From Wenyingzhuangia gilva (GTDB lineage: Bacteria > Bacteroidota > Bacteroidia > Flavobacteriales > Flavobacteriaceae): DNA of 64,000 nucleotides. Each line of letters opens with the position of its first letter. Position 1 is the first letter of the stretch. Under the pieces are notes generated by a model, which was not told where the DNA came from, searched no databases, and worked only from the letters and a program-made list of their open reading frames with translations. Shown here in pieces: positions 1 through 64,000 of the stretch. The translations under genes were made by a program, and so were the position numbers. Where the stretch lies: positions 186,001 to 250,000 of the forward strand of contig NZ_JAUMIT010000002.1 in assembly GCF_030519655.1 (NCBI RefSeq), given 5' to 3'.

Positions 1-460
1 TTCCTCCTTTAAAAATTTTACCATTTAATACAGCCGCTCCTCCAAGTCCAGTTCCTAAAGTCATAAAAATAAAGTTTTTCGGAACTTTTGTTTTTGCAAA
101 ATGTAATTCTCCTATAGCAGCAGCATTGGCATCATTTTCTAGATAGAAACTAATTTTAGGATGTTTTTTTTCTAAGATAGGAATTAAAGGAGTGTTGTTG
201 AATTCAGGTATATTTGCCATGAATACCGTTGATAATCTGTCTTTAGAAATCATACCAGGTACTGCAATTCCAACTCTCTTAATATGTGGATGGGTTTTTA
301 ATTCCTGTCCAATAATCTTCACAAATTCATTTATAAAATTATCGCTTTCTTGTAATATAGAAGTGGGATATTTTTCTTTTTTTAACAAAAGGCCTTTTTT
401 GTTTACAATTCCAATTTTGATGTTGGTTCCACCAACATCAATACCTATATATTCTTCCAT
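1..460 (-). CDS. ROK family sugar kinase (glucokinase-like), C-terminal part cut by the window edge
   Basis: Reading leftwards from an ATG at 460, 153 residues are visible before the window ends. The ASKHA ATP-binding motif DVGGTN lies at residues 8-13. ENDANAAA at 108-115 holds the sugar-binding and catalytic Asn-Asp, and LGTGLGG at 135-141 is the second phosphate-binding loop. This order is that of ROK kinases, which phosphorylate glucose, N-acetylglucosamine, N-acetylmannosamine or fructose in the cytoplasm. There is no N-terminal helix-turn-helix, so it is a kinase and not a ROK repressor. The zinc-site and C-terminal half lie outside the window, so the sugar cannot be predicted. It is divergent from the transketolase gene. 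Confident on family, not on substrate. Confidence 0.9.
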   Translation of the reverse strand, partial: MEEYIGIDVGGTNIKIGIVNKKGLLLKKEKYPTSILQESDNFINEFVKIIGQELKTHPHIKRVGIAVPGMISKDRLSTVFMANIPEFNNTPLIPILEKKHPKISFYLENDANAAAIGELHFAKTKVPKNFIFMTLGTGLGGAAVLNGKIFKGG

Positions 461-620
461 CCTACTTTGTTTTATAAATTAAAATAAGGCTATGTGAGTA
501 AATATAAGTAAAATCTGTTTTTATGAAGCTATGTAAAGGGATTATGTGGTTTAAATTTAGATTATTTTGCTTTTAAATGCATTTTTTGATGAAATATCAC
601 TGATTTACAATTCAAAATAA

Positions 621-651
621 TTTGTCCTACATAAATAAAACTGTATTTTTG
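621..651 (+). promoter_or_regulatory. Promoter of the transketolase gene
   Basis: TTTG at 621-624, a 19-bp spacer, then TATTTTTG at 644-651. This matches the Bacteroidota -33 TTTG / -7 TAnnTTTG consensus and sits 19 bp before the ATG at 671. Confidence 0.7.
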
Positions 652-670
652 CCGCACTAAATTAAATAAA

Positions 671-1519
671 ATGGCAAGTATTCAAGAGCTAAAAGATTTT
701 ACACAACAAGTAAGAAGAGATATTTTACGTATGGTTCATGCTGTAAACTCAGGACATCCAGGAGGTTCTTTAGGGTGTGCAGAGTATATTACAGTGTTGT
801 ATCAAGAAATTATGAAGCACAATGCTGATGTGTTTGATATGGATGGAAAAGATCAAGATTTGTTCTTTTTGTCTAATGGACATATCTCTCCAGTATTTTA
901 TAGTGTATTATCTCGTAGTGGATATTTTCCAGTATCTGAGTTAGCAACGTTCCGTTTGTTAGATTCAAGATTGCAAGGGCATCCAACTACTCATGAAGGT
1001 TTGCCAGGAATACGTATCGCTTCTGGCTCTTTAGGACAAGGAATGAGTGTTGCTCTTGGAGCAGCTCAAGCAAAAAAATTAAACGGAGATACTCGTTTGG
1101 TTTATAGTTTACACGGTGATGGTGAGTTACAAGAAGGTCAAAACTGGGAAGCAATTATGTATGCTGCTGCTAAAAAAGTAGATAACTATATTGCTGCGGT
1201 TGATGTTAACTTAAAACAAATTGATGGTACTACTGATCAGGTATTACCAATGGGATCTATTAAAGCTAAGTTTGAAGCTTTTGGATGGGAAGTTTTAGAA
1301 GTTAAAGAAGGAAATGATATTGAGGCTATTATTGCTGGAGTAAAAAAAGCTCAATCTTTAACTGGAAATGGAAAACCTGTTTGTATTTTATTATATACAG
1401 AAATGGGGAACGGAGTTGACTTTATGATGCATACGCATGCTTGGCATGGTAAAGCACCTAATGATGAGCAATTAGAAAACGCATTGTCTCAAAACCCTGC
1501 AACTTTAGGAGATTATTAA
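671..1519 (+). CDS. Transketolase, N-terminal (thiamine diphosphate-binding) subunit
   Basis: At 282 residues this is only the pyrophosphate-binding half of a transketolase; one-piece enzymes run to about 660 residues. It transfers two-carbon ketol units in the non-oxidative pentose phosphate pathway. Visible hallmarks are SGHPGG at 28-33, NGHISP at 69-74, QGHP at 102-105 and the TPP motif GDGELQEG from 149, closing with Asn180. Split transketolases are normal in Bacteroidota, but the partner holding the pyrimidine-binding and C-terminal domains is usually the next gene. Here a strong terminator follows and no partner is present in the window. The gene has its own good promoter. Confidence 0.93.
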   Translation: MASIQELKDFTQQVRRDILRMVHAVNSGHPGGSLGCAEYITVLYQEIMKHNADVFDMDGKDQDLFFLSNGHISPVFYSVLSRSGYFPVSELATFRLLDSRLQGHPTTHEGLPGIRIASGSLGQGMSVALGAAQAKKLNGDTRLVYSLHGDGELQEGQNWEAIMYAAAKKVDNYIAAVDVNLKQIDGTTDQVLPMGSIKAKFEAFGWEVLEVKEGNDIEAIIAGVKKAQSLTGNGKPVCILLYTEMGNGVDFMMHTHAWHGKAPNDEQLENALSQNPATLGDY

Positions 1520-1550
1520 GATTATAATTATCTAGTTAAAATATATTAGT

Positions 1551-1583
1551 AAAAAGCGCTGCAACAATACAGCGCTTTTTTTT
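1551..1583 (+). terminator. Rho-independent terminator after transketolase
   Basis: An 11-bp stem (AAAAAGCGCTG with CAGCGCTTTTT) around an eight-base loop, followed by a T run, 31 bp after the stop codon. Confidence 0.9.
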
Positions 1584-1604
1584 ATGATATAAACTTAAGA
1601 GAAT

Positions 1605-1636
1605 AAAAGAGGCTTTCATTAGGAAAGCCTCTTTTT
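1605..1636. terminator. Hairpin terminator, probably for the minus-strand gene remnant
   Basis: Inverted repeat AAAGAGGCTTTC / GAAAGCCTCTTT with a five-base loop and A and T runs on both flanks. It lies just past the stop of the choice-of-anchor I remnant and could work in both directions. Confidence 0.75.
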
Positions 1637-1655
1637 ATGTTTTTTAGATGTGATA

Positions 1656-1875
1656 TTATTTTATCTCGTAAATAGCAATGGTACTAGACACTTCGTTGGT
1701 AGCAATCATTAAATAATTTCCAGTAGGGCTATCGGCTTTATCAATTGTAATAATTCCCTCAGTAGCAATATCTTGTGCTCCATATAACCAAGTAATAAAC
1801 TTAAGATTTAAAGGATTCGTAATGTTATAAATAAACACAGCGCTGGTTCTTTCTAAGTCAACAAATAACACGGTT
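1656..1875 (-). pseudogene. C-terminal remnant of a choice-of-anchor I (beta-propeller) protein
   Basis: The last ~70 residues of a minus-strand reading frame contain the segments LERTSAVFIYNITNP, TEGIITIDKADSP and ATNEVSSTIAIYEI. This is the pattern that ends choice-of-anchor I proteins (family forms such as LER-GGI-VYDVTNP, PEGL-FIPA-DSPNG and NEVSGT--IYEI). Full proteins of this secreted beta-propeller family run to 500 or more residues. Upstream the similarity stops abruptly at the terminator of tRNA-Phe. The apparent open frame continues through that terminator and into the tRNA only by chance. The rest of the gene is missing, so this is a deletion remnant. The family call is from memory of the motif pattern, without a search. 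Confidence 0.6.
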
Positions 1876-1901
1876 TTTACAAACGAATATATTAAAAACA
1901 A

Positions 1902-1931
1902 AAAAACCACAACAATTACGTTGTGGTTTTT
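1902..1931 (-). terminator. Terminator of tRNA-Phe
   Basis: A 12-bp perfect stem (AAAAACCACAAC with GTTGTGGTTTTT) with a six-base loop. Its T run is in minus-strand orientation, directly after the tRNA 3' end. Confidence 0.85.
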
Positions 1932-1935
1932 GATG

Positions 1936-2008
1936 TGGTGCCTCCAGGAATCGAACCAGGGACACAAGGATTTTCAGTCCTTTGCTCTACCAACTGAGCT
2001 AAGGCACC
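1936..2008 (-). tRNA. tRNA-Phe (anticodon GAA)
   Basis: A 73-nt cloverleaf on the minus strand. The acceptor arm is GGTGCCT pairing with AGGCACC plus discriminator A. The D arm is AGCTCAGTTGGTAGAGC, the anticodon loop contains GAA (complement at 1973-1975), and the T arm carries GGTTCGATTCC. CCA is not encoded. It is transcribed alone, with a promoter box at 2028-2035 and a hairpin terminator just after it. Confidence 0.97.
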
Positions 2009-2027
2009 ATGCTTAACTTAGCGGTTG

Positions 2028-2035
2028 CAAATATA
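2028..2035 (-). promoter_or_regulatory. Promoter -7 box for tRNA-Phe
   Basis: On the minus strand this reads TATATTTG, the Bacteroidota -7 consensus, 19 bp before the tRNA 5' end. Confidence 0.7.
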
Positions 2036-2080
2036 TAATCTTTTTAAAGTTTTACAAATTTTTTGACAAAAAAATGTTTC

Positions 2081-2088
2081 TATATTTG
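2081..2088 (+). promoter_or_regulatory. Promoter -7 box for coaX
   Basis: TATATTTG on the plus strand with TTTG at 2062-2065 as a possible but closely spaced -33 element. Transcription would begin near 2092-2094, after the upstream ATG at 2074. The box therefore supports the ATG at 2110 as the coaX start. Confidence 0.6.
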
Positions 2089-2109
2089 AAGTCTATAAAT
2101 ATAGATGTG

Positions 2110-2853
2110 ATGAATTTAATTATTGATGAAGGAAATACTAGAATAAAACTAGCGGTGTTTAAGGATGTTCAGCTGGTTGATTTGGTGATTTCCAATCTTG
2201 AAGACTGTAAAGAAATGATTGATGTTTTTATCAGAAAATATGACATTAAATCTTTGATTGTCTCTTCGGTAACAGATGATGTAAATCACATAGTAGGGGA
2301 GTTAGCTATCATTAACAAGTTTTTTTTGTCACATGAAACCTCTTTGCCTTTTACAAATTTATACGAGACTCCAAAAACTTTAGGGGTAGATAGAATGGCT
2401 TTGGTAGCAGGGGCTTGGTCTCAATTCCCAAATCAAAATTCTTTGGTGATAGATGCTGGAACTTGTGTTACTTATGATTTTATTGATAAACACGGACACT
2501 ATTTAGGAGGAGCTATTTCTCCAGGATTAAAAATGCGTTTTAAGAGCATGCATTTTTTTACAAAAAAGTTGCCAGATTTAGAGATTCCATCAGGTTCTGT
2601 AGAAATGATTGGAAAATCTACAAAACAATCTATGGAAAGTGGTGTTTTAAATGGTATGGTGTTTGAGATGGATGGAGCTATTGCGCATTATCAACAAAAA
2701 TTTAAAGATGTTAATATAATATTAACGGGAGGAGATGCTAATTCCTTGTATAAACAATTAAAAAATAGCATATTTGTCAACCCTAATTTTTTGTTAGAAG
2801 GATTAAATGCGGTTCTAACGTATCAAAATAAAAATGAAGCAAAACTTAAGTAA
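2110..2853 (+). CDS. coaX: Type III pantothenate kinase
   Basis: Phosphorylates pantothenate with ATP in the first step of coenzyme A synthesis. At 247 residues it is the usual type III size. ASKHA-fold landmarks are DEGNTR at 6-11, GVDR at 92-95 (pantothenate site), DAGTCVTYD at 115-123 and GGAISPG at 133-139. The ATG at 2110 is chosen over the in-frame ATG at 2074 because family members begin only a few residues before the DxGNT motif, and the likely promoter box (2081-2088) lies downstream of 2074. The next gene starts 20 bp inside its 3' end, so the two are translationally coupled. Confidence 0.95.
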   Translation: MNLIIDEGNTRIKLAVFKDVQLVDLVISNLEDCKEMIDVFIRKYDIKSLIVSSVTDDVNHIVGELAIINKFFLSHETSLPFTNLYETPKTLGVDRMALVAGAWSQFPNQNSLVIDAGTCVTYDFIDKHGHYLGGAISPGLKMRFKSMHFFTKKLPDLEIPSGSVEMIGKSTKQSMESGVLNGMVFEMDGAIAHYQQKFKDVNIILTGGDANSLYKQLKNSIFVNPNFLLEGLNAVLTYQNKNEAKLK

Positions 2854-4090
2854 TATCGTTGTTGGATTATTCACGTTGTTTTTTGTGTCTGCAAAAGCAC
2901 AAGAACAACAAGTTTCATCCCTATTATCTAATATAGGTTTAGGAACTACTTTTTCAGAAGCAACTATAGCCGAAAAGGCACAAGGAGATTTATCAGTTGT
3001 AGGAAATAATAATTTTGAGGTACTTACTTTTACCAACCCAGCTTTATTGTCGGATTTACAGTTTACATCATTTGGATTATCATTTCAAGTGCAAAGTGCT
3101 GATGTATCTTCTCCAGAGGCTAATTTTAAAAGTTCAAATACTACATTGTCTAATTTGTCTTTTGGAGTACCGTTAGGTGTTAAAGGGGGCTTTGCTATGG
3201 GGTTACGAGTACATTCTGCTGTAGGTTATGAGGTAAATACTGATAACTTTTACAATTATGGTAGTGGAGGTGTTAATCAAATATATGCTGGTTTAGGTTA
3301 TGAAGTGTTTAAAAACTTTTCATTAGGATTGCAAGCAAATGCTTACTTTGGAGAAACTACTAAAAAACAGGCTTTTAAAAATGTTCAGAAAGCTACAGTT
3401 TACGATCAAACATATAATGTTAAGGGACTTACTACAAAAATAGGTGCTCAATATAAAATGAGTTTGTCAGAAAAAATAATAGCACAAGTAGGTGCTTATG
3501 GAGTTTTAGGTCACCAAATGACAGCTACCGGGACTGCTAAGTTTTACGAAGCTATACAAACCAATGAAAATACTTTTGCAATGATTGATACTCCTGTTAG
3601 CTCAGGTTTGTCTGGAGTACAAGAAAATTCATTTAAATCTGTTTTTGGAGTAGGTTTAGGTACCTATAACAATTGGTTTGCCGGAGTTTCGTATGAAAAT
3701 CAAGGAGCAACAACTTATTCAGGAAATACCTTTAATCAAGGTTTTTCAGATAGCCAGTTAAGTTTTGAGTCTCGTTCTAAGATTAGTGTTGGAGGGTACA
3801 TTATCCCTAAAAGATACGCATTAAAAAACTATTTTAATAGGGTAGCTTATAGAGCAGGATTTAAGTATGAAAACACGGGAACGGTATTAAATAATGAGAG
3901 TTTAAAAAATATTGGCATGTCTTTTGGACTAGGATTGCCAATAGGAAAGAGAATTTCGTACGCAAACTTCACACTTGAAGTAGGAAAATTAGGAGATTTT
4001 TCTAAAAATAAATACGAAGAAAAATACATCAATGTTGGAGTGAACTTTTCTCTATCTGACAAATGGTTTGAAAAACGAGTAATACGCTAA
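2834..4090 (+). CDS. Outer-membrane beta-barrel protein of the coaX operon (function unknown)
   Basis: A 418-residue protein with a signal peptide (hydrophobic segment ending in SAKAQ, cleavage about residue 22). Its body is rich in alternating Gly/aromatic strands (for example MGLRVHSAVGY, GLGYEVFKNFSLGLQAN), as in a transmembrane beta-barrel. The end (SLSDKWFEKRVIR) carries a short basic extension. It resembles the flavobacterial barrel proteins (FadL/OmpP1-like or PorV-like folds) found after coaX, but I see no motif that fixes a substrate. Its start overlaps the end of coaX and it is followed 15 bp later by the TPR gene, so all three are one transcription unit. Confidence 0.75.
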   Translation: MKQNLSNIVVGLFTLFFVSAKAQEQQVSSLLSNIGLGTTFSEATIAEKAQGDLSVVGNNNFEVLTFTNPALLSDLQFTSFGLSFQVQSADVSSPEANFKSSNTTLSNLSFGVPLGVKGGFAMGLRVHSAVGYEVNTDNFYNYGSGGVNQIYAGLGYEVFKNFSLGLQANAYFGETTKKQAFKNVQKATVYDQTYNVKGLTTKIGAQYKMSLSEKIIAQVGAYGVLGHQMTATGTAKFYEAIQTNENTFAMIDTPVSSGLSGVQENSFKSVFGVGLGTYNNWFAGVSYENQGATTYSGNTFNQGFSDSQLSFESRSKISVGGYIIPKRYALKNYFNRVAYRAGFKYENTGTVLNNESLKNIGMSFGLGLPIGKRISYANFTLEVGKLGDFSKNKYEEKYINVGVNFSLSDKWFEKRVIR

Positions 4091-4105
4091 ATAATCAATA
4101 ATATT

Positions 4106-5461
4106 ATGAAAACAAGACTACTAACAATTTTTACAATTTTATTTTCAGTTATGATGTTTACGGCTCATGCACAGGATGATCCAGCTTTACGTTATAACAT
4201 GTTAAAAACAGATTACAAAACCAAAAATTACGAATCAGCACTTAAGAACCTAGAGTGGTGTTTAGATAATAGTCCTAAATTAACTGCAAATATCTATAAA
4301 TATGGAGGGAATTTATTGGATGATGTGTTAAAAGAAAAACCAGAAAAAAAAGCAGAAGTAGCTGTTTTGGGTAAAAAAATGTTTGAGAAAAGATTTGTAA
4401 ACTATCCAGATGAAGATCCTGCTAAAGCACATAGTGATTATGCAGATTTTTTAGAGGAAGTAGGTGGTGATAAAGAAGAAATTTTTAATCACTATGATCA
4501 AGCCTTTAAAATTGATCCTACTAAATTAGGAGTAGGTTCTATCATTAGTTATTTTACAACGGTAATTGATAAATATAAAGATACAGATTTACAGTTAGTG
4601 TTTACAACCTATGATGTTACTGTGGAGGCTATCAACGCAAAAGTTGAAGGATATTTAGATAATATTCAAAAATTAAAAGCAAAACAAGAAGAAGGTCAAA
4701 CTTTGATTTCATCAGAAAAAAGAAATTTACATATCTATACCGTAAACTCTAAGGCTTTAGGGCAAGTAGAAGCTATCTTAGATCAAAGAATGGAAGAAAT
4801 TTCTACTTGTGAATACTTAATTCCTTTATACACTACAGAGTTTGAAGAGAACAAAACAAACAAAGTTTGGGTAACAAGAGCAATCAACCGTATGTTTAAA
4901 AAAGATTGTACAGAAGATCCTTTGTATGCTAGCTTGGTAGAACAATACCAAGAAATAGACCCATCACCAGAAGCATCTGTATTGTATGCAGGTTTGTTAA
5001 TGGATAAAGGAGAAACTGAGAAAGCCATTTCTTTCTTTGATAAAGCTATTTCTCAAGAAACAGATCCAGCTAAAAAGGCTAAAAATTTATACAAGGTAGC
5101 AGATATTTTTAAGAAAAGAGGTCAGAATGCAAAAGCAGTTTCATATGCTAAAAAAGCCATTGCAGCAAAATCTAACTTTGGTAGAGCTTATACAATGATT
5201 GCTACTTTATATGCAGGTGCAGTTAATGATTGTGGAAATGATGAGTTTGAAAAGCGTATGGTATATGTAGCTGCAAAAACATATGCATTAAAGGCAAGTA
5301 AAGTAGATCCAAGTATTGGGGTTTATGCATCAAAATTAGCACAAGCTTATGCGGCAAACGAACCAAGTAAAAAATTGGTATTTAATAATGAATTAGGATT
5401 AAAATCTGGTGATTCTTATACGATTAAATGTTGGATTGGGGAAACCGTAAGAGTTCCATAG
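4106..5461 (+). CDS. Exported tetratricopeptide-repeat protein
   Basis: A 451-residue protein with a clear signal peptide (cleavage after HAQ near residue 23). Helical TPR-like segments occur near the N terminus (YESALKNLEWCLDNSP) and twice near residues 290-370 (GETEKAISFFDKAI, GQNAKAVSYAKKAI). The middle is helical with a charged coiled-coil-like stretch around 190-210. It probably acts as a periplasmic scaffold, perhaps for the outer-membrane protein encoded just upstream, but that is inference from position only. Three cysteines in the C-terminal half are unexplained. It is the last gene of the coaX unit, with a strong terminator following. Confidence 0.8.
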   Translation: MKTRLLTIFTILFSVMMFTAHAQDDPALRYNMLKTDYKTKNYESALKNLEWCLDNSPKLTANIYKYGGNLLDDVLKEKPEKKAEVAVLGKKMFEKRFVNYPDEDPAKAHSDYADFLEEVGGDKEEIFNHYDQAFKIDPTKLGVGSIISYFTTVIDKYKDTDLQLVFTTYDVTVEAINAKVEGYLDNIQKLKAKQEEGQTLISSEKRNLHIYTVNSKALGQVEAILDQRMEEISTCEYLIPLYTTEFEENKTNKVWVTRAINRMFKKDCTEDPLYASLVEQYQEIDPSPEASVLYAGLLMDKGETEKAISFFDKAISQETDPAKKAKNLYKVADIFKKRGQNAKAVSYAKKAIAAKSNFGRAYTMIATLYAGAVNDCGNDEFEKRMVYVAAKTYALKASKVDPSIGVYASKLAQAYAANEPSKKLVFNNELGLKSGDSYTIKCWIGETVRVP

Positions 5462-5485
5462 TTTAATTTTACCAAAACAATATAT

Positions 5486-5519
5486 AAAAGTCAAAGATTA
5501 ATTTCTTTGACTTTTTTTA
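5486..5519 (+). terminator. Terminator of the coaX-OMP-TPR unit
   Basis: Stem AAAAGTCAAAG / CTTTGACTTTT with an eight-base loop followed by Ts, 24 bp after the TPR stop codon. Confidence 0.88.
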
Positions 5520-5544
5520 TGAATCAAACGGAGGATCGTAATGG

Positions 5545-5574
5545 TTTACATTAGAATTTATAATCCTATATTTG
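5545..5574 (+). promoter_or_regulatory. Promoter of the lptC operon
   Basis: TATATTTG at 5567-5574 with a weak TTTA -33 element 18 bp upstream. The start codon at 5593 follows after an 18-base gap. It lies behind the preceding terminator. Confidence 0.6.
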
Positions 5575-5592
5575 TAATAGTTATTAAAAAGC

Positions 5593-6174
5593 ATGAGTCA
5601 GAAAAGTAATTTTGTTTTTATTCTAAAATATTTAAGTAAAATAAGTTTAATACTAGTTGTTTTGGTGAGCTGTAAAAATTCATCAAAAGAAATTAATGAC
5701 TTTTTAGCGGATAAAAATTTACCTGTTGGTGTTTCTGAAAATGTAAATCTTGTCCGCAAGGACTCAGGTATCACGGTAAGTAGAGTGATTACTCCACTTT
5801 ATTGGGATTATACCAATAAAAAATTAAATCCATACTATGAATTTCCTGAAGGAGTTAAAATTGTTACAATTAATAGACTTTCAAGAGATTCTGTAACCGT
5901 TACAGGAGATTATGCTATTAGTTATCAAACCACAGCGATATCCGAAATTATAGGGCATGTAGTGGTCGTTAATCATGAAAATGGGGTCACTTTAAATACA
6001 GAACAAATGTATTGGGACCAAAAAGAAGATTATTATTTTACCGAAAAACCTTTTACCATTTACACCGAAAAAGATACGATGAATGGTGTTGGTTTCGAAT
6101 CGGAAAGTAACTTGAATAATTGGATATTAAATAATACAAAAGGCGATTTTATCGTAGATCAAAAAGAAGAATAA
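5593..6174 (+). CDS. lptC: LptC-like lipopolysaccharide export lipoprotein
   Basis: A 193-residue protein with a lipoprotein-type signal: a hydrophobic stretch at 13-26 ending in LVSC, so Cys27 is the likely lipid-modified residue. The remainder is beta-rich (SESNLNNWILNNTKGDFIV at the C terminus), consistent with the jelly-roll of LptC, which passes LPS from the inner-membrane LptBFG transporter to LptA. Sequence conservation in LptC is low. The call rests on size, topology and the neighbourhood (coaX-OMP-TPR-lptC-CNNM-ppiD), which recurs in flavobacteria. Next gene begins 2 bp after the stop. Confidence 0.78.
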   Translation: MSQKSNFVFILKYLSKISLILVVLVSCKNSSKEINDFLADKNLPVGVSENVNLVRKDSGITVSRVITPLYWDYTNKKLNPYYEFPEGVKIVTINRLSRDSVTVTGDYAISYQTTAISEIIGHVVVVNHENGVTLNTEQMYWDQKEDYYFTEKPFTIYTEKDTMNGVGFESESNLNNWILNNTKGDFIVDQKEE

Positions 6175-6176
6175 AA

Positions 6177-6362
6177 ATGCACAAGTTTTCAAAAATTATA
6201 GAGTGGGGTTATTTAGCAGTTGGAATCGTTTTTTTAGTTGAAATATTTACCAATTGGAATACAGACAGACAAAAAGCAATTGTTTCTATTTTAATGTCTG
6301 CTCTTGCTTTTTTTATGTTTATTTTTAAACGTAGATTTAGACAAAACCGCACAGAAAAATAA
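6177..6362 (+). CDS. Small two-helix membrane protein
   Basis: A 61-residue protein with two predicted membrane helices (about 10-26 and 34-50) and a basic C-terminal tail (KRRFRQNRTEK), giving both ends on the cytoplasmic side. It sits in a tight operon (2 bp after lptC, 6 bp before the CNNM gene), which argues that it is translated. I recognise no family motif. It may be an accessory of either neighbour. Confidence 0.75.
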   Translation: MHKFSKIIEWGYLAVGIVFLVEIFTNWNTDRQKAIVSILMSALAFFMFIFKRRFRQNRTEK

Positions 6363-6368
6363 AAATCT

Positions 6369-7634
6369 ATGGATTTAGAAATCCTTATTATTGTTATCTC
6401 CATTCTTTTATCTGCCTTTTTTTCGGGTTTAGAAATTGCATTTGTTTCTTCAAATAAGTTACAAGTTGCTTTGGAAAAGAAAAAAGAAGGATTAACCTCA
6501 AGGCTGTTAACTAGGTTAACCGAAAAATCATCAAAATTTATTACCACTATGTTGGTCGGTAATAATATTGCTTTGGTTGTTTATAGTTTTTACATGGGAA
6601 AAAAGTTGGTGACTTTGTTTCCACAAGACATGAACGATTTTACATTATTATTGCTGCAAACCGTTATATCTACGCTGGTTATTTTAATTACAGCTGAGTT
6701 TTTACCCAAAGCTATTTTTAGAGTTTATGCCAATGAAACACTCATTATTTTTGCGGTACCTGCTTATTTCTTTTACTTGTTGTTTCATTTGATATCAGGT
6801 TTTATAGAGCAAATTTCAAATGTTTTATTAAAGTTATTTTTTGGAGCCAATGTAGATGAGGAAGGAACAGAATTTAGTAAAGAAGAATTAGGTCATTATA
6901 TTGATAAGCAGTTAGAAACAGGGAAGAAAGACGATGAAGAAATTGATTCTGAAATTCAAATTTTTCAAAATGCTTTAGGGTTTAATTCCGTAAAAGCACG
7001 TGAAATTATGGTACCAAGAACAGACATTGAAGCCATTGAAATTCACGATAGGGTAAGCAAACTAAAGCAGCGATTTGTAGATACAGGTTTTTCTAAAATC
7101 TTAATATATAAAACTTCTTTTGATGATATTGTAGGGTACGTTCATGCTTATGAAATGTTTAAAATGCCTAAAACCATTAAATCAATTCTATTACCAGTTG
7201 AGTACATACCAGAATCTATGATGATTAATGAGGTGTTAAACATTATGATGAAAAAACGTAAAAGCATTGCGGTGGTGATTGATGAATACGGAGGAACCTC
7301 TGGAGTGATTACAGTAGAAGATATTATTGAAGAATTGTTTGGGGAAATAGAAGACGAACATGATAAAATCGCCTTAACAGATAAAAAATTGGATGAAAAT
7401 GAGTTTGAATTGTCAGGAAGGTTAGAGGTAGATTATCTAAACGAAACCTACGATTTAAAAATTCCAGAATCAGAATCTTATGAAACTCTAGGAGGCTATA
7501 TTATTGAAAGCATAGAAGATATCCCTCAATTAGGAGAAGAATTTCAAATAGATGGTTTTTTCATCAAAATAACACAAGTAAGCAACGCAAGAATAGAAGA
7601 GGTTTACCTAAAATCTAATTATTCAACAGAGTAA
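6369..7634 (+). CDS. CNNM/CorC-type transporter-associated membrane protein with CBS domains (hemolysin family)
   Basis: 421 residues in the standard order. An N-terminal DUF21/CNNM membrane domain of three to four helices (residues 1-165, with the typical SAFFSGLEIAF opening) is followed by a CBS pair from about 200 (AREIMVPRTDIEAI) to 325 (VVIDEYGGTSGVITVEDI). It ends in a CorC_HlyC domain (LSGRLEVDYLNE to the end). Family members are linked to divalent cation (Mg/Co) homeostasis. The older hemolysin label has weak support. It lies between the small membrane protein and ppiD in an envelope operon. Confidence 0.92.
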   Translation: MDLEILIIVISILLSAFFSGLEIAFVSSNKLQVALEKKKEGLTSRLLTRLTEKSSKFITTMLVGNNIALVVYSFYMGKKLVTLFPQDMNDFTLLLLQTVISTLVILITAEFLPKAIFRVYANETLIIFAVPAYFFYLLFHLISGFIEQISNVLLKLFFGANVDEEGTEFSKEELGHYIDKQLETGKKDDEEIDSEIQIFQNALGFNSVKAREIMVPRTDIEAIEIHDRVSKLKQRFVDTGFSKILIYKTSFDDIVGYVHAYEMFKMPKTIKSILLPVEYIPESMMINEVLNIMMKKRKSIAVVIDEYGGTSGVITVEDIIEELFGEIEDEHDKIALTDKKLDENEFELSGRLEVDYLNETYDLKIPESESYETLGGYIIESIEDIPQLGEEFQIDGFFIKITQVSNARIEEVYLKSNYSTE

Positions 7635-7724
7635 TTGTTTTTTTCTTTAAAAACAGTCTTTTTATTTCCTGATTTCAATTGAAATTGTATTTTAGCGGAC
7701 AATCAAAAAATTACATATATAGAA

Positions 7725-9875
7725 ATGGCAATATTATCAAAAATCAGAGATCGCTCAGGATTTTTAATCATCGTTATTGGATTAGCGATGTTTTCATTCG
7801 TAGTAAGTCCTAAAAATATTATTGATTTTTTTAGTAGTAAAAATGTAGATACTATTGGAAAAGTGAATGATGAGGACATTTCTTACAAAGAGTTTGCAAC
7901 AAGAGTTGAAAACTTTAAAGCTCAAAATAGAAATGCATCTGCTTATGGAGCAATGACTGTTGAGAACATGGTATGGGATCAGATGGTTAGGGAAAAGATT
8001 TATGAAACTAAATTAGCTCAAGCAGGAGTGGTTATAGGTGAAGGAGAAATTTGGCAAGCAATTATTTCAAGTAATGAAGTTGTAAACTCTCCTCAGTTTA
8101 AAGATAAAGACGGAAATTTTAACGAAGATTTGTTAAAAGCATATGTTGCAGGTTTAGAGGCAGATACTTCTGAACAAGGTAAACAATACTTGCAAGGTTG
8201 GTTGAGCTATGAAAAATCAATCAAACAAAATTTATTAACGCAGGCCTATAATTCTTTAGTAAATGTTGGTGTTGGAGTTACAGAAGTAGAAGCAATTAAC
8301 GATTATGTAATCACGAATACAAGTGTTAGTGCAGATTATGTTTATTTGCCGTTTTCTTCTATTCCTAATACTGAAGTGAAAGTAAGTAAGGAAGAAGTTG
8401 CTGATTATATTAATGATCATTCAAACTTATATCAAACAGAGGCTACAAGAAGTCTAAACCTTGTTAAGTTTGCTTTTACTGCCTCACAAGAAGATGAAGA
8501 GGAAATTAAACACAGCTTAGAGTCTTTAATTGCTGATAAAGAAGAATACAATAAACTTTCTAAATCAACAGAACTAATTAAAGGTTTTAAGAATACCGAA
8601 AACGCAAAATTATTTGTTGAAGAAAATGCCTCTGATTTACCATTGGTAGATAGATTTCAATTTGAGGATGAATTACCAACAGTTGCTAAAGAAGAAATTA
8701 AAAATGCTTCTATAGGAGAGGTAGTCGGACCTTATAAATTTTCTCAGTACTACAAAATATCTAAATTATTAGACGTACAACAAATTCCTGATTCAGTTCA
8801 AGCAAGTCACATCTTAATTAACTTTATTGGGGCACAAGGAGCACAACCTACAGTAACAAGAACTTTAGCAGATGCACAAAAATTGGCTGATAGTCTTTTA
8901 ACAGTTGTTCAAAAATCATCTAAAAAATTCGGTGAAATTGCACAGAATTATTCTTCAGATCCAGGATCTGCTGTTAAAGAAGGATCTTTAGGATGGTTTG
9001 GGTACAGAGCAATGGTTCCAGAATTTAGAGATTACTGTTTTGAAAACAAAAAAGGATCTATAGGAATTGTTAAAACTGCTTATGGTTTACATATTATTAA
9101 AATTGAAGACCAAAAGAACTTTAACAAAGCATATAAATTAGCAACCATTGCAAGACAAATTCAAGCTTCTGAAAAAACAGAGAACAAAGTATTTGAACAA
9201 GCAGAAACTTTTGCTAATGAATTAAGAAATGGTGGTGACTTTGAAGCAATCGCTAAAGAAAAAGGATATGCAGTAAGTCCAGTAAATGGATTAAAAGCTT
9301 TGGATGTTTATGTAGGTTCTGTTGGAGAAAACAGAAGAATTGTAAAATGGGCTTTTGATGAAGAAACCGAAATTAATGAGACCAAACGTTTTGACTTAGA
9401 TGAAAAAGGATATGCGGTTGTGATGTTAACCAATAAGCAAGAAAAAGGATTGATGTCTGCAAGCAATGCATTTAGCCAAGTAGAGCCTATCTTAATCAAG
9501 CAAAAGAAAGCAGAAATGCTTGAAGAAAAAATGGATGCAGATAGTTTAGAAGCTATCGCTAAAGCAAACAACGTAAAAGTAGAAAACTTTAGCAATGTAA
9601 CTTTAGGAGCTCCAACCATTTCTGGTGTTGGTATTGAGCCAGGTGTGGTAAGTGCAGCAGCAGTAAGCAAAAAAGGAGCATTAGTTAATAATATTGTTGG
9701 AAACAAAGGGGTTTTTGCAATTGTAAATAAATCTGTAACAGTTCCTGAGGCTGATGCTAGTAAAGTAAGTGTTAAAACAGTAAATAACATTGTAAAATCT
9801 AGCGTGTCTAGTCAATTATACAACGGATTAAAAGAAGAAGCGACTATAGAAGATTATAGAGACACTCGTTACTAA
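7725..9875 (+). CDS. ppiD: PpiD-like membrane-anchored peptidyl-prolyl isomerase
   Basis: 716 residues. A single N-terminal membrane anchor (about 11-30) is followed by a SurA_N-type chaperone region to about 350 and a parvulin rotamase domain at about 357-460 (starts QASHILI, ends YGLHIIKIE). A long helical C-terminal region follows. It assists folding of exported and outer-membrane proteins on the periplasmic face of the inner membrane. The 90-bp gap before it may hold its own weak promoter (TATTTTAG at 7688). It ends the envelope operon with a strong terminator. The Bacteroidota proteins are longer than the 620-residue E. coli PpiD, as here. Confidence 0.93.
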   Translation: MAILSKIRDRSGFLIIVIGLAMFSFVVSPKNIIDFFSSKNVDTIGKVNDEDISYKEFATRVENFKAQNRNASAYGAMTVENMVWDQMVREKIYETKLAQAGVVIGEGEIWQAIISSNEVVNSPQFKDKDGNFNEDLLKAYVAGLEADTSEQGKQYLQGWLSYEKSIKQNLLTQAYNSLVNVGVGVTEVEAINDYVITNTSVSADYVYLPFSSIPNTEVKVSKEEVADYINDHSNLYQTEATRSLNLVKFAFTASQEDEEEIKHSLESLIADKEEYNKLSKSTELIKGFKNTENAKLFVEENASDLPLVDRFQFEDELPTVAKEEIKNASIGEVVGPYKFSQYYKISKLLDVQQIPDSVQASHILINFIGAQGAQPTVTRTLADAQKLADSLLTVVQKSSKKFGEIAQNYSSDPGSAVKEGSLGWFGYRAMVPEFRDYCFENKKGSIGIVKTAYGLHIIKIEDQKNFNKAYKLATIARQIQASEKTENKVFEQAETFANELRNGGDFEAIAKEKGYAVSPVNGLKALDVYVGSVGENRRIVKWAFDEETEINETKRFDLDEKGYAVVMLTNKQEKGLMSASNAFSQVEPILIKQKKAEMLEEKMDADSLEAIAKANNVKVENFSNVTLGAPTISGVGIEPGVVSAAAVSKKGALVNNIVGNKGVFAIVNKSVTVPEADASKVSVKTVNNIVKSSVSSQLYNGLKEEATIEDYRDTRY

Positions 9876-9895
9876 GAATCCAATTTATACAGAAA

Positions 9896-9925
9896 TAAAA
9901 AAGAGGCTTTAGAGCCTCTTTTTTT
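9896..9925 (+). terminator. Terminator of ppiD
   Basis: Stem AAGAGGCT / AGCCTCTT with a four-base loop and a seven-T tail. The T tail overlaps the -33 element of the prfB promoter. Confidence 0.9.
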
Positions 9926-9954
9926 GTACTCAATATCAACGTTTCTTACCTTTG
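9923..9954 (+). promoter_or_regulatory. Promoter of prfB, very close to its start codon
   Basis: TTTG at 9923-9926, a 20-bp spacer, then TACCTTTG at 9947-9954. Only five bases separate the -7 box from the ATG at 9960, so the mRNA would be leaderless or nearly so. Confidence 0.7.
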
Positions 9955-9959
9955 TTATT

Positions 9960-11066
9960 ATGATTACTCAAGAACAACTACAAAAATTGGCTAATAGAGT
10001 TGCCAAGCTTAAACAATACTTAGAGATTGATAAAAAATTGATTGAAATTGCCAATCAAGAAGAAAGATCTTTGGCTCCAGATTTTTGGAACCATCCCAAA
10101 GAAGCCGAAGCTCACATGAAAGTGTTAAGAGGTTTAAAAAAATGGGTAGAAGATTATAAAAAAGCAAATACTTTAATTGAAGATTTAGGCGTTACCCTTG
10201 AGTTTTATAAAGAAGGTGAAGCCACTGAAGAAGAAGTAAACGATATAGAAGCTGAAGCGGTTACTTTAATAGAAGATATTGAATTTAGAAACATGCTTTC
10301 TGAAGAAGGAGATGAAATGAGTGCGGTATTGCAAATTACGGCAGGAGCAGGAGGAACAGAAAGTTGTGATTGGGCTGCCATGTTGTTACGTATGTATAGC
10401 ATGTGGTCTAACAAACAAGGATTTAAAATAAAAGAATTGAATCTGCAAGATGGTGATACGGCTGGAATTAAAACTGTAACCATTGAAATTGAAGGTGAAT
10501 TTGCTTTTGGATATTTAAAAGGGGAAAATGGTGTACATCGTTTGGTGCGTATTTCTCCGTTTGATAGTAATGCCAAACGTCATACTTCTTTTGCTTCCGT
10601 CTATGTGTATCCTTTGGTAGATGATTCTATTGAAATTAAAATTGATCCCTCAGAATTTTCTTTTGAAACCATGAGATCTAGTGGAGCAGGAGGACAAAAT
10701 GTAAACAAAGTTGAAACGGCAGTTCGTTTACGTCACCACCCAACAGGAATCATTATTGAAAACTCAGAAACTCGTTCTCAGTTAGACAACAAGACCAAAG
10801 CCATGCAATTGCTAAAATCTCAATTATATGAAATTGAGTTACAAAAGAAAATGGCTGCCAGAACAGAAATAGAAGCCAATAAAATGAAAATTGATTTTGG
10901 TTCTCAGATTCGTAACTATGTTATGCATCCTTATAAATTGGTAAAAGATGTTAGAACGTCTCATGAAACTGGAAATGTTGATGCAGTCATGAATGGTGAT
11001 ATAGATGGTTTCTTAAAGTCATATTTAATGATGGCTGGACAACCAGAAAAAAAGAACGAATTGTAA
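9960..11066 (+). CDS. prfB: Peptide chain release factor 2
   Basis: Recognises UGA and UAA stop codons and triggers peptide release. 368 residues. The codon-recognition tripeptide SPF lies at 199-201 (characteristic of RF2, not RF1), and the catalytic GGQ at 244-246 is inside the SSGAGGQNVNK segment. The reading frame is continuous: around residues 18-24 (KQYLEID), where many bacteria have an in-frame UGA and a +1 programmed frameshift, there is no stop. The ATG at 9960 is preferred over the upstream in-frame ATG at 9924, because 9924 lies within the promoter and the MITQEQLQ start matches family proteins. Confidence 0.96.
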   Translation: MITQEQLQKLANRVAKLKQYLEIDKKLIEIANQEERSLAPDFWNHPKEAEAHMKVLRGLKKWVEDYKKANTLIEDLGVTLEFYKEGEATEEEVNDIEAEAVTLIEDIEFRNMLSEEGDEMSAVLQITAGAGGTESCDWAAMLLRMYSMWSNKQGFKIKELNLQDGDTAGIKTVTIEIEGEFAFGYLKGENGVHRLVRISPFDSNAKRHTSFASVYVYPLVDDSIEIKIDPSEFSFETMRSSGAGGQNVNKVETAVRLRHHPTGIIIENSETRSQLDNKTKAMQLLKSQLYEIELQKKMAARTEIEANKMKIDFGSQIRNYVMHPYKLVKDVRTSHETGNVDAVMNGDIDGFLKSYLMMAGQPEKKNEL

Positions 11067-11087
11067 AAAAAAATATAAAATTTTAAT

Positions 11088-11111
11088 AGGTGTTCGAGCG
11101 TAGTAGAGAAC
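11088..11111 (+). repeat. Dispersed 24-nt repeat, single-arm copy
   Basis: The element AGGTGTTCGAGCG followed by TAGTAGAGAAC differs by one base from the copy at 55234-55257. It is far more GC-rich than its surroundings and sits between prfB and arsC. Here the second, inverted arm is lost, apart from a short TTCTC. Confidence 0.75.
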
Positions 11112-11134
11112 TTCTCAATTAAAATAATAAAATA

Positions 11135-11476
11135 ATGATAAAAATATACCACAATCCTAGATGTACCAAAAGTAGACAAGGTGTTGCTTTTTTAGAAGAT
11201 AAAGGACTTGATTTTGAAATTGTAAAGTATTTAGAAAATACATTTACAGTAGAATCATTAACAGAAATGATATCTGAATTAGGAGTTAAACCTATTGAGT
11301 TGGTTAGAAAAAATGAAGCTATTTGGAAAAGTGATTTTAAAGGAAAGGAATTGTCAAATACTGAGATTATTCAGGCTATGGTAGATTTTCCAAAATTGAT
11401 AGAACGCCCTATTGTTGTGAATCATGGAAAAGCTGTTGTGGCACGACCTACTGAAAAAATAGAAGAGGTTTTATAA
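11135..11476 (+). CDS. arsC: Arsenate reductase, glutaredoxin-dependent (ArsC/Spx-fold)
   Basis: A 113-residue thioredoxin-fold protein with the signature NPRCTKSRQG. Cys10 is the catalytic cysteine that would take up arsenate and then react with glutathione/glutaredoxin. The family arginines appear in LVRKNE (near 60) and in ERPIVV and ARPTEK near the C terminus, which is the arrangement of true ArsC enzymes rather than Spx regulators. It follows prfB after a short gap holding the 24-nt repeat and is 19 bp before the pseudouridine synthase gene. It is not part of the arsR operon further right, so its physiological role may be a general thiol reductase. Confidence 0.88.
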   Translation: MIKIYHNPRCTKSRQGVAFLEDKGLDFEIVKYLENTFTVESLTEMISELGVKPIELVRKNEAIWKSDFKGKELSNTEIIQAMVDFPKLIERPIVVNHGKAVVARPTEKIEEVL

Positions 11477-11495
11477 AATTTTTTAAAAGATCAAT

Positions 11496-12068
11496 TTGCA
11501 ACACCATTTTATCATACATAAACCTTATGGTTACTTATCTCAATTTACAAGTGGAGAAAAGTTAGCACATAAAAAAAAGTATTTAGGAGATTTGTATACA
11601 GTACCAAAGGGTACAATGGCCATTGGTCGTTTAGATGAACCTAGTGAAGGCTTGTTGTTGTTAACTACTGATGGTAGTGAGAGCGAAAGAATTAGATCCA
11701 ATAAGGTGGAAAAAGAATATTACGCACAAGTTGATGGATACATTACTGCTGATGCCTTAGAACTTCTTAAAAACGGTGTCATCATTGGCGTGAATGGGGA
11801 AGATTACAAAACAAAACCAGCTAAAGTTAAAAGTATTTCAATACCAGATAAATTACCACATAGATCTAAGAAAATTAGAGATGATAGGCATGGCCCTACT
11901 TCTTGGGTTTCTATCACCTTAACTGAAGGTAAATTTAGACAAGTCAGAAAAATGTGTTCTGCTGTTGGTTTTCCTGTTTTAAGATTGATTAGAGTTAGGG
12001 TAGGGAAGATGCAGTTGTCTCAAATTGATGAAACTGGAATTTTAAAAGTAGATTCTTTTTTGATTTAA
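11496..12068 (+). CDS. rluE: 23S rRNA pseudouridine synthase, RluE type
   Basis: 190 residues of the RsuA/RluB/RluE family, which converts uridine to pseudouridine in rRNA. The catalytic motif GRLDEPSEGLL is at 44-54 with Asp47 as nucleophile, and the C-terminal EGKFRQVRKM segment is also typical. There is no N-terminal S4 domain, which points to the RluE subgroup (U2457 of 23S rRNA in E. coli numbering). The start is TTG at 11496: no ATG is placed to include the conserved HHFIIHKPYGYLS opening. Confidence 0.88.
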   Translation: MQHHFIIHKPYGYLSQFTSGEKLAHKKKYLGDLYTVPKGTMAIGRLDEPSEGLLLLTTDGSESERIRSNKVEKEYYAQVDGYITADALELLKNGVIIGVNGEDYKTKPAKVKSISIPDKLPHRSKKIRDDRHGPTSWVSITLTEGKFRQVRKMCSAVGFPVLRLIRVRVGKMQLSQIDETGILKVDSFLI

Positions 12069-12097
12069 TTAATTTTTATGATGTTGTATTAACTCAT

Positions 12098-12502
12098 ATG
12101 AGTTTAAAATATTTTATATTAAGATTAATTGTTGCCTTGTAACGGGCTTTGTATAGGCTTAGAAAGACACTAGAGATGTAAATCCAATATGTGTTAGTGG
12201 CAACAGGTTCTGACATATTTGTTATCCCTTAAATTTTCAGAATTAAATAATGATGTTGATGTTACTGGAATTGTAGCTCAAGTGGTTACGGGTATTGGGT
12301 TTTTAGGAGCAGACGTGATTTTTAGCAAAGGAATAAATGATGAACTTACTACGGCTGCTACCATTGTAGTATTGTTATTGGTTGTATGATAGCTACAGGT
12401 TTTTATATGGAAATCGTTATTTGTACCCTTTTGGTCTTAATTATAAGTGCAGAAATAGAACCTGTTTATAGGTGGTTGAAACATAGGAATGTTTCAGATT
12501 GA
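12098..12502 (+). pseudogene. Decayed mgtC/sapB-family membrane protein gene
   Basis: Pieces of an MgtC/SapB protein appear in order but in different frames. From the ATG at 12098 come MSLKYFILRLIVAL and then a stop. LCIGLER follows in another frame, then LVATGSDIFVI, then VVTGIGFLGADVIF and LTTAATI at about 12286-12372. After a +1 shift near 12385 the frame runs MIATGFYMEIVICTLLVLI to a TGA at 12500-12502. The whole ~135-codon gene is therefore present, with at least three frameshifts or stops. MgtC proteins are inner-membrane proteins linked to low-Mg growth. Family assignment is by remembered motif pattern (TGIGFLGAGVI in intact proteins). Confidence 0.82.
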
Positions 12503-12515
12503 AATTGTTAAAATA

Positions 12516-12549
12516 AAAGTCCTCATCCATTTATGACAAGGACTTTTTA
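12516..12549. terminator. Terminator between the mgtC pseudogene and the ars operon
   Basis: Stem AAAGTCCT / AGGACTTT with a 15-base loop. It lies directly beside the stop of the minus-strand arsenate reductase gene and may serve both directions. Confidence 0.7.
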
Positions 12550-13161
12550 TTATTTTATTTGCGAAAAAACATAATACATTTCCGTAGCAATTTGTGTACT
12601 TCTTTCTTGGTATTTGTTTTCTTGTTCAGGTGTATTATCAAATATTTTTGGGTCTTCATAAGTCATAGGAATTCTTTTTTCAGCTCCTGGAATAAATGGA
12701 CAGCCATGATCTGCACTAGAACAAGTCATGATGGCAGCAAAAGATTCTTCAGGATTGAAATCATCATCATAAGTTTTAGAAAACCCTATGATAGGATGTG
12801 TTTCGTTGCTGAATTTAATGCTGTAAATAGGGTTTGTATTGTTGGTTAAAGTCTGGATATGAAATCCTGAATTTTCTAAAGTAATCGCTACAAAGGGAAA
12901 CAAAGCAGTAGCTTCTGTTCCGCCAGAATAACAAAAAACATTGTTGATGTTAAACTGAGCAGCCATGGTTTGTGCCCATATTTGCGATAAATGACTTCTT
13001 CTTGAATTGTGAGTACAAATAAAGTTAAGATTAATTTTTTCTTGACTATTTTTTTTCTGCTGAATGTAGTCGATTAATGGCTGTAATACTTCTTTTCTTT
13101 CTAAAGAAATTGTAGTGGTATTTACATCTTTTATTACTCGTTGTAATTCTGGATATATCAT
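12550..13161 (-). CDS. Arsenate reductase / low-molecular-weight protein-tyrosine-phosphatase family protein
   Basis: 203 residues from the ATG at 13161. The phosphatase P-loop C-x5-R-S is at residues 49-56 (CTHNSRRS) after the beta-strand NLNFI. A DP-type acid loop is plausible in the C-terminal part (YEDPKIF). Such proteins reduce arsenate through a thioredoxin-type cascade, and the gene is third in an arsR operon. An upstream in-frame ATG at 13197 would overlap the DUF6428 gene by 26 bp. 13161 is preferred because relatives start about 45-50 residues before the P-loop. It belongs to a different fold from the ArsC encoded 1.4 kb away. Confidence 0.85.
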   Translation of the reverse strand: MIYPELQRVIKDVNTTTISLERKEVLQPLIDYIQQKKNSQEKINLNFICTHNSRRSHLSQIWAQTMAAQFNINNVFCYSGGTEATALFPFVAITLENSGFHIQTLTNNTNPIYSIKFSNETHPIIGFSKTYDDDFNPEESFAAIMTCSSADHGCPFIPGAEKRIPMTYEDPKIFDNTPEQENKYQERSTQIATEMYYVFSQIK

Positions 13162-13171
13162 AGATTTTAAT

Positions 13172-13636
13172 TTAGCAGCATCCAGAACCTGGAGCACATT
13201 TTGATTTTTGATTTGTTAATTCTGATAATTTTATTTTTTCTTTTGGCACTCCACATTGATCTGGGGCCAAACAGTTGGTTGTTTTGTTAGTTAATAAAAA
13301 ATCACGACCATTAAAATCTAATCCATATTTACCAATGGTGTTTGATTGGTATTCAATTTCTATTTCTAAATCTTTTATCTGAAGTACTTTTTCAGAAAGT
13401 TCAATAATTTGCAATAGTTTTTCAGGATGCAATCTGTGGTCATAATCATTGGCTTCCCATAATTGTAAGTTGATTGTATTTTCTTTTCTTAAAACACCAC
13501 CACAATCAATAAAGTGTTTACTTACTTTTCCAACTTCTGTTACATGAAAATGACTTGGCACTCTTGTCTCATCTGGTAAAACAAATCCAATGGTTTCTAA
13601 ATTATTTAAAACAGATTTTAATTCTGATAATTTCAT
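13172..13636 (-). CDS. DUF6428 family protein with cysteine-rich tail
   Basis: A 154-residue protein, second in the arsR operon. The body (1-120) has the HFHVTEVG and conserved Trp/His pattern of the small Bacteroidota family I know as DUF6428, usually found beside ArsR regulators. The C-terminal 33 residues are cysteine-rich: Cys122, Cys128, Cys147, Cys153 and Cys154 (ends CAPGSGCC). A metalloid- or metal-binding role fits the operon but is inference. The family's function is unknown. Confidence 0.75.
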   Translation of the reverse strand: MKLSELKSVLNNLETIGFVLPDETRVPSHFHVTEVGKVSKHFIDCGGVLRKENTINLQLWEANDYDHRLHPEKLLQIIELSEKVLQIKDLEIEIEYQSNTIGKYGLDFNGRDFLLTNKTTNCLAPDQCGVPKEKIKLSELTNQKSKCAPGSGCC

Positions 13637-13658
13637 TTTTTACAATTTTTAGGATTGA

Positions 13659-13991
13659 TTAACAACATTGATTTTTCTGCGTTTTTTTAGTGGATATAAA
13701 TTTGTTAAGTATTGAATTCATTTGTTCCCAATTGTTTTCATCAATGCAATAACAAACGCGAGTTCCATCAATACTTCCTTTGATGAGCCCAATGCTTTTT
13801 AATTCTTTTAAGTGCTGAGAAATGGTGGCTTGAGCCAATCCTATTTCTTCTACAATATCTCCACAAACACAAGACTTGGTTTTGAATAAATATTCTAAAA
13901 TAGCTACTCTTGCTGGATGCGCTAAGGCTTTAGCCAAAGCTGCTACCTTGTTTTGTTCTTCTGTAAACTTTTCTATTTTACTAATTCCCAT
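13659..13991 (-). CDS. arsR: ArsR-family metalloregulatory repressor
   Basis: A 110-residue winged-helix repressor. The metal site [11 protein letters not shown] is at 40-50, with Cys41 and Cys43 in the position of the ArsR CVC motif. The recognition helix region [19 protein letters not shown] is at 52-70. More cysteines lie at 80, 82, 109 and 110. It would release DNA on binding As(III) or Sb(III) and derepress its own operon (DUF6428 and the phosphatase-type reductase). A 16-18 bp dyad in its promoter region is the likely operator. No arsenite exporter (ArsB/Acr3) or ArsM is in the operon or window. Confidence 0.92.
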
Positions 13992-14004
13992 ATGACGACT
14001 TTAT

Positions 14005-14022
14005 AATCGCAATATTACGATT
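14005..14022 (-). promoter_or_regulatory. Probable ArsR operator overlapping the ars promoter
   Basis: A near-perfect dyad: ATCG-N-AATATT-N-CGAT. On the minus strand it contains TAATATTG, one mismatch from the TAnnTTTG -7 consensus, 18 bases before the arsR ATG. A bound repressor would cover the promoter. Confidence 0.65.
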
Positions 14023-14065
14023 AATAAAAATATAAATCTAGAAGAAAGGGATATTTAATATAAAA

Positions 14066-14632
14066 TTAATGAATGATAATATTATGTTTGTGTAGCAATC
14101 CTTGAATGTTTTCTAGCGAAAACACTGCTTTTTTAATATTGTTATTTTCAGGATCTATGATGTAATTTTTAGAAGTTTTAAAGTTTGCTTTTTCTAAATT
14201 GGTACGTTCAAATTTGGCTTTTGTAAAATCACAATCATCAAATAAAGATAGAGACAAATCACATTCTGTAAAATCTACATTTTGTAATAAGGTATTTTTA
14301 AAAATGGTTTTCTTTAATTTTTGTTGATAGAAAGAACTATGGTTTAAGGAACAATGATGGAATTGAAAAGAAAGTCCAAAAGGATTACAAGCTTCAAATA
14401 GAATTCCAATCATTTTACAATCTTTAAAAACAATTTCTTGTAGCACGGTTTTGTTTAATCTAACATTGCTTAGATTACAATCTTTAAACTCACAATTGGT
14501 AAATTCTATTCCAGACAAATCACATTCCGAAAAATCACAGTTAATAAAAGTACATTCTTCGTATTCGCCAGATTCTATAGCATATTTTGTAAAGTTTTTT
14601 TGTTCAAAAACCTCTTCTTCAAAGTAATTCAC
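14066..14632 (-). CDS. Pentapeptide-repeat protein
   Basis: 188 residues built largely of A(D/N)LxX-type pentapeptides, with Cys and Phe prominent (for example CDFSECDLSGIEFTNCEFKDCNLS at residues 31-54, shown in part). It would fold as a right-handed quadrilateral beta-helix. Size and pattern resemble the Qnr/McbG branch that mimics DNA and protects gyrase, but many family members have no known role. No hydrophobic signal. Single gene, with a terminator of the upstream YhcH gene just before it. Confidence 0.88.
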   Translation of the reverse strand: MNYFEEEVFEQKNFTKYAIESGEYEECTFINCDFSECDLSGIEFTNCEFKDCNLSNVRLNKTVLQEIVFKDCKMIGILFEACNPFGLSFQFHHCSLNHSSFYQQKLKKTIFKNTLLQNVDFTECDLSLSLFDDCDFTKAKFERTNLEKANFKTSKNYIIDPENNNIKKAVFSLENIQGLLHKHNIIIH

Positions 14633-14690
14633 GTAACTTATTTTTAAAATGATGAGGGCTAAAAGTAAGGGCTAACATCGATTATAAAAA

Positions 14691-14722
14691 ATAAAAAAGA
14701 GATTAAATTTTTTTAATCTCTA
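14691..14722 (-). terminator. Terminator of the YhcH-family gene
   Basis: Stem AGAGATTAAA / TTTAATCTCT with a four-base loop. On the minus strand it is followed by a T run. Confidence 0.85.
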
Positions 14723-14743
14723 CTTTTCTAAAATGAATAAAGC

Positions 14744-15193
14744 TTATTGTACTTTAATTTTCACCACTACTTTTTTTACTTTTTCAGGAGTATCAATATG
14801 TACACTTGGCATGTGTAAGTCATCTGGAAAGAAAATCATAAAAGTACCCGTATCAAATTTTACCAGAGATGAAGTCGTATCATAAAAATCTAAATCTTTT
14901 TCTGGATCTTCGCTAATGGGTTTTTGATCAGTTAGCGTTGTAACACCAACATATTCAGTTCCAGAAATAATGTATTGTAAATCTATATGCGCATGATGAC
15001 CTTCGCAATTTGCCTCCTCAATGTCTTTGGTAATATATTCCATTACAATGGCAAAAACTTTGTCATCATCAATTTCATAAGTTCCAATGGGCGTGTTTGC
15101 TAAATCTGTTTGGGTTACGTAATCAAAAGCCATGGCTATTCTATCGCTAAGGTTTCTGTATAGTTTGTGGTTTTCTAGTTTGTCTATAATCAT
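14744..15193 (-). CDS. YhcH/YjgK/YiaL family cupin-like protein
   Basis: 149 residues of the DUF386/YhcH beta-sandwich family. Metal-ligand candidates are in EGHHAHIDLQYI (residues 83-94) and the later FPDDLHMPS segment. Relatives are linked to sialic acid or other sugar catabolism, possibly as anomerases or epimerases. No sugar-catabolic genes lie next to it here, so the substrate is open. Single-gene unit with its own terminator. Confidence 0.88.
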   Translation of the reverse strand: MIIDKLENHKLYRNLSDRIAMAFDYVTQTDLANTPIGTYEIDDDKVFAIVMEYITKDIEEANCEGHHAHIDLQYIISGTEYVGVTTLTDQKPISEDPEKDLDFYDTTSSLVKFDTGTFMIFFPDDLHMPSVHIDTPEKVKKVVVKIKVQ

Positions 15194-15293
15194 TTTAGTT
15201 TAGTTTTTAATTTTCTTTTTTAGCTATAACAAGATAATTAAATAGTTTTAGATATGTGACTATTTAATTTTAGGTTGATGAAAGATATTATAT

Positions 15294-15330
15294 AAAAAAA
15301 CCGCTACTCTTTTTATTTAGTAGCGGTTTG
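15294..15330 (-). terminator. Terminator of fumC
   Basis: Stem CCGCTACT / AGTAGCGG with a ten-base loop, then T-rich sequence in minus orientation, about 20 bp past the fumC stop. Confidence 0.9.
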
Positions 15331-15350
15331 GTATTAAGGAAAATCCTTTT

Positions 15351-16748
15351 TTATTTTAAAGAACCAATCATGTCTTCTGGTTTTACCCATTCATCATATT
15401 GTTCTGATGTTACATATCCTAAACGTACCGCTTCTTCTTTTAAAGTAGTTCCGTTAGCATGTGCAGTGTTTGCAATTTCAGCAGCTTTGTAATATCCAAT
15501 TTTAGTATTTAAAGCAGTCACCAACATTAAAGAGTTGTTAAGTAACTTTTCTATTACAGGATAGTTTGGTTCAATACCAATTGCACAGTGCTCTTCAAAA
15601 GACACGCAAGCATCACCAATTAAACGAGCAGATTCAATTAAGTTTTTAGCCATTACAGGTTTAAATACGTTTAATTCGTAGTGACCTTGTAATCCACCAA
15701 CTCCAATAGCAACATCGTTCCCCATAACTTGAGCAGCGACCATTGTAATTGCTTCACATTGTGTAGGGTTTACTTTTCCTGGCATGATAGAAGATCCTGG
15801 TTCGTTGGCAGGTATGATTAACTCTCCAATTCCTGAACGTGGTCCAGAAGCCATTAAACGAATATCATTCGCTATTTTGTTTAATGATACAGCAATTTGT
15901 TTTAAAGCTCCGTGAGTCTCAACAAAGGCATCGTGGGCAGCCAAAGCCTCAAATTTATTTTCTGCAGTAACGAAAGGCAATCCTGTAAATTCAGCAATTT
16001 TTCTTGCCACTAATACATCATAACCTTTAGGTGTATTTAATCCTGTCCCTACAGCAGTTCCTCCTAAAGCCAATTCAGCCAAATGCGCTAAAGTGTTTTT
16101 TAAAGCTTTTAACCCATGGTTTAATTGAGAAACATAACCAGAAAATTCCTGACCAATGGTTAATGGTGTTGCATCCATTAAGTGTGTTCTACCAATTTTT
16201 ACTACATCTTTAAATGCTTCTGATTTTGCTTGCAAAGTATCACGTAACTTTTCTACTCCAGGAATGGTATTTTCTACAATGATTTTATATGCAGCGATGT
16301 GCATTCCTGTAGGGAAAGTATCGTTAGAAGACTGAGATTTGTTAACATCATCGTTAGGTTGAATTGCTTTTTCTCCTTCACCAATAATTCCTCCAGCTAA
16401 CTCTTGTGCACGGTTTGCAATGACTTCATTTGCGTTCATGTTAGACTGTGTTCCAGAACCTGTTTGCCATACTACTAATGGAAATTGATCATCGTGTTTA
16501 CCAGCTAATATTTCATCACAAACAGCAGAAATTAAATCTCTTTTGCTTTCTGCCAATACTCCTAAATCACAGTTAGCGTGTGCAGCAGCTTTTTTTAAAT
16601 AAGCAAAACCATAGACTATTTCTAAAGGCATGCTTCCTGCAGGACCAATTTTAAAGTTATTTCTAGATCTCTCTGTTTGTGCTCCCCAATACTTATCAGC
16701 AGGTACTTTCACCTCGCCCATAGTATCTTTTTCTATACGATATTTCAT
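15351..16748 (-). CDS. fumC: Class II fumarate hydratase
   Basis: Interconverts fumarate and L-malate in the TCA cycle. It is an iron-free homotetramer. 465 residues is the normal class II size. Visible are the N-terminal [21 protein letters not shown], the [14 protein letters not shown] segment near 100, the active-site [10 protein letters not shown] near 187 and the superfamily signature [11 protein letters not shown] near 320. It has a single-gene transcription unit with a TATATTTG box upstream and a strong terminator. Confidence 0.97.
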
Positions 16749-16776
16749 TGGATTTTTATTTAATTCTCTAAGCAGC

Positions 16777-16784
16777 CAAATATA
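16777..16784 (-). promoter_or_regulatory. Promoter -7 box for fumC
   Basis: Minus-strand TATATTTG, with TTTA 19 bp upstream as a weak -33 element. The fumC ATG follows 28 bp downstream. Confidence 0.65.
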
Positions 16785-16886
16785 AGCTGATTGTCTTTTT
16801 ATTTAAAAAAATGTAACCAAAACTTGTTTGATTTCTATAACATTACACAGATTTTTATATTTGTGATGCTATTTTAACAGTTTGAT

Positions 16887-17897
16887 TTATGGTAGACTAT
16901 TTAACAAATCATTTATTTGATCGCTTGAAGGTCTTGGAGCATTTGCCGAAATGATTTTTCCTTCAGTGTCTAACAATATAAAACGAGGAATACCAGTAAC
17001 ATTATAAGCTGTGGTAAACTCCTGATCTCCATTTGCAAATAATTGAATTCCTCCCATTTCTTTTTCTTGAATCATTTTTTTCCAAGTCTCTTTCGCATTT
17101 TTGCTATCCACAGATATACTCACAAATTTGATGTTTTTTTTGTGAAACTTTTCTTCTAATTTTTTCAAATAAGGAATTTCAACTTTACAAGGACCACACC
17201 AAGTTGCCCAAACATCAATATAAACATAATTACCACGTAAATCTTTTAAAGATGTTTTTCCTCCTTTGTAGTTTTCGTAGTTGTTAAACTCTGGAGATAC
17301 GTCTCCTTTTTTAAATTCTCCACCAATACCATTCATTGCATTGTATTGTTGTTCTAAGTTTTTAACAAAAAATTCTAAATTTTCTTTTTCTGTTTTGATG
17401 ATATAAGGATTGATATCAGCATATTCTTTAAACAAAGCCTCAATATTCCCAACCATATTTAATTTAAAATCTTTAAAACCATCAGGCTCTAAACTGTTAA
17501 TACTGTCAATTTTTTCAAATATCTCTTGCGTGTAAATTTCTCTTTTATTTAAATAGTTATTGGCTCTTTTACCATGACCTGAATAAACTAAAGAATTATC
17601 ATAATCGTTGGCATCTATGCTAATCTCTAATTGGGTTTCTTTGTCTAAGAAAAGTGTTTTTTGAAATTGTCCAATTTGGATAAAACAAAATTTAGCATCT
17701 ACATTAATAGTGTCTCTAAAAACACCATTTTCAATTTTTATTTTTTTTATTTGGGATGGGGTTCTTAAAACAACTTCGGTAACTTCTTTTGGTAAGTTTT
17801 TAATCTCTCCTGAAATACTTGATTGCTTGGGAGTATTGTTGCAAGCCATTGCTAATAAGGTAACACTAGCAATAAAAATTCTTTTTAAATGGTTCAT
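16887..17897 (-). CDS. TlpA-like thioredoxin-fold lipoprotein
   Basis: 336 residues. A lipoprotein signal ends in LLAMAC (Cys19). A DUF4369-type beta domain covers about 25-120, a helical linker follows, and a C-terminal AhpC/TSA-Redoxin domain starts near 205. The redox motif WCGPC is near 232-236, and the cis-Pro region is in TGIPRFILLD. It likely reduces disulfides in the periplasm. Bacteroidota carry many such proteins, and neither the partner nor the target is indicated by the neighbours. Confidence 0.92.
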   Translation of the reverse strand: MNHLKRIFIASVTLLAMACNNTPKQSSISGEIKNLPKEVTEVVLRTPSQIKKIKIENGVFRDTINVDAKFCFIQIGQFQKTLFLDKETQLEISIDANDYDNSLVYSGHGKRANNYLNKREIYTQEIFEKIDSINSLEPDGFKDFKLNMVGNIEALFKEYADINPYIIKTEKENLEFFVKNLEQQYNAMNGIGGEFKKGDVSPEFNNYENYKGGKTSLKDLRGNYVYIDVWATWCGPCKVEIPYLKKLEEKFHKKNIKFVSISVDSKNAKETWKKMIQEKEMGGIQLFANGDQEFTTAYNVTGIPRFILLDTEGKIISANAPRPSSDQINDLLNSLP

Positions 17898-17994
17898 TTT
17901 TTTATGGTTCTGTTAGAAATCTATTTTACAAATGATAGCACATATCAAGCCAACATTTACTAGATCTTTTATAAATTTTTAGAAAACTAAGATA

Positions 17995-18031
17995 TAAAAA
18001 AAACACCTTTGTATTTAAACAAAGGTGTTTT
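17995..18031 (-). terminator. Terminator of the pyruvate dehydrogenase genes
   Basis: Stem AACACCTTTG / CAAAGGTGTT with an eight-base loop. The T run is on the minus-strand side, 20 bp past the E2 stop. Confidence 0.9.
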
Positions 18032-18051
18032 AGAAATATGTTCTTTATTGC

Positions 18052-19701
18052 TTAAGCAATCATAGTCACAGGGTTTTCAATATACTGTTTTAAAGTATTT
18101 AAAAAAGCAGCACCAACAGCACCATCAATAGTTCTGTGGTCACAAGACAATGTTAAATTCATTACATTACCAACAACAATTTCTCCGTTTTTAACAACTG
18201 GTTTTTGTTTAATTCCACCTACAGATAAAATAGCAGAGTTAGGTTGGTTAATGATTGAGGTAAAGTTATCTACTCCAAACATTCCTAAGTTAGAAACAGT
18301 AAACGTACTTCCAGACATTTCTGCTGGAGTTAACTTTTTGTTTTTAGCTTTGATTGCTAAATCTTTTACTTCAGCACCAATTTGAGTTAAACTTTTAGTG
18401 TCTGTAAAAGGAATTACTGGAACTACCAATCCGTCTTCAATTGCTACAGCTACACCAACAGAAATATGTTCGTTGTAAATGGTTTTTTCAACTGTCCACT
18501 CAGTATTGATTTGTGGATGTTTTTTCAATGCCATTGCAGTTGCTTTCACTACTAAGTCATTAAATGAAACTTTAGTATCTGGCAGTTGATTAATCATTGC
18601 TCTAGAAGCCATGGCGTTGTCCATGTCTACATCCATACTGATTGTAAAGTTTACGTTTTCAGTTTGAGATTTGTCTAAAGCTCTAGCAATTGCTTTACGC
18701 ATATTAGAGTTTTTCTCTTCTCTTTGACTAACTTCTCCAGTAGGAGCAGCAGCAACTGCTTTAGCGGCAGGAGCAGCAGATTCTACAGCAGGAGTATAGT
18801 TCTCAATATCTACTTTTACAATTCTTCCACCTTCACCAGTACCTACAACTTTTGCTAAGTTGATTCCTTTTTCTTCAGCCAAAGCTTTTGCTAAAGGAGA
18901 AGCAATAATTCTTCCATTTTCAGAATTGATAGCACTTACTTTTTTTGTAGCGGTTGGAGCAGCGGCTTTTGGAGCTTCTGTTTTTGCAGGAGCAGGGGCA
19001 TCGGCTTTTGTAGCCTCTGCAGCTGGAGCTTTTTTAGGTGCAGGAGCACTTGCTTTTCCAAAATTTTCAGCAACAGCAGAAACATCAGTTCCAGCTTCAC
19101 CAATAATAGCCAGTAGACTATCTACAGGAGCCGTTTCTCCTTCTTGCAATCCAATATATAGTAAAGTTCCTTCATTAAAAGACTCGAACTCCATGGTTGC
19201 TTTGTCAGTTTCAATTTCAGCAAGTATATCACCTTCTTCAACTTTATCTCCAACTTTCTTTAACCAAGAAGCAACAGTACCGTCGGTCATGGTATCACTC
19301 AAACGAGGCATTGTTACAACGGTTACTCCATCAGGGACAGAAACTTCTTCACTAGCAGGTGCTTCTTCAGTTTCAGCAGCAGGAGTTGATTCCTCAGTTT
19401 TTGGAGCTTCAGCAGCTGCTTCAGATGAATCACCACCATTTAATAATCCAGAAATATCTTCACCTTCCTCACCAATGATTGCTAATAAACTATCAACAGG
19501 TGCTGTTTCTCCGGCTTCTAAACCTATGTGTAATAAAACACCTTCATTAAAAGATTCAAATTCCATTGTAGCTTTATCAGTTTCGATTTCAGCTAAAATA
19601 TCACCTTCTTCAATTTTGTCACCAACTTTTTTAAGCCATTGAGCTACGGTACCTTCCGTCATCGTATCACTCAATCTAGGCATATTAACTATAGTAGCCA
19701 T
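18052..19701 (-). CDS. aceF: Pyruvate dehydrogenase E2 (dihydrolipoamide acetyltransferase)
   Basis: 549 residues: two lipoyl domains in tandem, an E3/E1-binding domain and the catalytic acetyltransferase core. Each lipoyl domain carries ETDKATMEFE with the lipoylated Lys (near residues 44 and 168). The two domains are nearly identical (MPRLSDTMT, DSLLAIIGE), which points to an internal duplication. Ala/Pro/Glu-rich linkers separate the domains. The binding domain is SPLAKALAEEKGINL near 268, and the active-site DHRTIDGA starts at 521 with His522. It transfers acetyl groups to CoA. It is 16 bp downstream of pdhA; E1beta and E3 are encoded outside the window. Confidence 0.96.
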   Translation of the reverse strand: MATIVNMPRLSDTMTEGTVAQWLKKVGDKIEEGDILAEIETDKATMEFESFNEGVLLHIGLEAGETAPVDSLLAIIGEEGEDISGLLNGGDSSEAAAEAPKTEESTPAAETEEAPASEEVSVPDGVTVVTMPRLSDTMTDGTVASWLKKVGDKVEEGDILAEIETDKATMEFESFNEGTLLYIGLQEGETAPVDSLLAIIGEAGTDVSAVAENFGKASAPAPKKAPAAEATKADAPAPAKTEAPKAAAPTATKKVSAINSENGRIIASPLAKALAEEKGINLAKVVGTGEGGRIVKVDIENYTPAVESAAPAAKAVAAAPTGEVSQREEKNSNMRKAIARALDKSQTENVNFTISMDVDMDNAMASRAMINQLPDTKVSFNDLVVKATAMALKKHPQINTEWTVEKTIYNEHISVGVAVAIEDGLVVPVIPFTDTKSLTQIGAEVKDLAIKAKNKKLTPAEMSGSTFTVSNLGMFGVDNFTSIINQPNSAILSVGGIKQKPVVKNGEIVVGNVMNLTLSCDHRTIDGAVGAAFLNTLKQYIENPVTMIA

Positions 19702-19717
19702 AATTTATTGTATGGGA

Positions 19718-20716
19718 TTATTTATGTTTAACAAATGGGTAGTTTTCTTGCTCATATACCATGTCGTATAATTGTTGCTTTTCTGGATATGGAGATTCTT
19801 CAGCAAACTTCTCACATTCAGCTACCTTTTTCTTAACGTCCTTATCAATTTGTTTGATTTCTTCGTCTGTTAAGTATTTTTCTTTTTTAATGATATCTAA
19901 TACTTGCGTAATAGGGTCAATTTTTTTGTATTCTTCAACCTCTTCTTTAGTACGGTAGTGTTGTGCATCAGACATAGAGTGACCTCTATAACGGTATGTT
20001 TTCATTTCTAAGAAAGTTGGTCCATCACCTCTACGAGCTCTTTCCATAGCTTCGTCCATGGCTTCAGCTACTTTAATAGGGTTCATTGCATCAACAGGTC
20101 CACAAGGCATTTCGTATCCTAAACCTAATTTCCAAATATCTTGGTGGTTTGCAGTACGTTCTACTGAAGTTCCCATTGCATATCCATTGTTTTCTACAAT
20201 AAATACTACTGGTAATTTCCACAACATAGCCATGTTAAAAGTTTCATGTAAAGAACCTTGACGGGCAGCACCATCACCAAAACAACAAATAGTAACACCA
20301 CCAGTATTGTGGTATTTATCACCAAAAGCCATACCAGCTCCTAATGGAATTTGTCCACCTACAATACCATGACCTCCATAAAAACCATGTTCTTTAGAGA
20401 AAATATGCATAGAACCTCCCATACCATGAGAAGTACCTGTTGCTTTTCCATATAATTCGGCCATAACTCTTTTAGGATCTACTCCCATACCAATTGGTTG
20501 TACGTGGTTACGGTAAGCTGTAATCATTTTGTCTTTACCTCCTAATTCCATCACATGTAAACATCCTGCTAAAATAGCTTCCTGACCGTTGTACAAGTGC
20601 AAGAATCCTCTAACTTTTTGTTGGATGTAAACTGCAGCTAGTTTATCCTCAAACTTTCTCCAGAAAAGCATGTCCTTATACCAGTTGATATAGGTTTCTT
20701 TGGTGATTTCTTTCAT
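19718..20716 (-). CDS. pdhA: Pyruvate dehydrogenase E1 component, alpha subunit
   Basis: 332 residues of the thiamine diphosphate-dependent E1alpha family, which decarboxylates pyruvate and acetylates the lipoyl arm of E2. The TPP motif is GDGAARQG...VENN (near 155-185), preceded by GGSMHIF and GAGMAFGDKY. The phosphorylation-loop equivalent is YRYRGHSMSDAQ near 236. It forms a two-gene unit with aceF. The beta subunit gene, needed for the heterotetramer, is not adjacent. Confidence 0.95.
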   Translation of the reverse strand: MKEITKETYINWYKDMLFWRKFEDKLAAVYIQQKVRGFLHLYNGQEAILAGCLHVMELGGKDKMITAYRNHVQPIGMGVDPKRVMAELYGKATGTSHGMGGSMHIFSKEHGFYGGHGIVGGQIPLGAGMAFGDKYHNTGGVTICCFGDGAARQGSLHETFNMAMLWKLPVVFIVENNGYAMGTSVERTANHQDIWKLGLGYEMPCGPVDAMNPIKVAEAMDEAMERARRGDGPTFLEMKTYRYRGHSMSDAQHYRTKEEVEEYKKIDPITQVLDIIKKEKYLTDEEIKQIDKDVKKKVAECEKFAEESPYPEKQQLYDMVYEQENYPFVKHK

Positions 20717-21030
20717 GATTTGTTTTAAATTTATAATAAAATGATATACGCATATATACGTAATTCAAACTTTTATATTTATAGAATAGGAACAAAAATA
20801 AGACATTATAGCTAAGTAATAAACATCTATAATCACTTTTTTAATACCTGTTTCATAAGATTTTACGAGGTTTTTAAAAACATTGAGTTGAATTTCGTGG
20901 GAGGTGTAAAATGGTTTTTTGTTAAATCACTGTTTTTTAGTTTTTTATATGTTTTTTTTGGTGTTTTTTTAGATGTTGAATATCGTTAAAATAAAATTTG
21001 TTTTTTTCTAAAAAAAAACGTGTTCTAAAT
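20717..21030. other. AT-rich intergenic stretch between pdhA and gcvP
   Basis: No convincing open frame or RNA gene is visible. The right part is very T-rich on the plus strand. The left end must hold the pdhA promoter, but I see no clean TAnnTTTG box there. A palindromic ATATACG-type motif (about 20743-20761) is the only notable local symmetry. Confidence 0.5.
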
Positions 21031-21066
21031 AAAAAACTCTATCCATTTAAATGGATAGAGTTTTTT
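21031..21066 (-). terminator. Terminator of gcvP (perfect palindrome)
   Basis: A fully self-complementary 36-bp element, AAAAAACTCTATCCATTT and its reverse complement, 28 bp after the gcvP stop. It can act in both directions. Confidence 0.9.
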
Positions 21067-21093
21067 ATGAATTTAACTTTTATAAAAACTATT

Positions 21094-23943
21094 TTAAGCT
21101 TCAATATAATTTTCAATTGGTTCACAAGAACAAACTAAGTTTCTATCACCATAAGCATCATCTACTCTACGAACTGTAGGCCAGAATTTGTTATCGGCAA
21201 TATTTTCTAATGGATAAGCAGCTTTTTGCCTAGAGTAATTAAAACTCCATTGATCTCCTGTTAACATTTGTTGAGTATGTGGTGCGTTTTTTAAGACAGA
21301 ATTTTCATCATGGAAATCTTGTTCGTCAATTTCTGCTTTGATACTTAATAAAGCATTGATGAATGTATCTAGTTCTTCTTTGTTTTCACTTTCGGTTGGC
21401 TCAATCATTAACGTTCCTGCTACTGGGAAAGATACCGTTGGAGCATGAAAACCGTAATCCATCAAACGCTTAGCTACATCAACCACTTCTATGCCCTTAG
21501 CTTTAAAACTTCTAAAATCTACAATCATTTCGTGCGCACAGAATCCATTTTCACCAGAGTAAAGAATGTTATATTCTGCTTCTAATTTTGTTTTGATGTA
21601 ATTGGCATTTAAAATAGCGTTTTCTGTAGCTGATTTTAATCCTTTTGCTCCTAACATTTTAATGTAACCATAAGAAATTAAACAAACCAATGCAGATCCC
21701 CAAGGAGCAGAAGAAACTGCTTTTATGGCGTTTTCTCCACCCGTTTTTACAACTGGATTTGATGGTAAAAAAGGAGCAAGATGCTCTACCACACAAATAG
21801 GTCCTACTCCAGGTCCACCACCTCCGTGAGGAATGGCGAATGTTTTATGTAAGTTTAAGTGACAAACATCTGCACCAATGGTAGCAGGATTTGTCAATCC
21901 TACTTGTGCATTCATGTTGGCACCATCCATATATACTTGTCCACCATTATCGTGAATTAATTGTGTAATTTCTTTAATTCCACTTTCAAATACTCCGTGA
22001 GTAGAAGGGTAGGTAACCATTAGACAAGATAAATTGTCTTTATGCAAAATGGCTTTTTCTTTTAGATCTTCAAAATCAATATTTCCTTCTTCCGTAGCTT
22101 TGGTTACTACAACTTTCATTCCAGCCATAACAGCAGAAGCTGGGTTGGTACCGTGAGCAGACGAAGGAATTAAACAAATATGTCTATGGCTATCTCCTCT
22201 AGATTCGTGATAAGCTTTGATGGCTAATAAACCTGCATATTCTCCTTGAGCACCAGAGTTTGGTTGAAGAGAAGTTGCATAAAAGCCAGTAATTTCATTC
22301 AAATCGTTTTCTAGACCTTTTAAAACTTCCTGATATCCTTGAGCTTGATCAACAGGAACAAATGGGTGAATATTTCCCCAGTTAGGCCAACTTAAAGGCA
22401 ACATTTCTGATGCTGCATTTAATTTCATAGTACAAGAACCTAAAGAAATCATAGAGTGATTTAAAGATAAATCCTTACGTTCTAATTTTTTAATATAACG
22501 CATCATTGCTGTTTCAGAATGATGGGTGTTAAATACAGGATTTGTTAAATAATCAGAAGTTCTTTTAAATTCAGGTTTTACATCTACTTCTTTTAATTCG
22601 TGAATTTCTGTAAAGTTTTTACCAGTAGCTTTGGTTAAAATTCTAACAATTTCATTAATGTCCTCTAAATTGGTGGTTTCATTAATGGCAATTGTTACAG
22701 AAGTTTCGGAATTGTATAAAAAGTTTACCTGTAATAATTCTGCAATTTCTTTTACTTTACTTGCGGAAGGAACAGTAATGTTTAAAGTATCAAAAAAGAC
22801 CTTGTTCACTTGTTCAAAACCTAAATCTTTTAATGCACTGTTTAAAGTATAAGTATGATTTAATATTTTACTGGCAATGTATTTTAATCCTTTAGGACCA
22901 TGAAAAACAGTATACATTCCTGCCATAACTGCTAACAATACTTGTGCGGTACAAATATTAGAGGTGGCTTTTTCTCTTTTAATATGTTGTTCACGAGTTT
23001 GTAAAGCCATACGTAAAGCACGGTTTCCATCAATGTCTTTTGTAACTCCAATAATTCTTCCTGGTAAAGATCTTTTATATTCTTCTTTGGTAGCAAAATA
23101 TGCGGCATGAGGCCCACCATATCCCATTGGGATTCCAAAACGTTGCGTAGTTCCTACCACAACATCTGCTCCCCATTCTCCTGGAGGAGTTAATAAGGTT
23201 AAACTCAACAAGTCAGCAGCCACGGCTATTCTAACTTCTGTTTCATTTGCTTTTTTAACAAAATCCGTATAGTCAACTACTTTTCCGTTTTTACCTGGAT
23301 ACTGCACCAATCCCCCAAAAACATTTTCTGAAAATTCAAAAGTTTCGTGATTTCCAATAACCAAATCAATATGCAAAGGAGTTGCTCTAGAAGTTAAAAC
23401 ATCAATAGTTTGCGGTAATACATTTTCTGAAACAAAAAACTGTAATGCATCTTTTTTCTTTTGATTTCTACTTCTAGTGTTAAAAAGTAAAATCATGGCT
23501 TCTGCAGCAGCAGTTCCTTCATCTAACAAAGAAGCGTTGGCAATTTCCATTCCTGTTAAATCAGTCACCATGGTTTGGAAATTTAACAAAGCTTCTAATC
23601 TACCTTGTGCAATTTCTGCTTGGTATGGAGTATAAGCAGTGTACCAACCTGGATTTTCTAAAATGTTACGTTGAATTACACCAGGAGTGATGGTAGGATG
23701 ATACCCTAAACCAATGTAGTTTTTAAATAATTTATTTTTCACAGATAATTTTTGAATATGATCCATGTATTCATGTTCACTCACAGCAGGTGCTAACTGT
23801 AATTCATTCTGTAAAAGAATATCTTTAGGAACAGTTTTTTTAATTAACTCATCAATAGAATTTACATTGATAGCTTTAAGCATTTCAGCTTGTTCCTCTT
23901 GGTTAGAACCTATGTGTCTTTGTGCAAAAACATCTGTTTTCAT
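21094..23943 (-). CDS. gcvP: Glycine dehydrogenase (aminomethyl-transferring), P protein
   Basis: 949 residues, a single-chain P protein of the glycine cleavage system, which decarboxylates glycine and passes the aminomethyl group to lipoylated H protein. The N terminus has the typical RHIG opening. The PLP lysine lies in LNLHKTFAIPHGGGGPG near residue 695, with GSCTMKLN near 500. Full length, with both the regulatory-like N half and the catalytic C half. gcvT and gcvH are not neighbours. Own promoter (23972-23979) and terminator. Confidence 0.97.
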   Translation of the reverse strand: MKTDVFAQRHIGSNQEEQAEMLKAINVNSIDELIKKTVPKDILLQNELQLAPAVSEHEYMDHIQKLSVKNKLFKNYIGLGYHPTITPGVIQRNILENPGWYTAYTPYQAEIAQGRLEALLNFQTMVTDLTGMEIANASLLDEGTAAAEAMILLFNTRSRNQKKKDALQFFVSENVLPQTIDVLTSRATPLHIDLVIGNHETFEFSENVFGGLVQYPGKNGKVVDYTDFVKKANETEVRIAVAADLLSLTLLTPPGEWGADVVVGTTQRFGIPMGYGGPHAAYFATKEEYKRSLPGRIIGVTKDIDGNRALRMALQTREQHIKREKATSNICTAQVLLAVMAGMYTVFHGPKGLKYIASKILNHTYTLNSALKDLGFEQVNKVFFDTLNITVPSASKVKEIAELLQVNFLYNSETSVTIAINETTNLEDINEIVRILTKATGKNFTEIHELKEVDVKPEFKRTSDYLTNPVFNTHHSETAMMRYIKKLERKDLSLNHSMISLGSCTMKLNAASEMLPLSWPNWGNIHPFVPVDQAQGYQEVLKGLENDLNEITGFYATSLQPNSGAQGEYAGLLAIKAYHESRGDSHRHICLIPSSAHGTNPASAVMAGMKVVVTKATEEGNIDFEDLKEKAILHKDNLSCLMVTYPSTHGVFESGIKEITQLIHDNGGQVYMDGANMNAQVGLTNPATIGADVCHLNLHKTFAIPHGGGGPGVGPICVVEHLAPFLPSNPVVKTGGENAIKAVSSAPWGSALVCLISYGYIKMLGAKGLKSATENAILNANYIKTKLEAEYNILYSGENGFCAHEMIVDFRSFKAKGIEVVDVAKRLMDYGFHAPTVSFPVAGTLMIEPTESENKEELDTFINALLSIKAEIDEQDFHDENSVLKNAPHTQQMLTGDQWSFNYSRQKAAYPLENIADNKFWPTVRRVDDAYGDRNLVCSCEPIENYIEA

Positions 23944-23971
23944 AAATGGAAAAAATAATTATTTTGAAGCC

Positions 23972-23979
23972 CAAAAATA
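23972..23979 (-). promoter_or_regulatory. Promoter -7 box for gcvP
   Basis: Minus-strand TATTTTTG, 28 bp before the gcvP ATG. It is back to back with the plus-strand box at 23996. Confidence 0.55.
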
Positions 23980-23995
23980 CGGATAATAAAAGTTT

Positions 23996-24003
23996 TATTT
24001 TTG
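23996..24003 (+). promoter_or_regulatory. Promoter -7 box for the UbiA-like gene
   Basis: Plus-strand TATTTTTG, 60 bp before the ATG at 24064. It is only 16 bp from the opposing gcvP box, so the two promoters share one short control region. Confidence 0.5.
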
Positions 24004-24063
24004 TTCTATTGTCAAATGTTTTAACCAATTTTGGTTGTTATTGTTGATAAGTATAAATAAACG

Positions 24064-24888
24064 ATGAAATTTTTAAAAGCCCTTTTTCAATTTTACGTCT
24101 ATAGTAATTTACATGTATCTATTGCTGTTGCTTGTTTGGTGCTGAGTGTTGGTTTTTTGTTTGAAGTAGAAGTGAGTCATGAAGCCTTATTGTTAATGTG
24201 TGCTACTTTTGTTTCTTATCATTTAATTCGCTTTTTAAATAGGCACAAATACGGAAAAAAACATTTGTTAGATGTTTTCAGTAATCAATACAAAGTACTT
24301 ATATATGTAATGATTGGTACAGCAATGATCGTTGGTATGTATGAGTTGTTACAGTTAAAAATGATTCAGTTTTTGCATTTATTTCCCTTTGTAGTGCTGA
24401 CTTTATTATATGCTTATAGTTTTATTGGTAAAAATGGAGTTAGGCATTCTATTCGTTTTGTTCCAGGAATAAAAATATTTGTGATTGCTTTTGTTTGGGC
24501 AGGAACGGTGGTGTTTTTTCCTGTAACTTCTTCAGTTCCTTTTGATATCAATCATATAATCTATTTTTTAGGATTGATGTTTTTTGTAGTTGTGTTAACT
24601 CTTCCTTTTGATATTAGAGATTTGGCTTTTGATGAAAAAAGTATCAGAACGTTACCGATGCTTTTAGGGGGAAAGGGAGTAAAGGTTTTAGGAGTTATTT
24701 TGTTGATGTTTTCTTTAATGATACATTGGTCTATTTTTGGGTACGAAGGGTTTTATCAATTTTTAATTACTTGTATGGTGTTGATTTTTTTATTGTTTTT
24801 TGCCAAAGAAGAACAATCCAAATATTATGCTTCTTTTTGGGTAGAAGGAATTCCAATACTATATTATTTACTGTTATTGTATGCATAA
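24064..24888 (+). CDS. Polytopic membrane protein resembling the UbiA prenyltransferase superfamily
   Basis: 274 residues with about eight hydrophobic helices. The loop LPFDIRDLAFDEKSIRTLP places Asp183, Asp186 and Asp190 in a D-x2-D-x3-D spacing, like the second Asp-rich motif of UbiA-type enzymes, followed by the usual (K)-T-LP. The first motif (NDxxDxxxD) is not recognisable: the equivalent loop reads NRHKYGKKHLLD. So the fold is probably UbiA-like, but catalytic competence is doubtful. Single gene, divergent from gcvP and convergent with yceI. Conserved as a hypothetical protein beside gcvP in relatives, as far as I recall. Confidence 0.7.
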   Translation: MKFLKALFQFYVYSNLHVSIAVACLVLSVGFLFEVEVSHEALLLMCATFVSYHLIRFLNRHKYGKKHLLDVFSNQYKVLIYVMIGTAMIVGMYELLQLKMIQFLHLFPFVVLTLLYAYSFIGKNGVRHSIRFVPGIKIFVIAFVWAGTVVFFPVTSSVPFDINHIIYFLGLMFFVVVLTLPFDIRDLAFDEKSIRTLPMLLGGKGVKVLGVILLMFSLMIHWSIFGYEGFYQFLITCMVLIFLLFFAKEEQSKYYASFWVEGIPILYYLLLLYA

Positions 24889-24889
24889 A

Positions 24890-24918
24890 AAAAAAGCACC
24901 TATTAGGTGCTTTTTTTA
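24890..24918. terminator. Bidirectional terminator
   Basis: Stem AAAAAGCACCT / AGGTGCTTTTT with A and T runs on either side, lying between the convergent UbiA-like and yceI genes. Confidence 0.9.
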
Positions 24919-24936
24919 TGTAATATGTTTTTTGAA

Positions 24937-25536
24937 TTAGAAATTTAGTACCGCATCTAAATCTACAGTATCCCAAGTTTTGCTAATTCCATCTTCACCA
25001 GTATGTAATGCTTCACAAGCTTTGTGTAAAGAAGCCAAAGCTTTTTCAGCGTGCCAAGTATTTAAATCAATAGTTGCTTTTAAATAAGCAGTCTTTCCTT
25101 GAATGTTTAAAGTAAAAGGTAAATCATGTGTTTCATTGTTCATAGTTAATGAAATCACTCCTTCATTATTTCCTGATTTAGTAACGGTACCAGAAAGCAT
25201 TTCGGTATTGTCCATTACTCCAAAAAACAACGTTTTAAGTTTGGTGTCACGGATGTCATTATCGCTAAAAATACTACTTACAGGTATTGAGAATTCAACA
25301 CCGTTTAAAGCTTCGTCAATGGTTGCAGCAGACTTGTTATTTTCAATATTTACAGTTTGCATTTGTCCTTTAACACCTGTTTTGTTTGTGAATTTATAAC
25401 CTGTCCAGTTTACCACAGCTGTTTCAGCATCTAATTGATAAGTTGTTACTTCAGATTTTTTTTCGTTTTCTTTTTTTGATGGTTTACATGCTGCAAGTGT
25501 TGCAACGGCCAATAAAATAAGTGTTACTTTTTTCAT
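24937..25536 (-). CDS. YceI family lipoprotein
   Basis: 199 residues. A lipoprotein signal ends in TLAAC (Cys17), and a charged linker leads to a YceI beta-barrel lipocalin-like domain (NWTGYKFTNKTGVKGQ near the start, and the DLNTWHAEKALASL segment). YceI domains bind isoprenoid or other long apolar ligands in the periplasm. Its ATG overlaps the stop of the acyl-CoA-binding protein gene (ATGA), so it is translationally coupled to a lipid-metabolism operon, of which it is the last gene. Confidence 0.9.
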   Translation of the reverse strand: MKKVTLILLAVATLAACKPSKKENEKKSEVTTYQLDAETAVVNWTGYKFTNKTGVKGQMQTVNIENNKSAATIDEALNGVEFSIPVSSIFSDNDIRDTKLKTLFFGVMDNTEMLSGTVTKSGNNEGVISLTMNNETHDLPFTLNIQGKTAYLKATIDLNTWHAEKALASLHKACEALHTGEDGISKTWDTVDLDAVLNF

Positions 25537-25811
25537 GATATCTTTTGATTTGTATATTTTTCTACCAGTTTAATATATTCTTTTTGAGCTTGTTTAGGCG
25601 AAATACCTCTTAATTGCATCCAAGCATTGTATTTAAATGAACTCCTTAAATCTTGATCTTGATTCGCATTAAAACTAAAATCGTCTCCTTTGGTAGCTTG
25701 TTTATAGTATGCGTAGAATTCTAACATGATATCCGGCGGAAGTGTTTCCATTTCTAACGCCAATTTAACCGCTTTGTTAAAGCGCTCTTTTAATAAAGAA
25801 TCATTACTCAT
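25533..25811 (-). CDS. Acyl-CoA-binding protein
   Basis: 92 residues, the size of a free ACBP. The four-helix fold is suggested by the family core FYAYYKQATKGD (residues 32-43), with Tyr35 and Lys37 as acyl-CoA phosphate/adenine contacts, and by YNAWMQLRGISPKQAQKEYI. It would buffer long-chain acyl-CoA in the cytoplasm. It lies 12 bp after psd and overlaps yceI. ACBPs are common in eukaryotes and patchy in bacteria. Here the phospholipid context gives it a sensible role. Confidence 0.93.
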   Translation of the reverse strand: MSNDSLLKERFNKAVKLALEMETLPPDIMLEFYAYYKQATKGDDFSFNANQDQDLRSSFKYNAWMQLRGISPKQAQKEYIKLVEKYTNQKIS

Positions 25812-25823
25812 AAATTATAAAAA

Positions 25824-26477
25824 TTATAAAGATGCAATTACATCTTCTGCACCTTTTACTGTTTGATTTAAAGATACGTTAATTTTAGAATTTAAAGGTA
25901 AAAACAAGTCAACTCTTGATCCAAATTTAATAAAACCAGCATCAGTTCCCTGTAATACTTCTGTACCTTCCACAGCATAGTTTACAATTCTTTTTGCTAA
26001 TGCTCCAGCAATTTGTCTGTATAAAACTTCTCCAAAAGTTTTGTTTTCAATCACAATACTTGTACGTTCATTTTCTTCAGACGCTTTTGGATGCCAAGCA
26101 ACCAAGTATTTACCAGGATGATATTTACTATATTTTACCAATCCGCTTAAACCATATCTTGTAACATGTACATTTAATGGGCTCATAAAAATAGAAACCT
26201 GTAATCTTTTGTCTTTAAAATATTCAGGTTCATATACCTCTTCTATCACAACAACCTTGCCATCAACTGGTGCTACCACATGATTTTCTGACACATTTGT
26301 GTTTCTTTTTGGATTTCTAAAAAATTGCAGTACAATTACTACAAAGAATATTAAAACAACATATATGATGTATTGTAACCAAGGTAAATCTTCTAATAGA
26401 AAATAGGTTAAGTCTGTAATTATTAATGCTAAGATTAATGTGGCTAAAATGATGGTTTTTCCTTCTTTGTGAAACAT
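25824..26477 (-). CDS. psd: Phosphatidylserine decarboxylase proenzyme
   Basis: 217 residues of the short Psd subfamily. It makes phosphatidylethanolamine from phosphatidylserine at the inner membrane. Two hydrophobic helices lie at about 12-30 and 33-52. VVAPVDGKVVVIEEV (near 66-80) and NVHVTR are conserved. The self-cleavage site that gives the pyruvoyl cofactor is Gly186-Ser187 in FIKFGSRVDLF. The gene lies 3 bp after cdsA, so two consecutive phospholipid enzymes are encoded together. A phosphatidylserine synthase is not in the window. Confidence 0.94.
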   Translation of the reverse strand: MFHKEGKTIILATLILALIITDLTYFLLEDLPWLQYIIYVVLIFFVVIVLQFFRNPKRNTNVSENHVVAPVDGKVVVIEEVYEPEYFKDKRLQVSIFMSPLNVHVTRYGLSGLVKYSKYHPGKYLVAWHPKASEENERTSIVIENKTFGEVLYRQIAGALAKRIVNYAVEGTEVLQGTDAGFIKFGSRVDLFLPLNSKINVSLNQTVKGAEDVIASL

Positions 26478-26480
26478 AGT

Positions 26481-27308
26481 TTATGAAATTAGTTGTAAGT
26501 AAAAGTATATAAAAGGAGAGGCAAAAACCAAACTGTCAAAACGATCTAATACACCTCCATGACCTGGGATTAAATTCCCACTATCTTTAATGTTTGCAGC
26601 GCGTTTAAACATAGATTCTACCAAATCTCCAAGGCTACCAAAAATACTGATAACCAAGCTCAGTCCAAGCCATTGTATTAATGAAAACTGTGTAAAATAT
26701 ATAGATAATATACTAGCTGTAATCAATGTTAAAAGTAATCCTCCTACAGAGCCTTCAATGGTTTTGTTTGGTGAAATTCTTTCGAATAATTTTGTTTTAC
26801 CAATACTTTTTCCTGTTAAGTAAGCAAAAGTATCTGTAGACCAAACTAAAATAATACAACCTAAAAAGGTAGTTCCTTCATAAGTATGAGTTTCATTACA
26901 AAAAGGAATGGCTAATATAATGGTAAAAGGGAGTATGGCGTATAAATAGGTTAAAAATACAACACCTAAATCTGTAAATGGTGATTTGTTAACTCTTTTA
27001 AACAATACAATTAAAAAGGCTACAAATAGTAAAACATATATAAAAGCTGAGTTTGTTTCAGCTATAGAAATAGAATCACTTAGGTTAAAATGTTCTTTTA
27101 AAATGGTAATGCTTCCAGCAGATAATACAAATGAAAAGATTCCAAGAATATTAAAAAAAGGTGTTTTATAGTTGCTCAGTTTTTGAAACTCATAAATTGC
27201 AACTAGCATAAAGAAAAAGAACAAAATATAAAAAGTAATACTACTATACAATGTTGCAGATACTAGTATGGCAACAAAAACAATTCCTGAAAGAGCTCTC
27301 TGCAACAT
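26481..27308 (-). CDS. cdsA: Phosphatidate cytidylyltransferase
   Basis: 275 residues and about eight membrane helices. It makes CDP-diacylglycerol from phosphatidate and CTP. The signature region GDLVESMFKRAANIKDSG...GHGGVLDRFDS is at about 225-258, and the upstream STDTFAYLTGKSIGKTKL...SPNKTIEG segment is also typical. Full length. It is 9 bp after the LUD-domain gene and 3 bp before psd in a tight operon. Confidence 0.96.
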   Translation of the reverse strand: MLQRALSGIVFVAILVSATLYSSITFYILFFFFMLVAIYEFQKLSNYKTPFFNILGIFSFVLSAGSITILKEHFNLSDSISIAETNSAFIYVLLFVAFLIVLFKRVNKSPFTDLGVVFLTYLYAILPFTIILAIPFCNETHTYEGTTFLGCIILVWSTDTFAYLTGKSIGKTKLFERISPNKTIEGSVGGLLLTLITASILSIYFTQFSLIQWLGLSLVISIFGSLGDLVESMFKRAANIKDSGNLIPGHGGVLDRFDSLVFASPFIYFYLQLIS

Positions 27309-27317
27309 AATTATATA

Positions 27318-27911
27318 TTATAAATCTTCAATTAAGATAAGGTAAGTGTTTTTGGAATTAGAAAGTCCGTAGTTTAAAAAAGTTTCCTTTTTTTTATCAT
27401 TCCCGTAGCTTTTAATTTCGCAAATATTGCTGGGGATTCTTTGTTTACAACTAGCTTTGATTCCGGTTAAACCTTCTCCCATATTTTTGACGATTTGGCT
27501 AGTGGTAGCCATTACAATAAAATTGCTGTTTAATTCAATTAACTTCATCTCTTTAATCTGATTTGAGGAAATCATGATGTTACCAGAATCAGCAACCAAA
27601 TGTTCACAATTTGTGAAAAAAGGACTATTGTAGTTGGAGTCAGAGATTTGTGTTTTTGTTTTTTTAGAAAATTCAATTAACTTTTCTTGCACACAAGAAA
27701 CTTTATGCCAATCATTCTCTTTTAAAATTCTTGTAAAAACTTCATATGCTTCATTTTCAGAAATACAATATAGAAATTTTCCTCCTTTATTAATAAAGTT
27801 ATGAACAAACAAATCATCTAAAGACAAAACAACGGGTTGTTCGTTGATTTTTTTGTCTTTAGATGATGGTTTAGATTTTGAATTTTTAAAAAGTTTATCG
27901 AATAAACCCAT
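27318..27911 (-). CDS. LUD-domain (LutB/LutC-like) protein
   Basis: 197 residues. The LUD-type core has FFTNCEHLVADSGNIMISSNQ and the IVKNMGEGLTGI segment. The N-terminal 25 residues are lysine/serine-rich. LutC-like proteins act with iron-sulfur partners in lactate oxidation, but the partners (LutA, LutB) are absent here. The gene stands between ftsH and cdsA. A different role linked to envelope or proteolysis is possible; the sequence does not decide it. Confidence 0.8.
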   Translation of the reverse strand: MGLFDKLFKNSKSKPSSKDKKINEQPVVLSLDDLFVHNFINKGGKFLYCISENEAYEVFTRILKENDWHKVSCVQEKLIEFSKKTKTQISDSNYNSPFFTNCEHLVADSGNIMISSNQIKEMKLIELNSNFIVMATTSQIVKNMGEGLTGIKASCKQRIPSNICEIKSYGNDKKKETFLNYGLSNSKNTYLILIEDL

Positions 27912-27938
27912 ATAAATAAATCCTTCCTTTATTGAGGT

Positions 27939-29927
27939 TTAGTTTTCTACCTCAGAATTGTTTTCTTCTGTTTGTTCTTGTTCTTTAAGTTTTTTCTCTA
28001 AGATCTCACTTTCAGATAAAAAAGCTCTTTCTCCAAAAATTTTAATCAAATCATCTTTAAAGATAACTTCTTTTTCTAATAAACGTTCAGCCAATTCTGT
28101 TAATTTGTCTTTATTGTCTGTTAAGATTTGGATGGCTCTTTGATATTGTTGCTCAATTAAAGAGCTAATTTCTTCGTCAATTAACTTAGCGGTAGTTTCG
28201 CTGTACGGTTTTGTGAAGCCATATTCTTGACCGCTAGAATCGTAATAAGTTAAGTTTCCAACCTTTTCACTTAAACCATAAATACTTACCATGGCTCTTG
28301 CTTGTTTGGTTACTTTTTCTAAATCGCTTAATGCACCTGTAGAAATTCTATTAAAGATAACTTTTTCTGCAGCTCTACCTGCTAAAGTAGCACACATTTC
28401 GTCAAGCATTTGTTCAGTTTGTACAATCATTCTTTCTTCAGGTAAGTACCATGCAGCTCCTAATGATTGTCCTCTAGGTACAATGGTTACTTTTACCAAT
28501 GGAGCAGCGTGCTCTAGCATCCAACTAGCAGTAGCGTGTCCAGCTTCATGAAAAGCAATCGTTTTCTTTTCTTTAGCAGAAATAATTTTATTCTTCTTTT
28601 CTAGACCTCCTACAATTCTATCTACAGATTCTAAAAAGTCTTCGTTTTCAATGGATTCTTTTCCTTTACGGGCAGCCATTAAAGCAGCTTCGTTACAAAG
28701 GTTGGCAATATCTGCTCCAGAAAAACCAGGTGTTTGTTGAGCTAAAAAGTCAACTTTTACATCAGTTCCTAATTTTAATGGTTTTAGGTGAACATTAAAA
28801 ATAGCGCTACGCTCGTTTAAATCTGGTAGGTCAACATAAATCTGTCTGTCAAATCTACCTGCACGCATTAAAGCTTTGTCTAAAACATCTGCACGGTTGG
28901 TAGCTGCTATAACGATTACATTTACATCTGTACCAAAACCATCCATTTCTGTTAACAATTGGTTTAATGTGTTTTCACGTTCATCATTACCACCTGTCAT
29001 GTTGTTTTTTCCTCTTGCTCTACCAATGGCATCAATCTCATCAATAAAAATAATAGAAGGAGATTTTTGAGCTGCTTGTTTAAATAAGTCTCTTACTCTA
29101 GAAGCACCAACTCCCACAAACATTTCAACAAAATCAGAACCTGATAAAGAGAAAAAAGGAACCCCTGCTTCACCAGCTACAGCTTTTGCTAATAAGGTTT
29201 TTCCAGTTCCAGGAGGTCCTACTAACAAGGCTCCTTTTGGTATTTTACCCCCAAGGTTTGTGTATTTTTCAGGACTTTTTAAAAAGTCAACAATTTCTTG
29301 AACTTCTTCTTTTGCCCCTTCTAAACCAGCAACATCTTTAAAAGATATTTTTACTTTTTGGTTTTCATCAAATAATTTTGCTTTAGATTTTCCAATGCTA
29401 AAAATTTGTCCACCAGGACCACCAGCACCAGCACCACCAGACATTCTTCTCATAAAGAAAATCCATAAACCTAAGATTAGGATGAATGGTAAGAATCCTA
29501 AAATAGAATCAAAAAGATCTGTTTTATTAACATTTTTAAGGTCAATATCTAGATTGTACTTTTCTTTATTCTCTTTAATTGTATTCTCAAAATTTTCTAG
29601 ACTACCAAAGTTATATGTCAATACAGGTTTTGCACTAACCCATGGTAAAGACTCATCTTTGTTGTTATTTCTAAATTCTTTTTGAGCGTCTTCGGTTAAA
29701 TGAATTTCTGCGTAATCGTTGTTAACAATTAAAATATTTTTAATACTGTTAGCGCGTAATAAATCTTCGAATTTATTTCTAGAAATATCCGTGTTTGTTA
29801 CATTGTTACCAAAAAAATTAAAAGATATAATCACAGCTATGATAGCAGCATATATCCAATAAGAATTAAATTTTGGCTTAAACCCATTAGGATTAGGTTT
29901 AGGTTGGTTTTTTTGTTCTTTGCTCAT
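27939..29927 (-). CDS. ftsH: ATP-dependent zinc metalloprotease FtsH
   Basis: 662 residues: N-terminal helix (about 21-38), FtsH extracellular domain, second helix (about 150-168), glycine-rich linker, AAA+ module (GPPGTGKT near 236, [10 protein letters not shown] Walker B, pore loop FVEMFVGVG) and an M41 protease with HEAGH near 458. It degrades misfolded membrane proteins and regulators. The start is set at 29927 ([10 protein letters not shown]). An upstream in-frame ATG at 30029 would run through the end of rsfS, and the extra 34 residues have no family counterpart. Confidence 0.97.
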
Positions 29928-29949
29928 TTGTTTTTGTATGCTTTTTCGA

Positions 29950-30312
29950 TTATGAAATCTTAGTGATTTTAGCATCACCCCATAACCCTTCAATATCATA
30001 AAGTTCTCTGACAGGTTTTTGGAAGACATGTACTACAACATGTATATAGTCTAGTAAAATCCAGTTTGCTTGAGATTCTCCTTCTACATGAAAAGGTTTT
30101 TCTTGAGCTTCTTTACCCACTATTTTTTGAATTGACCCTGCAATAGCACTTACATGTGTGTTAGAGGTTCCCGATGCGACTATAAAATAGTCACAAACAG
30201 TGTTCTCAATTTCGCGTAAATCTATCAATTGGATATTCTCTCCTTTTACTTCGTCAATTCCCTTTAAAATGGTACTAATCAATTGATCAGTACTTACGTG
30301 TTTTTTAGACAT
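29950..30312 (-). CDS. rsfS: Ribosome silencing factor
   Basis: 120 residues of the RsfS/Iojap family. It binds ribosomal protein L14 and blocks joining of the 30S and 50S subunits in starvation. Conserved are CDYFIVASGTSNTHVSAIAG, the HVEGESQANWILLDY segment and VHVFQKPVRELYDIEGLWGDA. First gene of the rsfS-ftsH-LUD-cdsA-psd-ACBP-yceI operon, with a promoter box 22 bp upstream. Divergent from birA. Confidence 0.96.
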   Translation of the reverse strand: MSKKHVSTDQLISTILKGIDEVKGENIQLIDLREIENTVCDYFIVASGTSNTHVSAIAGSIQKIVGKEAQEKPFHVEGESQANWILLDYIHVVVHVFQKPVRELYDIEGLWGDAKITKIS

Positions 30313-30334
30313 TAAAAAATCTTTAGTTTTGCTG

Positions 30335-30342
30335 CAAAGTTA
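30335..30342 (-). promoter_or_regulatory. Promoter -7 box of the rsfS-ftsH operon
   Basis: Minus-strand TAACTTTG, a full match to TAnnTTTG, 22 bp before the rsfS ATG. Confidence 0.65.
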
Positions 30343-30388
30343 TCGTTTTTTAAGTGATAACTTACACTAATATAATTATAATTTATTT

Positions 30389-31129
30389 GTGAATATAATC
30401 AAACTTAATGCCATTGACTCTACAAATCGTTTTTTGAAAGATTTGGCAAAAAAATCGGATATAGACAACTTCACGGTAGCGGTTGCAGAAGAACAATTGG
30501 CAGGTAAAGGTCAGATGAATACCGTATGGCATTCAGAAAAAGGAAAAAACTTATTGTTTACAGTTTATGTAGAATTAAAGGGCTTATCTATAGATTTAAT
30601 CCCTTATATTAACTTTTTATCAGCTGTAAAAATAAGAGATGTGATTGATGATGTTTTAGGAAATGTTTCCAAAATAAAAGTAAAATGGCCTAACGACATA
30701 ATGTCATACAACGATAAGATTTCTGGAATATTGGTTGAGAATATTTTAAAAAAGCAACAAGTTGATGCGTGTTTTATTGGGGTGGGATTAAATGTAAATC
30801 AACTTTATTTTCCATCCCATTTAACCAAAGCCAACTCTTTGGCTAATATAAAAGGGAATGAGTTTGATAAAGAAATGGTGTTGGAGAAAATAATATTGGC
30901 TTTAGAAGCGGTAATGAATGTTGATTATATCTATAATAATTTAGAAAAAATTAAACAGGAATATTTAAATCAATTATACAAAATAAATATCCCTACAATG
31001 TTTATGGATACTGAACAAAACATTTTTATGGGGAAAATTGTTGATGTGACCAATGAAGGTCTCTTACTTTTGGAAAAAGAAAATGACTTGATATACAGTT
31101 ATGCTGTGAAAGAAATAAAATTACTTTAA
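30389..31129 (+). CDS. birA: Biotin--[acetyl-CoA-carboxylase] ligase
   Basis: 246 residues, the short class I type without a DNA-binding domain. It attaches biotin to the carboxyl carrier protein. Landmarks are IDSTNRFLKDL at 8-18, the biotinyl-AMP loop region AEEQLAGKGQMNTVWHS near 35-50, KWPNDI near 99 and GIGLNVNQ-like VGLNVNQ near 137. A small C-terminal SH3-like domain follows. The GTG at 30389 is used as start, since relatives begin just ahead of the IIKLNAIDST segment. Convergent with the SRPBCC gene, whose stop overlaps it by 4 bp. Confidence 0.95.
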   Translation: MNIIKLNAIDSTNRFLKDLAKKSDIDNFTVAVAEEQLAGKGQMNTVWHSEKGKNLLFTVYVELKGLSIDLIPYINFLSAVKIRDVIDDVLGNVSKIKVKWPNDIMSYNDKISGILVENILKKQQVDACFIGVGLNVNQLYFPSHLTKANSLANIKGNEFDKEMVLEKIILALEAVMNVDYIYNNLEKIKQEYLNQLYKINIPTMFMDTEQNIFMGKIVDVTNEGLLLLEKENDLIYSYAVKEIKLL

Positions 31130-31515
31130 ATATTTTGCAAGTTATTGCTTAAGGCATTGATAAAATTGGTCAAGGGTTTTTTTACCATCATGGCCATCAT
31201 TGGGTTAAAATTTCCTTCAAAAAATAATTGAGCAGAAGTACTATTTTCCGAAATAGCATTTAAATCAATGGTTAAAGTAAAATCTAATTTACTTGAAGCA
31301 GCACCTAAAACTATTTTATTAGTAGGTGTTTTTTCTTTTAAAATCAATCTAATTTCTGGCATCCCAGTCAAACCAAAAATAAAAGAATCTCCATCCACTT
31401 CAAACTTTTCTTTGTTGTCTGGCATCAACTGTTCAAAATTGTTTAAATCAGTTAAAAAATCAAAAGTTTCTTGGTTTGATTTAAATATGGTTACTAAAGG
31501 AGTTTCTAATTTCAT
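31126..31515 (-). CDS. SRPBCC (START-like) family protein
   Basis: 129 residues with the helix-grip pattern: an N-terminal strand with a short Lys/Glu segment, FDFLTDLNNFEQLMPDN near 18-34, beta-strands through the middle, and a long C-terminal helix (MMAMMVKKPLTNFINALSNNL). Such domains bind hydrophobic ligands. Nothing indicates which. No signal peptide. Single gene, convergent with birA. Confidence 0.8.
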   Translation of the reverse strand: MKLETPLVTIFKSNQETFDFLTDLNNFEQLMPDNKEKFEVDGDSFIFGLTGMPEIRLILKEKTPTNKIVLGAASSKLDFTLTIDLNAISENSTSAQLFFEGNFNPMMAMMVKKPLTNFINALSNNLQNI

Positions 31516-31554
31516 GAATCTATTATTTGGTCTGCAAATATAATTATTGAAGCT

Positions 31555-31590
31555 AAAAAAAGCATCTTAAAAATAATTAAGATGCTTTTT
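31555..31590 (-). terminator. Terminator of pyrE
   Basis: Stem AAAAGCATCTTAA / TTAAGATGCTTTT with a seven-base AAATAAT-type loop, just past the pyrE stop on the minus strand. Confidence 0.88.
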
Positions 31591-31597
31591 GATATGT

Positions 31598-32248
31598 TTA
31601 ATCTTCTTCGTTAGTCCATTTGTCTGGAGCTTTTCTCCAAGTTTGGATCAAGGCTAATTCACTAGAAGTAATATAATTATTTTTTACGGCTTGTTCTATT
31701 AAAACTTGATAGTTACTTAAGGTAGTTAAAGTAACATTGGCAGCTTCAAAGTTTTTGTCAGCAATAGGAAAACCATAAGTAAAAATAGCCATCATTCCTT
31801 TTACATTTACGCCAGCTTCTTTTAAGGCTTCAACAGCTAATAAACTGCTCATTCCTGTGCTGATTAAATCTTCTACCACCACTACATTAGAACCTTTCTC
31901 AAGATATCCCTCAATTTGATTCATTCTACCATGCTTTTTAGGCTCAGGTCTAACATAAACGAAAGGAATTCCTAATTCTTGAGCTACCAAAACTCCAATA
32001 GCAATAGCTCCAGTAGCAACTCCAGCAATAACATCTGGTTTACCATACTGCTCTTCAATAGCATTGGCCATATTGGTTTTTAAAAAATTTCTTATGATTG
32101 GATAAGAAAGTGTAATTCTATTATCGCAGTATATAGGTGATTTCCAACCAGAAGCCCAAGTGAATGGATTTGTAGGTTGTAGTTTAATTGCTTTTATTTT
32201 CAAAAGCTGTTCTGCGGTATTATTTGCTGTATCTTTGTTAAAAATCAT
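31598..32248 (-). CDS. pyrE: Orotate phosphoribosyltransferase
   Basis: 216 residues. It joins orotate to PRPP in pyrimidine synthesis. The PRPP-binding motif VVVVEDLISTG and the substrate loop region YVRPEPKKHGRMNQIEG are clear, as is the N-terminal ASGWKSPIYCDNR. The start is ATG at 32248 (MIFNKDTAN). The longer frame from 32308 would reach into the NUDIX gene and upstream of the promoter box. Only four bases separate that box (32253-32260) from the ATG, so the transcript is likely leaderless. No attenuator is visible. Confidence 0.96.
   Translation of the reverse strand: MIFNKDTANNTAEQLLKIKAIKLQPTNPFTWASGWKSPIYCDNRITLSYPIIRNFLKTNMANAIEEQYGKPDVIAGVATGAIAIGVLVAQELGIPFVYVRPEPKKHGRMNQIEGYLEKGSNVVVVEDLISTGMSSLLAVEALKEAGVNVKGMMAIFTYGFPIADKNFEAANVTLTTLSNYQVLIEQAVKNNYITSSELALIQTWRKAPDKWTNEED
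32230..32237 (+). promoter_or_regulatory. Promoter -7 box of the NUDIX gene, inside pyrE
   Basis: Plus-strand TATCTTTG, full TAnnTTTG match, 18 bp before the NUDIX ATG at 32256. It lies within the first codons of the divergent pyrE gene. Confidence 0.6.
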
Positions 32249-32252
32249 AGTG

Positions 32253-32260
32253 CAAATGTA
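32253..32260 (-). promoter_or_regulatory. Promoter -7 box of pyrE, overlapping the NUDIX start codon
   Basis: Minus-strand TACATTTG, full TAnnTTTG match, four bases before the pyrE ATG. The NUDIX ATG (32256-32258) is inside this box. Confidence 0.62.
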
Positions 32261-32852
32261 TAAAGTTTTTATCAATGAAGTTCCAGTTTTTTTTACAGAA
32301 AAAAACAATGAATTAACAGGTTTTTCTTCTGTGAAATATCAAGAACTTGATTTTATAAATATGTATCAAGAGATTCAAAAGAATCTCGATGCGAAAATAA
32401 ATGTTATTTGTGACAATTTGGAAAATGATTGGAGCAATTTTCTATTAAATTTTGAAGTCCGTAAAGCAGCAGGTGGTGTGGTGAAAAACGTTAGTGATGA
32501 AATCTTATGGATTTACAGATTTGATACATGGGATTTGCCAAAAGGACACATAGAAAAGGGAGAGTCTAAAGAAATTGCAGCCATTAGAGAAGTGGAGGAA
32601 GAGTGTCAAGTAACTGGATTAACTATTGATAAAGAGTTAGAAACTACTTATCATGTTTTTAAACATAAAGGAGTTTTGGTGATGAAGGTTACCTATTGGT
32701 TTGCGATGCATACGAATATTGAAAAACAAACGTTAGTTCCTCAGCTAGAAGAGGGGATTACCCAAGTAGTTTTTAAAACTTTAGAGGAATCAAAAAAATG
32801 TTTAGAGAATACTTATAAAAACATCAAGTTATTGATGGAACAGTTGTTGTAG
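32256..32852 (+). CDS. NUDIX hydrolase
   Basis: 198 residues. A leading region of about 65 residues precedes the Nudix fold. The Nudix box runs from Gly97 (GHIEKGE) to REVEEECQV at 111-119 and keeps the catalytic Glu pair 115/116. The usual Gly near its end is Gln118. It hydrolyses a nucleoside diphosphate linked to some group X; the substrate is not predictable. The ATG at 32256 is chosen because the frame further upstream lies antisense in pyrE. Starts back to back with pyrE, only seven bases between start codons. Confidence 0.92.
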   Translation: MYKVFINEVPVFFTEKNNELTGFSSVKYQELDFINMYQEIQKNLDAKINVICDNLENDWSNFLLNFEVRKAAGGVVKNVSDEILWIYRFDTWDLPKGHIEKGESKEIAAIREVEEECQVTGLTIDKELETTYHVFKHKGVLVMKVTYWFAMHTNIEKQTLVPQLEEGITQVVFKTLEESKKCLENTYKNIKLLMEQLL

Positions 32853-32882
32853 TTTGCGTGTAAAGTTTATTTAATATATTCG
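32853..32882 (+). promoter_or_regulatory. Promoter of dsbD
   Basis: TTTG at 32853-32856, an 18-bp spacer and TATATTCG at 32875-32882, one mismatch from consensus, 21 bp before the ATG. Confidence 0.5.
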
Positions 32883-32903
32883 TCTTAGTATCAAATTATT
32901 TTT

Positions 32904-34817
32904 ATGAAAACCATCTTAAATCTCTTTAAAACAGTAATTCTTTTTGCTTTTTTTTCTGTAAGTGCTCAAGTTTATAATCCTGTATCATGGTCTACTTCTG
33001 TAGAAAAGAACGAATCAGGAGATGTTACTTTAATTACTACTGCTACCATTGAAAAAGGTTGGCATTTATACAGTCAAAACATTGAAGATGGAGGTCCAAT
33101 TCCTACCACTTTTTACTATCCTAAAGAAATTAAAACTATAGGAGAAACTACAGAAGGAAAAGGAATAGAAATACAAGACCCTATTTTTGAAATGCCAATT
33201 AAATATTTTGGTGAAACGGCAGTTTTTAAACAGAAAATAACTGTTGAAGATGTAACTTCTGTAGCCGTTACAGTGGAATACATGGTTTGTAATGATGAAA
33301 TGTGTTTGCCTCCAAAAGAAGTGGAGTTGACTTATGATTTGACAAAAGCGATAGTAACAAAAACGGTTATTACAAAAGCTAGTACTACTGATGATAAAAG
33401 TTATTGGACTTTATTTATATTAAGTTTTTTAGCAGGGTTAACGGCTTTGTTAACGCCTTGTGTTTTTCCTATGATTCCAATGACCGTAAGCTTTTTTACC
33501 AAACAAAGTAAAAACAGAGCTGCTGGAATTAGAAATGCCATGATTTATGGAATTAGCATTGTAGTAATTTATGTGTTGCTTGGAACTTTTGTAGTAGGTG
33601 TTTTTGGAGCGGATTCCCTAAATAGATTGTCTACAAGTGTTGTTTTTAATGTCGTATTTTTTGGAATTTTAGTATTTTTTGCCTTGTCATTTTTAGGAGC
33701 TTACGAACTGGTCTTGCCAAGTTCTTGGGGAACAAAATTAGATGAAAAGGCAGATAGAGGAGGATTGATAGGAATCTTTTTTATGGCTATGGCTTTGGCT
33801 GTAGTTTCATTCTCTTGTACAGGACCTATTGTAGGAACGGCTTTGGTAGAGTCTGTATCGCAAGGAGGAGTTGCTCCCATTATTTCTATGTTAGGTTTTT
33901 CTTTAGCGATTGCGATTCCTTTTGCATTGTTTGCTGTTTTTCCAGGATGGTTAAATTCGCTGCCAAAATCAGGAGGATGGTTAAACACAGTAAAGGTAGT
34001 GCTAGGGTTTATAGAATTGGCTTTGGCATTTAAGTTTTTATCAAATGCAGATTTGGTTTTACAAGCGCACTGGTTAGAAAGAGAGGTGTTTATCGCTATT
34101 TGGATAGTGATTTTCTTGTTCTTAGGAATTTATTTGTTAGGGAAATTAAGATTATCTCATGATTATCAGGCAGTAGAAACCATATCAGTCACAAGATTGA
34201 TGTTGGCTATTTTGAGTTTTACTTTTGTGGTTTATATGATTCCGGGAATGTTTGGAGCTCCCGTAAAATTGATTGGAGCTTTTGTACCTCCGTTAGAATA
34301 TAGCGAATCTCCAAATGGAGTGATGAGTAATCAATCAAATTCTAATATTTCACATCAAGATTTGCCTGAGGGGGCACATATTTTAGCTCCGTACAATATT
34401 TTAACATTCAACGATTACGAACAAGGTTTGGCTTATGCTAAAAAAGTTAACAAACCAGTGTTGTTAGATTTTACAGGTAGAGCTTGTGTAAACTGCAGAA
34501 AAATGGAACAAAATGTATGGACAGTTCCTGCGGTTTTAGATGTTTTACAAAATAAAGTAGTGTTAATTTCTTTATATGTAGATGATCGTCAAAAATTGCC
34601 AACGGAAGAAATATCTCCTGTAACAGGCAAACCATACAGATATATTGGTCAAAAATGGTCAGAGTTTCAAACCAAAAGATATAAAACCAACTCGCAACCT
34701 TACTATGTAGTTGTAGATGCTAATGGAGAAGATTTGAATCATCCTGTAGGTTATACTCCAAATGCGGAGGAATATTTATCATGGTTACAACAAGGAATAA
34801 AAAAAGCTGGAAATTAA
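32904..34817 (+). CDS. dsbD: Thiol:disulfide interchange protein DsbD (three-domain form)
   Basis: 637 residues. A signal peptide (cleavage near SAQ, about 22) and an N-terminal DsbD-alpha domain with the Cys pair in MVCNDEMCLPP (near 131-140) come first. A membrane domain with about eight helices starts near 167 and carries TPCVFPM and SCTGPIVG, which hold the transmembrane Cys pair. A C-terminal thioredoxin domain has CVNCRKME near 530. It carries electrons from cytoplasmic thioredoxin to the periplasm, for example to TlpA-like proteins. All six cysteines expected of a working DsbD are present. Confidence 0.95.
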   Translation: MKTILNLFKTVILFAFFSVSAQVYNPVSWSTSVEKNESGDVTLITTATIEKGWHLYSQNIEDGGPIPTTFYYPKEIKTIGETTEGKGIEIQDPIFEMPIKYFGETAVFKQKITVEDVTSVAVTVEYMVCNDEMCLPPKEVELTYDLTKAIVTKTVITKASTTDDKSYWTLFILSFLAGLTALLTPCVFPMIPMTVSFFTKQSKNRAAGIRNAMIYGISIVVIYVLLGTFVVGVFGADSLNRLSTSVVFNVVFFGILVFFALSFLGAYELVLPSSWGTKLDEKADRGGLIGIFFMAMALAVVSFSCTGPIVGTALVESVSQGGVAPIISMLGFSLAIAIPFALFAVFPGWLNSLPKSGGWLNTVKVVLGFIELALAFKFLSNADLVLQAHWLEREVFIAIWIVIFLFLGIYLLGKLRLSHDYQAVETISVTRLMLAILSFTFVVYMIPGMFGAPVKLIGAFVPPLEYSESPNGVMSNQSNSNISHQDLPEGAHILAPYNILTFNDYEQGLAYAKKVNKPVLLDFTGRACVNCRKMEQNVWTVPAVLDVLQNKVVLISLYVDDRQKLPTEEISPVTGKPYRYIGQKWSEFQTKRYKTNSQPYYVVVDANGEDLNHPVGYTPNAEEYLSWLQQGIKKAGN

Positions 34818-34861
34818 GGTTTTGTTAAAGCTTCCTTAACTTCATCAGCTTCGTATCAGTC

Positions 34862-34869
34862 TAACTTTG
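34862..34869 (+). promoter_or_regulatory. Promoter -7 box of the PAP2/glycosyltransferase cluster
   Basis: TAACTTTG, full match, 24 bp before the PAP2 ATG at 34894. No clear -33 element. Confidence 0.5.
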
Positions 34870-34893
34870 TGATTCAATCATTACTATTTAGTT

Positions 34894-35574
34894 ATGAAAA
34901 TTAATCATAAAGTTTTATTGCCGTTTATAGGTGTTTTACTCCTGTCTTTATGCTTTTTTAGTTTTCCTAAAGGAGAAATTGTCTTGGCTGTTAATAAAAC
35001 TCACACGCCATTTTTAAATAGATTTTTTGCAGGTGTTAGTTCTATAGGAAATACCATGAGTATCTTTCTGTTTATAGCGATTGTTCTTAGATATAAACTC
35101 AAATTTCTATATTTTTTTGTGATGGCTTTTTTAATAGAATCAACTATTGTAATCCTTTGTAAACATCTTTTCTTTGATGGACTTCCACGGCCATATTTAT
35201 TGTTTGAAGCCAAAGGAATTTTAACCCAAATAAATTTTGTTGAAGGAGTAAGAGTCAATAAAAGAGATTCTTTTCCATCGGGACATACTGCTTATGCTTT
35301 TGTAATTGCTACTTTTTTTGCTTTAAAAATAAAAAAAATGCTTCCAGCGATAGGTTTGTGTTTGTTTGCGATGCTTGTGGGTATTTCTAGAATGTATTTG
35401 GTTCAACATTTTTTTATGGATGTTTTTGCGGGAGCTGTTGTGGGGATCTCATCAGCGTATATAGCGATTGTTTTGATAAAAAACTCTAGAAAACGAACTT
35501 GGTACAATATGAAAATTCGTTTTACTCCAACTCATAAAAATTGGTTTACACTAATTACATTCCCAGATAATTAA
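34894..35574 (+). CDS. PAP2-family membrane phosphatase
   Basis: 226 residues and about six helices. The three PAP2 motifs are present: KxxxxxxRP as KHLFFDGLPRP (near 89-99), the SGH core FPSGHTA (near 127-133) with catalytic His, and SRMYLVQHFFMD (near 167-178), which holds the last His and Asp. It removes phosphate from a lipid phosphate such as undecaprenyl-PP, phosphatidylglycerol-P or lipid A. It is the first gene of a five-gene envelope cluster and its stop overlaps the next ATG by one base (TAATG), so lipid A or carrier-lipid dephosphorylation in that pathway is likely. Confidence 0.93.
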   Translation: MKINHKVLLPFIGVLLLSLCFFSFPKGEIVLAVNKTHTPFLNRFFAGVSSIGNTMSIFLFIAIVLRYKLKFLYFFVMAFLIESTIVILCKHLFFDGLPRPYLLFEAKGILTQINFVEGVRVNKRDSFPSGHTAYAFVIATFFALKIKKMLPAIGLCLFAMLVGISRMYLVQHFFMDVFAGAVVGISSAYIAIVLIKNSRKRTWYNMKIRFTPTHKNWFTLITFPDN

Positions 35575-37166
35575 TGAATTTTTTTAATTTTAAAAATCCA
35601 TTATGGTGGATGTTTTTACTTGCTTTTGTTTTATGCCTTTTTGGTAGCGGAAGTTCTATTATTTACATTTTAGATGAAGCAAAAAATAGCGAAGCAGCAA
35701 GGGAAATGTTGCAATATGGGAATGTTTTTAGGCCTACTTTTAATGATGTCATCAGAACAGATAAACCTCCTTTTCATTATTTTTTTATGATGATAGGGTA
35801 TCAGTTGTTTGGAGTAAATGCTTTTGGAGCAAGATTTTTTTCCGCATTGTTTGGAGCTTTTACCATTGTTTCTACTTTTATTTTTACTAAAAAACATTTA
35901 GGGAATAAAGTTGCTAATACAACGTATTGGGTGTTGTTATCTTCTTTTTATTTTATTCAAGAATTTCATTTGGCTGTACCAGATCCGTATTTAATTTTTT
36001 GGATGAGTTTGACCTTCTTTTGTTACATCGATTTTTTTATTTCAAGAAATTCAAAAATACTTTGGTTGCTCTATTTTTCTATGGGATTTGGGGTGTTAAC
36101 CAAAGGGCCTGTAGCCATTGCTTTACCTACTTTGGTAGCATTTATACATTTAGTTTTGGTAAAACAATTTACTGTTAAACAGATTTTATTATTTAAACCC
36201 TTTTCAGGATTGCTCTTGGTTTTGTTGGTTAGCCTTCCTTGGTTTTATATGGCACATGTAGAAACGGTAGGTGTTTTTACAGAAGGATTTTTTTTAAAAC
36301 ACAACGTAGCTAGGTTTCAAGATAAAATGGAAGGACATGGTGGTATCTTTTTAATTACCATTGGTTTTGTGATCTTAGGGATGTTGCCTTTTTCTTTGTG
36401 GATTTTTAGAGCTTTGTTTTATGCAATTAAACAAAAAACTAATAATAAATTTGTTTTTTTTAGTGCTATTTTGGTGATTGTTTTTGTGAGCTTTTTTGCC
36501 ATTTCTGCTACCAAACTTCCTAATTACACTATGCCTTGTTATCCTTTTATAGCCATACTTTTGGCTTGGTTTTTCCAACAGGCATTAGAAAAAGGCGATG
36601 TAAAGTATTCTTTTATAGAATGGGCTTTTTTAATTTTAATAGCTTTTGCTTTACCTGTGGCAGGGTATATTGGTTTGTCTTTAGAGAGTGCTTTGGAGTC
36701 AAAAAAATGGATTGCCCTGTTGTTAATTTTCATTCCTATAGGAGTTGTTGTTGCTTTTTATTATTTCATAAAAAAGAATTTTATTTTAAGTTTTAAAATA
36801 ATTACATCAGTATTTATAATGCTTAGCTTGTTGTTGTTTGGATTCGTTTTTCCTCAGTTAACAAAAGAATCTCCTGTAGAAAAATTTAAGGAACACATTG
36901 CTAGTCATCGGCCAGTAATAGTGTACCAAAGAATGGATGCTGCTTTTCCAATTAACTTTAATAGATCTTATAAAATTGTAGATACCATTGAAGAGATTGA
37001 TGCTTTTTTTAAGGAGTTTCCTAATGGTGTTGTGATGACTAATACAAGAAATAAAGATGAAATAAATGAATTAAGTATCTTTAATCAATTATTTTCGCAA
37101 AAAAGTTTGTTCGAAAATCATACCACTAGGGTATATGAAAAAAAATCAAACAAAATAGTTGAGTAA
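35574..37166 (+). CDS. GT39/ArnT-like membrane glycosyltransferase (first of two)
   Basis: 530 residues, about eleven to twelve helices, with the first loop LDEAKNSEAAREMLQYG (Asp/Glu catalytic loop) followed by RTDKPPFHYFFMM, as in ArnT-type GT-C enzymes that take a sugar from polyprenyl phosphate and transfer it to a periplasmic acceptor. The C-terminal ~100 residues form a soluble domain. Encoded one base into the end of the PAP2 gene. The acceptor is not predictable; lipid A or a surface glycan is typical. Confidence 0.9.
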   Translation: MNFFNFKNPLWWMFLLAFVLCLFGSGSSIIYILDEAKNSEAAREMLQYGNVFRPTFNDVIRTDKPPFHYFFMMIGYQLFGVNAFGARFFSALFGAFTIVSTFIFTKKHLGNKVANTTYWVLLSSFYFIQEFHLAVPDPYLIFWMSLTFFCYIDFFISRNSKILWLLYFSMGFGVLTKGPVAIALPTLVAFIHLVLVKQFTVKQILLFKPFSGLLLVLLVSLPWFYMAHVETVGVFTEGFFLKHNVARFQDKMEGHGGIFLITIGFVILGMLPFSLWIFRALFYAIKQKTNNKFVFFSAILVIVFVSFFAISATKLPNYTMPCYPFIAILLAWFFQQALEKGDVKYSFIEWAFLILIAFALPVAGYIGLSLESALESKKWIALLLIFIPIGVVVAFYYFIKKNFILSFKIITSVFIMLSLLLFGFVFPQLTKESPVEKFKEHIASHRPVIVYQRMDAAFPINFNRSYKIVDTIEEIDAFFKEFPNGVVMTNTRNKDEINELSIFNQLFSQKSLFENHTTRVYEKKSNKIVE

Positions 37167-37180
37167 AAATTTATAACCTT

Positions 37181-38848
37181 ATGATTTTATCAAAAAGAGA
37201 TCTTTATGTTCTTTATCCATTATTGTTACTTGTTTATATAGCAGGTTTGTTTATTCCAGTGATGGAAAACGATTCTGCACAACATGCAACCATGGCTATG
37301 AGGATGTATCTTGAGAATGATTTTTTACATATATATAAAGGAACTCATGATTATTTAGACAAGCCACATATGCATTTCTGGTTGGCGGCTTTGTCTTTTA
37401 AACTTTTTGGAATTTCTGAATGGGCTTATAGATTACCTGCTTTTTTATTCACTTTAGTTGGTGCCATGTACTCCCATAGATTGGCAAAATATTTTTATGG
37501 AAGAAAAATAGGGCATATGGCTTCTTTGGTTTTTTTATCATCTCAGGCGATTATTTTGTCTAACCATGATGTAAGAACTGATGCGGTTTTAACTGGGGCT
37601 ACTATTTTTGCCTTGTATCATTTTGTTAAATATATAGATAGACTAACTCTTAAAAACATGATTCTAGGTTTTTTAGGGTTGGCTATTGGTTTTTCTACCA
37701 AAGGTCAATTGGCGGTCTTTGTTTGTGGAGTGGTTTTGTTTGCACATATATTGTATGCAAATAAATGGAAATCGGTTTTCTCATGGAAAGTATTAGTTGG
37801 ATTGGCGAGTTTCTTTCTTTTTATCAGTCCCGTTTTATATGCCTATTATATTCAGTTTGATTTGCATCCAGAGAAAGTATTTAATGGCTATTCTAATATT
37901 TCTGGAATTAAATTTATTTTATGGGATCAGAGTTTTAATAGGTTAACAGCCACAGGGTTTGGTAATACAAGTCCAGATTATTTGTTCTTTTTCCATTCTA
38001 TTCTTTGGGCATTTTTACCATGGCCCTTTATTATGTATACAGCTATGTTCAGCAATATTAAAAGAGCTGTTAAATATAAATTTAAGTCTTACGAAAGTTT
38101 TGAGTTGATGACCTCTTTAGGAGTTTTACTGGTGTTGTTGGTTATTAGTACTTCAAAATTTAAATTACCACATTACTTAAATAGTTTAATTCCGTTAATG
38201 TCTATTTTAGTTGTTGGTTTTTTGTGGTATTTGCAAAAAAGCCAAAAAGTAAAGTATATAAAAAGATGGGCAAACTTTCAAATAGGATTATTTTCTGTTT
38301 TGTCGGTGTTAGTTATTTATTTATGTTTTTGGGCATTCCCAATTCATAGTGTTTATATTATTATTGGGCTGATAGCGATTGCTGTTTTATTAATTCTCTT
38401 TATAATAAAGGAAAAAGCAAGTCCTTTTAGAAAATTAATTGTGTCATCGGTAGGTTTTATGATTTTGATTAATTTTTGTTTAAACACACAGTTTTATCCT
38501 AATTTGTTACAATATCAATCAGGAATCAAGGCAAGTAAAATTATCAAAGAAAACAATATAGATGTCAATCATCTGTATTTAAGAAAAGATATAGAAGCTT
38601 GGTCGGTAAGTTTTTATGCCCATAAAAATTTAAAAGAAATTTCAGTTGATGAAATTCCACATCAACTGAAAAAAGGAGATTGGGTTTACATGGAAGAGGC
38701 CTCTTTTTTACAATCTAAAGAATTAGGAATGGAGTGGGCAAAAGTTTATCCTTTAGACCATTATAGAATCACGAGATTAAAATTAAAGTTTTTAAATCCA
38801 AAAACAAGATCAGAAACCTTATCAAAAAGGTATTTGGTGCAATTGTAA
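37181..38848 (+). CDS. GT39/ArnT-like membrane glycosyltransferase (second of two)
   Basis: 555 residues of the same GT-C type as its neighbour, with the first-loop motif VMENDSAQHATMAMRMYLE (acidic pair) and LDKPHMHFWLAAL corresponding to DKPP...WL. About eleven helices and a soluble C-terminal domain. It is not a recent duplicate: similarity to the first copy is limited to motifs. Two such enzymes next to one polyprenyl-phosphate sugar synthase suggest two transfer steps or two acceptors. Confidence 0.9.
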   Translation: MILSKRDLYVLYPLLLLVYIAGLFIPVMENDSAQHATMAMRMYLENDFLHIYKGTHDYLDKPHMHFWLAALSFKLFGISEWAYRLPAFLFTLVGAMYSHRLAKYFYGRKIGHMASLVFLSSQAIILSNHDVRTDAVLTGATIFALYHFVKYIDRLTLKNMILGFLGLAIGFSTKGQLAVFVCGVVLFAHILYANKWKSVFSWKVLVGLASFFLFISPVLYAYYIQFDLHPEKVFNGYSNISGIKFILWDQSFNRLTATGFGNTSPDYLFFFHSILWAFLPWPFIMYTAMFSNIKRAVKYKFKSYESFELMTSLGVLLVLLVISTSKFKLPHYLNSLIPLMSILVVGFLWYLQKSQKVKYIKRWANFQIGLFSVLSVLVIYLCFWAFPIHSVYIIIGLIAIAVLLILFIIKEKASPFRKLIVSSVGFMILINFCLNTQFYPNLLQYQSGIKASKIIKENNIDVNHLYLRKDIEAWSVSFYAHKNLKEISVDEIPHQLKKGDWVYMEEASFLQSKELGMEWAKVYPLDHYRITRLKLKFLNPKTRSETLSKRYLVQL

Positions 38849-38898
38849 TCATCAAAAAGTTTAACCCATAACTCATAACTTGGTTTAAGTATATTGAG

Positions 38899-38906
38899 TA
38901 AGTTTG
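38899..38906 (+). promoter_or_regulatory. Possible internal promoter box before the GT2 gene
   Basis: TAAGTTTG, a consensus match, 21 bp before the ATG at 38928, in the 79-bp gap after the second GT39 gene. Confidence 0.45.
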
Positions 38907-38927
38907 TATCACCGAAATTAAAGTAAA

Positions 38928-39875
38928 ATGAGTAAATCAAGTTTATTATCTATTGTAATTCCTGTTTATAACGAAGAAGGAAATGTGACTTTGTTAACAG
39001 AAAATATAGATAAAGGTTTAGCAGGGTATCACTACGAAATTATTTATATAGACGATTGTTCTACTGATAATACTCGTAAAGAGGTGAAGGATTTAAATCA
39101 TCCAAAAGTAATTTTAGTAGAGCTTAGAAAAAACTACGGACAAAGTTCTGCCATTGCTGCGGGAATTGATATTGCAAAAGGAGATTATATCATTACCATG
39201 GATGGAGATTTGCAGAATGACCCATCAGATTTACCTGCAATGTTAGACAAGCTGATAGAAGATGACTTGGATATGATTACAGGGATTCGTCAAAAAAGGC
39301 AAGATAATTTTGTTAGAACTTTACCTTCTAAAATAGCAAATTATATTATTAAAAAAACAACTGGTTTGCATATTACAGATCACGGTTGTGCTATTAAAAT
39401 TTTTACTGCGGAAACTGCTAAAGGACTAAAATTATACGGAGAAATGCATCGATTTATTTCTTTGGTTACTTTTATGAATGGAGCAAGAATATCAGAAATG
39501 CCAGTAAAGCACCATGCTCGTCAATTTGGTGTTTCTAAATATGGTTTGGGGAGAACTTTTAAAGTCATTAATGATTTGTTATTGATTTTATTTCAGCGTA
39601 AATACATGCAAAAACCAATTTATTTGTTTGGTAACATAGGGTTGATTTTTGCAGGGGCGGGAATGTTGATCAATTTTTATTTATTAATTCTTAAACTTTT
39701 AGGAGAAGATATTTGGGGAAGACCTTTGTTAATTCTTGGAGTGATGTTAGTGGTGATGGGAATTCAATTTTTTACTGTAGGGATTATTATAGACTTGCTA
39801 ATGAAGACTTATTATGAGTCTCAAGACAAACGACCATATAACTTAAGAAAAGTAACTACTTTTGAAAAAGAATAA
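38928..39875 (+). CDS. Polyprenyl-phosphate sugar synthase (DPM1/ArnC-like GT2)
   Basis: 315 residues: a GT-A domain (SIVIPVYNEEGNV at 8-20, DDCSTDNT, the metal site MDGDLQNDPSD near 91-101, and HGCAIKIF near 150) followed by two C-terminal helices (about 235-260 and 270-295). Such enzymes move a sugar from a nucleotide (GDP-Man, UDP-Glc or UDP-Ara4N type) to undecaprenyl phosphate on the cytoplasmic side. Its product is the natural donor for the two GT39 enzymes encoded upstream. The following gene overlaps it by 14 bp. Confidence 0.92.
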   Translation: MSKSSLLSIVIPVYNEEGNVTLLTENIDKGLAGYHYEIIYIDDCSTDNTRKEVKDLNHPKVILVELRKNYGQSSAIAAGIDIAKGDYIITMDGDLQNDPSDLPAMLDKLIEDDLDMITGIRQKRQDNFVRTLPSKIANYIIKKTTGLHITDHGCAIKIFTAETAKGLKLYGEMHRFISLVTFMNGARISEMPVKHHARQFGVSKYGLGRTFKVINDLLLILFQRKYMQKPIYLFGNIGLIFAGAGMLINFYLLILKLLGEDIWGRPLLILGVMLVVMGIQFFTVGIIIDLLMKTYYESQDKRPYNLRKVTTFEKE

Positions 39876-40752
39876 ACTGAAAAAAATAATAACAACTGTC
39901 CTAAAAATAGGAGTCAGTGTCCTTTTGTTTTATTTTGTACTTACCAAAATATCATTTGTAGAAATATTTAAGATTATTAAGAACAGCGATGTTTTTTTGT
40001 TGATTTTAAGTGGTGTTTTTTTACTGTTGTCACAATGGGTGTCTTCTATCAGGTTAAATACCTTTTTTCATTCATTAGGATATCATCTGTCTAATAAAAG
40101 CAATCATGTTCTTTATTTAATAGGAATGTTTTATAATTTTTTTATTCCAGGAGGAATAGGAGGAGATGCCTACAAAGTTTACAAACTCCACAAAAAATTT
40201 GATTGGAATGTAAAAAAGTTATCAGCAGCCATTTTTGTAGATCGCTTTTCGGGTTTAACTACCATTGGAATGTTGTTGGTTTTGCTAATGATTCCTTTTG
40301 TAAAATCTTTAGATTGGATTTCTTCTAGTTTGATATTGATAGCATTGGCTACTTTATTGTTAGTTTTAATTCCATTTATGGCTTATGCTTTGGTGCAAAA
40401 ATTATTTCCATCCTTTAAAAAAGTCTACCTTAAAACGTTGCTACTTTCTATAGTTGTTCAAACATTACAATTGATTTGTGTGTATTTCTTGGTACTAAAC
40501 TTTCATGTTGTTTCAGATTTGTTTTCTTACTTATTGGTGTTTTTAATCTCTGTAATTTTGTCTATTGTATCTTTTGCAGGAATTGGTGTAAGAGAATTTG
40601 TATTTTATCAAGCAGCAGATTTGTTACATTATAATAAAGATGTGTCTGTAGCCATCGGTTTGTTGTTTACTTTTTTAACCGCTATTTTATCATTGATAGG
40701 GGGGGGGGTTCAGTTAAAAAAAGTCAACTTATCACTGCAAGAAAAAAAATAG
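39862..40752 (+). CDS. Lysylphosphatidylglycerol synthase TM region / flippase-like membrane protein
   Basis: 296 residues with about eight helices and the UPF0104/LPG_synthase_TM motifs NxxxPGGIGGDAYKVY (as FFIPGGIGGDAYKVYKL near 94-110), VDRFSGL and GIGVREFVF. There is no cytoplasmic lysyl-transferase domain, so it is the membrane part alone; related proteins act as flippases. It starts with TTG inside the GT2 gene and is likely to flip the polyprenyl-phosphate sugar. A run of ten G bases at 40699-40708 encodes Gly280-282 near its end; a slip of one base would change or cut the tail. Confidence 0.88.
   Translation: MKKNKLKKIITTVLKIGVSVLLFYFVLTKISFVEIFKIIKNSDVFLLILSGVFLLLSQWVSSIRLNTFFHSLGYHLSNKSNHVLYLIGMFYNFFIPGGIGGDAYKVYKLHKKFDWNVKKLSAAIFVDRFSGLTTIGMLLVLLMIPFVKSLDWISSSLILIALATLLLVLIPFMAYALVQKLFPSFKKVYLKTLLLSIVVQTLQLICVYFLVLNFHVVSDLFSYLLVFLISVILSIVSFAGIGVREFVFYQAADLLHYNKDVSVAIGLLFTFLTAILSLIGGGVQLKKVNLSLQEKK
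40699..40708 (+). repeat. Ten-base poly-G tract in a coding region
   Basis: Ten consecutive G (GGG GGG GGG G) in an otherwise AT-rich gene, coding for three glycines. It is the longest G run I see in the window. Confidence 0.9.
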
Positions 40753-40794
40753 CTAACTAGCTGTTTTTGTGTGTGCTTACTTAAAAATAATTTG

Positions 40795-40802
40795 TATATT
40801 TG
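40795..40802 (+). promoter_or_regulatory. Promoter of rpsA with a ~120-nt leader
   Basis: TATATTTG at 40795-40802 with TTTG at 40766-40769 (25-bp spacing, long). Transcription from here gives an untranslated leader of roughly 120 nt before the ATG at 40926. The leader contains nested pairs GCGAG (40815-40819) with CTCGC (40876-40880), and GTTAA (40824-40828) with TTAAC (40854-40858). Confidence 0.6.
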
Positions 40803-40925
40803 CATTCCTTTTTGGCGAGCTAGGTTAAGAGAAGGAATAAAAAACAATTTAATTTAACATCTTTAGTTGTGGTTACTCGCTTTAAAAACATAACAATCAG
40901 CTAGATACAAATTATTTTTAGACAC

Positions 40926-42719
40926 ATGTCTGAAGCAAATCAAAACGCAGTAGAAGCTCAAGAGCAAGAAACTGTACAAGTAAACCCACAAGAATTTTTA
41001 GCAAACTTTAACTGGCATAAATACGAAGAAGGTATTGATGAAGTTGATGAGGCTCAATTAAAAGAGTTTGATGCTGCATTAGAAGGAACTGTAGGTTTCG
41101 TAAACGAACGTGATGTAATTGAAGGAACTGTTGTTCGTATTACAGATCGTGATGCGATCATCGATATTAACTCTAAATCAGAAGGAGTTATTTCTTTAAA
41201 CGAATTCCGTTACAATCCTAACTTAGCTGTTGGAGATAAGGTAGAGGTTTTAGTTGATAGAAGAGAAGATCACTCAGGACAATTAGTATTGTCTCACAAA
41301 AAAGCAAGAGTAATCAAAGCTTGGGATAGAGTTATTGCTGCTCAAGAATCTGGTGAAGTAGTTAACGGATACGTTAAGTGTAGAACTAGAGGAGGTATGA
41401 TTGTTGATGTTTTTGGAATTGAAGCATTCTTACCAGGATCTCAAATTGACGTGAAGCCAATTAGAGATTACGATCAGTATGTAGACAAAACAATGGAATT
41501 CAAAGTTGTGAAAATCAACCATGAGTTTAAAAACGTTGTGGTATCTCACAAAGCTCTTATCGAGGCTGATATTGAAGTTCAGAAGAGAGAAATCATTTCT
41601 GGATTAGAAAAAGGACAAGTATTAGAAGGTATTGTTAAAAACGTTACTTCTTACGGTGTATTCGTAGATTTAGGAGGAGTTGATGGTTTAGTGCACATTA
41701 CTGACTTATCTTGGTCAAGAATCAACCACCCATCTGAGGTAGTTGAATTAGATCAAAAATTAAACGTCGTAATCTTAGACTTTGATGACAAGAAAACTAG
41801 AATCCAATTAGGATTAAAGCAATTGTCTCAACACCCTTGGGATGCTTTAGATGCTAACTTAACTGTTGGTGATAAAGTGAAAGGAAAAGTAGTTGTTTTA
41901 GCTGATTACGGTGCATTTATCGAAGTTGCTGAAGGAGTTGAAGGATTAATCCACGTTTCTGAAATGTCATGGTCTACTCACTTACGTTCTGCACAAGATT
42001 TCGTAAAAGTAGGAGATGAGGTTGAAGCTCAAATCTTAACTTTAGATAGAGAAGAGCGTAAAATGTCATTAGGTATTAAGCAATTACACCCAGATCCATG
42101 GGCTGATATTACTGCTAAGTACCCTGTAGGTTCTACTCACAATGGTATTGTACGTAACTATACTAACTTTGGTGTTTTTGTTGAATTAGAAGAAGGTATT
42201 GACGGATTGGTATACATTTCTGACTTATCTTGGACTAAGAAAATCAAACACCCATCTGACTTTGTTGCTGTAGGTGATAAATTAGATGTTCAAGTGTTAG
42301 AATTAGATGTTGAAAACAGAAAATTAAACTTAGGACACAAACAAACTCAAGACAACCCTTGGGATGCTCACGAAGCTAAGTACGCTCTTAACACTGACCA
42401 CGAAGGAACAGTTAAAGAGAAAACTGACAAAGGAGCTGTTGTAGACTTTGAGGATGGAGTTGAAGCATTTGTACCTGCACGTTTATTAGAAAAAGAGGAT
42501 GGTTCTAAAATCAATAAAGGAGATACAGCTACTTTTAAAGTAATTGAGTTTTCTAAAGAATTTAGAAGAATTGTAGCTTCTCACACTGCTACGTTTAAAG
42601 AATCTGAAGCTAAAAATGTAAAAGCTCAAGCTAAAAAGGTTGAGTCTAGTGAAAAATCAACTTTTGGTGATATCGCTGGTTTAGCAGATTTAAAAAAGAA
42701 AATGGAAGAAGGTAAATAA
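40926..42719 (+). CDS. rpsA: 30S ribosomal protein S1
   Basis: 597 residues with six S1 (OB-fold) repeats from about residue 57 to 545. Each has the GxVxxxxxxGxxVxxxG(V/I)xGLxHxS-type core (for example SYGVFVDLGGVDGLVHITDLSW, DYGAFIEVAEGVEGLIHVSEM, quoted in part). An acidic N-terminal extension precedes them, as in Bacteroidota S1. It binds mRNA at the ribosome. This matters in a phylum where Shine-Dalgarno sequences are largely unused. The gene is a single unit with its own promoter, long leader and terminator. Codon choice is visibly more biased (TCT, GAC, AAC, GTA) than in its neighbours, as expected for high expression. Confidence 0.97.
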   Translation: MSEANQNAVEAQEQETVQVNPQEFLANFNWHKYEEGIDEVDEAQLKEFDAALEGTVGFVNERDVIEGTVVRITDRDAIIDINSKSEGVISLNEFRYNPNLAVGDKVEVLVDRREDHSGQLVLSHKKARVIKAWDRVIAAQESGEVVNGYVKCRTRGGMIVDVFGIEAFLPGSQIDVKPIRDYDQYVDKTMEFKVVKINHEFKNVVVSHKALIEADIEVQKREIISGLEKGQVLEGIVKNVTSYGVFVDLGGVDGLVHITDLSWSRINHPSEVVELDQKLNVVILDFDDKKTRIQLGLKQLSQHPWDALDANLTVGDKVKGKVVVLADYGAFIEVAEGVEGLIHVSEMSWSTHLRSAQDFVKVGDEVEAQILTLDREERKMSLGIKQLHPDPWADITAKYPVGSTHNGIVRNYTNFGVFVELEEGIDGLVYISDLSWTKKIKHPSDFVAVGDKLDVQVLELDVENRKLNLGHKQTQDNPWDAHEAKYALNTDHEGTVKEKTDKGAVVDFEDGVEAFVPARLLEKEDGSKINKGDTATFKVIEFSKEFRRIVASHTATFKESEAKNVKAQAKKVESSEKSTFGDIAGLADLKKKMEEGK

Positions 42720-42740
42720 TTCCATCTTTTAAATATTATT

Positions 42741-42779
42741 AAAAAGCTGTTTTGGAAACCCAAAACAGCTTTTTTTTAT
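42741..42779 (+). terminator. Terminator of rpsA
   Basis: Stem AAAAAGCTGTTTTGG / CCAAAACAGCTTTTT with a short loop and a long T run. Confidence 0.93.
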
Positions 42780-42789
42780 CTCTAATTTG

Positions 42790-42797
42790 TATATTTG
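42790..42797 (+). promoter_or_regulatory. Promoter -7 box for the amino-sugar kinase gene
   Basis: TATATTTG, full match, directly behind the rpsA terminator and 40 bp before the ATG at 42838. Confidence 0.6.
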
Positions 42798-42837
42798 GGC
42801 TTCCTTAAAACTAACATTTTTAAAAATATAAATACTT

Positions 42838-43692
42838 ATGATATTAATTGCCGATGGTGGATCAACCAAAGTGGATTGGATTGCATTAAATAACGACAAA
42901 ACAGAAAGGTTTAAAACTAGATCTGAAGGACTTAACCCTGCTATTGTGGGAAAAGATTTACTAAAGAAACGAGTGTTGGACAATGTTAATTTAGGGCCCC
43001 TTAGAACAGAAGTAACCCATGTTTTTTTCTATGGTGCAGGTTGTGGAACCCCAAAAGCAGTTGAGGCATTAAGACAAGTATTTCAAGAAATTTTTGTAAC
43101 TGCAGAAATTGTAGTGGCAGAAGATATGTTGGCGGCAGTTTATGCAGCATCAGAAGCAGAACCAGCCATCGTTTGTATTTTGGGTACGGGTTCTAATAGC
43201 TGTTATTTTGATGGTAAAGAAGCTAAGTCAGCAACAGCATCTCTAGGTTGGGCTATCATGGACGAGGCAAGTGGTAATTATTTTGGAAAGCAATTGATTA
43301 GAGATTATTACTACAAAATTATGCCTGAAGAAATTAGAGCAAAATTTGAACGTGACTTTAACTTAGATGATGATTATATCAAACACGAATTATATCAAGG
43401 AGACGCCCCTAATACTTACTTAGCAAGTCATGCTGCTTTTATGTTTGACTTTAAAGATCATGATTATATTACAGGATTGATTGAAAGAGGGGTTGATGAA
43501 TTTTTCCGTTATAGAGTATTGCCTTATGGAAAAGGAAAAGAAACACCTATTTATTTTATTGGATCTGTAGCTTTCTATTTCTCAAACATCATTGAAAAAG
43601 TAGCGAATAAATATGATTTAAGATTTGCAGGAGCCATCAAACGTCCTATTGATAATATGATTACTTATCATAAAAAATACTTAATTAAGTAA
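42838..43692 (+). CDS. BadF/BadG-type ATPase, N-acetylglucosamine kinase-like
   Basis: 284 residues of the ASKHA superfamily. Motifs: ADGGSTKVDW at 5-14 (phosphate 1), EDMLAAVYAA near 97-106, LGTGSNSCYFDG near 116-127 (phosphate 2) and SLGWAIMDEASG near 136. It resembles eukaryotic-type GlcNAc kinases and the flavobacterial homologues annotated as such, and probably phosphorylates an amino sugar from wall recycling. Substrate is inferred from family only. Single gene. Confidence 0.88.
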   Translation: MILIADGGSTKVDWIALNNDKTERFKTRSEGLNPAIVGKDLLKKRVLDNVNLGPLRTEVTHVFFYGAGCGTPKAVEALRQVFQEIFVTAEIVVAEDMLAAVYAASEAEPAIVCILGTGSNSCYFDGKEAKSATASLGWAIMDEASGNYFGKQLIRDYYYKIMPEEIRAKFERDFNLDDDYIKHELYQGDAPNTYLASHAAFMFDFKDHDYITGLIERGVDEFFRYRVLPYGKGKETPIYFIGSVAFYFSNIIEKVANKYDLRFAGAIKRPIDNMITYHKKYLIK

Positions 43693-43700
43693 ATAATTTC

Positions 43701-43738
43701 AAAAAAAAAGGATACTGATTTCAGTATCCTTTTTTTTG
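43701..43738. terminator. Bidirectional terminator
   Basis: Stem AAAAAAAAGGATACTGA / TCAGTATCCTTTTTTTT between two convergent genes. Confidence 0.93.
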
Positions 43739-43754
43739 AAATAAATCTAAATGT

Positions 43755-44549
43755 CTATCTTTTTTTATTCTTTTTTGAAACATTATCGTTAGTAGTTACA
43801 TACTTAGAATCATTACTGCTAGAGTTTCTTCTATAAGAATTACTGTTTCTTCGGTAAGTTTCTTTTTGATTGTTGCCTTGTTTCTTAAACTCTCTTTTAT
43901 GGAATTCTTTTTTACCTCTTTCTGATGAGTTGTTATGATTTGAGTATTTGTGATTTTGTTTATACTCTTTTTTGTGTTCCTTAACTTTGTAATTGTAATG
44001 TTCTCTTACAATATTGTTTTGTTTATATGGCTTTGTATGTACAATAGATCTTCTATAATTAGGTCTTTTATATGCGAAATAACAAGGCTTATAATTAATG
44101 TTATGATGATTTATATATCCTCTTCTATTATAAATTGTTCCATGATTGGTGTAATAAATATTTAGATTTCCAATATTTGAAACCCATCCATGATGATTGT
44201 AATTAATTAAGACGCTACCAATTCTAGTTACTTTACCATATCTATTGTAATAAATGGGAGTTCTTTCAATTTGTATGATAGCTCCGTATCTATCTTTTTG
44301 TATATATGGTTCATAATTATAACCTGTGTTAAAGCTTAGATTAATATTTCTTGTACGGATATTAATATTTGCTTTTGGTTGATGAATGATATTAAAATCA
44401 AATTCTCCATTGTTAAATACGGCATATTCTACACCATTCTCTATAAATATAAATGGTGTTTGGTTGTTCAATCTATTGCTGGTATTATTAGCATTGGCTG
44501 CAATACTTAACAAAAAACAACCTGTTATAAAGAAGTAAATTTTTTTCAT
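43755..44549 (-). CDS. Secreted protein with four 16-residue repeats and a basic tail
   Basis: 264 residues from the ATG at 44549 (MKKIYFF). A longer frame from 44573 would add eight residues ahead of a perfectly placed signal peptide (cleavage near ANA, about 20). Residues 87-150 are four tandem 16-mers with a Tyr/Asn-Arg-Tyr-Gly opening and a beta-like second half (RYGAIIQIERTPIYYN, RYGKVTRIGSVLINYN, and two more diverged). The last ~95 residues are Lys/His/Asn/Ser/Arg-rich and low in complexity (YKVKEHKKEYKQNHKYSN). I do not recognise a named domain. Similar small exported proteins with such turns occur in flavobacteria. Possible cell-surface or polyanion-binding role is only inference. 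Confidence 0.72.
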   Translation of the reverse strand: MKKIYFFITGCFLLSIAANANNTSNRLNNQTPFIFIENGVEYAVFNNGEFDFNIIHQPKANINIRTRNINLSFNTGYNYEPYIQKDRYGAIIQIERTPIYYNRYGKVTRIGSVLINYNHHGWVSNIGNLNIYYTNHGTIYNRRGYINHHNINYKPCYFAYKRPNYRRSIVHTKPYKQNNIVREHYNYKVKEHKKEYKQNHKYSNHNNSSERGKKEFHKREFKKQGNNQKETYRRNSNSYRRNSSSNDSKYVTTNDNVSKKNKKR

Positions 44550-44647
44550 GATGTATTGTTTTAAATGAGACATTGTTTCTGTAATGATAGAAACTTAACA
44601 TAGGTTATAAGCCAAACAACGTGCCAAAAAAAAATATCTAAAAATTG

Positions 44648-44682
44648 AAAAGCCAGTTATATGATGATAACTGGCTTTTTAA
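44648..44682 (-). terminator. Terminator of the four-helix-bundle gene
   Basis: Stem AAAAGCCAGTTAT / ATAACTGGCTTTT with a short loop, past the stop of the minus-strand gene at 44706. Confidence 0.88.
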
Positions 44683-44705
44683 AAATGTTTTACTAGTAAA
44701 TATTT

Positions 44706-45152
44706 TTAAAGGTTTTCTATGGTTTTAATTGTGTTTAAACCAGATTGGATTTTAGATAATTGTCCTTTTAAAATAGATACGATTGATGGTGGAGTAGCAG
44801 AGTCATATATAGCGTCTTCATAGTCTTTAATAGCCTTTTTTTCTCCTGTAATAGCTGCCTCTAACATTGCTTCGGCATTATTACTAGAAAAGAGTGTTTT
44901 AATATCTATCCAAGCTCTATGAGCATGACTTTTTAAACTAGTGTCTTTTTTATATTCTCCACCTAATGCTTTAATTTCTTCTACTAATTCTTTTGCAAAT
45001 TCTTTTCTTTGTTCTGATTTTGCTTTAAAATATGCTTTTAACCCTAAATGGTCGGTTTTTTCAGTTGCTTTTTTAAATCCCTCCTCAGCATCGTGGGTTC
45101 TAATTAGTAATCCTTCTAGTTTTTCTGTAAGAATGTCTAAACTTGTTTTCAT
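44706..45152 (-). CDS. PA2169/DUF2383-type ferritin-like four-helix-bundle protein
   Basis: 148 residues, all helical. It follows the DUF2383 pattern: LEGLLIRTHDAEEGFKKA near the start, KAKSEQRKEFAKELVEEIKALGG in the second helix and AAITGEKKAIKDYEDAI near 105-121. Members resemble ferritin-like bundles, but I see no full set of iron ligands. Typical of stress-induced or envelope-stress proteins. Single gene with its own terminator. Confidence 0.85.
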   Translation of the reverse strand: MKTSLDILTEKLEGLLIRTHDAEEGFKKATEKTDHLGLKAYFKAKSEQRKEFAKELVEEIKALGGEYKKDTSLKSHAHRAWIDIKTLFSSNNAEAMLEAAITGEKKAIKDYEDAIYDSATPPSIVSILKGQLSKIQSGLNTIKTIENL

Positions 45153-45315
45153 CTTTCTATCATTTTTTTTGGGTAATACTTTAAATGATGCGTATTACCT
45201 TAACATCTTTCTCTACTCCAAAGTTAAGTGATAGATAAACAGTTCTTTAGCGCTTTTGGTTTAAGTTTGTGCTCAAATAATAATAATAGAAATAAATTTA
45301 CGAGGGATGAATGTG

Positions 45316-46575
45316 TTATAAAATATCTAAAATTCTTTCTAAAGCCATTCCTCTAGATCCTTTAATTAATAGGGTAGTGTCTGTAAAATCAATATCAAAA
45401 TTATTTTTTAACTCTTCAAAAGAAGTGTAAAACTTAGCTCCGTCTACTTTTTGTTCATAAAAGTTTTTTCCAACAAAAATGGTTGAGTTAAAATGATAAG
45501 ACAATACTTTTTCTACAATTTCTTTGTGTTCTTTTCGACTTGTACTTCCTAGTTCAAACATATCTCCTAGAATAACAGCTTTATTTTTTTTATCTAAAGC
45601 ATTTATGTTTTCTAGAGCAGCAGCCATGCTTGTTGGATTGGCGTTATAAGCATCTAAAATTATATGCGTACTTCCTTTTTCTATAATCTGAGAACGGTTG
45701 TTTTCGGGTTTATAGTTTTCTATGGCTTTTTTAATGTTTTCATCAGAAATATTAAAATGATGACCTATAGCAATTGCAGCAATAATGTTGTTATAGTTAT
45801 ATTTTCCTATCAAGTTACTTTGAATCACCTCTCCTTTATGAGCCAATTGTACATAAGGTGTTAATTCTAACAAAGGAGTTTCGTGTGGATTGATGTAGAT
45901 ACATTCGCAATAATCTGCTTGTTCTACTTGTCGTTTATCTTCTTGATTTACAAAAGCAATTCCCTCGGCATTGGCAATGTAATCATACATTTCAGATTTT
46001 CCTTGTACAATTCCCTCTTCAGAACCAAAGCCTTCTAAATGTGCTTTTCCAAAATTGGTGATGTATCCAAAGTTTGGAGCAGCAATAAAACACAAATGCT
46101 GAATTTCTTTTAAGTGATTTGCTCCCATTTCTACCACTCCCATTTCTGTTTCATGAGTCATGCTTAGTAGAGTTAAAGGAACGCCAATGTGATTGTTTAA
46201 ATTACCAACAGTTGCGTTTACTCTGTATTGGGTTGATAAAACTTCTCTAATTAATTCTTTAGTGGTTGTTTTTCCATTACTTCCTGTTAATGCAATAATA
46301 GGAATGCCTAAATATTCACGATGATAGTGAGCTAAATGTTGTAGCGTTTCTAAAACATTAGAAACTAAAATGGTTCTTTCATCAATATAAAAAGCTTCTT
46401 CGTCAATCACTACATAAGCCGCACCGTTTTCTAAGGCTGTTTTGGCAAAAGTATTTCCGTTAAAGTTTTCTCCTTTTAAAGCAAAAAAGATAGCTCCTTT
46501 GGTAATTTTTCTGGTGTCTGTGGTAAAGTTTTGTTTTTGATTTAAAAACAATTGGTGTAAGTCTGTTGTTTTCAT
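45316..46575 (-). CDS. murF: UDP-N-acetylmuramoyl-tripeptide--D-alanyl-D-alanine ligase
   Basis: 419 residues, slightly shorter than the 450-residue E. coli enzyme, as usual in this phylum. It adds D-Ala-D-Ala to the peptidoglycan precursor. The N-terminal domain has DTRKITKGAIFFALKGENFNG (20-40), the ATP loop TGSNGKTTTKE is at 97-107, and the Mur ligase motifs EMGANHLKEI near 148 and LDAYNANPTSM near 308 are present. The last gene of an OMP-rsmE-murF unit, starting 6 bp after rsmE. Confidence 0.96.
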   Translation of the reverse strand: MKTTDLHQLFLNQKQNFTTDTRKITKGAIFFALKGENFNGNTFAKTALENGAAYVVIDEEAFYIDERTILVSNVLETLQHLAHYHREYLGIPIIALTGSNGKTTTKELIREVLSTQYRVNATVGNLNNHIGVPLTLLSMTHETEMGVVEMGANHLKEIQHLCFIAAPNFGYITNFGKAHLEGFGSEEGIVQGKSEMYDYIANAEGIAFVNQEDKRQVEQADYCECIYINPHETPLLELTPYVQLAHKGEVIQSNLIGKYNYNNIIAAIAIGHHFNISDENIKKAIENYKPENNRSQIIEKGSTHIILDAYNANPTSMAAALENINALDKKNKAVILGDMFELGSTSRKEHKEIVEKVLSYHFNSTIFVGKNFYEQKVDGAKFYTSFEELKNNFDIDFTDTTLLIKGSRGMALERILDIL

Positions 46576-46581
46576 AGATGA

Positions 46582-47286
46582 CTATAATAGGGTCATTAAA
46601 GAAGAAATATAAACGCCTGCCGTTTCGGTTCTTAATCGGTTATGACCAAGGGTTACGGGGATAAAATTTAAATTGATACATTGTTGGATTTCCTTTGGAG
46701 TAAAATCACCTTCGGGTCCTACCAATACTAAAATATCGTTTTCTGGTTTGGCAATATGTTGTAAAAACTGTTTGTTGTTTTCATCTTCACAATGCGCAAT
46801 AAATTTTTGGGTTGCTTGTTGATTTTTTAAAAAGTCATCAAACAAAATAGGCTCGTTAAATTTAGGAACATATAGTTGTAAAGATTGTTTTACTGCTGAT
46901 TGAATAATTTTTTTCATTCTATCAACTTTAATCACTTTTCTCTCGGAGTTTTTACAAATAATAGGAGTGATTTCGTCAATCCCAATTTCTACTGCTTTTT
47001 CTAAAAACCACTCGTACCTGTCGTTTAGTTTTGTTGGAGCAATGGCAATGTGTAAATGAAAAGAACGGTTTTTAGCTTTATGTTCTTTTTTAATAATGTT
47101 TACAGTACATTTTTTTTCGTTGGCAAAAGAAATTTCTGTGGTGTAAAAATATCCATTTCCATCGGTAATAAATACAGTATCACCTTCGGACTTTCTTAAT
47201 ACTTTAATCAGATGTCTACTTTCTTCCTTGTCAAAAGTAAAAGTAGAATCAGTAGGTTTTATATGTTCACTAATAGATAATATCAT
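46582..47286 (-). CDS. rsmE: 16S rRNA (uracil(1498)-N(3))-methyltransferase
   Basis: 234 residues of the SPOUT family. It methylates U1498 of 16S rRNA. An N-terminal PUA-like domain (SRHLIKVLRKSEGD) is followed by the knotted domain with LVGPEGDFTPKEI near 190 and LGHNRLRTETAGV near 214, which bind SAM. Lies 12 bp downstream of the outer-membrane protein gene and 6 bp before murF. Confidence 0.95.
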   Translation of the reverse strand: MILSISEHIKPTDSTFTFDKEESRHLIKVLRKSEGDTVFITDGNGYFYTTEISFANEKKCTVNIIKKEHKAKNRSFHLHIAIAPTKLNDRYEWFLEKAVEIGIDEITPIICKNSERKVIKVDRMKKIIQSAVKQSLQLYVPKFNEPILFDDFLKNQQATQKFIAHCEDENNKQFLQHIAKPENDILVLVGPEGDFTPKEIQQCINLNFIPVTLGHNRLRTETAGVYISSLMTLL

Positions 47287-47298
47287 AAGGTAAAAGGG

Positions 47299-48372
47299 TT
47301 AGTAGCTCAAGATAACATCTTCAATCGGCTCTTTTTTAACTTTTTTCTTTTTCTTCTTTTTGACTTTCTTTTCTTTTTTAGGTTTTTCCTCTTTAACTGT
47401 TTTTTCTCGTTTTTTGTTTTTTTCTTTAGGAGCCTCTTCAAGTAAAGTGTCTATAAATTCATCATCTTCAATAATTTCCTCTTCTTCTTTTTTAGTTTTT
47501 GGAGCTTTTACTTCCTCAGGTTCATCAATATACTCCCATCTATCGTAATGTTTGTCTATTCTAAAGGCTAGGTTTAAACCAATTTCATGACCTGAAATAC
47601 CATTCCCAAGACTAGTTTTATAATTAACAGCAATGGCTAAATTTTTGTTAACTAAAAAAGGGGTACCTAATCCAATGGTTGAGTAGTGATTGTCTTTAGA
47701 TCCAAAAAATTGAAATTGAACATAAGGATTCCATCTTCTTGCCACTACATAAGATGAGGAAACAGAATAGACCATCTGTGCATAGTTTCCATTGTAATTA
47801 TAATAGTCTAATTGGTTATTTAAGCAGAGTTTTTGGTTGATGTTATTTTGAGTAATAATACTCATACTATAGCTACTCAATCCTCCGTTGTAAAATTGAT
47901 CATCAGCCAATGGAGTGTGATATTTTGCTTGAATGGCAATACTAGGAATTAATCCATTGTATTTAAATCCATAACGTCTTTTCCAGCTCCTTTTAAGCTC
48001 TGGGCTTTCTTTGTTAACGTGTTCATAAATTAAATATTTAAGCCCTATAGATAAATTTTCAGTTCCTGAGATATTATGATTGTTAATATCTCCATAAGAA
48101 AATCGGTGATTTAAAATAGCTTCTAGTCTTTCAGATAAAAAACCATAATGTATATCAAGATCGTTACTAAAAGTATTAATCTTGTAATTAATGTTTTTTT
48201 TATTTAAACTGTTTGATAATACTGAATTTTCAATTTGAAAAACACCTCTTCCTACTGCATAAGGCGTTTGTGTATCACCAGGTCTGTTGGCATTTATAAT
48301 ACTCGTGTACTGGGCATGATTTGTGTTGGTAAATAAAATAAAACAAAAAATGCTGAGAAGAATTCGATTCAT
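47299..48372 (-). CDS. Outer-membrane beta-barrel (transporter-type) protein with a long charged tail
   Basis: 357 residues: signal peptide (cleavage near HAQ, about 20), then a barrel of roughly 260 residues that starts INANRPGDTQTPYAVGRGVFQIE, as in the MetA-pathway/transporter family of flavobacteria. After residue 280 the sequence becomes first acidic (EEEEIIEDDEF) and then strongly basic, with a 30-residue Lys/Glu segment near 320-345, ending IEDVILSY. A barrel normally ends with its last strand, so this appended charged tail is unusual. First gene of the OMP-rsmE-murF unit, divergent from DUF4834. Confidence 0.8.
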   Translation of the reverse strand: MNRILLSIFCFILFTNTNHAQYTSIINANRPGDTQTPYAVGRGVFQIENSVLSNSLNKKNINYKINTFSNDLDIHYGFLSERLEAILNHRFSYGDINNHNISGTENLSIGLKYLIYEHVNKESPELKRSWKRRYGFKYNGLIPSIAIQAKYHTPLADDQFYNGGLSSYSMSIITQNNINQKLCLNNQLDYYNYNGNYAQMVYSVSSSYVVARRWNPYVQFQFFGSKDNHYSTIGLGTPFLVNKNLAIAVNYKTSLGNGISGHEIGLNLAFRIDKHYDRWEYIDEPEEVKAPKTKKEEEEIIEDDEFIDTLLEEAPKEKNKKREKTVKEEKPKKEKKVKKKKKKKVKKEPIEDVILSY

Positions 48373-48443
48373 GAAAACAGAAAAATTATGATATGTAAAT
48401 ATAATATTTTATAGTAGAGCGGGTAGGTTCGTTTTCAAATTAT

Positions 48444-48451
48444 TATTTTTG
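48444..48451 (+). promoter_or_regulatory. Promoter -7 box of the glycan cluster (DUF4834 gene)
   Basis: TATTTTTG, 19 bp before the ATG at 48471. Confidence 0.55.
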
Positions 48452-48470
48452 AACAACTAAAGAAAAATAA

Positions 48471-48725
48471 ATGCAAGAAGCAGGAATCGTGAATTTTATT
48501 AGAACCATATTAATTATATTGGCTATATATTATATAGTAAAGTTTTTTGTGAAATATGTTGTGCCCGTTTTGTTGGTTAATTACGTTCAGAAAAAAACAG
48601 GTCAGCAAGTAAAAAAGGAACCGTTAGAAAAAGAAGGAACGGTTACGATTGATAAAAAACCAGCTCAAAACAATGTTGTGAATGACAATGTTGGAGAGTA
48701 TGTAGATTACGAGGAAATAGATTAA
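48471..48725 (+). CDS. DUF4834 family small membrane protein
   Basis: 84 residues with one hydrophobic helix at about 7-35 (IRTILIILAIYYIVKFF) and a charged, probably disordered tail (KKEPLEKEGTVTIDKK to DYEEID). It matches in size and layout the flavobacterial family DUF4834, which is commonly beside yfhO. Function unknown. 19 bp before the TTG start of the YfhO gene. Confidence 0.82.
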   Translation: MQEAGIVNFIRTILIILAIYYIVKFFVKYVVPVLLVNYVQKKTGQQVKKEPLEKEGTVTIDKKPAQNNVVNDNVGEYVDYEEID

Positions 48726-48744
48726 TTCCAAAATAAAAATAATT

Positions 48745-51174
48745 TTGAAGAAAACATTTAACGTGAAGCAGCTTGCTGTTTATATAGGTGTAATTATCGC
48801 TTTTTGCGTGGTTGCCCTTTTTTATTTTAAGCCTGTTTTAAAAGGATATAAAGTATTTCAAAGTGATATTGCTCAGTTTAGAGGGATGTCTAAAGAATTA
48901 AAAGACTACAGAGCTGAAAAAGGAAAAGAAGCATTTTGGACAGATGCTGCTTTTGGAGGAATGCCTTCTTACCAACTAAGCACTTATTATCCGAACGATT
49001 ATATTAAAAAGTTAGATAGTGTCATTCGTTTTTTACCTAGGCCTGCAGATTATTTGTTTCTGTATTTTCTAGGATTTTTTGTGTTGTTAACCGTCTTAAA
49101 ATTCGATTGGAAATTAGCTTTGATAGGTTCTTTAGCCTTTGGGTTTTCTACTTATTTTATTATTATTCTAGGAGTTGGTCACAATGCAAAAGCACATGCT
49201 ATTGGTTATATTCCGTTGGTATTGGCAGGAGTATTGTTGCTTTTCCAAAAAAGATATGTAGTTGGATTTATTTTAACAGCCTTGGCAACTTCTTTAGAAA
49301 TGCAAGCGAGTCACCCACAAATGACTTATTATATGTTGTTTATGTTGTTGTTTGTAGGCTTGTTTTTTGTGATGGAACAAATCCAAAAAGGAAGTTTAAA
49401 AAGTTCTTTAAAACCTATTTCTTTAGTAGTGTTGGCCATGGTGATTGGTTTGTTAACCAACGCACAAAGTATGTTGGCTACTAAAGAATACGCAGCACAC
49501 AGTACCCGTAGTAAAAGTGAATTAACGGTTACTCCTGATGGAAAACCAAAAGAAGCAACCACAGGATTGTCAAAAGACTATATTACAGAATATAGTTACG
49601 GAATTTTAGAAACTTTTAATTTAATGATTCCTCGTTTGGTCGGGGGAGCGAATAACGAAGATTTAGGGACTGATTCTAATACTTATAAATTTTTAGCATC
49701 TAAAATAGGAGCTGGGCAAGCCGCTAATTTTTCTAAAAGTGTGCCTACTTATTGGGGAAATCAACCTATTGTAGCAGCACCTGCTTATATAGGAGTGGTG
49801 TTTGTTTTCTTGTTTTTTATAGGGTGTTTTTTAGTTAAAGGATGGATTAAAAAAGGATTGGTAGCAGCCACCATCTTTTCAATATTATTAAGTTGGGGTA
49901 AAAACTTTGGCTTTTTAACGGATTTGTTTATTGATTATATGCCAATGTATAACAAATTTAGAGCAGTTTCTTCTATTCAAGTCATTGCAGAAGTTTGTAT
50001 TCCTTTACTAGGAATGTTGGCTTTAAAAGAGTTGTTTTCTGATACAGTTTCTAAACAAGAAAAAATAGAATCTGCTAAAATAGCAACAATTATGGTTGGT
50101 GGAGTTTTAATTATTTTTACGGTTTTTGGAGGGATGTTGTTTTCTTTTTCAGGATTAAATGATGGATATTACAATCAACAAATTCCAGGTTTTTCTGGAG
50201 CTTTACAGGCCGATAGAAAAGATATGTTATTTGCCGATGGATTACGTTCTATTGTTTTGGTAACTATTACCGTGGGGATTTTATGGATGGTGTTAAATGC
50301 CAAAATAAAAAAGCAATACGGAATTTTAGTTTTGGGAGTTGTTTTGTTGTTTGATACTTTAACTGTTGCCAAACGTTATGTAAACGATGATGATTTTTTA
50401 CCTGCTAACAAAGTAGAAAAACCATTTTCGCCATCAGCAGCAGACAAACAAATTCTACAAGACAAAAGTCATTATAGAGTGGCTAATTTTAGCGGAAACT
50501 TTATGAATGATGGAGCTACTTCATATTATCACAATTCTATAGGTGGGTATCATGCTGCAAAACCACGAAGATATCAAGAGTTGGTAGATTATCAATTGTC
50601 TAAAAACAATATGCAAATCATCAACATGTTAAACACAAAGTATTTTATTGTGTCTTCAGAGCAAGGTCAGCCAGAAGCTCAAAAAAATCCAGACGCCAAT
50701 GGAAATGCTTGGTTTGTAAACAATATCATTTCTGTAGACAATGCAGATGATGAAATTTTAGCCTTAACAGATTTTGATTCTAAAAATGATGTGGTCATCA
50801 ACACACAAGATTTTAAAGTACAACCTACAGAAGTCGATTCTACTGCAACCATATCATTAATTTCTTATGAACCTAATGAGTTGGTGTACGCTTCTCAATC
50901 TGAAAAAACACAATTAGCGGTATTCTCGGAAATGTATTATCAACCAGGATGGAACGCTTATATAGATGGAAAATTAACTCCACATTACAGAGCAAATTAT
51001 GTGTTAAGAGCCATAAATATTCCGGCAGGAAAACATAAAATTGTATTTAAGTTTGAGCCAAAAGTAATTCAACAAGGTTCTATGTTTAGCCTGGTAGGAT
51101 ATGGATTGTTAATTCTAGTATCTGTAGGAATCTTCTTTATGGAAAGAAAAAAAGAAACAAATCAAAATGTATAA
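48745..51174 (+). CDS. YfhO-family membrane protein (GT-C-like)
   Basis: 809 residues, about twelve to thirteen helices, then a C-terminal beta-rich domain with the YfhO-typical ending YQPGWNAYIDGKLTPHYRANYVLRAINIPAG (quoted in part), and a last helix. YfhO proteins are needed for glycosylation of wall polymers such as lipoteichoic acid in Bacillus; in Bacteroidota their target is unknown. Starts with TTG at 48745, since no ATG fits before the first helix. The methyltransferase gene begins 8 bp inside its 3' end. It opens a polysaccharide gene series. Confidence 0.9.
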   Translation: MKKTFNVKQLAVYIGVIIAFCVVALFYFKPVLKGYKVFQSDIAQFRGMSKELKDYRAEKGKEAFWTDAAFGGMPSYQLSTYYPNDYIKKLDSVIRFLPRPADYLFLYFLGFFVLLTVLKFDWKLALIGSLAFGFSTYFIIILGVGHNAKAHAIGYIPLVLAGVLLLFQKRYVVGFILTALATSLEMQASHPQMTYYMLFMLLFVGLFFVMEQIQKGSLKSSLKPISLVVLAMVIGLLTNAQSMLATKEYAAHSTRSKSELTVTPDGKPKEATTGLSKDYITEYSYGILETFNLMIPRLVGGANNEDLGTDSNTYKFLASKIGAGQAANFSKSVPTYWGNQPIVAAPAYIGVVFVFLFFIGCFLVKGWIKKGLVAATIFSILLSWGKNFGFLTDLFIDYMPMYNKFRAVSSIQVIAEVCIPLLGMLALKELFSDTVSKQEKIESAKIATIMVGGVLIIFTVFGGMLFSFSGLNDGYYNQQIPGFSGALQADRKDMLFADGLRSIVLVTITVGILWMVLNAKIKKQYGILVLGVVLLFDTLTVAKRYVNDDDFLPANKVEKPFSPSAADKQILQDKSHYRVANFSGNFMNDGATSYYHNSIGGYHAAKPRRYQELVDYQLSKNNMQIINMLNTKYFIVSSEQGQPEAQKNPDANGNAWFVNNIISVDNADDEILALTDFDSKNDVVINTQDFKVQPTEVDSTATISLISYEPNELVYASQSEKTQLAVFSEMYYQPGWNAYIDGKLTPHYRANYVLRAINIPAGKHKIVFKFEPKVIQQGSMFSLVGYGLLILVSVGIFFMERKKETNQNV

Positions 51175-51688
51175 AAAAACGCCTACAAAAAGATACAAAT
51201 ATACACTTGAGTTTTTACAAAAAGTATTGCCAGCACCTGCCGTAGTTTTAGATTTAGGAATAAGAAATCCTTTTACAGAAATTATGGAAGAAAACGGTTA
51301 TACGGTTTATAATACTTCTGGTGAAGATTTAGATGAACTTCCTGAAATTGTAAATAAGGAAAAAGTAGATGCGGTTGTAGCTTTTGAAATTTTAGAGCAT
51401 TTGCTATCTCCATACGTTTTGTTAAAAAATATAAAAGCAGAAAAATTAATCACCACCATTCCTTTAAAATTATGGTTTGCCAATGCTTACAGAAGTAAGA
51501 CAGATGCTTGGGATAGACATTATCACGAGTTTGAAGATTGGCAATTTGATTGGTTGTTAGAAAAATCAGGTTGGGATATAAAAGATACAAATAAATGGAC
51601 GAGCCCTGTAAATAAAATCGGTTTCAGACCTGTTTTAAGAAAGATTACACCTCGTTATTATGCAGTTTATGCGGAACGTAAAAATTAG
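51167..51688 (+). CDS. SAM-dependent methyltransferase (class I)
   Basis: 173 residues with a Rossmann-type start: VVLDLGIRNPFTEIMEENGYTVYNTSGEDLDEL, an irregular motif I in which GxGxG is replaced by LGIRN, then VVAFEILEHLLSPYVLL, the usual post-II motif EILEHL, near 77-90. The end is specific (WDRHYHEFEDWQFDWLLEKSGW). It probably modifies a sugar or lipid in the surrounding glycan cluster. Overlaps yfhO by 8 bp and lies 4 bp ahead of the next glycosyltransferase. Confidence 0.85.
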   Translation: MYKKTPTKRYKYTLEFLQKVLPAPAVVLDLGIRNPFTEIMEENGYTVYNTSGEDLDELPEIVNKEKVDAVVAFEILEHLLSPYVLLKNIKAEKLITTIPLKLWFANAYRSKTDAWDRHYHEFEDWQFDWLLEKSGWDIKDTNKWTSPVNKIGFRPVLRKITPRYYAVYAERKN

Positions 51689-51692
51689 TTCT

Positions 51693-52892
51693 ATGCGTAT
51701 AGGAATGATTTTAGACAAAACGTTTCCACCCGATCCTAGGGTAGAAAACGAGGCAGTGTATTTAATTGGCAAAGGATTTGAAGTTTACTTGTTTTGTTTA
51801 ACCTATGATGAAAATGAAGTAGGATTAAATGATTATAAAGGCATTCATGTAGTTCGTCATTTAAGCAACGATTTTTTGTATAAAAGTTCAGCTTTGGCTT
51901 ACACTTTTCCTTACTACAAATCTAAAATGAGCGCTAAAATAAAAGAGTTCATTTTGTTGTATCAAATTCATGTACTTCATGTGCACGATATTCAAGTAGT
52001 AAGTGCAGCTTATAAAGCTAGTAAAGCCTTTAAAATTCCATATATCTTAGATTTACATGAGAATAGACCAGAAATAATGAAAGTCTATCCTCATCTAAAA
52101 AAAGGTGTGGGGAAATGGATTATTGATATTGAGAGGTGGAGAGCTGCAGAAGAAAAATATGCCAAATTAGCCAAAAGAGTAATTGTAGTTACTCAAGAAG
52201 CTAAAGAGGAGTTGATGGAAAGAACCAATCTTCCATCAAAAAAAATAGAAGTATTACCCAACACCGTTCTAAAAAAGTTCTATACAAATTACACTTTAGA
52301 AGAAAGCATTCATACCAAATTCCAAGATGATTTTGTGTTGCTTTATATTGGAGATACCGCCATTCGTAGAGGATTGTTAACGGCAATCAAAGCGATTCCT
52401 GTTTTAAAAGATACCATTAAAAATATAAAGTTGGTTATTGTTGGTAAAAGTACAGAAGATGTTATTTTAAAGGCAGAGGTTAAACGATTAGGAATAGAAA
52501 AATATGTGAGTTTTGAAGGATGGCAAGATGAAAAATTGTTTCCTTCCTATATTATATCTTCGGATATTTGTATTTCTCCTTTGCACAGAAACAAACATCA
52601 CGATACTACCTATGCCAATAAATTGTTTCAATATTTAAGTTTTAAAAAACCATTGTTGGTTAGTAATGCCATTGCTCAGAAAAAATTGGTTAAAAAACAA
52701 GAAGTAGGATTGACACATAAGGCTAAAAACTCAAAAGATTTTGCAGACCAGGTATTAAAGTTTTACAAACAACCTGCTTTGATAGATAAAATGGGTAAAG
52801 CCGGAGCAGAATTTGTTCACAAAGAATTCCATTGGGCTAAAACCGCCAAAACTTTAGGGAAAATATACAACAAAATAAAAAAGACTAAATGA
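51693..52892 (+). CDS. GT4-like glycosyltransferase (first)
   Basis: 399 residues from the ATG at 51693 (MRIGMILDKTFPPD), chosen because the frame upstream of it sits inside the methyltransferase gene. GT-B fold: FPPDPRVENEA near 11-21, HVHDIQVV near 92, EVLPNTVLKKF near 186, the donor-binding region IGDTAIRRGLL near 220, and ISPLHRNKHHDTTYANKLFQYLSFKKPLL near 295-323, which holds the EX7E-like acidic/hydrophobic pattern. Uses a nucleotide sugar in the cytoplasm. ATGA overlap with the following gene. Confidence 0.92.
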   Translation: MRIGMILDKTFPPDPRVENEAVYLIGKGFEVYLFCLTYDENEVGLNDYKGIHVVRHLSNDFLYKSSALAYTFPYYKSKMSAKIKEFILLYQIHVLHVHDIQVVSAAYKASKAFKIPYILDLHENRPEIMKVYPHLKKGVGKWIIDIERWRAAEEKYAKLAKRVIVVTQEAKEELMERTNLPSKKIEVLPNTVLKKFYTNYTLEESIHTKFQDDFVLLYIGDTAIRRGLLTAIKAIPVLKDTIKNIKLVIVGKSTEDVILKAEVKRLGIEKYVSFEGWQDEKLFPSYIISSDICISPLHRNKHHDTTYANKLFQYLSFKKPLLVSNAIAQKKLVKKQEVGLTHKAKNSKDFADQVLKFYKQPALIDKMGKAGAEFVHKEFHWAKTAKTLGKIYNKIKKTK

Positions 52893-54142
52893 GAGTTTTA
52901 GTCATTACATATTATTGGCCACCTGCGGGAGGTTCTGGCGTGCAACGTTGGTTAAAGTTTGTAAAATATTTACAAGATTTTGGTATTACACCAGTGGTTT
53001 ACACTGTTGAAAATCCTGATTACCCAATTGTAGATGCTACTTTATGGAATGATATTCCACAAGGAATAGAGGTGATAAAACAACCTATTTGGGAGCCTTA
53101 CCAATTAATGGATGTTTTTTCTAACAAGAAAAAAGTAAAAACAAGTGCTGGATTTTTGGGTACTAAAAAAAGTTTGCTTTCTAAAATTGCTACTTATGTA
53201 CGTGCCAATTATTTTATTCCTGATGCTCGTATGTTTTGGATAAAACCATCCATTACTTATTTGGAGAAGTATTTATCAGAAAATAAAATAGATACTATTA
53301 TTTCTACAGGGCCACCACACACCACTCACATGATTGGTTTGGGTTTAAAAAAGAAATTAGACATTCGTTGGATTGCCGATTTTAGAGATCCGTGGACAGA
53401 AATTGATTACTTTCATCAATTGCCTTTGACTCAAAAATCCATCAAAAAACATGAACATTTAGAGCAAGAAGTTTTAAAACATGCTGATGAGGTTTTGGTG
53501 GTGGGAAATCAAATGAAAAAATCATATGATGTGTTATCTAAAAACGTACATGTCATCACCAATGGTTTTGATGGAGAGGTAAGAACTAAAAAAAATCTAG
53601 ATGAAGCTTTTACTATCACTCATGTTGGAATGTTAAATGCAGATAGAAATCCGATGGTTTTATGGGAAGCATTATCATTGCTAAAAGATAAAATTGATTT
53701 TAAAGTTCAGTTGATAGGGAAAGTTGCTCAAGAAGTAAAAGAGAGTATTTCAGCATATCAACTTTTAGAAAATGTCACTTTTATAGATTATTTACCTCAT
53801 GAAGAGGTGAAAAGCTATCAACAAAAATCACAAGTATTATTATTGGCGGTTAACAATGTGCCTAGTGCAAAAGGAATTGTAACAGGAAAAATATTTGAAT
53901 ATTTACAAGCGCAAAGACCTATTGTGGCCATTGCTCCAACAGATGGAGATTTGGCAGCTATTTTAGAAACTTCTAAAGCGGGTTTTGTAGTAGGTTTTAA
54001 GGAAGTTAACAAGTTAACAGAAATACTTGTAGATTTACATTCACAATATAAATTAGGAATGTTAAAAGTAAATTCGGTAGGTGTAGAACAATATCACCGA
54101 AAAGCTTTGACAGGACAATTGGCAAACATTATCAAAAAATAA
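52889..54142 (+). CDS. GT4-like glycosyltransferase (second)
   Basis: 417 residues with the GT-B N-terminal WPPAGGSGVQRWLKF near 9-23 (a glycine-rich loop of GT4 enzymes), DFRDPWTEIDY near 166, a long central linker and VTGKIFEYLQAQRPIVAIAPTDGDLA near 330-355 (EX7E motif with FEYLQA). It shows little similarity to the first one beyond fold. ATGA overlap upstream and 1 bp gap to wecB; clearly one transcription unit. Confidence 0.93.
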   Translation: MRVLVITYYWPPAGGSGVQRWLKFVKYLQDFGITPVVYTVENPDYPIVDATLWNDIPQGIEVIKQPIWEPYQLMDVFSNKKKVKTSAGFLGTKKSLLSKIATYVRANYFIPDARMFWIKPSITYLEKYLSENKIDTIISTGPPHTTHMIGLGLKKKLDIRWIADFRDPWTEIDYFHQLPLTQKSIKKHEHLEQEVLKHADEVLVVGNQMKKSYDVLSKNVHVITNGFDGEVRTKKNLDEAFTITHVGMLNADRNPMVLWEALSLLKDKIDFKVQLIGKVAQEVKESISAYQLLENVTFIDYLPHEEVKSYQQKSQVLLLAVNNVPSAKGIVTGKIFEYLQAQRPIVAIAPTDGDLAAILETSKAGFVVGFKEVNKLTEILVDLHSQYKLGMLKVNSVGVEQYHRKALTGQLANIIKK

Positions 54143-54143
54143 G

Positions 54144-55235
54144 TTGAAAAAAATAGTTACCATATTAGGAGCAAGACCACAGTTTGTAAAAGCAGCGGTG
54201 TTGAGTAGAGTTATTGTTGAACACAATGAACTTGAGGAAGTGATAGTGCATACAGGTCAGCATTATGATAATAACATGAGTATGGTCTTTTTTGAGGAGA
54301 TGCAAATTCCTGTTCCTAAATACAATTTAAACATCAATGGGTTGAGTCATGGAGCCATGACTGGACAAATGTTGGCTAAAATTGAAGAGGTTTTAATATT
54401 TGAAAAACCAGATGCTGTAGTGGTTTATGGAGATACAAACTCAACTTTGGCAGGGGCTTTGGCAGCACAAAAGTTAGGAATTAAAGTTGTACATATAGAA
54501 GCTGGTTTACGATCTTTTAATATGTCTATGCCAGAGGAAGTCAATAGAATTGTTACGGATAGAATTGCAAATTTATTGTTATGTCCTACCCAAACAGCGA
54601 TTGATAATTTAGAAAAAGAAGGATTTGGAAACCATGACATCAAAATTGTAAATTCTGGAGATATTATGAAAGATGCTGTCGAGTTTTACGGAGCTTTATC
54701 ACAAGAAAAAGCTACAGTGCTAGAAAAACATCAGTTGGTGAAAAATGAGTTTGTTTTGGTAACTATTCACAGGCAAGAAAATACGGATGATATTATTGCC
54801 TTGAAAGGAATTTTTGAAGGATTAACAGCTATTCATAAACATAAAAAAGTAGTGATGCCTTTGCATCCTAGAACCAAATCTATTTTAGAAAAACATAAAT
54901 TAACTTATCCAATTACATTCATAGATCCTGTAGGATATTTTGATATGTTGGCCTTGTTACAACATTGTGCTTTGGTGGTTACGGATAGTGGAGGGTTGCA
55001 AAAAGAAGCCTTTTTTAATAAAAAAGCCTGTATCATTGCTCGTGAAGAAACCGAATGGGTAGAGTTGGTCAATCATGGTTTTGCTACTTTGGTAGGAAGT
55101 AATACAGCTAACATGCAAGAAGCATATCAACATCATATTTTAGCCAAACATGATTTTTCTATGTCTTTATATGGAAATCAAGTTGGTGAAACTATTTACA
55201 AAGAAATAAAAATGTTGATTATTCAAAATAATTAG
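54144..55235 (+). CDS. wecB: UDP-N-acetylglucosamine 2-epimerase (non-hydrolysing)
   Basis: 363 residues. It converts UDP-GlcNAc to UDP-ManNAc, a precursor for surface polysaccharides. Landmarks are GARPQFVKAA at 8-17, HTGQHYD near 36-42, VYGDTNSTLAGALAA near 93, HIEAGLRS near 116 and the catalytic-site region TDSGGLQKEAFFN near 279-291. Starts with TTG two bases after the previous stop. The 3' end is followed directly by the inverted 24-nt repeat. Confidence 0.95.
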   Translation: MKKIVTILGARPQFVKAAVLSRVIVEHNELEEVIVHTGQHYDNNMSMVFFEEMQIPVPKYNLNINGLSHGAMTGQMLAKIEEVLIFEKPDAVVVYGDTNSTLAGALAAQKLGIKVVHIEAGLRSFNMSMPEEVNRIVTDRIANLLLCPTQTAIDNLEKEGFGNHDIKIVNSGDIMKDAVEFYGALSQEKATVLEKHQLVKNEFVLVTIHRQENTDDIIALKGIFEGLTAIHKHKKVVMPLHPRTKSILEKHKLTYPITFIDPVGYFDMLALLQHCALVVTDSGGLQKEAFFNKKACIIAREETEWVELVNHGFATLVGSNTANMQEAYQHHILAKHDFSMSLYGNQVGETIYKEIKMLIIQNN

Positions 55236-55280
55236 GTGTTCGAGCGTAGTCGAGAACAAATGCATCTCGACTACGCTCGA
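55234..55280 (+). repeat. Dispersed repeat forming a perfect 16-bp hairpin
   Basis: Arm 1 at 55240-55255 (TCGAGCGTAGTCGAGA) and arm 2 at 55265-55280 are exact reverse complements around nine bases. The 24-nt unit from 55234 matches 11088-11111 with one mismatch. It sits between wecB and the flippase gene, a GC-rich island in AT-rich DNA, and could act as an mRNA processing or stability element. Confidence 0.85.
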
Positions 55281-55298
55281 TGACCAATCGAATCAAAG

Positions 55299-56762
55299 AT
55301 GGGAATTGTTTTAAAAGAATCATACAGAAACACGGTTACTTTACTCTTAGCAATTTTGGTAGGAGCTGTAAATACGTTGTTTTTATATGTTTACTTTTTA
55401 GATACAGAATATTACGGATTGGTTACTTTTTTGTTGTCAACCGCTTTTATTTTAAAGCCTTTAATGGCTTTGGGAGTAAATTTTAGCGTGGTGAAATTCT
55501 TTTCATCATTCAGCTCCAAAGAACAAACAGATAAATTTTTAAGTTCAGCTTTGTGGTTTCCATTGGTTTTAGTCATTCCATTAGGAGTCATCTGTGCTAT
55601 TTTTTATGGCTATATTTCCGATTGGTTGTCTGAGGAAAATCCTTTGGTAAAAGATTATACTTATTTGATTTTTTTAGTAGCCTTGACAACGGCCTATTTT
55701 GAGATTTTTTATGCTTGGGCAAGAGTTCATTTAAAATCAGTTTATGGGAATTTATTAAAAGAACTTTTTGTGAGAATTGCAGCTACTGTTTTGTTGTTTG
55801 CTGTTTATTTGGAGTGGATTAACAGTCACCAATTTGTGTTGTGGTTAACGGGAGCTTATTTTTTACAAATGTTTTTAATGATGTGGTTTGCATTTAAGTT
55901 ATACTTGCCTAAGTTCAGTTTTTCTGTGCCTGATAATTTTGAAGAAATTGTAAAATACAGTCTTTATATCATTATGGCAGGTTCTGCTGCTACTATTTTG
56001 TTGGATATCGATAAGTTTATGATTCCGCAAAAAGAAGCCATAGAACAAGTGGCTTTTTATGCAGTTGCAGTGTATATAGGAACGGTGATTGAAATTCCGG
56101 GTAGAGCAATGAGTCAGATTGTTCAGCCTTTAACAGCCAAAGCGTTGAATGAAGAAAATGATATTGAGGTCTTAGATTTGTATCAAAAAACATCAATTAC
56201 TTTATTAATTGCTTCGGGATTGGTTTTTATTTTGGTAAATGCCAATTTAGAATCTTTGTTTGCTTTTTTACCTAAAAAATATACAGGAGGTTTTTGGGTG
56301 GTGTTGATGATCTCAATCACCAAATTATACCATATGTTTTTAGGGAATAACGGAGCGATTATCTCCAACTCTAAATACTATAAAATTTTGCTACCCTATG
56401 GTTTGGGAATGGCTTTTTCTGTAATTTTTTTAAATGATTGGTTGATTGATCTTATGGGAATTAACGGAGCTGCTTTGTCTACTTTAATTGTGGTGCTTGT
56501 TTTTAACACGGTTAAGTTATGGTATGTGAAAAAGAAATTTAACATATGGCCAACGACCAGTAAAACATGGATAGCGTTGTTTTTTATCACGCTGTTTAGT
56601 GCTGTTGGAGTGCTCTTCAATTTTAAATTCCATCCTGTTGTAAATATATTATTAGAATCTATTCTTTTGGGAGCGGCCTATCTTTTTGTATTGATTCATT
56701 TTCAGCTATCTACAGATATCACAGCAGTTTACCATCAATTTAAATCAAAACTGAAAAAGTAG
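55299..56762 (+). CDS. Wzx-like oligosaccharide flippase
   Basis: 487 residues, about thirteen to fourteen helices, of the MOP superfamily (polysaccharide transport proteins). Helices are regularly spaced from residue 12, with charged loops such as LDIDKFMIPQKEAIEQVAFYAVAVYIG near 235-262. It probably flips the lipid-linked oligosaccharide made by the glycosyltransferases encoded upstream. The gene begins 64 bp after wecB, across the hairpin repeat. Polymerase (Wzy) and ligase genes are not seen in the window. Confidence 0.9.
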   Translation: MGIVLKESYRNTVTLLLAILVGAVNTLFLYVYFLDTEYYGLVTFLLSTAFILKPLMALGVNFSVVKFFSSFSSKEQTDKFLSSALWFPLVLVIPLGVICAIFYGYISDWLSEENPLVKDYTYLIFLVALTTAYFEIFYAWARVHLKSVYGNLLKELFVRIAATVLLFAVYLEWINSHQFVLWLTGAYFLQMFLMMWFAFKLYLPKFSFSVPDNFEEIVKYSLYIIMAGSAATILLDIDKFMIPQKEAIEQVAFYAVAVYIGTVIEIPGRAMSQIVQPLTAKALNEENDIEVLDLYQKTSITLLIASGLVFILVNANLESLFAFLPKKYTGGFWVVLMISITKLYHMFLGNNGAIISNSKYYKILLPYGLGMAFSVIFLNDWLIDLMGINGAALSTLIVVLVFNTVKLWYVKKKFNIWPTTSKTWIALFFITLFSAVGVLFNFKFHPVVNILLESILLGAAYLFVLIHFQLSTDITAVYHQFKSKLKK

Positions 56763-56783
56763 TGTGTTTTTTGGAATTTGAGT

Positions 56784-56814
56784 TTTGTATGTAGGTATAA
56801 AAACACTATATTTG
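56784..56814 (+). promoter_or_regulatory. Promoter of the rpsF-rpsR-rplI operon
   Basis: TTTG at 56784-56787, a 19-bp spacer, then TATATTTG at 56807-56814, a full consensus, 33 bp before the rpsF ATG. Confidence 0.75.
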
Positions 56815-56847
56815 CACCCGATTTAAATTTAATTAAAAACAATCATT

Positions 56848-57186
56848 ATGAATCATTACGAAACTGTTTTCATTTTGAATCCCGTTTTATCTGACGTTCA
56901 GGTAAAGGAAACAGTACAAAAGTTCGAGGACTATTTGGTTTCTAAAGGTGCCGAAATGTTACATAAGGAAGATTGGGGGCTAAAGAAATTAGCTTACACA
57001 ATCCAAAAGAAAAAAAGTGGATTTTACCACTTATTTGAGTACAAAGTTGCTGGTGAAGTAGTTGCTCCTTTTGAATTAGAGTTTAGACGTGACGATAGCG
57101 TTATGCGTTATTTAACTGTAAAGTTAGATAAGCACGCTGCTGCATGGGCTGAGAAAAGAAAGTCTAACTTAAAATCTGCGAAGTAA
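56848..57186 (+). CDS. rpsF: 30S ribosomal protein S6
   Basis: 112 residues, typical S6: [15 protein letters not shown] at the start, the [24 protein letters not shown] core near 46-68 and [17 protein letters not shown] near 89-105. Binds with S18 to the central domain of 16S rRNA. First of three genes, 2 bp before rpsR. Its leader is short, so no autoregulatory structure is evident. Confidence 0.97.
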
Positions 57187-57188
57187 TT

Positions 57189-57485
57189 ATGGCAAATATC
57201 GATCAACAAGCAAAAGGTGGTGCTAAAGGAGATGTAAGATATCTTACTCCATTAGACATCGAAACTAAAAAAGAAGCTAAATACTGTAGATTTAAGAAAA
57301 AAGGAATCAAATACATCGATTATAAAGATGCAGATTTCTTAATGTACTTAGTAAACGAGCAAGGTAAAATTTTACCAAGACGTTTAACAGGAACTTCTTT
57401 AAAATACCAACGTAAAGTGGCACAATCTATCAAAAGAGCTCGTCACTTGGCATTAATGCCTTATGTTGGAGATTTATTAAAATAA
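57189..57485 (+). CDS. rpsR: 30S ribosomal protein S18
   Basis: 98 residues. The S18 core [19 protein letters not shown]...[29 protein letters not shown] is complete (quoted in part), preceded by an N-terminal extension of about 30 residues that is normal in Bacteroidota. It pairs with S6. The gene lies between rpsF and rplI with gaps of 2 and 13 bp. Confidence 0.97.
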
Positions 57486-57498
57486 TAAGTAGACTATC

Positions 57499-57945
57499 AT
57501 GCAAGTAATATTAAAACAAGACGTTGAGAACTTAGGGTTCATAGACGATATCGTAGAAGTAAAGAACGGTTACGGACGTAACTTTTTAATTCCTACAGGA
57601 AAAGCTGTTTTAGCAACTGAGTCTGCTAAAAAAGTATTAGCAGAAACTTTAAAGCAACGTGCTTATAAAGAAGCTAAATTAGTTGAAAAAGCGAACACTA
57701 CTGCTGAAGCAATTAAAGGATTAGATATTAAATTGACTTCTAAAGTAGGTCAAGGAACTAAATTATTTGGTTCTATTTCTAATATCGATGTTGCAGAAGC
57801 TTTAGAAAAAGCAGGACATTCTATTGAAAGAAAATTCATCAAAATTGCTGGAGGATCTATCAAAAGAACTGGAAAATACACTGCTGCAGTGCGTTTACAC
57901 AGAACTGTAACTGCTGATTTAGAATTTGAAATTATTGCTGAGTAA
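57499..57945 (+). CDS. rplI: 50S ribosomal protein L9
   Basis: 148 residues: N-terminal domain MQVILKQDVENLGFIDDIVEVKNGYGRNFLIP (quoted in part), a connecting helix (about 40-75) and a C-terminal domain with SKVGQGTKLFGSISNIDVAEAL. It binds domain V of 23S rRNA and extends from the L1 stalk base. Last of the operon, with a terminator after it. Confidence 0.97.
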   Translation: MQVILKQDVENLGFIDDIVEVKNGYGRNFLIPTGKAVLATESAKKVLAETLKQRAYKEAKLVEKANTTAEAIKGLDIKLTSKVGQGTKLFGSISNIDVAEALEKAGHSIERKFIKIAGGSIKRTGKYTAAVRLHRTVTADLEFEIIAE

Positions 57946-57970
57946 TTTTCTCAACAATTAAACATATTAA

Positions 57971-58007
57971 AAGCTCACTACCTTTATTGGATAGTGAGTT
58001 TTTTTAT
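57971..58007 (+). terminator. Terminator of the rpsF operon
   Basis: Stem CTCACTA / TAGTGAG with the loop CCTTTATTGGA and a seven-T tail, 25 bp after rplI. Confidence 0.85.
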
Positions 58008-58059
58008 GAAAAATAGTTTTTGCTGTTTTCTAATATTTTTACTTTAGACACCTGATAAA

Positions 58060-58533
58060 ATGAAATACATTCAACTAACCAAAGAACAACTAGAAGAATT
58101 ACACCAAGAGTTTGCAACCTTTTTGGCTACGCAGCAAATTGATGTAAAAGAATGGAATGATATTAAAGCAAACAAACCAGAAGTTGCTGATGAAGAAATT
58201 AATATTTTCAGTGACATGGTTTGGGAAGATGTATTAACCAAGGCTGAATATGTTGAACATTTTTCTAAATCTAGCATTAATTTATTTTATTGCACTGAAG
58301 GATTGATACAACGTATTATGATTAAATCTAATGATGATACTATTGATCTGTCTAGTCAACAAGGAATTCAGACTTTATTAAACAATCCTAAAAGCAAACA
58401 GTTTGAGTTTTTCAAAGGAGCAAAAAAATATGCTAAAGAAAGAAATTTAGAAATTTTTGACTTGATTTTAAAAGGAGCTAGTATTAATAAAGAAGGAGCT
58501 TTGTATCAGAATTTTAAAAGTTTTGTAGACTAA
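58060..58533 (+). CDS. DUF6495-like conserved protein
   Basis: 157 residues, soluble and mostly helical, with MKYIQLTKEQLEELHQEFATFLATQQID at the start and NLFYCTEGLIQRIMIKS in the middle (quoted in part). It looks like the flavobacterial family usually annotated DUF6495, found beside rplI and an rRNA methyltransferase. I do not know its function; a ribosome-linked role is a guess from position. Followed 4 bp later by the TrmH-family gene. Confidence 0.72.
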   Translation: MKYIQLTKEQLEELHQEFATFLATQQIDVKEWNDIKANKPEVADEEINIFSDMVWEDVLTKAEYVEHFSKSSINLFYCTEGLIQRIMIKSNDDTIDLSSQQGIQTLLNNPKSKQFEFFKGAKKYAKERNLEIFDLILKGASINKEGALYQNFKSFVD

Positions 58534-58537
58534 ATTT

Positions 58538-59218
58538 ATGGTAGATCAACAATTAGTGTCTTATTTAGAGGAGTTTGTGACCGATGAGCGCAAAGCTTTG
58601 TTTAGACAGGTTTTAAAAAACAGAACTAGGCATTTTGCAGTAGTGTTAGAGGATTTATATCAAAAGCATAATTGGAGTGCTGTAGTGCGTAGTTGTGATG
58701 TTTTTGGAGTACAAGATATTTATACCATAGAAAACAAATACAGTGCATATATTTCTAATGGTGTAGGAAAAGGTGCTCAGAAATGGGTAGATTTTCACAG
58801 ATTTAAAACCAGAGAAAATAATACGCAAGATTGTGTGGATGAGCTAAAAGCAAAAGGATATCAAATTATTGTAACAACGCCTCATGAAGATTCCTCTTTT
58901 GTATCTGATTTTGATATTACTAAAAAATCTGCTTTTGTTTTTGGGGTAGAAGGAGCAGGGGCATCAGATTTGGTGATGAGTCAGGCAGATGGTTATTTAA
59001 AAATTCCTATGTATGGTTTTACAGAAAGTTTAAATGTATCTGTAGCAGCTGCTATCACTTTACAAAACACAACAGATAGATTGCATAAATCAACTATTGA
59101 TTGGCAATTAACAGATGACGAAAAAGAAGAGTTGTATTTAAGTTGGTTAGAAAAATCCATAGGATCTATTAAACCGATAAAAGAAAGATTTTATAAAGAA
59201 TTGGAAGATAAAAAATAA
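58538..59218 (+). CDS. TrmH/SpoU-family RNA 2'-O-methyltransferase
   Basis: 226 residues. SPOUT knot motifs: HNWSAVVRSCDVFGVQDIYTIE near 40-61 (N-x4-RxxxxFG pattern), FVFGVEGAGASDLVMSQADGYLKIPMYGFTESLNVSVAAAI near 131-171 (motifs 2 and 3, quoted in part). Closest in layout to tRNA TrmH (Gm18), although the usual GNExxGL is changed to GVEGAGA. Methylates a ribose 2'-OH of tRNA or rRNA; the exact site is uncertain. Confidence 0.88.
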   Translation: MVDQQLVSYLEEFVTDERKALFRQVLKNRTRHFAVVLEDLYQKHNWSAVVRSCDVFGVQDIYTIENKYSAYISNGVGKGAQKWVDFHRFKTRENNTQDCVDELKAKGYQIIVTTPHEDSSFVSDFDITKKSAFVFGVEGAGASDLVMSQADGYLKIPMYGFTESLNVSVAAAITLQNTTDRLHKSTIDWQLTDDEKEELYLSWLEKSIGSIKPIKERFYKELEDKK

Positions 59219-59248
59219 AAAAGAGGCTCTATTTAGAGCCTCTTTTTT
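59216..59248. terminator. Bidirectional terminator
   Basis: Stem AAGAGGCTCT / AGAGCCTCTT with a short loop and A and T runs, between convergent genes. Confidence 0.92.
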
Positions 59249-59543
59249 ATTTGAATTTTATCATTGCATTTTTAGGATTGTCCGCATCGTATAGAACAAT
59301 ATAAGTACTATCGGTTACTTTGTTTTTTAAATGCATCGGAACCTCTTGTTTTTTGTTGTAAATAATATCATTTACCGTATAAGTAAATTCGCAATATGGT
59401 AATTTTCCTCTTTGAAATTCACTCATCACTTTACCAGTAGTGGTCGCTGCATTTTCCATTATTTTCTCCTTGTAGTTTAGTTTTATCACAAAAGCAATGA
59501 TGACCAAACAAACAATAATAAAAGGGAAAATGATTTTATTCAT
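59247..59543 (-). CDS. Small membrane-anchored protein (DUF3592-like)
   Basis: 98 residues from the ATG at 59543. One N-terminal helix (about 5-22) is followed by a beta-rich domain with the GKVMSEFQRGKLPYCEFTYTVND and ADNPKNAMIKF segments, similar to DUF3592-type proteins. No known function. The start overlaps the stop of the aldose epimerase gene by 8 bp, so it is translated with it. It is the last gene of the minus-strand run. Confidence 0.72.
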   Translation of the reverse strand: MNKIIFPFIIVCLVIIAFVIKLNYKEKIMENAATTTGKVMSEFQRGKLPYCEFTYTVNDIIYNKKQEVPMHLKNKVTDSTYIVLYDADNPKNAMIKFK

Positions 59544-60423
59544 TGTCAAAATTGATTAAAATACTGTATTCACAGTTGAAAGTTTCTTTAAGATTTAATT
59601 TGATAATCCCCTCTTTTTCTGTGATTTCTTGATTGTGATTTACGTTGTCAGCAATTCCGTGCCAAGGTTCAATACAAATAAAAGGAGCTTCTTGGTTTTT
59701 AGACCAGATTCCCAAATAAGGAAAGTTTTTAAATTCAACACTCATGTAAGTGTTTCCTGTAGGCTCATGTATAAAAGAAATTTGAGAGAATGGATTGGGA
59801 TTAAAAACAATAGCATCATTGTCAAACACATTTTTAGGCAATTCTAAAATCCCTTCTTGCTTAAAAACAGGATAGGATTCATTTCCTATCAAACTTCCTT
59901 CAATCAATTTGGCTTCGGGAGTTTCATCGTTGTCAAACATTAAAATATATTCCTCTCTAGTTTGGTTTTTTTCAAATGGACAATTAAAAGCAGGATGACC
60001 ACCCACAGAAAAATATAAATCTTCTTGAGCAGGATTTTCTACAAAATAAGAAGTAACTAATCCGTTTGAGGTCAGGGTGTATTTTAGTTGAAAAAGAAAA
60101 TCAAAAGGATATATTTTTTTAGATTCCTCATCTGATTCTAATTGAAACGTAATGCTATCTTCTGTTTGAGTTGCTACCGTAAAGTTTTTGTCTCTAGCAA
60201 AACCATGCTGTCCCATTGGGTATGAAATTCCTTTATAGCTGTAGCTGTTGTTTTTTAAAGAACCCACAAAAGGAAATAAAACAGGTGCATGTCTGTTCCA
60301 AAATTCAGGATTTCCATTCCAGATATATTCAATGTTTTCTTTACAAAGGCTAATTAATTCGGCTCCTTGAGATTTAAAAGTAGCCTTTAAATATTTGTTT
60401 TGTAGGGTATAGGTAGTGTTCAT
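59536..60423 (-). CDS. Aldose 1-epimerase family protein
   Basis: 295 residues of the mutarotase superfamily, closest to the YeaD/LacX-like branch. Family pattern: FGNPEFWNRHAPVLFPFVG near 36-53, QHGFARDKNF near 73-82 (catalytic His), and FSVGGHPAFNCPFE near 142-155 (second His). It probably interconverts alpha and beta anomers of a hexose or hexose phosphate; the substrate is open. Downstream of the DUF4258 gene with an 8-bp gap. Confidence 0.9.
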   Translation of the reverse strand: MNTTYTLQNKYLKATFKSQGAELISLCKENIEYIWNGNPEFWNRHAPVLFPFVGSLKNNSYSYKGISYPMGQHGFARDKNFTVATQTEDSITFQLESDEESKKIYPFDFLFQLKYTLTSNGLVTSYFVENPAQEDLYFSVGGHPAFNCPFEKNQTREEYILMFDNDETPEAKLIEGSLIGNESYPVFKQEGILELPKNVFDNDAIVFNPNPFSQISFIHEPTGNTYMSVEFKNFPYLGIWSKNQEAPFICIEPWHGIADNVNHNQEITEKEGIIKLNLKETFNCEYSILINFDNE

Positions 60424-60431
60424 TTTAGAAA

Positions 60432-60860
60432 TTAGTTTACTTTAATATCAGTGATTGTTGCGGTGTACTCACATCTTTCTATGATGAAAGAGAATTTGTT
60501 TCTAACAATTTCATCATTTATATTTTTACCAATAGTGGCATCAATCCAATAATCTGGACAAGGTTTTTGGTGTACATGACTTTTGTCTCTGTTCCAGTCT
60601 CCTTTGTGTAATACATATTGAATATCTAAAGAGTCTAAATGATATTGAGTTAAAATTTTTTGAGCTTTGTCAGATATTTTTAAGGTGTCTTTTAATCTAA
60701 TTTGACTTAAAACTCTGGCTGTAGGGCCATAATTAAAAGTGGTTCCTTTTTGTTTATTTATGTAAGTTAAAGCGACTACTCCAAGAGCCAATCCACCAAA
60801 ATAATACCCAAATCTTCTTAATAATTTGGCATCAATTTTACTTAGTAATTCTTTTAACAT
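60432..60860 (-). CDS. DUF4258-like membrane-anchored protein
   Basis: 142 residues. One helix at about 17-33 (YYFGGLALGVVALTYIN) is followed by a domain with YGPTARVLSQIRLKDTLKIS and LDIQYVLHKGDWNRDKSH. The pattern matches small flavobacterial proteins carrying a DUF4258-type region. Function unknown. It is followed by aldose epimerase and the small membrane protein, an arrangement that may be an operon starting after alanine dehydrogenase. Confidence 0.72.
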   Translation of the reverse strand: MLKELLSKIDAKLLRRFGYYFGGLALGVVALTYINKQKGTTFNYGPTARVLSQIRLKDTLKISDKAQKILTQYHLDSLDIQYVLHKGDWNRDKSHVHQKPCPDYWIDATIGKNINDEIVRNKFSFIIERCEYTATITDIKVN

Positions 60861-60922
60861 AATTAAGGTTTTCTGACATCAAAAGTAAAGAAGTAGATTG
60901 TATTAACAGGTCTGTTTAGCAA

Positions 60923-62122
60923 TTAAAAAATCAATAAATTGATGTCTGTATAAGGAAAGTCAAACCAATCTCCTACGGCTTTGTTTGTTAAAATCCCTTT
61001 GTACATATACATTCCGCTTCTAATGATTTTGTCATATCTAACAGCACTTTCAAAACCACCCTCTTCTCCTATATTTAATAAATATGGAGTGATGATGTTA
61101 CTGATAGAAATAGTGGCTGTTTTGGCGTAACGTGATGGGATGTTTGGAACACAATAATGAACCACACCATGCTTTTTGAAGGTGGGATTACTATGTGTGG
61201 TTAGTTCAGAAGTTTCTACGCAACCACCTCTATCAATACTGACATCAATAATTACAGCACCTTCTTTCATAACTGATACTAAATCTTCAGAAACTACAAT
61301 AGGAGCACGGGTTTTTCCTTTAATAGCACCTATGACTACATCAGCTCTCATTAAAGCTTTCTCTAAGGCTTTGTGATGAATGGTAGAGGTGTAAATAGGA
61401 ATATGTAAATCTTGTTGTAACTGTCTTAGTTTGGTGATGGAATTATCAAAAACTTTAATGCTTGCTCCTAATCCTTTGGCAGATTTTGCAGCAAACAATC
61501 CAACCGTTCCTGCACCTAGAATAACGACTTCACAAGGAGGAACACCACTAATATTTCCAAATAATCTCCCTGAACCACCATTTTCGGCATTCATTAATTC
61601 TGATGCAATTAAAATAGAAGCTGTTCCTGCAATTTCACTCAACGATTTTACTACTGGAAAACTATCATGTTCATCTTTTATAAAATCAAAAGCGATGGCG
61701 GTGATTCGTTTGTTAGCTAAGGCTTTAAAATAATCAGCAGATTGTGTTTTAAGTTGTAAAGAGGAAACCAAAAAAGCTTGGGGTCTCATTAAATCAATTT
61801 CTTCTAATGAAAGGGGAGATACTTTTAAAATTAAGTAACATTCAAAAACTTCTTTGGCGGTGTAAGCTATTTTAGCTCCTGATTCGGAATATTCAGCATC
61901 AGAAAAATTAGAGGGAATTCCTGCTCCGGTTTCGATAACTATTTTATGACCTTGTAAAGTCATGGCTGCCACCGCATCGGGGGTTAAGCAAACTCTTTTT
62001 TCTTCGTGACAAGTTTCTTTAGGTATTCCTATAAGAAAATCTCCTTTTTTAGAAGGAATTGCTAATCGTTCTTCTTGAACATGAAACTCAAATTTTCCAA
62101 ATGCAGCCATATGTTTCCCCAT
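60923..62122 (-). CDS. ald: Alanine dehydrogenase
   Basis: 399 residues, a little longer than the 371-residue classical enzyme. It deaminates L-alanine to pyruvate with NAD. Motifs are IGIPKETCHEEKRVCLTPDAV near 28-48, FLVSSLQLKTQ near 116, the NAD loop VVILGAGTVGLFAAKSAKGLGA near 197-218 and DVSIDRGGCVETSE near 290, with TTHSNPTF. The N-terminal ~25 residues precede the family core; another Met (residue 5) is possible. It follows tsaE with a 27-bp gap, probably co-transcribed. Confidence 0.93.
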   Translation of the reverse strand: MGKHMAAFGKFEFHVQEERLAIPSKKGDFLIGIPKETCHEEKRVCLTPDAVAAMTLQGHKIVIETGAGIPSNFSDAEYSESGAKIAYTAKEVFECYLILKVSPLSLEEIDLMRPQAFLVSSLQLKTQSADYFKALANKRITAIAFDFIKDEHDSFPVVKSLSEIAGTASILIASELMNAENGGSGRLFGNISGVPPCEVVILGAGTVGLFAAKSAKGLGASIKVFDNSITKLRQLQQDLHIPIYTSTIHHKALEKALMRADVVIGAIKGKTRAPIVVSEDLVSVMKEGAVIIDVSIDRGGCVETSELTTHSNPTFKKHGVVHYCVPNIPSRYAKTATISISNIITPYLLNIGEEGGFESAVRYDKIIRSGMYMYKGILTNKAVGDWFDFPYTDINLLIF

Positions 62123-62149
62123 ATCATAAATAATAATACAGGTTATTTG

Positions 62150-62554
62150 TTACTTTAAAAAAAGAGTTCTACTGTTGTCTTCGTTAGTTTTAATAGTAAT
62201 AACCTGTGCATCTAAAGGTAGTAAATTTTCTACATTTTCAGGCCATTCTATAAAAGCCCAGTGATTGTTGTATAAGTATTCTTCTATTCCGATATCATAA
62301 GCTTCGTTTTCATCTTCAATGCGATAAAAATCAAAATGATATAAAATTTCATCATTTGTAGTTTCATATTCATTTACCAATGCAAAAGTTGGAGAAGAAC
62401 TAATGTTACATCCTAATTGCTTAGCAATTTCTTTAATAAGAGTTGTTTTACCAGTACCCATTGAAGCATAAAACAAAATGTTTTTGCTTTTTGTATTTAC
62501 AATAATTTTTTTTGCTACAGCAGATAAATCATTTAAGTTGTAGGTAATTTCCAT
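62150..62554 (-). CDS. tsaE: tRNA threonylcarbamoyladenosine biosynthesis ATPase TsaE
   Basis: 134 residues. Walker A MGTGKTTL near 34-41, then the HFDFYRIED segment near 79-87 and the WPENVENLLP segment near 104-113. TsaE drives the TsaBD complex that makes t6A37 in ANN-decoding tRNAs. Its ATG (62554) lies 14 bp from the 3' end of the tRNA-Leu gene. The apparent longer frame from 62608 would be inside the tRNA, so 62554 is the start. No terminator separates the tRNA from it. Confidence 0.95.
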   Translation of the reverse strand: MEITYNLNDLSAVAKKIIVNTKSKNILFYASMGTGKTTLIKEIAKQLGCNISSSPTFALVNEYETTNDEILYHFDFYRIEDENEAYDIGIEEYLYNNHWAFIEWPENVENLLPLDAQVITIKTNEDNSRTLFLK

Positions 62555-62568
62555 CCTTATTTTCTTTG

Positions 62569-62651
62569 TACACCTAACTGGATTCGAACCAGCACGTCCA
62601 TAGGACACTACCCCCTCAAGGTAGCACGTCTACCAATTCCGCCATAGGTGC
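62569..62651 (-). tRNA. tRNA-Leu (anticodon GAG)
   Basis: An 83-nt class II cloverleaf on the minus strand. The acceptor arm is GCACCTA with TAGGTGT and discriminator A, so position 1-72 is a G-U pair. The anticodon stem-loop is CTACC-TTGAGGG-GGTAG with GAG, a long variable arm follows, and the T loop is GGTTCGAATCC. CCA is not encoded. The tsaE gene follows at once. Confidence 0.96.
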
Positions 62652-62684
62652 TTGTTGTAAAACTAGTTGTTTTTTAACAGAACG

Positions 62685-62692
62685 CAAATATA
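62685..62692 (-). promoter_or_regulatory. Promoter -7 box of tRNA-Leu / tsaE
   Basis: Minus-strand TATATTTG, 33 bp before the tRNA 5' end. It is the only clear box ahead of tsaE. Confidence 0.65.
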
Positions 62693-62895
62693 TAAATACA
62701 TGTTTTATTTTAGGGCTTTTCTGTATAGTTTTTAAGGTTAAATAAAATTACTTTTTAGAAGAAATTAATAATAATAGTATATTTACACTTATAAATAGAG
62801 TATTGGTGATATCTTAATATTTAATAGCGTTACACTTAGGAATCAAGACTTTTATTTGATACTTTAAACGTGTCTTATAACTACAATTAAAAAAG

Positions 62896-64000
62896 ATGAA
62901 TATCAAAATATATATATGTATAATTTTTATTTGTTTGCTTAATCAGCATGTTATTCCTCAAGGGATAAAAAATAACGATAAAAAACAAAAATACAACATT
63001 AATTATTTAGGAATTGAAAATGGATTGGCAAACAATTCAGTGACTTCAATTTACAAAGATAATAGGGGATTGATGTGGATAGGAACCTATGATGGAGTTA
63101 GTAGATATAATGCTTATGATTTTGTTAATTATAGAAATCAGCCAAACGATACAACAACACTTATTAATAATAAAATTACTTGTATTAGTGGTACTAAAGA
63201 TTATATATGGATAGGAACCAAGAAAGGAATTAGTGTTTACAATTATTTGTCTAATCAATTTGAAAGAAAGTATTTTTTTAATGAAGGGCTTAAACAGAGG
63301 CAAATTATATCTTCAGAAATTTATGATATCAAAGCTTATAAAAACAAGGTGTATGTAGCAACTGATAATCAGGGGTTGTTTTATGATAATAAAGGAGTTA
63401 TTAATAGGGTTCCTCTTGAGTATAATGGAACAGAATATTTAAATTTTAGGATTAAATGTATAAATTTTGATAAATCAGGTAATCTCTGGGCAATTATTCA
63501 AGGATTTGGAATTGCTACTATAGATGGAGATAAGAATCAATTAAAAATTGTATCTCGAAGAGTAAATGATGCTAATTGCATTGTTATAGATGATTATTTA
63601 GATGTCTGGATAGGTTATTCAGGAGGGATTTTTAGATATAATATAATTACTAAAAAGGAAACAAATTATCGAAATGATTTAATAAACTATTCAGTTAAAA
63701 ATATATTACCTAATAAAAAATATAAGGAGTTATGGATCGCGACTGATGGAAATGGAATTGTAAATTTTAACTTAAAAACAGAAGTGTTTTTTAAAATAGA
63801 AGATTCTGATAAATTTGATGTAGGAGACTTAACTAGTAATGCAATTTCAACAATATTTCAAGAAGAAGACTCTGAAAGGGTTTGGATAGGTACTTTAAGA
63901 GGTGGGGTAGATATTTTGGAAAATAAAAAAACGCCATTTTACACCGTATCCAAAAAAGAGAATGTAAAAAATACATTACCTAGTAATTTCATTTTATCAT
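62896..64000 (+). CDS. Two-component regulator propeller (ligand-binding sensor) protein, 5' part
   Basis: An open frame from the ATG at 62896 to the window edge (368 codons visible, with no stop). A signal peptide (hydrophobic segment to about residue 22, IPQG) is followed by at least seven blades with the propeller signature (W/L)WIGT-GG(V/I) found in Reg_prop domains: MWIGTYDG, YIWIGTKKG, VYVATDNQG, DVWIGYSGG, ELWIATDGNG and VWIGTLRGG. These proteins usually continue with Y_Y_Y, membrane, histidine kinase, receiver and AraC domains (hybrid two-component systems) that sense glycans and control polysaccharide utilisation loci. The 245-bp gap upstream holds no other gene. Confidence 0.85.
   Translation, partial: MNIKIYICIIFICLLNQHVIPQGIKNNDKKQKYNINYLGIENGLANNSVTSIYKDNRGLMWIGTYDGVSRYNAYDFVNYRNQPNDTTTLINNKITCISGTKDYIWIGTKKGISVYNYLSNQFERKYFFNEGLKQRQIISSEIYDIKAYKNKVYVATDNQGLFYDNKGVINRVPLEYNGTEYLNFRIKCINFDKSGNLWAIIQGFGIATIDGDKNQLKIVSRRVNDANCIVIDDYLDVWIGYSGGIFRYNIITKKETNYRNDLINYSVKNILPNKKYKELWIATDGNGIVNFNLKTEVFFKIEDSDKFDVGDLTSNAISTIFQEEDSERVWIGTLRGGVDILENKKTPFYTVSKKENVKNTLPSNFILS

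Follow-up and report, generated by a model that had tools for sequence, protein, structure and literature searches.

We analyzed how transcription is likely to start between two divergent genes, pyrE and a NUDIX hydrolase gene, in a 64,000-nucleotide stretch of the Wenyingzhuangia gilva genome (the window), where the two start codons are interleaved with a pair of -7 boxes. We read this arrangement as two closely packed divergent promoters served by the Bacteroidota housekeeping σ factor, with a leaderless pyrE and a face-to-face NUDIX promoter, and give this reading a probability of about 0.7. The pyrE box is well supported by its conservation as a real promoter, old and under selection, and we interpret it as the old and compact promoter of a leaderless mRNA, nested within the start codon of the divergent gene. 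This promoter appears to constrain both the first residues of a protein and the start codon of its neighbor across wide divergence, and natural experiments—an insertion between the genes in some loci, the disappearance of pyrE in others—separate the promoter from the coding constraint. The locus thereby provides a conserved, probably leaderless housekeeping gene in a phylum where leaderless or near-leaderless transcripts make up only a few percent of the mapped mRNAs, and it offers a small system for studying polymerase competition beyond E. coli.

The pyrE gene, encoding an orotate phosphoribosyltransferase of 216 amino acids, occupies 31598..32248 on the minus strand, and the NUDIX hydrolase gene (198 amino acids) occupies 32256..32852 on the plus strand. 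The pyrE product scores 128.1 bits against TIGR00336, above the cutoff of 106.8, and 167.9 bits against the narrower model NF001729, below its cutoff of 245; its start is kept in relatives, whose homologues align starting at residue 1. The NUDIX call (PF00293, 45.4 bits against a cutoff of 21.1) is accompanied by invariant catalytic residues and a structure model, described below. Read directly, the pyrE start codon is the CAT at 32246-32248 and the NUDIX ATG lies at 32256-32258, leaving an intergenic gap of 7 bp (32249..32255). The -7 box of pyrE, TACATTTG, is found on the minus strand at 32253..32260, where it takes in the NUDIX ATG and the first two bases of NUDIX codon 2; a spacer of four bases (32252-32249) separates it from the pyrE ATG. 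The proposed -7 box of NUDIX, TATCTTTG, is located on the plus strand at 32230..32237, inside pyrE codons 4 to 7 and 18 nt from the NUDIX ATG. On each of these points—start codons seven bases apart, a pyrE box that holds the neighbor's ATG and sits four bases from its own, a NUDIX box within the first pyrE codons—the preliminary description proved correct to the base. It had also spoken of the two genes as starting "back to back," a wording to be amended for the promoters, which stand face to face. From the conserved spacer and the box-to-start spacing of F. johnsoniae, we infer that pyrE transcription starts at the A of its ATG or at the next base (32248 or 32247, minus strand); the F. johnsoniae spacing likewise predicts a NUDIX start at 32242..32243 on the plus strand, with a leader of 13 to 14 nt, and the two predicted transcripts would overlap by ~5 to 7 nt.

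On the 3' side of pyrE, a terminator-like hairpin was found at 31557..31590 (scored on the plus strand; one found, compared to a mean of 0.7 in shuffles), with both strands A-/T-rich at its ends. It is followed by a minus-strand gene at 31126..31515 that has no Pfam or NCBIfam match and that we take to be SRPBCC-like. Given its own box, TATATTTG, at 31542-31535 and the hairpin before it, this gene did not merely ride along with transcription from the pyrE promoter.

The pyrE box across relatives

Using tblastn, we located pyrE and NUDIX in genus-, family-, order-, and class-level loci, one relative search contributing its best 30 loci. Eight loci were dropped as repeats or unrelated (L001-L003, L067-L069, L079, and L083) and 12 as identical across 120 bp around the start, and the weak match L342 was left out. 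The 125 distinct order loci with pyrE comprise 113 head-to-head loci, 8 decoupled loci, and 4 unclassed ones (L027, L046, L093, and L139), with a gap of 7 assigned by hand in L030, L091, and L096. Among the 121 classed loci, the gap is 7 to 10 bp in 113 (7 bp in 107, 8 bp in 5, and 10 bp in 1) and 59 to 134 bp in the 8 decoupled ones; at the class level, 11 of the 27 loci fetched have a gap of 7 to 10 bp. Nine of the first relative loci had no nearby pyrE, and named loci in which NUDIX lacks an adjoining pyrE number 33, or 27 distinct ones after the removal of six duplicates. Because the DNA pattern used in part of the search selects the box, the 17 head-to-head loci found solely by this pattern were excluded from the set of 96 protein-found loci, which includes the window's own; they are counted among the 113 and contribute to the codon scores, in which part of pyrE codons 2 to 4 is likewise determined by the pattern. 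Kinship in this sample is considerable, with 66 of the 96 loci belonging to one genus (g35, presumably Flavobacterium).

The box TAnnTTTG precedes the pyrE ATG in 95 of the 96 protein-found head-to-head loci, with a spacer of 4 nt in 90 and of 5 nt in 5, and it is retained at 3 to 5 nt in all eight decoupled order loci. There, no NUDIX codon requires the box, and its persistence supports a promoter. Outside the order, a box lies 4 to 9 nt before the presumed pyrE start in 23 of 27 class-level loci, several of these starts being unsure. It is missing at L033 and L139 and present at L091, where the contig ends within the extracted slice. Further exact boxes occur 143 nt upstream of pyrE in two of the seven genus genomes and within 9 to 192 nt in 14 of 109 coupled loci. 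Across the seven genus genomes, the pyrE box belongs to the third-longest invariant stretch (19 nt, 32252-32270), together with NUDIX codons 1 to 5, and the second-longest (20 nt) lies inside NUDIX; the comparison is ungapped and NUDIX is three codons longer in two of the seven genomes, so late runs in NUDIX may be missed. The predicted leaderless pyrE mRNA would begin with AUGRUUUU in 85 of the 96 loci and in all eight decoupled order loci, a sequence that is not general among the class-level loci shown.

The pyrE box fits the Bacteroidota σABfr -7 consensus, TAHHTTTG, and by eye we saw no -33 TTTG on either side of the locus. In F. johnsoniae, too, the -7 box stands out far more than the -33 motif, and the distance from box to transcription start is 4 to 5 nt (PMC6847099). 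The pyrE spacer equals this distance, which makes the pyrE mRNA probably leaderless. The preliminary description had expected as much, and the conserved spacer of 4 to 5 nt, which is 3 to 5 nt after decoupling, fits it.

Two side observations concern the start codons themselves. In L209 and L217, both outside the order, the pyrE and NUDIX starts appear by eye to share a single palindromic CATG, and the ATG of this palindrome is 4 nt away from the pyrE box. In L027, L046, and L201, the expected NUDIX ATG has become AAA or ATC and the pyrE box is retained, so that NUDIX must start elsewhere.

The 8-mer carries no signal by itself; its position does. TAHHTTTG occurs 76 times in the window compared to 85.5 expected from shuffles, whereas in a 464-kb sample of this genome, with open reading frames of ≥100 amino acids called mechanically, 81 boxes lie ≤100 nt upstream of 360 ATGs compared to 23 for the reversed control. 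In that sample, (i) the commonest single spacing between box and ATG is 18 nt (6 of 81), and 37 of 81 boxes lie at 14 to 30 nt; (ii) five of the 360 reading frames, pyrE among them, have a box 3 to 5 nt before the ATG; and (iii) among 37 divergent pairs, pyrE/NUDIX is the sole one with a gap below 52 bp, besides one overlapping pair (-44), probably an artifact of the mechanical calls. Genome wide, TAHHTTTGNNNNATG occurs 68 times compared to 58 for the reversed pattern, and hence this pattern alone is no mark of a leaderless gene. Among 363 gene starts, CAAATGTA is found at one further gene, without a divergent partner (L258 17754, G000:C1), presumably Sua5/YrdC-like, and it is there a chance occurrence of the same 8-mer. 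We also observed two TATTTTTG boxes on opposite strands, at 23972-23979 (minus) and 23996-24003 (plus), which are 16 bp apart and point outward.

The NUDIX box and the pyrE codons that contain it

TATCTTTG fits TAHHTTTG and is invariant in all seven genomes of the genus, where no other exact box is found ≤250 nt before NUDIX, and it lies in the longest invariant stretch over pyrE and NUDIX together (22 nt, 32217-32238). Moreover, pyrE codons 5 to 10 form the longest run of identical codons in a gene where just 41 of 160 conserved degenerate codons are identical in all seven genomes. Conservation in related genera, which the preliminary description invoked for both boxes, holds for the pyrE box and largely fails here: the exact NUDIX box is found in 13 of the 113 head-to-head loci, and TATCTTTA is found in 22. 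None of the 66 loci of g35 and three of the 23 other protein-found loci outside the genus carry the exact box. Among 34 named head-to-head loci close to the query, it is present in 16, four of them again from the genus. We read TATCTTTG as probably a real NUDIX promoter in this genus that has been eroded elsewhere by the pyrE coding sequence.

The most serious competitor of this reading, which we nonetheless find rather doubtful, is that the pyrE box is the only promoter and that TATCTTTG is just the reverse complement of the pyrE codons N-K-D-T, with NUDIX transcribed from elsewhere within pyrE. It would account for the absence of the exact box from g35, and over 77 head-to-head loci pyrE codons 4 to 6 indeed show no synonymous excess (z scores of 0.55, 0.94, and -0.14, compared to an all-site mean of 1.9); codon 7 (ACA) reaches 6.07, and the NUDIX box uses only its first base. 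Strong synonymous conservation falls instead on pyrE codon 20 (32189-32191), which is GCA in 69 of the 77 loci, the strongest score of 182 sites, and in none of the eight decoupled order loci. Yet codon 20 is GCA also in five of the eight class-level decoupled loci shown, so these loci disagree with its TGC being a NUDIX element, and the codon is variable within the genus. Against the competing explanation also stand the identical run of codons 5 to 10, the spacing of 18 nt, which is the usual one in this genome, the lack of an alternative exact box ≤250 nt in the seven genus genomes, and the loci without pyrE described next. As a separate candidate for the NUDIX box, we rejected TTTATTTG or TTAATTTG in pyrE codons 17 and 18, where the A at the second position is missing. 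In seven of the eight decoupled order loci, TATTTTTA or TACTTTTA, not the exact box, lies at 26 to 30 nt.

When pyrE is gone from beside NUDIX, a box is present in each direction. The 33 named loci of this kind include 21 from Chryseobacterium, Epilithonimonas, or Elizabethkingia, and in all 27 distinct ones CAAATGTA still marks the start of NUDIX and a perfect TAnnTTTG lies 18 to 27 nt before NUDIX. The retained box is now 28 to 37 nt before an SRPBCC-like gene, for which it is the sole exact box in 26 of 27 loci; this neighbor is a homologue of the window's gene at 31126..31515, with 46 to 51% identity among the eight best matches shown. As for pyrE itself, a sample of 60 genomes of the corresponding family, f5, gave only weak matches, and the best matches fall within frames of ~450 amino acids. 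One f5 protein that we checked is an orotate phosphoribosyltransferase (OPRT) fused to OMP decarboxylase, and in f5 genomes, e.g., at L173, such a fusion appears to replace the stand-alone pyrE.

Predicted polymerase exclusion and the question of mutual control

The mechanism that we propose is as follows. RNA polymerase at the minus-strand box TACATTTG, whose letters are partly those of the NUDIX start codon, would initiate within one base of the pyrE A and produce a leaderless pyrE mRNA, and in the genus polymerase at the plus-strand box TATCTTTG would initiate ~14 nt upstream of the NUDIX start codon. The predicted starts are 4 to 6 bp apart and face each other, and both complexes could hardly bind simultaneously; with polymerase sites that would overlap by tens of bases, the two very likely compete for binding to the point of exclusion, provided that both promoters are used. 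At ordinary activity, this exclusion would probably have little effect and would matter only with one side strongly activated. The NUDIX box, constrained by the pyrE coding sequence, has in this reading decayed in many relatives.

A stronger interpretation, which we consider unlikely, is the mutual control proposed in the preliminary description, taken here as a switch that ties pyrimidine synthesis inversely to NUDIX activity through polymerase exclusion. Such a switch would make sense of the overlapping footprints, of two boxes that are both fixed within the genus, of the gap of 7 to 10 bp that prevails in the order and recurs at the class level, and of the pyrE-free loci, where the promoters of NUDIX and the SRPBCC-like gene face each other. 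In E. coli, such repression is seen once one side is strongly activated, but in five of five bidirectional promoters basal activity was too low for competition (PMC12825309). Furthermore, the pyrE/NUDIX arrangement has been given up repeatedly. The eight decoupled order loci form a single cluster in the pyrE tree (83 proteins, 66 with the genes close and 17 with them apart), on which the gap label needs at least three changes, two of them forced by well-supported branches; on this tree, pyrE and NUDIX came apart more than once, and we read the close gap as the ancestral state from its spread, the tree being unrooted. Both this recurrent separation and the erosion of the NUDIX box, exact in so few head-to-head loci, argue against a required switch.

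Nor did we find a functional tie of the NUDIX enzyme to pyrimidines, and gene order is all that links them. The REUXEE residues R111, E112, E115, and E116 are invariant in 30 aligned sequences, a set that includes the window's protein and two genomes present twice. The structure model (pLDDT, 93.2) has Ap4A/Ap6A (ApnA) hydrolases as its nearest structures, and the top match in the sequence search is Ndx1, named an Ap6A hydrolase. Neither search supports the candidate role of a pyrimidine enzyme, which we rejected.

Very improbable, in our judgment, is a more elaborate version in which the locus is a UTP-sensing switch as old as the class, with UTP choosing between productive and dead pyrE transcripts and setting how far NUDIX is blocked, a pyrimidine feedback without a repressor. 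If initiation moved three bases on, to the next purine, the pyrE mRNA would lack its AUG and face a U-run, and if the idea were true, the shift or slippage of the start site would act at AUGAUUUU.

One apparent mark of the divergent promoter on NUDIX is the triplet before its start codon. CAA precedes the NUDIX start in 94 of 95 protein-found head-to-head loci with a gap of 7 to 8 bp and in all 27 loci without pyrE, but in none of the eight decoupled order loci, which indicates that CAA belongs to the divergent box and not to NUDIX translation. CAA places a C at NUDIX position -3, where an A helps translation in F. johnsoniae (PMC6847099); this suggests that the promoter prevails over the translation signal at this position. 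The mark extends into the gene, where codons 2 to 5 adjoin the pyrE box on its upstream side. At codon 4, Val is encoded by GTT in 70 of 71 cases (25 expected), the top synonymous score of 159 sites on a baseline raised by the nonindependence of the relatives (mean z, 1.55), and this codon is GTT in 91 of 95 protein-found loci; codons 2, 3, and 5 are nearly fixed. That the pyrE box instead results incidentally from the coding and translation signals of NUDIX (CAA-ATG-TAT) is scarcely credible, for while Met-Tyr forces ATG-TA and Tyr2 is invariant in the 30 aligned sequences, many of them found with peptides including MYKVFINE, which select Tyr2 in those loci but not CAA, just 3 of this genome's 363 ATGs follow a CAA triplet, few of them (47 of 363) have C at -3, and the decoupled loci, each with its own TAnnTTTG before pyrE and no CAA before NUDIX, already contradict such an origin.

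Comparison with known promoter systems

One published start counts against our reading of the pyrE box: in F. psychrophilum, the pyrE start (TSS 1806311) is listed under motif SM4, of the σ54 type (PMC9723704, Table 2). In our loci, among which F. psychrophilum was not recognized, the strict σ54 motif TGG-N8-TTGC is found ≤160 nt upstream of pyrE in 0 of 164, and the bare GG-N10-GC is found in 13 of 164 at no common position. We rejected a σ54 promoter for pyrE in the sampled loci on the count for the strict motif. A search of the open-licence PMC literature yielded no published record of the pyrE/NUDIX arrangement.

Compared to Bacteroidota σABfr promoters, both boxes have the same -7 element, TAHHTTTG, and the pyrE spacing agrees with the 4 to 5 nt given for F. 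johnsoniae (PMC6847099); the window differs in that no -33 TTTG was seen and in that the boxes lie within the coding sequence of the opposite gene. Flavobacterial leaderless mRNAs are alike in a start on the ATG, which for pyrE is predicted, whereas the pyrE start listed for F. psychrophilum belongs to the σ54 type (PMC9723704, same table). Of the mapped mRNAs, 5.5% are leaderless in F. psychrophilum (PMC9723704), and 3.7% of 5' UTRs are shorter than 10 nt in B. thetaiotaomicron (PMC7366714).

The bidirectional promoters of E. coli and Salmonella also consist of two opposed, sterically exclusive polymerase sites (PMC12825309 and PMC10268837). Their starts, however, point outward and lie 7 to 25 bp apart on a near-symmetric -10 element, with a reciprocal overlap of -10 element and start, and under this definition (PMC10268837) the window's pair, with its predicted starts inward and 4 to 6 bp apart, would not be a bidirectional promoter. 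The window instead has two separate inward boxes and predicted transcripts that overlap. The older literature also has a class of face-to-face divergent promoters, in which the promoters of divergent genes are opposed and the 5' ends of their transcripts overlap. The geometry of the window would fit this class if both boxes are used, and it departs from it in having no intergenic room, each box lying in the codons of the other gene and one of them over its start codon.
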